Part shown: positions 1 to 15,427 of the stretch, in pieces
Numbering within the stretch: the first letter of the stretch is position 1
Layout: every line of letters begins with the position of its first letter
Source: Pirellulaceae bacterium
GTDB taxonomy: Bacteria > Planctomycetota > Planctomycetia > Pirellulales > Pirellulaceae
DNA: 15,427 nt
Direction: 5' to 3'
NCBI GenBank assembly: GCA_030744095.1
Contig: JASLRF010000322.1
Span: forward strand, 1 to 15,427
Program-made: the position numbers and the translations under genes
The notes under the pieces: generated by a model
What the model was told of the DNA's origin: nothing
Database searches by the model: none
What the model saw: only the letters and a program-made list of their open reading frames with translations

Positions 1-62
1 TCACCAGAAGATTACTGGCTAAGACATACTCCTTTCCAAACATGATTCAGACAACAAACTTC

Positions 63-887
63 ATGTCCGATACACTGACGATTCGCGACCTCCATGTCGC
101 GGTCGATGGAAAACCGATCCTTCGTGGCGTCAACTTGACCATGCAGCGCGGCGAAACGCACGCGTTGATGGGTCCCAATGGTTCTGGCAAGAGCACGCTG
201 GGCTTGGCCATTAGTGGTCACCCCAAGTATAAAGTCACGCAAGGCACTATCGAGCTCAATGGCCGCGATGTGTTGAAATTGGCGCCGGACCAACGCGCTC
301 GTAGTGGCATCTTCATGGCCTTCCAGCGGCCCGTCGCGATCCCAGGCGTCAAGATGGCAGACTTTCTTCGGCACGCCACGACGAACATCCGCCAGCCGGA
401 TCGGAAGGAAGGCGAAGAGCTGATTCCAATGCGGGAATTCCGCAAGGAACTAAAGAGCAAGATGCAGCAGTTGCAGATGGAGGTCGAATTCGCCCGACGG
501 TACGTCAACGACGGATTCTCGGGTGGCGAAATGAAGCGGGCCGAGATCCTCATGCTTGCGATGCTACAACCAAAATTTGCCATCCTGGACGAGACAGATA
601 GTGGCCTGGACGCGGATGCGGTTCGCCTGGCGGCGGAGAGTATCGCGGAAATTGGTCGCGAGAAGATGGGGCTGTTGATTATCACGCATCATGACAAACT
701 GCTCGTCCACAACCCGCCCGATTTCACGCACGTCATGTTGGGCGGTCGCATTGTCGAGACGGGTGGCATTGATCTCGCAACGGAATTGCATGGCCAGGGC
801 TACGAGCGGATTCGGAATGCCTATCCACAAGACGATGCGGAGAATCAAGCCATGTTGGAAAAAGAAAAACCACAGTCAATTGGCTAG
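63..887 (+). CDS. sufC: SufC, ATPase of the SufBCD iron-sulfur cluster scaffold
   Basis: Cytosolic ABC-type ATPase that binds SufB and SufD and powers Fe-S cluster assembly on the scaffold. Counting from the alternative ATG at 42, Walker A GPNGSGKS is at residues 44-51, the Q-loop Gln at 95, the signature FSGGE at 159-163, Walker B and D-loop ILDETDSGLD at 181-190, and the switch His in ITHHD near 216. The DETDSGLD form is typical of SufC rather than of transporter ATPases, and there is no membrane partner nearby. I prefer the start at 63 (274 aa) because the protein then begins MSDTLTIRDL, as family members do; 42 (281 aa) is possible, and neither has a good Shine-Dalgarno. SufC proteins are usually about 250-260 aa, so this one has a slightly longer tail. 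It is the first gene of the suf block, 117 bases before sufB. Identification is secure; only the start is uncertain. Confidence 0.96.
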   Translation: MSDTLTIRDLHVAVDGKPILRGVNLTMQRGETHALMGPNGSGKSTLGLAISGHPKYKVTQGTIELNGRDVLKLAPDQRARSGIFMAFQRPVAIPGVKMADFLRHATTNIRQPDRKEGEELIPMREFRKELKSKMQQLQMEVEFARRYVNDGFSGGEMKRAEILMLAMLQPKFAILDETDSGLDADAVRLAAESIAEIGREKMGLLIITHHDKLLVHNPPDFTHVMLGGRIVETGGIDLATELHGQGYERIRNAYPQDDAENQAMLEKEKPQSIG

Positions 888-973
888 GCCACGAAGGATT
901 CTCCAGTCGAATTCAAAGAATAGTGCTTAGTCCGTTCGACCCGTTGAGCCAATAGTTGCGCACACGCAGTAAC

Positions 974-988
974 GTCCGTCTGACGGAC
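974..988. promoter_or_regulatory. Perfect inverted repeat in the sufC-sufB spacer, just before the sufB ribosome site
   Basis: GTCCGTCTGACGGAC is a perfect 7-base inverted repeat around a single T. As RNA it could form a 6-bp stem with a 3-base loop ending three bases before the AGAAGG ribosome site of sufB. A further GTCCGT copy lies at 930-935. It could be a repressor operator or a translational control hairpin. It does not match any Fe-S regulator site I can name with confidence, and it may be chance. Confidence 0.35.
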
Positions 989-991
989 TTC

Positions 992-997
992 AGAAGG
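992..997 (+). promoter_or_regulatory. Shine-Dalgarno of sufB
   Basis: AGAAGG lies seven bases before the ATG at 1005 and supports that start. It is one of the few recognisable ribosome sites in this window; most genes here have none. Confidence 0.6.
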
Positions 998-1004
998 TAG
1001 TACC

Positions 1005-2417
1005 ATGGCGACCGATCTTACGGGAACACCAAACGACGAAATTGGTGAAATCAACAAGTACAACTTCCGCACTGAAAGCGCTGCGGTTTTCAAAGCGGAA
1101 ATGGGTATTTCGAAAGAGATCGTTGCGCAGATCTCGGACATGAAGGCCGAGCCTGAATGGATGCGAGATTTTCGTCTGAAGAGCTTCGAGATTTTCGAGT
1201 CGAAGCCCATGCCCAAGTGGGGTGGTGAACTCGGCCTCGACTTCCAGAAGATCTACTACTACTTGAAGCCAACAGATCACCAGGGGAAGACGTGGGATGA
1301 CGTTCCGACGGAAATCAAAGACACCTTTGAAAGACTCGGGATTCCAGAAGCCGAGCGGCAGTACCTGGCAGGCGTGAAAGCGCAATTCGAAAGCGAAGTC
1401 GTCTACGGTTCATTGCAGGAAGATCTGGCTAAACAAGGGGTGATCTTCACGGACACGGATACGGCGGTGCGCGAACATCCTGACTTGGTCCGCGAGTATT
1501 TTGGCACCATCATTCCTCCGCATGACAATAAATTTGCCGCGCTGAACTCTGCAGTCTGGTCCGGCGGTTCGTTTATCTACGTGCCACCCGGCGTCAAAAT
1601 CGAATTTCCGCTGCAAGCCTATTTCCGCATCAATGCGGAAAGCATGGGACAATTCGAACGGACCTTGATCATCGTCGACGAAGGTGCCGAGATTCACTAC
1701 GTGGAGGGCTGCACGGCGCCGATGTATACCACCGAGAGCTTGCATTCGGCGGTTGTCGAAATCTCCGTCAAACGCGATGCCCGTTGCCGCTACACAACCA
1801 TTCAGAATTGGGCGAACAATATCTACAACCTGGTTACAAAACGTGCCATGGCTTATCGCGACGCCACAATGGAGTGGGTCGACGGCAACCTGGGAAGCCG
1901 ACTGACCATGAAGTATCCGGCTGTTTATATGATGGAGCCTGGTGCCCACGGCGAGATCTTGTCGATCGCCTTCTCCAGTGCTGGGCAACATCAAGACGCT
2001 GGCGCGAAACTCGTCCATTGCGCACCACACACGACCGGGCAAATCATTTCCAAGTCGATCTCCAAGAACGGTGGCCGAAGCAGTTACCGTGGATTAGTCC
2101 GAGTGGAAAAGGGGGCCAAGCATTCCAAGAACAATGTAGTTTGCGATGCCTTGATTTTAGATCCACAAAGTCGTAGCGATACCTATCCGTACATCGAAGT
2201 TGCCGAACAGGACGTGACGATTGGCCATGAAGCGAGTGTGTCACGCATCGGCGAAGAGCAGTTATTTTACCTGACGAGCCGTGGGATCAGCGAAGCCGAG
2301 GCCGCGACAATGATCGTCAGTGGCTTTATTGAGCCTCTGGTCAAAGAGCTTCCCATGGAGTATGCCGTCGAGATGAACCGCTTGATTCAACTCCAGATGG
2401 AAGGATCGGTCGGCTAA
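1005..2417 (+). CDS. sufB: SufB, scaffold subunit of the SufBCD iron-sulfur assembly complex
   Basis: Core beta-helix scaffold protein (470 aa, normal family length) on which nascent Fe-S clusters form with SufD and SufC. The C-terminal half carries the classic SufB stretch, including [27 protein letters not shown] and MIVSGF. By eye alignment, Cys380 in VVCDALIL and Glu409 in GHEAS correspond to E. coli Cys405 and Glu434, the residues implicated in cluster assembly; the 29-residue spacing is the same, so the protein looks functional. The N-terminal part has the usual [12 protein letters not shown] and the middle has [17 protein letters not shown]. The start at 1005 is supported by AGAAGG upstream. 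It is followed by sufD after a 98-base leader. As expected for SufB, no Walker motifs are present. Confidence 0.97.
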
Positions 2418-2425
2418 CCACACCA

Positions 2426-2505
2426 GTGCCGCTGGCACCCGTATGGGGCCGCGATTCAAACTCGTATCTCCTTCCCCCCCCCAAGTTTTTAGGCGCCCGA
2501 CGCCT
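2426..2505 (+). other. sufB-sufD spacer with two small hairpins and a C9 tract
   Basis: GTGCC-gct-GGCAC (2426-2438) and AGGCG-cccga-CGCCT (2491-2505) can each form a 5-bp hairpin, and nine consecutive C lie between them at 2474-2482. The reading frame of sufD stays open back to a GTG at 2426, so an N-terminally extended product cannot be formally excluded. There is no U-tract after either hairpin, so neither looks like a strong terminator. Confidence 0.4.
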
Positions 2506-2515
2506 GATGCAACAT

Positions 2516-3826
2516 ATGGCGACTGTAACGCAATTGGGTTTCAATCAAGATTCATTTGAAGCGTTCTTGGCTGCTCGTGACGAGCCAAAATGGCTGACGG
2601 ATGCCCGCCGTACCGCGTGGCAACATTTTCAGCAATCGGAATGGCCGGACCGCAATCACGAACGGTGGTTACGTACGGACATTCGGCTTTTCAAACTAGA
2701 CCGGTATGCTCCACCCCAACCGAGTGGCGAACCGTCTTCCAACATCCCCGGCGGACTGCTTTGCCCCGGTGTCGCGCTGGCCGGGCATAACCGGTCTCTG
2801 GACGGCCATTCGCTGGACTACACGCTGCACAAGAACTGGTCCGATCGCGGCGTGTTGTTCGGTAGCTTGGACAAGATGCTGGCCGATCATGATGGTCTGT
2901 TGCGGCCGCATTTCCAGAGCGCCTTCGATCCGACCCATGATCGTTTCGCTGCGCTACATGCCGCATTTTGGACAGGTGGCCAACTGTTGTACGTACCGCG
3001 CGGCATCGTCGTCGACGAACCCTTGCACGCTTTGTCCAGCATGACCGATGGCGGGACCGACCTAGGGCACGTGCTGGTCGTGCTGGAGGACGGTGCGGAA
3101 GCCACCTTATTGTGTGAAACGTCCAGCCCCAGTGAAACAGCCGGCGGCTTTCACTGTGGTGCCGTAGAACTGATCTTGGGTGCCGGTTCACATCTCCGAT
3201 TTGTCAATTTCCAGGATTGGGGACGCGGCGTATGGCACTTCGCTCACCAAAAAGCTATCGTTCACAAAGATGCCACGCTGCAATGGACCGTGGCAGCCTT
3301 GGGTAGTCGCATGGCCAAAGTCAACCAACAGGTGTCGATGGTCGATGAAGGAGCCAGTTGTCAGGTGAACGGCGTGTTATTCACCGAAGGCAAACAGCAT
3401 CTGTCCTACGACACTTTGCAACACCACGAGGCTGCGAATTGTCGTAGTGACTTTCGTTACAAAGCTGCCTTACAGGACAAGTCTCGCACGGTGTGGCGAG
3501 GGATGATTAAGGTCGATGCAGATGCGCAGAAGACGGACGGATATCAACGCAACGACAACCTCTTGTTGTCTGGTAACGCTCGGGCCGATTCCATTCCGGG
3601 CCTCGAGATCGAAGCAGATGACGTTCGGTGCACGCATGGATCGACTAGCGGTCGCGTGGATGAAGAACTGATCTTTTACGCCGGTTGCCGCGGGTATACT
3701 CGCAAAGAGGCGATCCAGATGATTGTCACCGGATTTTTTCAGCACGTCTTCGATCGCATCACGATCGAGAACGTGCGCGAGGCTTTAGCCTTGGCCATTG
3801 CCCGTCGCGTACGCGAATACGAGTAA
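2516..3826 (+). CDS. sufD: SufD, scaffold subunit of the SufBCD iron-sulfur assembly complex
   Basis: Paralogue of SufB that forms the SufB-SufD heterodimer interface where clusters assemble, and contributes to iron entry. From the chosen start (436 aa) it carries AALHAAFWTGGQLLYVPRG in the middle and KTDGYQRNDNLLLSG and LEIEADDVRCTHGSTSGRVD towards the C-terminus. Cys372 and His374 in RCTHG align with Cys358 and His360 of E. coli SufD, so the key residues are kept. The start at 2516 (MATVTQLGFN) is chosen because the product then has normal family length and begins with the usual helical region. ATG 2507 and GTG 2426 are in-frame alternatives, but the extension they add is proline-rich and unlike SufD. 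There is no clear Shine-Dalgarno, so translation may depend on coupling with sufB. Confidence 0.95.
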   Translation: MATVTQLGFNQDSFEAFLAARDEPKWLTDARRTAWQHFQQSEWPDRNHERWLRTDIRLFKLDRYAPPQPSGEPSSNIPGGLLCPGVALAGHNRSLDGHSLDYTLHKNWSDRGVLFGSLDKMLADHDGLLRPHFQSAFDPTHDRFAALHAAFWTGGQLLYVPRGIVVDEPLHALSSMTDGGTDLGHVLVVLEDGAEATLLCETSSPSETAGGFHCGAVELILGAGSHLRFVNFQDWGRGVWHFAHQKAIVHKDATLQWTVAALGSRMAKVNQQVSMVDEGASCQVNGVLFTEGKQHLSYDTLQHHEAANCRSDFRYKAALQDKSRTVWRGMIKVDADAQKTDGYQRNDNLLLSGNARADSIPGLEIEADDVRCTHGSTSGRVDEELIFYAGCRGYTRKEAIQMIVTGFFQHVFDRITIENVREALALAIARRVREYE

Positions 3827-3828
3827 CC

Positions 3829-4473
3829 ATGTCCAAATTTGTCAAAGTCGCCAATGTCAGTGACATCCCGGATCCCGGCAAGATCACCCTGGAGGTCGGC
3901 GACCGTTTGGTCGTAGTCGTCCATGTGGATGGCGAGTTTTACTGCATCGACGACGTCTGCACCCATGACGGCGGCCCGCTCGGCGACGGTGAGATGTGTG
4001 GCTTCGAATTAGCCTGTCCACGCCATGGTGCCAAGTTCGATGTGCGAACAGGTGTGCCGAGCACAATGCCCGCCACCGAACCCACCGAATCGCACCTGGT
4101 GAAAATCCAAGGTGAAGACGTCTTGGTTAGTCTGAACAATCAAGAGGATGACAGTATGGCACTTACCGAAGATGCCGTCATGGAGGAGCTGAAGAAGATC
4201 ATCGACCCCGAGCTGTTTGTCAACATTGTCGATCTCGGCTTGATCTACGGAGTCTCGATCGTCGATCGTGAAGACGAGCAAAAAGACGTCAAGATTGACA
4301 TGACAATGACTAGCCCCGCGTGTCCAGCTGGCCCGCAGTTGATCGGCAACAGCAAGCAAATTGTCGGACAGATGGAGGACGTTTGCGAGGTCGAAGTCAA
4401 AATTGTACTCGATCCGCCTTGGTCACCTGACCGCATGACCGACGATGCCCGCGACCAGCTTGGCATTTTCTAG
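3829..4473 (+). CDS. Fused Rieske [2Fe-2S] ferredoxin and SufT/DUF59 (MIP18-type) Fe-S assembly factor
   Basis: 214-aa two-domain protein starting two bases after sufD, so almost certainly co-translated with it. Residues 1-103 form a Rieske-type domain with Cys44-x-His46 and Cys63-x-x-His66 (CTH...CPRH), the usual [2Fe-2S] ligands. It resembles small ferredoxin subunits of oxygenases and the Rieske proteins found in actinobacterial suf operons. Residues 112-214 form a DUF59 domain with KKIIDPE, VDLGLIY and MTSPACPAG, including the conserved Cys165. SufT and MIP18 proteins help mature Fe-S enzymes. In other bacteria these two activities are normally separate genes in suf operons, so this appears to be a natural fusion. 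The linker at 103-111 (NNQEDDS) is short and acidic. Met110 could act as an internal start for free SufT. The electron-transfer role of the Rieske half is inferred. Confidence 0.9.
   Translation: MSKFVKVANVSDIPDPGKITLEVGDRLVVVVHVDGEFYCIDDVCTHDGGPLGDGEMCGFELACPRHGAKFDVRTGVPSTMPATEPTESHLVKIQGEDVLVSLNNQEDDSMALTEDAVMEELKKIIDPELFVNIVDLGLIYGVSIVDREDEQKDVKIDMTMTSPACPAGPQLIGNSKQIVGQMEDVCEVEVKIVLDPPWSPDRMTDDARDQLGIF
4142..4158 (+). promoter_or_regulatory. Possible internal ribosome site and start for free SufT
   Basis: AAGAGG (4142-4147) lies eight bases before an in-frame ATG at 4156, exactly at the boundary between the Rieske and DUF59 domains. Starting there would give a 105-aa protein of ordinary SufT length. 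Few genes in this window have such a good site, which makes the coincidence notable, but the two codons AAG-AGG equivalents could also arise by chance in an acidic linker. Confidence 0.4.
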
Positions 4474-4562
4474 GTCACTCGTTCAGGTGATACTGGCAAA
4501 CGGGCTCTCAATTTACCGGTTCTCGATCCTTTTGGCTCCTTGAATCTTGTCCCACGTAGCCG

Positions 4563-5612
4563 ATGACCGCCATCCGCGTGTTCCTTTACGAGTTTGTGAC
4601 CGGTGGTGGCTGTTGGTCGCTCTCGAATCCCCAGCCGCCCGGCGGTACGTTGTTGACCGAGGGGACGGCGATGTTGCAGTCGCTCGCCTGCGACCTGCTG
4701 GCGGTCGGAAATCTCGAGTTGCACGTGTTGGCCGACTCGCGGTTGGCTCCTTTTTGGCCAGAAGGCAGCTGGGCCCATGAAGTCAACGGAGGATCGGACG
4801 AACGACGTCTCCTGCTTTCGCTGGCCGAAAGCTGCGACATGACGTTGGTCATCGCACCTGAGTTTGATGAACTGCTTCTAACTCGATGCCAATGGGTCGC
4901 GAGTGTTGGTGGTACGCTGCTGACCCCTAACGTCAACTTCGTCGCACTGGCTGCCAACAAACAGAAACTTGCGGACTATTTACACGCCGCGGGGCTCCCC
5001 GTGCCACGGTCAGTTGCCTTGCGCAACGGCGAGCCACTGCCCCGCAACTTTCCATTTCCGGCCGTTCTGAAGCCAATTGACGGCGCTGGCTCTCTTGCCG
5101 TGCAACTTGTCAGGACCGCAACCGAGCTCAGGGAATATCGATCATCTCGGCAGTCCTGGCGACTGGAGATGTTTCAACCAGGAACAGCGGCCAGTGTTTC
5201 CGTACTGTGTGGGCCGCAACAGAATCTAGTGTTGTTGCCGGGTCAACAACTTCTGACAAAGGATGGCCAATTCAACTATCTCGGCGGCACGTGGCCCCTT
5301 GCCGTTGGTGATCAGGAGCGAGCAGCAAAGCTGGCCACCCGCGTCGCGTTGGCGCTGCCCGCCACATGTGGCTATATCGGTATCGATTTAGTCCTGGGGC
5401 CCGCCGGCGACGGCAGCGACGATGTCGTGATCGAAGTTAACCCGCGGCTCACAACGTCCTACGTCGGCCTGCGTCAACTGACACGAACCAATCTGGCAGC
5501 AGCGATGCTGCGTGTAGCCGAAGGATTACCCGTCACCGTGACGTGGCACGATCAGGCATTGACCTATCATGTCGCCGACATGCCGCTAGGAGACCACACA
5601 TGCATTGGCTAG
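4563..5612 (+). CDS. ATP-grasp ligase, MfnD-like (methanofuran/methylofuran biosynthesis)
   Basis: 349-aa ATP-grasp enzyme. The N-terminal LYEFVTGGG (8-16) is typical of the family associated with tetrahydromethanopterin-linked C1 genes. Lys170 in AVLKP and the EMFQPG segment (202-207) fit the ATP-binding lobes, and Asp275 in GIDLVL and EVNPR (291-295) fit the magnesium-binding site. MfnD of methanogens joins glutamate to tyramine; in methylotrophic bacteria related proteins sit in clusters for methylofuran. By position with the next two genes, this enzyme probably adds glutamate to the tyramine or tyrosine part of the cofactor; the exact substrate is inferred. Its last 13 bases overlap the following gene. 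The gap to the preceding suf gene is 89 bases, so it may be transcribed with suf or from its own promoter. Other ATP-grasp carboxylate-amine ligase functions remain possible. Confidence 0.8.
   Translation: MTAIRVFLYEFVTGGGCWSLSNPQPPGGTLLTEGTAMLQSLACDLLAVGNLELHVLADSRLAPFWPEGSWAHEVNGGSDERRLLLSLAESCDMTLVIAPEFDELLLTRCQWVASVGGTLLTPNVNFVALAANKQKLADYLHAAGLPVPRSVALRNGEPLPRNFPFPAVLKPIDGAGSLAVQLVRTATELREYRSSRQSWRLEMFQPGTAASVSVLCGPQQNLVLLPGQQLLTKDGQFNYLGGTWPLAVGDQERAAKLATRVALALPATCGYIGIDLVLGPAGDGSDDVVIEVNPRLTTSYVGLRQLTRTNLAAAMLRVAEGLPVTVTWHDQALTYHVADMPLGDHTCIG
5588..5592 (+). promoter_or_regulatory. Shine-Dalgarno fixing the start of the hydantoinase-like gene
   Basis: AGGAG lies seven bases before the ATG at 5600, inside the end of the ATP-grasp gene. 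It decides in favour of MHWLGLDIGG as the true N-terminus over an upstream in-frame start at 5543. Confidence 0.75.
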
Positions 5613-6607
5613 GCCTGGACATCGGCGGTGCCAATCTCAAACTGGCAGACGGTCACGGCTATGCCAAATCACAGCCGTTCGCATTGTGGCGGCACCCGGA
5701 CGACTTGGGGGAAGAACTACGAAGGCTGATCGCACAGGCACCAACGTGCGACCACGTGGCAGTGACCATGACCGGCGAACTTGCTGATTGTTTCCAAAGC
5801 AAGGCCGAAGGCGTGCAACGGATCCTCGATGCGGTCGAGCAAGCCGCTGATGGGCGACCGACGCGTGTCTATTTGACGGGTGGCGCTTTTGAGACAGTGT
5901 CAGGCGCACGCCAACGCGTCACTGAAGTCGCCGCTGCGAATTGGCACGCTATCGCTCGGTTTTCGGGGCGGTTTGCACCGACGGGATCGGCCATCCTGAT
6001 CGACGTTGGCTCGACAACGTGCGACGTGATACCCTTGTCGGACGGTCGGTCGTGCGCCGAAGGGACCACCGATACCGAACGATTACTCAAAGGCGAACTG
6101 ATATATTCCGGTGTCATGCGCACGCCGATTTGCGGACTCGTCAGTCACATTCTTTGGCATGGTACCCTCTGCCCTGTCGCACGGGAGTGGTTTGCCACGA
6201 CACATGACGTCTATATTCTGACCAACGACCTGCCTGAGGACCCAGCTGACACCAACACAGCGGATGGCCAGATGGCGACCATCGATGCGGCCCGAACCAG
6301 GTTAGCAAGGTTGGTTTGTGCGGATGAGATGTCGCGCGCCGATGCGGTGGTCTCGGCCAAGTCAATTGCGACAATCCACGCGACTCAGATTGCTGACGGA
6401 ATTCGCCAAATTATCGCAAGAATTGGACAACCACCAGGCACTGTAATTATTTCCGGGGAAGGTGAGTTCCTTGCCAAACGTGCACTTGAGATCAATCAGC
6501 TGAGTACGAACGTGGTATCGATGAAGGACCAATTAGGTGATCGTATCTCGCGTTGTGCGCCGGCACATGCAGTAGCCGTCCTGGCCGAAGAGGATGCAGT
6601 CACATGA
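5600..6607 (+). CDS. Hydantoinase/oxoprolinase-family protein of the H4MPT-linked C1 pathway, MfnF-like
   Basis: 335-aa protein of the actin/hexokinase-fold hydantoinase-like group. LGLDIGGANLK (4-14) is the first phosphate-binding loop, ILIDVGSTTCDVIPL (132-146) the second, ELIYSGVMRTP (166-176) a family hallmark, and ISGEGE (284-289) the adenosine-side loop. Members of this group are recognised as H4MPT-linked C1 transfer pathway proteins. MfnF of methanogens condenses the aminomethylfuran phosphate with glutamyl-tyramine to build the methanofuran core. It overlaps the ATP-grasp gene by 13 bases and the kinase gene by four (ATGA), so the three are translationally coupled, which supports a shared pathway. 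A metabolic hydantoinase is unlikely because the protein is much shorter than HyuA/OplA. The reaction is assigned by family and context, not from active-site proof. Confidence 0.85.
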   Translation: MHWLGLDIGGANLKLADGHGYAKSQPFALWRHPDDLGEELRRLIAQAPTCDHVAVTMTGELADCFQSKAEGVQRILDAVEQAADGRPTRVYLTGGAFETVSGARQRVTEVAAANWHAIARFSGRFAPTGSAILIDVGSTTCDVIPLSDGRSCAEGTTDTERLLKGELIYSGVMRTPICGLVSHILWHGTLCPVAREWFATTHDVYILTNDLPEDPADTNTADGQMATIDAARTRLARLVCADEMSRADAVVSAKSIATIHATQIADGIRQIIARIGQPPGTVIISGEGEFLAKRALEINQLSTNVVSMKDQLGDRISRCAPAHAVAVLAEEDAVT

Positions 6608-7293
6608 CACGTGCAAGAATCCGTGTCATCAAGGTCGGAGGCAGCTTGCTTGAGTGCGAGCAGTTGCCTCAGCTGCTCACCCGTTGGCTGGCACAAGCTG
6701 ATGACGATCATGCAAATGAAGCCAGTGAGAAAGTGGCACGGGTTGATATCTTGATCGCTGGTGGTGGAACTTTGGCAGAGCATGTGAGACAACTCGATAA
6801 GCGTTTTGCGCTCGATTCAGAAACGTCGCATTGGATGAGCGTCAGCGCAATGAGCTGTACATCGCACTTATTGGCAAGCTTGCTGAATGCTGGCCCGCCG
6901 TGCGAGCGCTGGGATGATCTGCAAGTGATCGTCTCGGGCGGGCGGTCACAGCTGACAGTCTTTGACGCTCAGCAATGGTTGACCGAGATGGAAGGAAGCC
7001 ATCCCGGCATACGCCTTACTCATGATTGGCAAACGACCAGCGATTCGATTGCCGGCAGACTGGCTCGAGTGCTGTGCGCCGATGAATTAGTCCTGCTCAA
7101 ATCGACCGACATTCCCACTGGTATTGACTGGCGGGCTGCCACGGAGCAGGGCTTAGTGGACGGGCGCTTTCTGCAGATTGCCGCAGAATTGCCTCGCGTG
7201 GTCTGTGTCAATTTGCGCCAATTCGAGGATCCTCCAGCCACGGCGTCGCGCCCGTTGTCCGATGCCGCACCCTCCCCTGAGGCGACACGGTAA
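6604..7293 (+). CDS. Amino-acid-kinase-family protein, MfnE-like (aminomethylfuran phosphate kinase)
   Basis: 229-aa kinase of the amino-acid kinase superfamily. VIKVGGSLL (8-16) is the N-terminal phosphate loop, ILIAGGG (49-55) the second glycine loop, and THDWQTTSDSIAGRLA (139-154) with LVLLKSTD (162-169) form the nucleotide side. The W-x-x-TSDSIA signature is typical of the MfnE group, which makes the diphosphate of aminomethylfuran for the MfnF step. The ATG overlaps the stop of the previous gene as ATGA. The last 25 or so residues are proline- and alanine-rich and are probably disordered. Glutamate 5-kinase and uridylate kinase are less likely: the length, the TSDSIA motif and the neighbours argue against them. 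Substrate remains inferred. Confidence 0.83.
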   Translation: MTRARIRVIKVGGSLLECEQLPQLLTRWLAQADDDHANEASEKVARVDILIAGGGTLAEHVRQLDKRFALDSETSHWMSVSAMSCTSHLLASLLNAGPPCERWDDLQVIVSGGRSQLTVFDAQQWLTEMEGSHPGIRLTHDWQTTSDSIAGRLARVLCADELVLLKSTDIPTGIDWRAATEQGLVDGRFLQIAAELPRVVCVNLRQFEDPPATASRPLSDAAPSPEATR

Positions 7294-7551
7294 AGGCTTC
7301 TGCATCAGGATTCGGAGGATTTTTGGGGAGGTCTCCGGCACGATACGGTTAATCGCTATAGACCGTCACTCAAGGCAGAATCTCCCATCCACCAGTGCAG
7401 ATCCCTTTTCGCAGCCTGCTATTCTGAGCAACATTTGATATGGACGATTGCCTCAACGTTCGCAATCGCAAAACCCGCACAGACAACATATTGCTTCGCC
7501 TTGTTGCAGCCAGTTTTCTCTCGCAGTTTCAACACCTCCGAGTCACGAACG
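7294..7551 (+). promoter_or_regulatory. Leader region before the hybrid sensor gene, with a 7-bp hairpin
   Basis: The 258-base gap holds a perfect inverted repeat, CGATTGC (7445-7451) and GCAATCG (7462-7468), with a 10-base loop that itself contains the palindrome AACGTT. No U-tract follows, so it is not a typical terminator; it may be an operator or mRNA leader element. I see no convincing -35/-10 pair. The sensor frame stays open back to a TTG at 7435, but that extension has no features. The size of the gap suggests that the kinase operon ends before it. Confidence 0.35.
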
Positions 7552-9720
7552 ATGCGATTGCTTTCAGGAAGGTCGATCCGGACGAAGCTGAGCATACTGA
7601 CGTGTGTCGTCGCAATCTCAGCGGCCACATTGACATGCATCGGACTCGGTGGACTTGGTTTTCATCTGTTGTGCACTTCCGAAGCGCATCAACTGAAGAA
7701 CCACGCGCGACTCCTTGGACATTACAGTACGCCAATTGTCACGCTCCGCAATCGCGCGGAGGGTGAGCGATTTCTGGCGTCATTGGCACACGATCCGTCC
7801 ATCGAAGCGGCTTGCCTGTTCGACATCGAGCAAAACTGCATTTCTAGTTATGGAAAAGCGAAGTCGATGACCTTTCCTTACCATATGAAGGACAAACAAT
7901 ATCGGCTGGCGTCATTCAATCGCCTTGAGGTTCTCAGTCAGATCAACACCGCCGGCCAACATATCGGCTACGTCTACTTGCTTACCAATACGAGTGCCGT
8001 TCAGGCACGGCTTGGGCAGTTCGTGCGAGGCACGGGCATCGTCTTCTTGGTCGTGTTTGGGCTCAGTTGCGTCGTTGCCGTGCCTTTTATGCGGATGATT
8101 TCAAGGCCCATCCTGAAGCTTACCAACGCTGTAAATGACATCGCCCACAACGACAAGCCTTCGATCAGTTTCTCAGGACACTTCAGCCCGGAATGCACTG
8201 CGGTGCTCAGTGCCATGAACTGCCTGCTCGCCAAGATCGAAGAGTCTGCGCTAGTTACCGAACGCACCACAACAAAGCTACAAGATCGCGTAGCCCAAGG
8301 TAGTCACGGACTCGCACAAGAACTCAAGCATCTCCAGCAGCGGCAACAAGACCTCGAACGGGCGAAGGACGCGGCAGAGGCAGCCAACATGGCAAAAAGC
8401 AGCTTTTTCGCGGACTTGAGCCAGGAGATGTCTGGCCCGCTTGACCTTATTGTTGACAATGTCCAAAGCCTGCAGCACGGCGAACAACCATCCGGTGGCC
8501 AAACATCTGAGAGTCAGTTGGAAGCGATTCGTCGCAATAGCCAACAGCTGCAACGCTTTGTTCAGGACGTTGCAGAGATTGCCAAGGTCGAGGCGGGACG
8601 TATCGAGATCACTCGCGTCGTCTGTTTGCCGCAGTCGATAATCGCGTGCGCCATCGCCGGACACCAAAGCCAGGCTGAGAAAAAAGGGCTCACTTTCGAA
8701 TACCAGTGGCGGGGAAGCGAAGAGGAGTCAATGTGTTGTGATCCCGATCGAATCCAACAGGTCGTACAGGTCCTCGTCGACAACGCCATTCGATTCACCG
8801 AAGCAGGAGGCGTACGCATCGTCGCGAGTTTCGAGCACCTTCAAGATTCTCGACAACTACGCATTGAGGTAACCGACACAGGAGTTGGAATCGAAGGGGA
8901 AGATCTCAATCAGATCTTCGAGGCATCTACACAATCGACTTGTGTTTCGCCGGACAATCGCGATACAGCCATGGGACTCCAGAATTGCCATAGAATTGTC
9001 TCGGCTTTAGGTGGGCGCATCACAGTCAATAGCTCACTTGGCGAAGGCAGCGTGTTTACCGTAATGTTAGATGCGGATGCCGTTCGACCACCGACGACTC
9101 TCGTCGGTGCCCATGACTCGAGTGTTGATTCCCCCGTCACGGTGCATTCGGCTTCAGTCCCCACAGCGGCGGCAGCGTGCGCGGAATCAGACGATCAGCC
9201 CCGGCCCTCCACCGGCAGAATGCTTCCGCTCAAAATCTTGGTGGTCGATGACAGCGACTCAAATCGCAACCTAACTCAAACCGTACTCCGTCGCGTTGGC
9301 GCCAAAGTCGAATGCGCCGAAAACGGTCTAGAAGCTGTACAAGCCGCTGCCCGTGGACCTTTTGACCTGGTCCTCATGGATATGCAAATGCCGGTCATGG
9401 ATGGCTATTCGGCCACTCGCGAGATTCACGCACAGGGCATCGACGTACCGATTATTGCACTGATTGCTTCGGCCGGCGATTTCGACGAACAAAGGTGTCG
9501 CACCGCGGGCTGCGTCGGCCATCTGACCAAACCCGTTGATGTGGCGGGCTTGCTTAGTGTCGCCAAACGTGTTTTGCCCAAGGGGAAGGCACTTGGTCGT
9601 GCCGCTCAACCGCCAGCGGAATCGCCGGAACCAGCAGAAGAACCGCGGACGGAGCCTGCAGCAAAACCGAGGTCGCCGTACGATATCGACTTGGAGCCGC
9701 AACAGGTCGACTCTTTCTGA
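7552..9720 (+). CDS. Membrane-bound hybrid sensor histidine kinase lacking the phospho-accepting His (probable pseudokinase)
   Basis: 722-aa inner-membrane protein. A membrane segment at about 12-40 and another at 161-180 flank a periplasmic sensor of about 120 residues that resembles CHASE8 (HARLLGHYSTPIV; SIEAACLFD). A HAMP-like linker (181-233) and coiled coil (240-280) follow. The dimerisation helix starts KSSFFADLSQEMSGPL (282-297): Gln291 stands where the H-box has His (usual SHEIRTPL), and the Arg-Thr of the box are also gone. The N-box Asn411 and G1 DTGVGI (442-447) are kept, but the G2 box reads DTAMGL (471-476) instead of GTGLGL. The C-terminal receiver has Asp566/Asp567, the phospho-accepting Asp610 in LMDMQMPVMDG and Lys660, but Ile638 replaces the switch Thr. 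A Pro/Glu-rich tail of about 45 residues ends the protein. It probably cannot autophosphorylate in the normal way; a signalling role through an outside kinase or by conformation is inferred. Start at 7552 puts a basic n-region before the first membrane segment; no Shine-Dalgarno is visible. Confidence 0.88.
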   Translation: MRLLSGRSIRTKLSILTCVVAISAATLTCIGLGGLGFHLLCTSEAHQLKNHARLLGHYSTPIVTLRNRAEGERFLASLAHDPSIEAACLFDIEQNCISSYGKAKSMTFPYHMKDKQYRLASFNRLEVLSQINTAGQHIGYVYLLTNTSAVQARLGQFVRGTGIVFLVVFGLSCVVAVPFMRMISRPILKLTNAVNDIAHNDKPSISFSGHFSPECTAVLSAMNCLLAKIEESALVTERTTTKLQDRVAQGSHGLAQELKHLQQRQQDLERAKDAAEAANMAKSSFFADLSQEMSGPLDLIVDNVQSLQHGEQPSGGQTSESQLEAIRRNSQQLQRFVQDVAEIAKVEAGRIEITRVVCLPQSIIACAIAGHQSQAEKKGLTFEYQWRGSEEESMCCDPDRIQQVVQVLVDNAIRFTEAGGVRIVASFEHLQDSRQLRIEVTDTGVGIEGEDLNQIFEASTQSTCVSPDNRDTAMGLQNCHRIVSALGGRITVNSSLGEGSVFTVMLDADAVRPPTTLVGAHDSSVDSPVTVHSASVPTAAAACAESDDQPRPSTGRMLPLKILVVDDSDSNRNLTQTVLRRVGAKVECAENGLEAVQAAARGPFDLVLMDMQMPVMDGYSATREIHAQGIDVPIIALIASAGDFDEQRCRTAGCVGHLTKPVDVAGLLSVAKRVLPKGKALGRAAQPPAESPEPAEEPRTEPAAKPRSPYDIDLEPQQVDSF

Positions 9721-9753
9721 TCATAGACAAATCTGGTACGGACTGCACATCGC

Positions 9754-10824
9754 TTATTGGGACCTCTTGGCGTTGCGCTGAAACCGTCGATTGAATATCT
9801 CTGGATCGAACGGATCGCGAGGCTGGTATTCTTCGGCGAGATTCGCGCCTCGACTTGTCTCTGATGGCGTTGCGGCAGGCGAAGTGTCGTCCGTCGAAAA
9901 TGCATTTATCGATTCGGCCACCGCTTCAGCCCGCGTCTGCAGGAGAAATGCAGGAGGCCCAGCGATCGACGCTGGCAAATTTGCGATGGGCTGGCTGGCA
10001 AGATCTGCGATCCACTTCGCCAACATCTGGACTTGATGCGTCTCGGTTTCGGAAAAAACTGCTTCACGGCCGCCGTGCTGCGTTCTTGCCATTGTCACGA
10101 GTTTCGATTGGCGGGGATTGCGACGATCGACATAGCCGAGCGTCGCAACCAGATTGCGTTGCGTCATTCGGCGCGACAACGATTGACGCAAAGTAGGCCG
10201 CAGCAGTCGGAATTCTGATTTGCTCCTGGAGCCGTGGCATCCGTTGGTCGCGCAGCGGTTCATCAGCAAGGGTTGTACGGAAGTGACGAATTGCTGAACC
10301 ATACCTGACGGCAACGCATCGACTGTCTGTTCGACTTCATGAAGTGCCAGGGCCGCTCTCGCTTTCGGTGTCACGGGCGTCGCATTATCGGCATGTCTCT
10401 CCATGGCCAGCAATTGACGCTCAATGATATCGATCCCAGCAGCATCTGAATCCAACGCAAAGGCCATCAACGTCTGATCCGCTGCGCGCGCTGCAAGATC
10501 ATGCTGGAGACACCAGCGTGCCAGGGCCAGATGTCCCGCACGACTTCCACGTTCGAGTTGCAATACCTTGTATTGGTAAAGGGCTTCCAGATCTGCACAC
10601 ACCAGTTCGACCGAAGCAGCGGGCAGACGAACTTCACTCGTCACGCCCCGAGTCACCAAGTAGTAGTCACCAGTTCGCGTAATGTCGCCCTTCAACGTCT
10701 GCCCATTGCGCAGCAGCACGATGCCTTCGTCAGAACTCACGATCGTCGCTGGTGACTGGGCAAGTGCGCCGGAGACAATGAACGACGTCACTAGGGTGCA
10801 CACCATGTGGATCTGAAATCTCAT
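9754..10824 (-). CDS. Secreted planctomycete protein with a cytochrome-c-like domain (CX4CH motif)
   Basis: 356-aa protein with an N-terminal signal peptide (MRFQIHMVCTLVTSFIVSGALA, cleavage probably before Gln24), so exported. Residues about 30-75 form a small beta-rich module (IVLLRNGQTLKGDI). A helical region follows. At residues 191-197, in LLMNRCATNGCHG, is Cys-x4-Cys-His, a rarer form of the haem c attachment motif that is known from multihaem cytochromes. It is followed by SKLVTMARTQHGG and LAKWIADLAS, a pattern seen in planctomycete c-type cytochrome domains, where an HGG and a terminal WI are usual. A Pro/Ser-rich tail ends in FNRRFQRNAK. Haem binding is inferred; the two Cys could instead form a disulfide. 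An upstream ATG at 10848 and TTG at 10851 are alternative starts. It converges with the sensor kinase gene, 33 bases away, and lies downstream of mtaB. No specific function is recognised. Confidence 0.75.
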   Translation of the reverse strand: MRFQIHMVCTLVTSFIVSGALAQSPATIVSSDEGIVLLRNGQTLKGDITRTGDYYLVTRGVTSEVRLPAASVELVCADLEALYQYKVLQLERGSRAGHLALARWCLQHDLAARAADQTLMAFALDSDAAGIDIIERQLLAMERHADNATPVTPKARAALALHEVEQTVDALPSGMVQQFVTSVQPLLMNRCATNGCHGSRSKSEFRLLRPTLRQSLSRRMTQRNLVATLGYVDRRNPRQSKLVTMARTQHGGREAVFSETETHQVQMLAKWIADLASQPIANLPASIAGPPAFLLQTRAEAVAESINAFSTDDTSPAATPSETSRGANLAEEYQPRDPFDPEIFNRRFQRNAKRSQ

Positions 10825-10877
10825 GGGGCCGGAGACTACGGAGCCCATCAAGCGACGTCAAGATCAGTCGTGGAAAG

Positions 10878-10908
10878 ACGTTGCTGGTGGGATCCTAACC
10901 CGCAACGT
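10878..10908 (-). terminator. Stem-loop between mtaB and the cytochrome-like gene, possible terminator
   Basis: ACGTTGC (10878-10884) and GCAACGT (10902-10908) are perfect inverted repeats, and GGG/CCC inside them can add three pairs beyond a four-base bulge. On the minus strand only a short CTTT follows, so intrinsic termination would be weak. It lies 32 bases after the mtaB stop codon and could instead be an RNA-processing or operator element. Confidence 0.4.
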
Positions 10909-10940
10909 GGCCACTAGGCCAACCGCCTGTTACCGGAACA

Positions 10941-12239
10941 TCAAACGGCCTCCAGAGGCGCCGTCGGGGCACATCCATGAATCCGATCGCCGACGACCGC
11001 ACCGGCAGTTACATCGACCAGCGAACCACAGAGTTCCGTCCCGCCGCTGAACTCGACGGGCGCGTATCGACACGAGGTACCGACCAGCTTGCCGGGTGAT
11101 TCTGGGTCCATCCCTTCGACGAGGACTCGTAACGGCGTGCCGTTTAGCCGTTCAAAGTACTGTTTTCGCAGTTCCGCTTCCAATTTAGACATTTGCCGAC
11201 TGCGTTGCGACTTGATCGGTTTGGGCAGTTGCTCGGGCATGTCCGCCGCCGGCGTGTCTCGCCGTGGGCTAAATGAAAAAACATGGACTTTGGAAAACCC
11301 AACTTCACCGACGACTCGGCAGCTCTCCTCAAAGTCGGCATCAGTTTCACCAGGAAAACCGACAATCACATCGGTTGAAAAGGCGGGCTTGTCGAGCGCG
11401 TCAGCGGCCATCCCGCAACGATCGACAAACATCTTCGCTCCCCAGCGCCGCTTCATGCGACGCAGGATTCGGTCCGAACCGCTTTGCAAACAGACATGAA
11501 GATGAGGGCACACCTTATTCTCGTATTCTCGCATCACACGGAGCAATTCTCGCGTAACCTCCGTGGCTTCGATGCTGGACAGACGAATCCGAAAATCACC
11601 CTCAAGCTTCGCCAGCTGTTCGACCAGATCGGCGAGACGCGTCCACTTGCTCTTCGGCTTGTTCCGATTCCAGTCAACTCCGTAGTGCCCAAGATGCACG
11701 CCCGTCAGCACAATCTCGCGATAGCCGTTGTCCTGTAGGCGCCGAACTTCATCCAGAATTGGTTGCATGGGGCGGCTGTACATCTGCGGCCGCACTTTGG
11801 GAATGATACAGTAGCTGCAACGCAACAAACAGCCGTCTTGTACTTTGACGTAAGCGCGGTGTCGATTGCCAAAACCAGAAATCCCGGTTGGAATATCGAC
11901 AACGCCGAAGCGTCCCAACAAATCTGGAAGCTCACGCTTGTCGGTTACAACTTCGACAACTTGCGGCAGGCTAGCAACTTCATCCGGCGCGCGCGTCGCA
12001 TAGCACCCCATTACCACAATTCGCGTCTGCGGATTCTCACGCGCCAGCCGCCGGATGACACGCCGACTTTTCGCGTCGCCTTCATTGGTGACCGTGCAGG
12101 TGTTCACAACGCACAAGTCGGCCTGTTCGTCGTCGGCAACGTTTCGATAGCCAATGCCCACCAATCCCTCGCGGACAAACTCCGTCTCGTATTGGTTGAC
12201 TTTGCAGCCCAAGGTGACAGTTCTTAACGTGGCGCTCAT
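10941..12239 (-). CDS. mtaB: MtaB, tRNA t6A37 methylthiotransferase (radical SAM)
   Basis: 432-aa radical-SAM methylthiotransferase that converts t6A to ms2t6A at position 37 of tRNAs reading ANN codons. The N-terminal UPF0004 domain carries Cys12 in LGCKVNQYETE, Cys48 in VNTCTVTN and Cys79 in VMGCYAT, ligands of the auxiliary [4Fe-4S] cluster. The radical-SAM motif is Cys137-x3-Cys141-x2-Cys144 (DGCLLRCSYCIIPKVR). A C-terminal TRAM domain (about 370-432, including RVLVEGMD and VGDRIHGC) binds tRNA. LGCKVNQYE and TVTNEGDAKSR match MtaB rather than MiaB or RimO, which have different sequences at these places. The enzyme needs two Fe-S clusters, which fits loosely with the suf genes upstream in the window, although they are not in one operon. 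The start at 12239 gives the canonical N-terminus. Confidence 0.95.
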   Translation of the reverse strand: MSATLRTVTLGCKVNQYETEFVREGLVGIGYRNVADDEQADLCVVNTCTVTNEGDAKSRRVIRRLARENPQTRIVVMGCYATRAPDEVASLPQVVEVVTDKRELPDLLGRFGVVDIPTGISGFGNRHRAYVKVQDGCLLRCSYCIIPKVRPQMYSRPMQPILDEVRRLQDNGYREIVLTGVHLGHYGVDWNRNKPKSKWTRLADLVEQLAKLEGDFRIRLSSIEATEVTRELLRVMREYENKVCPHLHVCLQSGSDRILRRMKRRWGAKMFVDRCGMAADALDKPAFSTDVIVGFPGETDADFEESCRVVGEVGFSKVHVFSFSPRRDTPAADMPEQLPKPIKSQRSRQMSKLEAELRKQYFERLNGTPLRVLVEGMDPESPGKLVGTSCRYAPVEFSGGTELCGSLVDVTAGAVVGDRIHGCAPTAPLEAV

Positions 12240-12433
12240 GGGTTAGGTGATACCGGTTAATGGAGACGGCAACAAGGGCACGGCGTCGCAATGGTTACCG
12301 TTGAATGGCTCACGCACGGTGGGACGGATGCCAAGCGATGCTTAGAGATTACTGCGAGGATTGCAATTCCGAGTCGCGCGATGGTTTGGAACATGTTTTG
12401 TGATTCGACTCTACGACCATTTGCAGACCCCGC
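12240..12433. other. 194-base spacer between clpS and mtaB
   Basis: I see no open reading frame, RNA gene, clear promoter or strong hairpin here. Both flanking genes run on the minus strand, so it could hold an mtaB promoter, but I cannot point to one. Confidence 0.4.
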
Positions 12434-12784
12434 TTAGTCCACGGGCTGTATCGTCGACGACATGGACCCTTGGCATTTTGCAATCAGCTGGTCCCGGCCG
12501 AAGGCGTGGATTTGGTCTCGCTTGAGTTCCGCGTGCTCGCGCGTCGTCGTGAGACAGACGACTTTGCCATTAGCATCCACGTCACAGGCAAGTTGATAGC
12601 CTTTTTCAACGGGAAAACCGAACAGTTCCTTGAGCATTCGGATCACGTAGTCGTAGGTATGATCGTCGTCATCCCACAGAACGACATGATACCGTGGCTG
12701 GCGTTTCGGACTGTCACGACGGTCAGCCTGCTGCTTTTCTTTCGTCGTGGCTTCCGGCTGGGCCGTTGCGGAGGCTGCTTTCAT
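12434..12784 (-). CDS. clpS: ClpS-family adaptor of the ClpAP/ClpCP protease with an altered N-degron pocket
   Basis: 116-aa cytosolic adaptor. The first 30 residues are a charged flexible extension (NTE), followed by the ClpS fold: YHVVLWDDDDHTYDYVIRML (32-51), FGFPVEKGYQLA, and LTTTREHAELKRDQIHAF. ClpS recruits proteins with destabilising N-terminal residues to the Clp unfoldase. Aligning by eye with E. coli ClpS, Asn34 is Asp38 here, Asp35 and Asp36 are kept as Asp39 and Asp40, the gatekeeper Met40 is Tyr44 and His66 is Asp70; the spacing between these is identical (6 and 32 residues). Asn34, Asp35 and His66 bind the alpha-amino group of the degron, so substrate choice may differ. No ClpA or ClpC gene is in the window. 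Identity as ClpS family is firm; canonical N-end-rule function is not. Confidence 0.88.
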   Translation of the reverse strand: MKAASATAQPEATTKEKQQADRRDSPKRQPRYHVVLWDDDDHTYDYVIRMLKELFGFPVEKGYQLACDVDANGKVVCLTTTREHAELKRDQIHAFGRDQLIAKCQGSMSSTIQPVD

Positions 12785-12922
12785 GAATAGGCCATCGAAC
12801 AGTTGGTATGGCGATTTCTAATGACCGCCTGAGTGACTCTCGGTAGAAACACTCGACCGGGAATGGTCGGTTCGGACCCAGATCATTATATTGTATCGCT
12901 TGCCATTCTTGAAAGGAGAATC
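12785..12922. promoter_or_regulatory. Divergent intergenic region serving clpS (minus) and the dipeptidase gene (plus)
   Basis: The genes on either side diverge, so promoters for both must lie here. A 5-bp inverted repeat, CGACC-gggaat-GGTCG (12854-12869), is a possible operator, and the AT-rich CATTATATTGTATC around 12884-12897 could hold a -10 element for the plus-strand gene. No matching -35 is convincing. Confidence 0.4.
12912..12918 (+). promoter_or_regulatory. Strong Shine-Dalgarno for the dipeptidase gene
   Basis: AAAGGAG sits four bases before the ATG at 12923 and decides that start over in-frame alternatives at 12833 and 12863, which would add an unrelated N-terminal extension. Confidence 0.8.
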
Positions 12923-14296
12923 ATGTCCGAGTTGGAACAGTACTTGGGTGCTCAATGTTCGCAATTTGAAGAGGATCTTTGCGAACTGCTGCGAATCCGC
13001 AGCGTCAGTGCTGATAGCACGCATATTCCGGATGTTCGCCAGGCCGCCAATTGGATGATCGACCAGTTCCAGGACATGGGCTTGACCGTGGAGTTGGTCG
13101 AGACTAACGGGCACCCGATCGTGTACGCCGAATCTCCGGCAGTGGAAGGCGTCCCCGTCGCGTTGATCTACGGACATTATGATGTGCAACCACCCGATCC
13201 ACTGGACGAGTGGATTTCGCCGCCCTTCGAGCCGACTCGACGAGACGGAAACGTCTACGCCCGCGGCGCGACCGACGACAAAGGCCAAATGCTCACCCAC
13301 GTGAAGAGCGCGCAGGCCTGGCTGAAGGCTAATGGTGGTTTGCCGCTTCAGCTTAAGTTCGTGATCGAAGGCGAAGAAGAGATCGGCAGCGGGAACCTGA
13401 TCACCTTCTTGCAGAATGAACAAGATCGGCTGGCCTGCGATGTCGTCGTGGTCAGCGACACGTCACAATTTGGACCGGGCCAACCGGCAATTACGTACGG
13501 CCTGCGTGGCATCGCCTACTATGAAATCCAACTGACCGGCCCCAAGCAAGATCTCCATTCGGGCTCTTTCGGGGGTGCTGTCACGAATCCAGCCAACGCA
13601 TTGGTCGAGATGTTGGCGAGCTTGATCGACGAAGATGGTCGCATCCAAGTACCCGGCTACTATGACGATGTTGTTCCGCTGACAGACAGTGAACGCCAGC
13701 AATTCGCTGCACTTCCTTTCGACGAAGGTCGATTCATGACGCAGCTTGGCGTAAAAGCGCTGGGTGGCGAAAAGAGCTACAGCACGTTGGAAAGGCGCTG
13801 GGCTCGGCCAACGTTTGACATCAATGGAATCTGGGGGGGTTACCAGGGTGAAGGGGCCAAGACCGTACTCCCCGGCCGCGCGAGTGCGAAGTTCAGTTTC
13901 CGACTCGTTCCTAATCAAGATCCCACCAAGCTCACTGCCGCACTCCGCGATATGCTCGAATCCGTCTGCCCACCTGGTATCACGATGAACCTGATTGATC
14001 ATCATGGTGCCCCCGGTTTTCTCGTTCCGCTAGAGAGCCCGTACATCGGCGCAGCCGCCAGGGCGATCGAGCGTGGATTTGGCCATGCGCCCGTGTTTAT
14101 TCGCGAAGGCGGTTCGATTCCTATCGTGACGAATTTCTCGGAGAGTCTCAACGCCGACGTTTTGTTGCTGGGCTGGGGCCTGAATGACGACAATACTCAT
14201 AGTCCCAATGAGAAATTCAGCTTGGCCGATTTTCATCGTGGCATCAAAGCGAGCACGCATTTGTGGCGTGAACTGAGCCGTATCGAAGTTTCCTGA
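12923..14296 (+). CDS. M20-family metallodipeptidase (CNDP-like)
   Basis: 457-aa cytosolic zinc or manganese peptidase of the M20A/CNDP group, with no signal peptide. His85 and catalytic Asp87 lie in IYGHYDVQP, bridging Asp118 in GATDDKG, catalytic Glu152 and ligand Glu153 in EGEEEIGS, Asp179 in VVVSDTS and His426 in DDNTHSPNE; all metal and catalytic residues are present. The middle part holds the usual lid and dimerisation domain, with HSGSFGGAV and a conserved RPTFDINGIWGGY. The likely role is turnover of dipeptides or other small amides; planctomycete genomes carry several paralogues, so substrate cannot be told. It diverges from clpS and precedes serS by 99 bases. A run of seven G at 13833-13839 is read through in frame (IWGGY), so the gene is intact. 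Confidence 0.93.
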   Translation: MSELEQYLGAQCSQFEEDLCELLRIRSVSADSTHIPDVRQAANWMIDQFQDMGLTVELVETNGHPIVYAESPAVEGVPVALIYGHYDVQPPDPLDEWISPPFEPTRRDGNVYARGATDDKGQMLTHVKSAQAWLKANGGLPLQLKFVIEGEEEIGSGNLITFLQNEQDRLACDVVVVSDTSQFGPGQPAITYGLRGIAYYEIQLTGPKQDLHSGSFGGAVTNPANALVEMLASLIDEDGRIQVPGYYDDVVPLTDSERQQFAALPFDEGRFMTQLGVKALGGEKSYSTLERRWARPTFDINGIWGGYQGEGAKTVLPGRASAKFSFRLVPNQDPTKLTAALRDMLESVCPPGITMNLIDHHGAPGFLVPLESPYIGAAARAIERGFGHAPVFIREGGSIPIVTNFSESLNADVLLLGWGLNDDNTHSPNEKFSLADFHRGIKASTHLWRELSRIEVS

Positions 14297-14395
14297 GAAT
14301 ACGCCCTCTTGCGAGGCTTGCGTGCCCGCGATTCCCCATCAGAGGCACACCAACCACGCACCCGAATAATCGCCTTACCCTGCACGGATGACAAC

Positions 14396-15427
14396 ATGCT
14401 TGATCGCAAATTCATTTTGGAGAACGTCACCGCAATCAAACAGAACTGCGTCAATCGTGGTGTGACCGCCGATATCGACCTCTTGGTCGACCACGAAACG
14501 CAACGCCGTGCCAAGCTCAAACAGGTCGAAGAGCTGAACCGGCGCGCCAACGAAGTTTCCAAGTCGATTGGCAAAGCCAAGGACGAGGCCGAACGTGACG
14601 CGAGAAAAGAAGAAGGCCGCCAACTGCGGGGTCAAAAGGACGCAGCCCAAGCTGAACACGACCGGCTGGAGGCTTCCATCGGTGAATTGCAATTGGTGAT
14701 TCCGAATATGTCGCACCCCGATGTGCCGGTCGGAGTCGATGACAAAGCCAACTTGGAAGTGCGTCGAGGCACGGCAGAAGTCCCCTGCTTCGACTTCACG
14801 CCGCTGGATCACGTCGATCTCGGCGTAAAACTCGACCTGATTGACCTGGAAGGCGGCGCGAGAACTTCTGGCCACGGATTCTATTTCCTGCGAAATGAAG
14901 CCGTCTTACTTGAGCTTGCCCTGCAACAGTTCATCATCACCAGACTGATGGGAAAAGGTTTCACACCCACGATTACGCCGGACTTGGCACAAGATAGCAT
15001 TCTGGAAGGCATCGGGTTCAATCCACGCGGACCGGAAACGCAGGTCTACAGCATCGAGGGCTCGAATCTCAGTTTGGTTGGCACGGCTGAGATTACCTTG
15101 GGTGGACTCTACGCCGGAGTCACTGTCGACGCCGAGGAATTGCCGATCAAACTTTGCGGAATCAGCCACTGCTTTCGTACCGAAGCCGGCGCGCATGGTC
15201 GAGCAACGCGTGGTATCTATCGAGTGCACCAGTTTACAAAAGTAGAGATGTTCGCCTTCACACTACCCGAGCAAAGCGATGAAATCCATCAGCAACTTTG
15301 CGATATCGAATGCGAGATCTTTAACGAACTGGGCGTGCCGTTTCGTGTGGTTGACACGGCGACTGGCGACCTGGGCGGTCCGGCCTATCGAAAGTACGAC
15401 TTGGAAGCGTGGATGCCGGGCCGTGGT
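14396..15427 (+). CDS. serS: SerS, seryl-tRNA synthetase (3' end beyond the window)
   Basis: Class II aminoacyl-tRNA synthetase that charges tRNA-Ser (and tRNA-Sec where present). The first 344 residues are visible. Residues 1-110 form the long antiparallel coiled coil that grips tRNA-Ser (MLDRKFILENV; many Lys, Glu and Gln). The catalytic core has the SerS stretches SGHGFYFL, LVGTAEITL (serine pocket) and motif 2 CFRTEAGAHGRATRGIYRVHQFTKVEMF (about 261-288), then ATGDLGGPAYRKYDLEAWMP. Motif 3 lies beyond the window end, so the gene is cut by the window, not broken. The start at 14396 gives the standard N-terminus; upstream GGATG is at most a weak ribosome site. Frame is open to the last base. 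Confidence 0.97.
   Translation, partial: MLDRKFILENVTAIKQNCVNRGVTADIDLLVDHETQRRAKLKQVEELNRRANEVSKSIGKAKDEAERDARKEEGRQLRGQKDAAQAEHDRLEASIGELQLVIPNMSHPDVPVGVDDKANLEVRRGTAEVPCFDFTPLDHVDLGVKLDLIDLEGGARTSGHGFYFLRNEAVLLELALQQFIITRLMGKGFTPTITPDLAQDSILEGIGFNPRGPETQVYSIEGSNLSLVGTAEITLGGLYAGVTVDAEELPIKLCGISHCFRTEAGAHGRATRGIYRVHQFTKVEMFAFTLPEQSDEIHQQLCDIECEIFNELGVPFRVVDTATGDLGGPAYRKYDLEAWMPGRG

Follow-up and report, generated by a model that had tools for sequence, protein, structure and literature searches.

An inherited, very probably dead CHASE8 hybrid histidine kinase of the Pirellulaceae and core-less orthologues at its locus

What is left for a hybrid sensor kinase to do when the histidine that should accept the phosphoryl group has been lost? 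This question is raised by a gene in contig JASLRF010000322.1 of a Pirellulaceae bacterium (assembly GCA_030744095.1), all 15,427 nucleotides of which were analysed and are called the window here. The features of the encoded protein are listed below with the neighbouring genes, which stand in the same order at two related loci, L161 and L162.

7552..9720, forward strand: CHASE8 hybrid histidine kinase, very probably kinase-dead, 722 amino acids (ATG to stop, domain matches)
7681..7980, forward strand: CHASE8 periplasmic sensor domain, residues 44-143 (Pfam PF17152, 34.1 bits, cut-off 27)
7993..8154, forward strand: second membrane helix and eroded HAMP, residues 148-201 (modelled helix 148-199; HAMP 13.9 bits)
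8392..8598, forward strand: DHp (HisKA-like) hairpin, residues 281-349 (Pfam match below cut-off; modelled helices 213-308 and 319-347)
8422..8424, forward strand: Gln291, codon CAG, at the phospho-acceptor site (alignment and codon reading)
8740..9075, forward strand: HATPase (CA) domain, residues 397-508 (Pfam; Asn411 and G1 DTGVG kept)
8962..8979, forward strand: G2 box / ATP lid, DTAMGL, residues 471-476 (alignment; model pLDDT <50 at 460-466)
9235..9558, forward strand: receiver domain, residues 562-669 (Pfam; Asp566, Asp567, Asp610 and Lys660 kept)
9463..9465, forward strand: T638I, codon ATT, conserved receiver switch Thr changed to Ile (alignment and codon; also in entry P0002)
9601..9717, forward strand: predicted disordered C-terminal tail, residues 684-722 (model pLDDT <50; canonical relatives have Hpt here)
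4563-5612, forward strand: ATP-grasp gene, upstream neighbour
within 5543-6607, forward strand: H4MPT-linked C1 protein TIGR03123, upstream neighbour
within 6553-7293, forward strand: amino acid kinase family protein, upstream neighbour
9754-10851, reverse strand: 365-aa protein (p365) without assigned function, downstream synteny anchor
10941-12239, reverse strand: MtaB, downstream synteny anchor

Loss of the histidine and the G2 box

A preliminary description, made from the sequence, had reported an intact frame of 722 residues with Gln in place of the phospho-accepting His, loss of the neighbouring Arg-Thr, and a G2 box of DTAMGL instead of GTGLGL; codon reading and alignment confirmed each of these. 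The H box reads FFADLSQEMSGPLD, in which the His, Arg and Thr of HEIRTPLN are replaced by Gln, Ser and Gly. In the Pfam scan, HATPase_c (79.4 bits), Response_reg (84.7) and CHASE8 scored over their cut-offs, while HisKA reached 22.6 against 26.9, and HAMP fell below its cut-off of 25, as compared with 37-49 in four canonical relatives. NCBIfam NF053592 matched residues 8-231 at 87.1, below its cut-off of 194. The scan listed no PAS domain for the window protein, and matched no Hpt domain in it or in the relatives P0003-P0005. The CHASE8 match lends support to the periplasmic sensing that had been proposed.

Whole-protein searches listed 145 homologues, which are best hits and not a random sample, and 144 of them could be aligned (P0085 could not). 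His occupies the phospho-acceptor site in 140 of the 144, and only P0002-P0005 are without it. P0002, a database entry of 15 member sequences from 2 contigs, differs from the window protein solely at residue 198; because it carries the same Gln, G2 box and T638I, a base-calling error in a single assembly is unlikely. The searches gave four full-length members in total, the window protein and P0003-P0005, the latter being 47-57% identical to it. Across the four, residue 291 is Q, R, Q and R, and the G2 box reads DTAMGL, DSVRGL, EAAMGL and IVPRGL. Since the loss is shared with differing substitutions, a sequencing error or a recent change was ruled out, in agreement with the earlier argument from several damaged sites. 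The pseudokinase members form one clade in the tree (support 100/100), and the alignment of orthologues at residue 291 and the G2 box, which had been proposed as a check, found neither His nor a clean GTGLGL in any full-length member and so favoured a pseudo-histidine kinase. Asn411, Asp442, Gly444 and Gly446 are retained in all four, with the N box and the G1 motif DTGxG. HisKA scored 20.9 bits in P0004 and was not listed for P0003 and P0005. CHASE8 was over its cut-off in P0003 (31.3) and under it in P0004 (23.8), P0005 (24.3) and the L161 protein (19.4); Pfam gave no CHASE8 match in L162.

The canonical CHASE8 hybrid kinases share with the window protein the arrangement sensor-DHp-CA-receiver, but keep the His, GTGLGL, HAMP and Hpt that it does not. 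His and GTGLGL were present in 17 of 17 canonical relatives aligned, and L128 and L129 are the sister group of the pseudokinase clade in the tree. The four that were domain-scanned (L165, L166, L167 and L169, the same genes as L128-L131) are CHASE8-HAMP-HisKA-HATPase-REC-Hpt kinases, and the next gene encodes a receiver-HD-GYP protein in L166, L167 and L169, though not in L165. A four-member alignment matched in 18 of 392 phylum genomes at E <= 1e-90 (best two candidates per genome) and in 127 of 241 family genomes at E <= 1e-80 (best four candidates per genome). Among the best 20 loci (L128-L147), a motif script read 19, all except L137; the HEIRTP box was found in 17, its pattern having missed L141 and L143, and GTGLGL or GSGLGL in all 19. 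Two loci taken up as pseudo-member candidates by length, L158 (G454, beside a C1-protein gene) and L159 (G459), read HEIRTP and are canonical. It is almost certain that the window protein descends from an ordinary hybrid kinase and is an inherited dead kinase; judged from these residues, it can probably no longer phosphorylate itself.

Receiver domain and constraint within the clade

In the window receiver, the DD pair, D610 and K660 are present and residue 638 is Ile, so that the set of five residues for phosphorylation and switching is incomplete. By the definition of PMC12632262 (fold present, one of five residues lost), it is a pseudo-receiver at the level of sequence. T638I corresponds to CheY T87I, which is reported to be phosphorylatable and signalling-dead and to lose phosphate about five times more slowly (PMC3774744); the window protein thus offers a natural counterpart of that mutant. 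The receivers at L161 (D567S and K660Q) and L162 (DD to SA) are damaged at other positions. P0003, P0004 and P0005 keep all five residues, for which reason phosphorylation may retain a role in some clade members. T638I, the eroded HAMP and the missing Hpt had gone unmentioned in the preliminary description. The change from Tyr to His at position K-3 was found in 6 of 6 clade sequences and 0 of 17 canonical rows; it also occurs in 5 of 44 rows outside the clade and was dropped as decisive proof of a lost receiver switch. The N-box change K414R was found in 1 of 44 rows outside the clade.

Mean pairwise identities within the clade were compared with those of three overlapping sets of four canonical relatives. 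The H box was 0.50 in the clade against 0.90-1.00, the lid with G2 was 0.30 against 0.75-0.94, and the receiver was 0.77 against 0.57-0.73. As read from these alignments, the constraint is reversed: the catalytic boxes are looser than in the canonical kinases and the receiver is tighter. No domain of the clade is better conserved than the receiver, and DHp (0.44) ranks among the less conserved. The N box (0.77) and G1 (0.72) are also well conserved, and together with Asn411 they exceed what a mere linker should need.

Core-less orthologues at the same locus

L161 and L162 lie in two related genomes as positional orthologues of the window gene. Their products keep a sensor-like N-terminus and a receiver and have no DHp-ATPase core, so that two of the three known positional orthologues (window, L161 and L162) are core-less. 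Among 12 genomes compared with the window, the gene is present at the C1-protein locus only in G400 and G399. The frames are open over 723 (window), 408 (L161) and 435 (L162) codons. The L161 protein is 39% identical to the window protein in the sensor and 54% in the receiver. A neutral simulation set to the divergence of flanking 4-fold sites expects 12-18% on average, with 25% in the highest single run; the ratio of observed identity to neutral mean is about two to five. The dN/dS of the receiver was about 0.18 and that of the neighbour p365 about 0.17 (NG86, both near saturation). L162 is highly divergent (26% in the sensor and 33% in the receiver), with a dN/dS of about 0.37-0.39, near saturation, which is what relaxed selection would produce; tblastn matched its sensor weakly, and its receiver falls below the Pfam cut-off.

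A tree of ten flanking proteins pairs the window with G400 (support 94/91), a pairing that is weak with three flanking proteins alone (79/52). Because of the ten-protein tree, the core has probably been lost twice independently at this locus; the gene tree of sensor and receiver leaves the branching of the core-less forms unsettled, and a single core-less clade has an AU p of 0.35. A search with the L161 protein, scoring the best seven candidates per genome, matched in 237 of 241 genomes and was swamped by ordinary receivers, among which weak orthologues could escape. Among the titles and abstract beginnings of the matches listed in searches on pseudokinase and CHASE8 kinases, planctomycete pseudokinases and kinase-domain loss, no published description of this family was found. 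The new element here, as the sequences present it, is the core-less orthologues at a syntenic locus, which place the window protein between an intact kinase and deletion of the core.

Proposed mechanism and competing explanations

Pseudo-histidine kinases are already a known kind, and to our knowledge the role of most of them is still open. RcsD carries an Hpt domain, and DivL, as far as we know, has no receiver of its own. His is lacking in 722 of 76,471 sampled HisKA domains, according to PMC12632262. DivL of Caulobacter (PMC4211667, PMC5361649) resembles the window protein in having a histidine kinase fold with the phospho-acceptor His replaced. It differs in having Tyr, PAS sensors and binding to DivK~P, whereas the window protein has Gln (Arg or Gln in the clade), CHASE8, a destroyed G2 box and its own receiver. 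RcsD, a phosphorelay component, likewise sits in the membrane and contains a pseudo-histidine-kinase domain (PMC3762810); the window protein, unlike it, lacks an Hpt and has a receiver as its last domain. The pseudo-receivers of PMC12632262 are comparable to those described here, in which T is changed to I (window), one D and the K are lost (L161) or DD is lost (L162), but here they belong to one polypeptide with a dead kinase or directly follow a transmembrane sensor.

The His and G2 box lost, the absence of Hpt, the core-less orthologues, and the receiver lesions in the window, L161 and L162 are all read directly from the sequences; what we infer is that the protein does not autophosphorylate, that it binds a partner and that the sensor exerts control. 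By a slight preference, we regard the protein as a kinase-dead sensor-receiver that works by conformation or binding, with its core being discarded. An ancestral CHASE8-HAMP-HisKA-HATPase-REC-Hpt hybrid kinase would have lost autophosphorylation, leaving a transmembrane sensor with a receiver fold attached, which would act by shape. The periplasmic CHASE8 domain would alter where the membrane-tethered receiver lies or how accessible it is. The receiver would bind a kinase, an Hpt protein or a response regulator from another two-component system and thereby titrate, recruit or inhibit it. DHp and ATPase, the transmitter core, would have no role beyond that of a linker or dimer scaffold and could be deleted. 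That the receiver fold is the output appears reasonably likely, and the chances are even that this output is independent of phosphorylation. More tentatively, a hybrid kinase may be turning into a transmitter-less transmembrane protein at one locus, probably twice, with CHASE8 directly controlling a pseudo-receiver; the window protein would be an intermediate, its kinase dead, its receiver switch disabled, and its core present but unneeded.

Of the three mechanisms in the preliminary description, conformation fits best. A phosphate sink, in which the receiver drains phosphoryl groups from another kinase or Hpt protein without switching and the sensor gates the drain, is unlikely. The intact DD, Asp610 and Lys660 in the window protein and P0003-P0005, the match of T638I to CheY T87I (PMC3774744) and the strong conservation of the receiver would suit it. 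The core-less orthologues speak against a sink at Asp610, since both keep a receiver that has lost catalytic residues; the window protein moreover has no Hpt match, and no cognate phosphodonor was recognised among the scanned neighbour genes.

Less probable still is that DHp dimerises with an active kinase or docks a regulator and changes its activity. RetS is a precedent for such a modulator. The DHp-CA fold of the window protein is predicted to be intact and near the HK853, DivL (4q20) and RetS structures in model comparison, and the N box and G1 are conserved. DivL (PMC4211667, PMC5361649) and a ChrS variant of Corynebacterium (PMC9491836) are further precedents; the ChrS variant has no working CA and yet alters signalling via a paralogous kinase. 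That variant is a laboratory frameshift, however, whereas the loss in the window protein is natural, inherited, includes the His site and affects a hybrid protein. Since L161 and L162 have no core, the function common to the locus cannot lie in dimerisation through it, and DHp is among the less conserved domains of the clade.

We consider it rather improbable that the gene is a relic, its role lost together with the Hpt and the HD-GYP neighbour and its domains decaying one by one. Lesions do pile up in the H box, G2, HAMP, Hpt and receiver, two separate deletions of the core are probable, L162 is highly divergent, and the gene is rare (two of the 12 compared genomes at the locus, and four full-length members overall). 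Against this stand the three open frames, the identity between window and L161 above the neutral expectation, and a receiver dN/dS like that of p365, near saturation as it is. A still-active kinase with another phospho-acceptor residue is scarcely credible. Every full-length member does retain Asn411, Asp442, Gly444 and Gly446, but each has lost the G2 box and ATP lid; residue 291 is Q or R, no substitute being conserved; and DivL, with Tyr, showed no autokinase activity and weak TNP-ATP binding (PMC4211667).

If the more tentative reading of a conversion to a transmitter-less protein is true, CHASE8-pseudo-receiver proteins would be a class of sensors that signal without a phosphotransfer step of their own. 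The proteins form a graded natural series of an intact kinase (elsewhere in the relatives), a dead kinase with its core, and a sensor and receiver without it, the last two sharing one syntenic locus. Comparison of the three forms would tell whether the dead kinase works through the DHp core, the receiver or the sensor.

No receiver-HD-GYP gene lies next to the window gene, which is flanked by the amino acid kinase family gene and the unassigned gene; a promoter scan at the window found 0, with 1.2 expected by chance. In G399, an HD-GYP regulator was not matched, and Pfam CHASE8 matched nothing, the known gene included, so that this test is insensitive. A canonical CHASE8 paralogue was sought in G400 in the same way, and only the known gene matched. 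A possible partner is an intact kinase of G400, which has HEIRTP and GTGLGL and is encoded next to an HD-GYP-type regulator. The N-terminus of this kinase is cut by the contig end and by eye is putatively PAS-like.

Degeneration of the catalytic core in the window protein and its closest homologues

The window carries a gene for a CHASE8 hybrid kinase, whose product is ordered as membrane helix, CHASE8, membrane helix, eroded HAMP, DHp-like hairpin, HATPase, receiver and disordered tail.

7552-9720, + strand: CHASE8 hybrid kinase gene, 722 residues
Residues 44-143: CHASE8 sensor
Residues 281-349: DHp-like hairpin
Residues 397-508: HATPase domain
Residues 562-669: receiver

The H box reads FFADLSQEMSGPLD. 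As the preliminary description had claimed, sequence and alignment placed Gln291 (CAG, 8422-8424) at the phospho-acceptor site and gave DTAMGL as the G2 box. Asn411 and the G1 box (DTGVG) were unbroken. In the receiver, Asp566, Asp567, Asp610 and Lys660 were retained, and the conserved Thr was replaced by Ile (T638I), at a position which our alignments match to CheY T87.

An AlphaFold2 model (49 sequences, mean pLDDT 77) retained the DHp, CA (ATPase) and receiver folds, with pLDDT below 50 at residues 460-466, adjoining the G2 box. Its pTM was low (0.36), and therefore the model does not establish the domain arrangement. Foldseek returned HK853, DivL (4q20) and RetS entries among the top matches to the core. 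At the C-terminus, the sequence SPYDIDLEPQ (residues 708-717; window 9673-9702) follows a variable stretch and shows few changes among the window protein and its relatives P0003 and P0004, with weaker conservation in P0005; it may be a short binding motif.

A total of 5.8 billion proteins was searched with the whole protein, a four-member profile and residues 1-310 alone. The last search gave 3,817 candidates; for the other two, the 7,994 candidates with the most shared words were scored, and the best 120 of 893 whole-protein matches were listed. Among the matches listed, four full-length members stood apart: the window protein (P0001, with its near-identical entry P0002), P0003 (57% identity), P0004 (56%) and P0005 (47%). 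The next-best match listed, P0006, was 33% identical and has His. Residue 291 could be aligned in 144 of 145 listed homologues, and was His in 140 and another residue only in P0002-P0005. Across the four members, this site was Q, R, Q and R, and the G2 box DTAMGL, DSVRGL, EAAMGL and IVPRGL. The absence of both His and GTGLGL from all four supports the earlier reading of a pseudo-histidine kinase. A tree built from 21 full-length sequences grouped these members as one clade (100/100), whose stem is long (1.44 changes per column) and whose sister group is the canonical kinases L128 and L129 (97/95, midpoint root).

Pseudo-histidine kinases are an already accepted kind. The His is reported to be replaced in about 1% of sensor kinases, with Gln and Arg among the substitutes (PMC5361649), and to be absent from 722 of 76,471 HisKA domains (PMC12632262). 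Judged by its sequence, the window protein fits this kind. It does not fit DivL, in which the site is Tyr and not Gln; DivL is described in PMC4211667 as devoid of kinase and phosphatase activity, and its Y550H mutant did not regain autokinase activity, but gathered phosphate with DivK~P and ATP together. Dead ChrS is reported to work via a paralogous kinase (PMC9491836).

Core-less orthologues at the same locus

The window order is ATP-grasp, H4MPT-linked C1 protein (above the TIGR03123 cut-off), amino acid kinase family protein, kinase, 365-aa protein, MtaB, ClpS and putative M20 peptidase. C1-protein matches were found in 222 of 241 genomes of one family, which takes in genomes labelled Pirellulaceae and Neorhodopirellula. 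The C1-protein loci of 12 genomes, those with the ten best matches plus G003 and G589, were compared for gene order; they were among 17 stretches taken from 13 genomes. Two of these genomes, G400 (L161) and G399 (L162), share the window order to either side of the kinase, and in both a short gene lies between those for the amino acid kinase and the 365-aa protein.

L161, 2879-4102: core-less orthologue, 407 aa
L162: core-less orthologue, 434 aa from the first ATG, 474 from TTG

In each, a linker leads from a CHASE8-like N-terminus to a receiver, without the DHp and ATPase core. The receiver passed its Pfam cut-off of 30.2 in L161, with 69.0, but not in L162, with 24.2. CHASE8 scored 19.4 in L161, below the cut-off, and had no Pfam match in L162, where the sensor was assigned from a weak tblastn match (30%, 152 residues, E 3e-12) and position. 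The receiver changes were D567S and K660Q in L161, and DD to SA in L162.

At flanking four-fold sites, K between the window and L161 was about 1.1 (MtaB 1.11, 365-aa protein 1.06). Neutral simulation at K 1.0-1.4, a simple model leaving out base-composition bias and alignment gain, gave a mean identity of 12-18%, and at most 25% in any one run; each segment acquired 5-8 stops, and out of 200 runs none or one stayed stop-free. The observed identity was 39% for the sensor and 54% for the receiver, and the 408-codon frame was open. The receiver dN/dS between the window and L161 (NG86, near saturation; sensor dS not computable) was about 0.18, similar to that of the 365-aa protein (about 0.17), and was about 0.37-0.39 between the window and L162. 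The identity above neutral, the open frame and these ratios argue that the gene has been kept through most of its history, under weaker constraint towards G399.

In a sensor-plus-receiver tree, all six proteins formed one clade (100/100) with unsettled branching inside; neither a single core-less clade (AU p 0.35) nor a single full-length clade (p 0.23) was rejected. The window and G400 paired weakly with three flanking proteins (79/52) and at 94/91 with ten (96% of bootstrap trees), followed by G399 and then G446/G447; in the ten-protein tree, G400 lacked the four proteins on the SUF side and some of the peptidase. Shared derived states were few, two for window plus G400 and none for other pairings. 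On this pairing, the G400 and G399 lineages would have lost the core independently; two losses are probable.

Several features of the surrounding genes were also observed. At 3685-4473, a single frame joins a Rieske ferredoxin domain to a SufT-like FeS_assembly_P domain; the fusion aligned as a single piece in L162 and as separate pieces in L170 and L173. MfnD-, MfnF- and MfnE-like genes (methanofuran/H4MPT cofactor biosynthesis) lie at 4563-7293, only TIGR03123 exceeding its cut-off, and the order of SUF iron-sulfur cluster genes followed by these genes recurs in L162, L164, L170, L171, L173 and L174. The 365-aa protein (9754-10851, - strand) carries a C-x4-CH motif (RCATNGCHG), also in relatives from L109, L110, L161 and L162, which may bind haem with unusual spacing.

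Reversed conservation relative to canonical kinases

The four relatives scanned (L165, L166, L167 and L169, which are the genes also numbered L128-L131) were CHASE8-HAMP-HisKA-HATPase-REC-Hpt proteins with all six domains above cut-off, and His and GTGLGL were present in 17 of 17 canonical alignment rows. No member of the pseudo-clade has a recognisable HAMP, none reaching the cut-off, and His, the G2 box and Hpt are gone as well. The conservation pattern of the clade is reversed, as compared by mean pairwise identity with three overlapping canonical sets of four relatives each.

Mean pairwise identity in the pseudo-clade and the canonical sets
H box: 0.50; canonical 0.90-1.00
Lid and G2 box: 0.30; canonical 0.75-0.94
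Receiver: 0.77; canonical 0.57-0.73, lower in all three sets
CHASE8: 0.60; canonical 0.30, 0.32 and 0.62, lower in two of three sets
N box and G1 box: 0.77 and 0.72, still conserved

Possible modes of action

The window protein and the two core-less proteins have in common a membrane sensor and a receiver fold; the core can be absent, and each of the three has a receiver with damaged chemistry. The simplest reading is that the sensor would set an output by binding, without need for phosphorylation of the protein itself. Among the modes proposed in the preliminary description, action by conformation is favoured. Alternatively, a phosphate trap could still operate in the window protein alone, given that Asp610, the DD pair and Lys660 are unaltered and Ile replaces the switch Thr; CheY T87I is reported (PMC3774744) to be still phosphorylatable and unable to turn the motor, with autodephosphorylation about five-fold slower. 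Phosphorylation may also still occur in P0003-P0005, which retain the full set of five receiver residues.

A candidate partner in G400 is an intact kinase, which has HEIRTP, GTGLGL and a C-terminal segment aligning with the Hpt end of relatives, and adjoins a gene with 53% identity to the L166 HD-GYP regulator. No match to this regulator was found in G399 at E 1e-60. Within the literature searched, the series from canonical kinase through dead hybrid kinase to core-less sensor-receiver is new, and its last two forms occupy one locus.

Among the canonical relatives, the gene after the kinase encodes a DUF1598 protein in L165 and a receiver-HD-GYP protein in L166, L167 and L169; the latter pair recurs in L001, where the next gene is a putative receiver-HD-GYP gene. 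In the canonical CHASE8 kinase L130 (G589:C16), the receiver motif is LMHMQMP, with His replacing the phospho-acceptor Asp, and the His and GTGLGL of the kinase are intact, so that here the receiver, not the kinase, looks dead.
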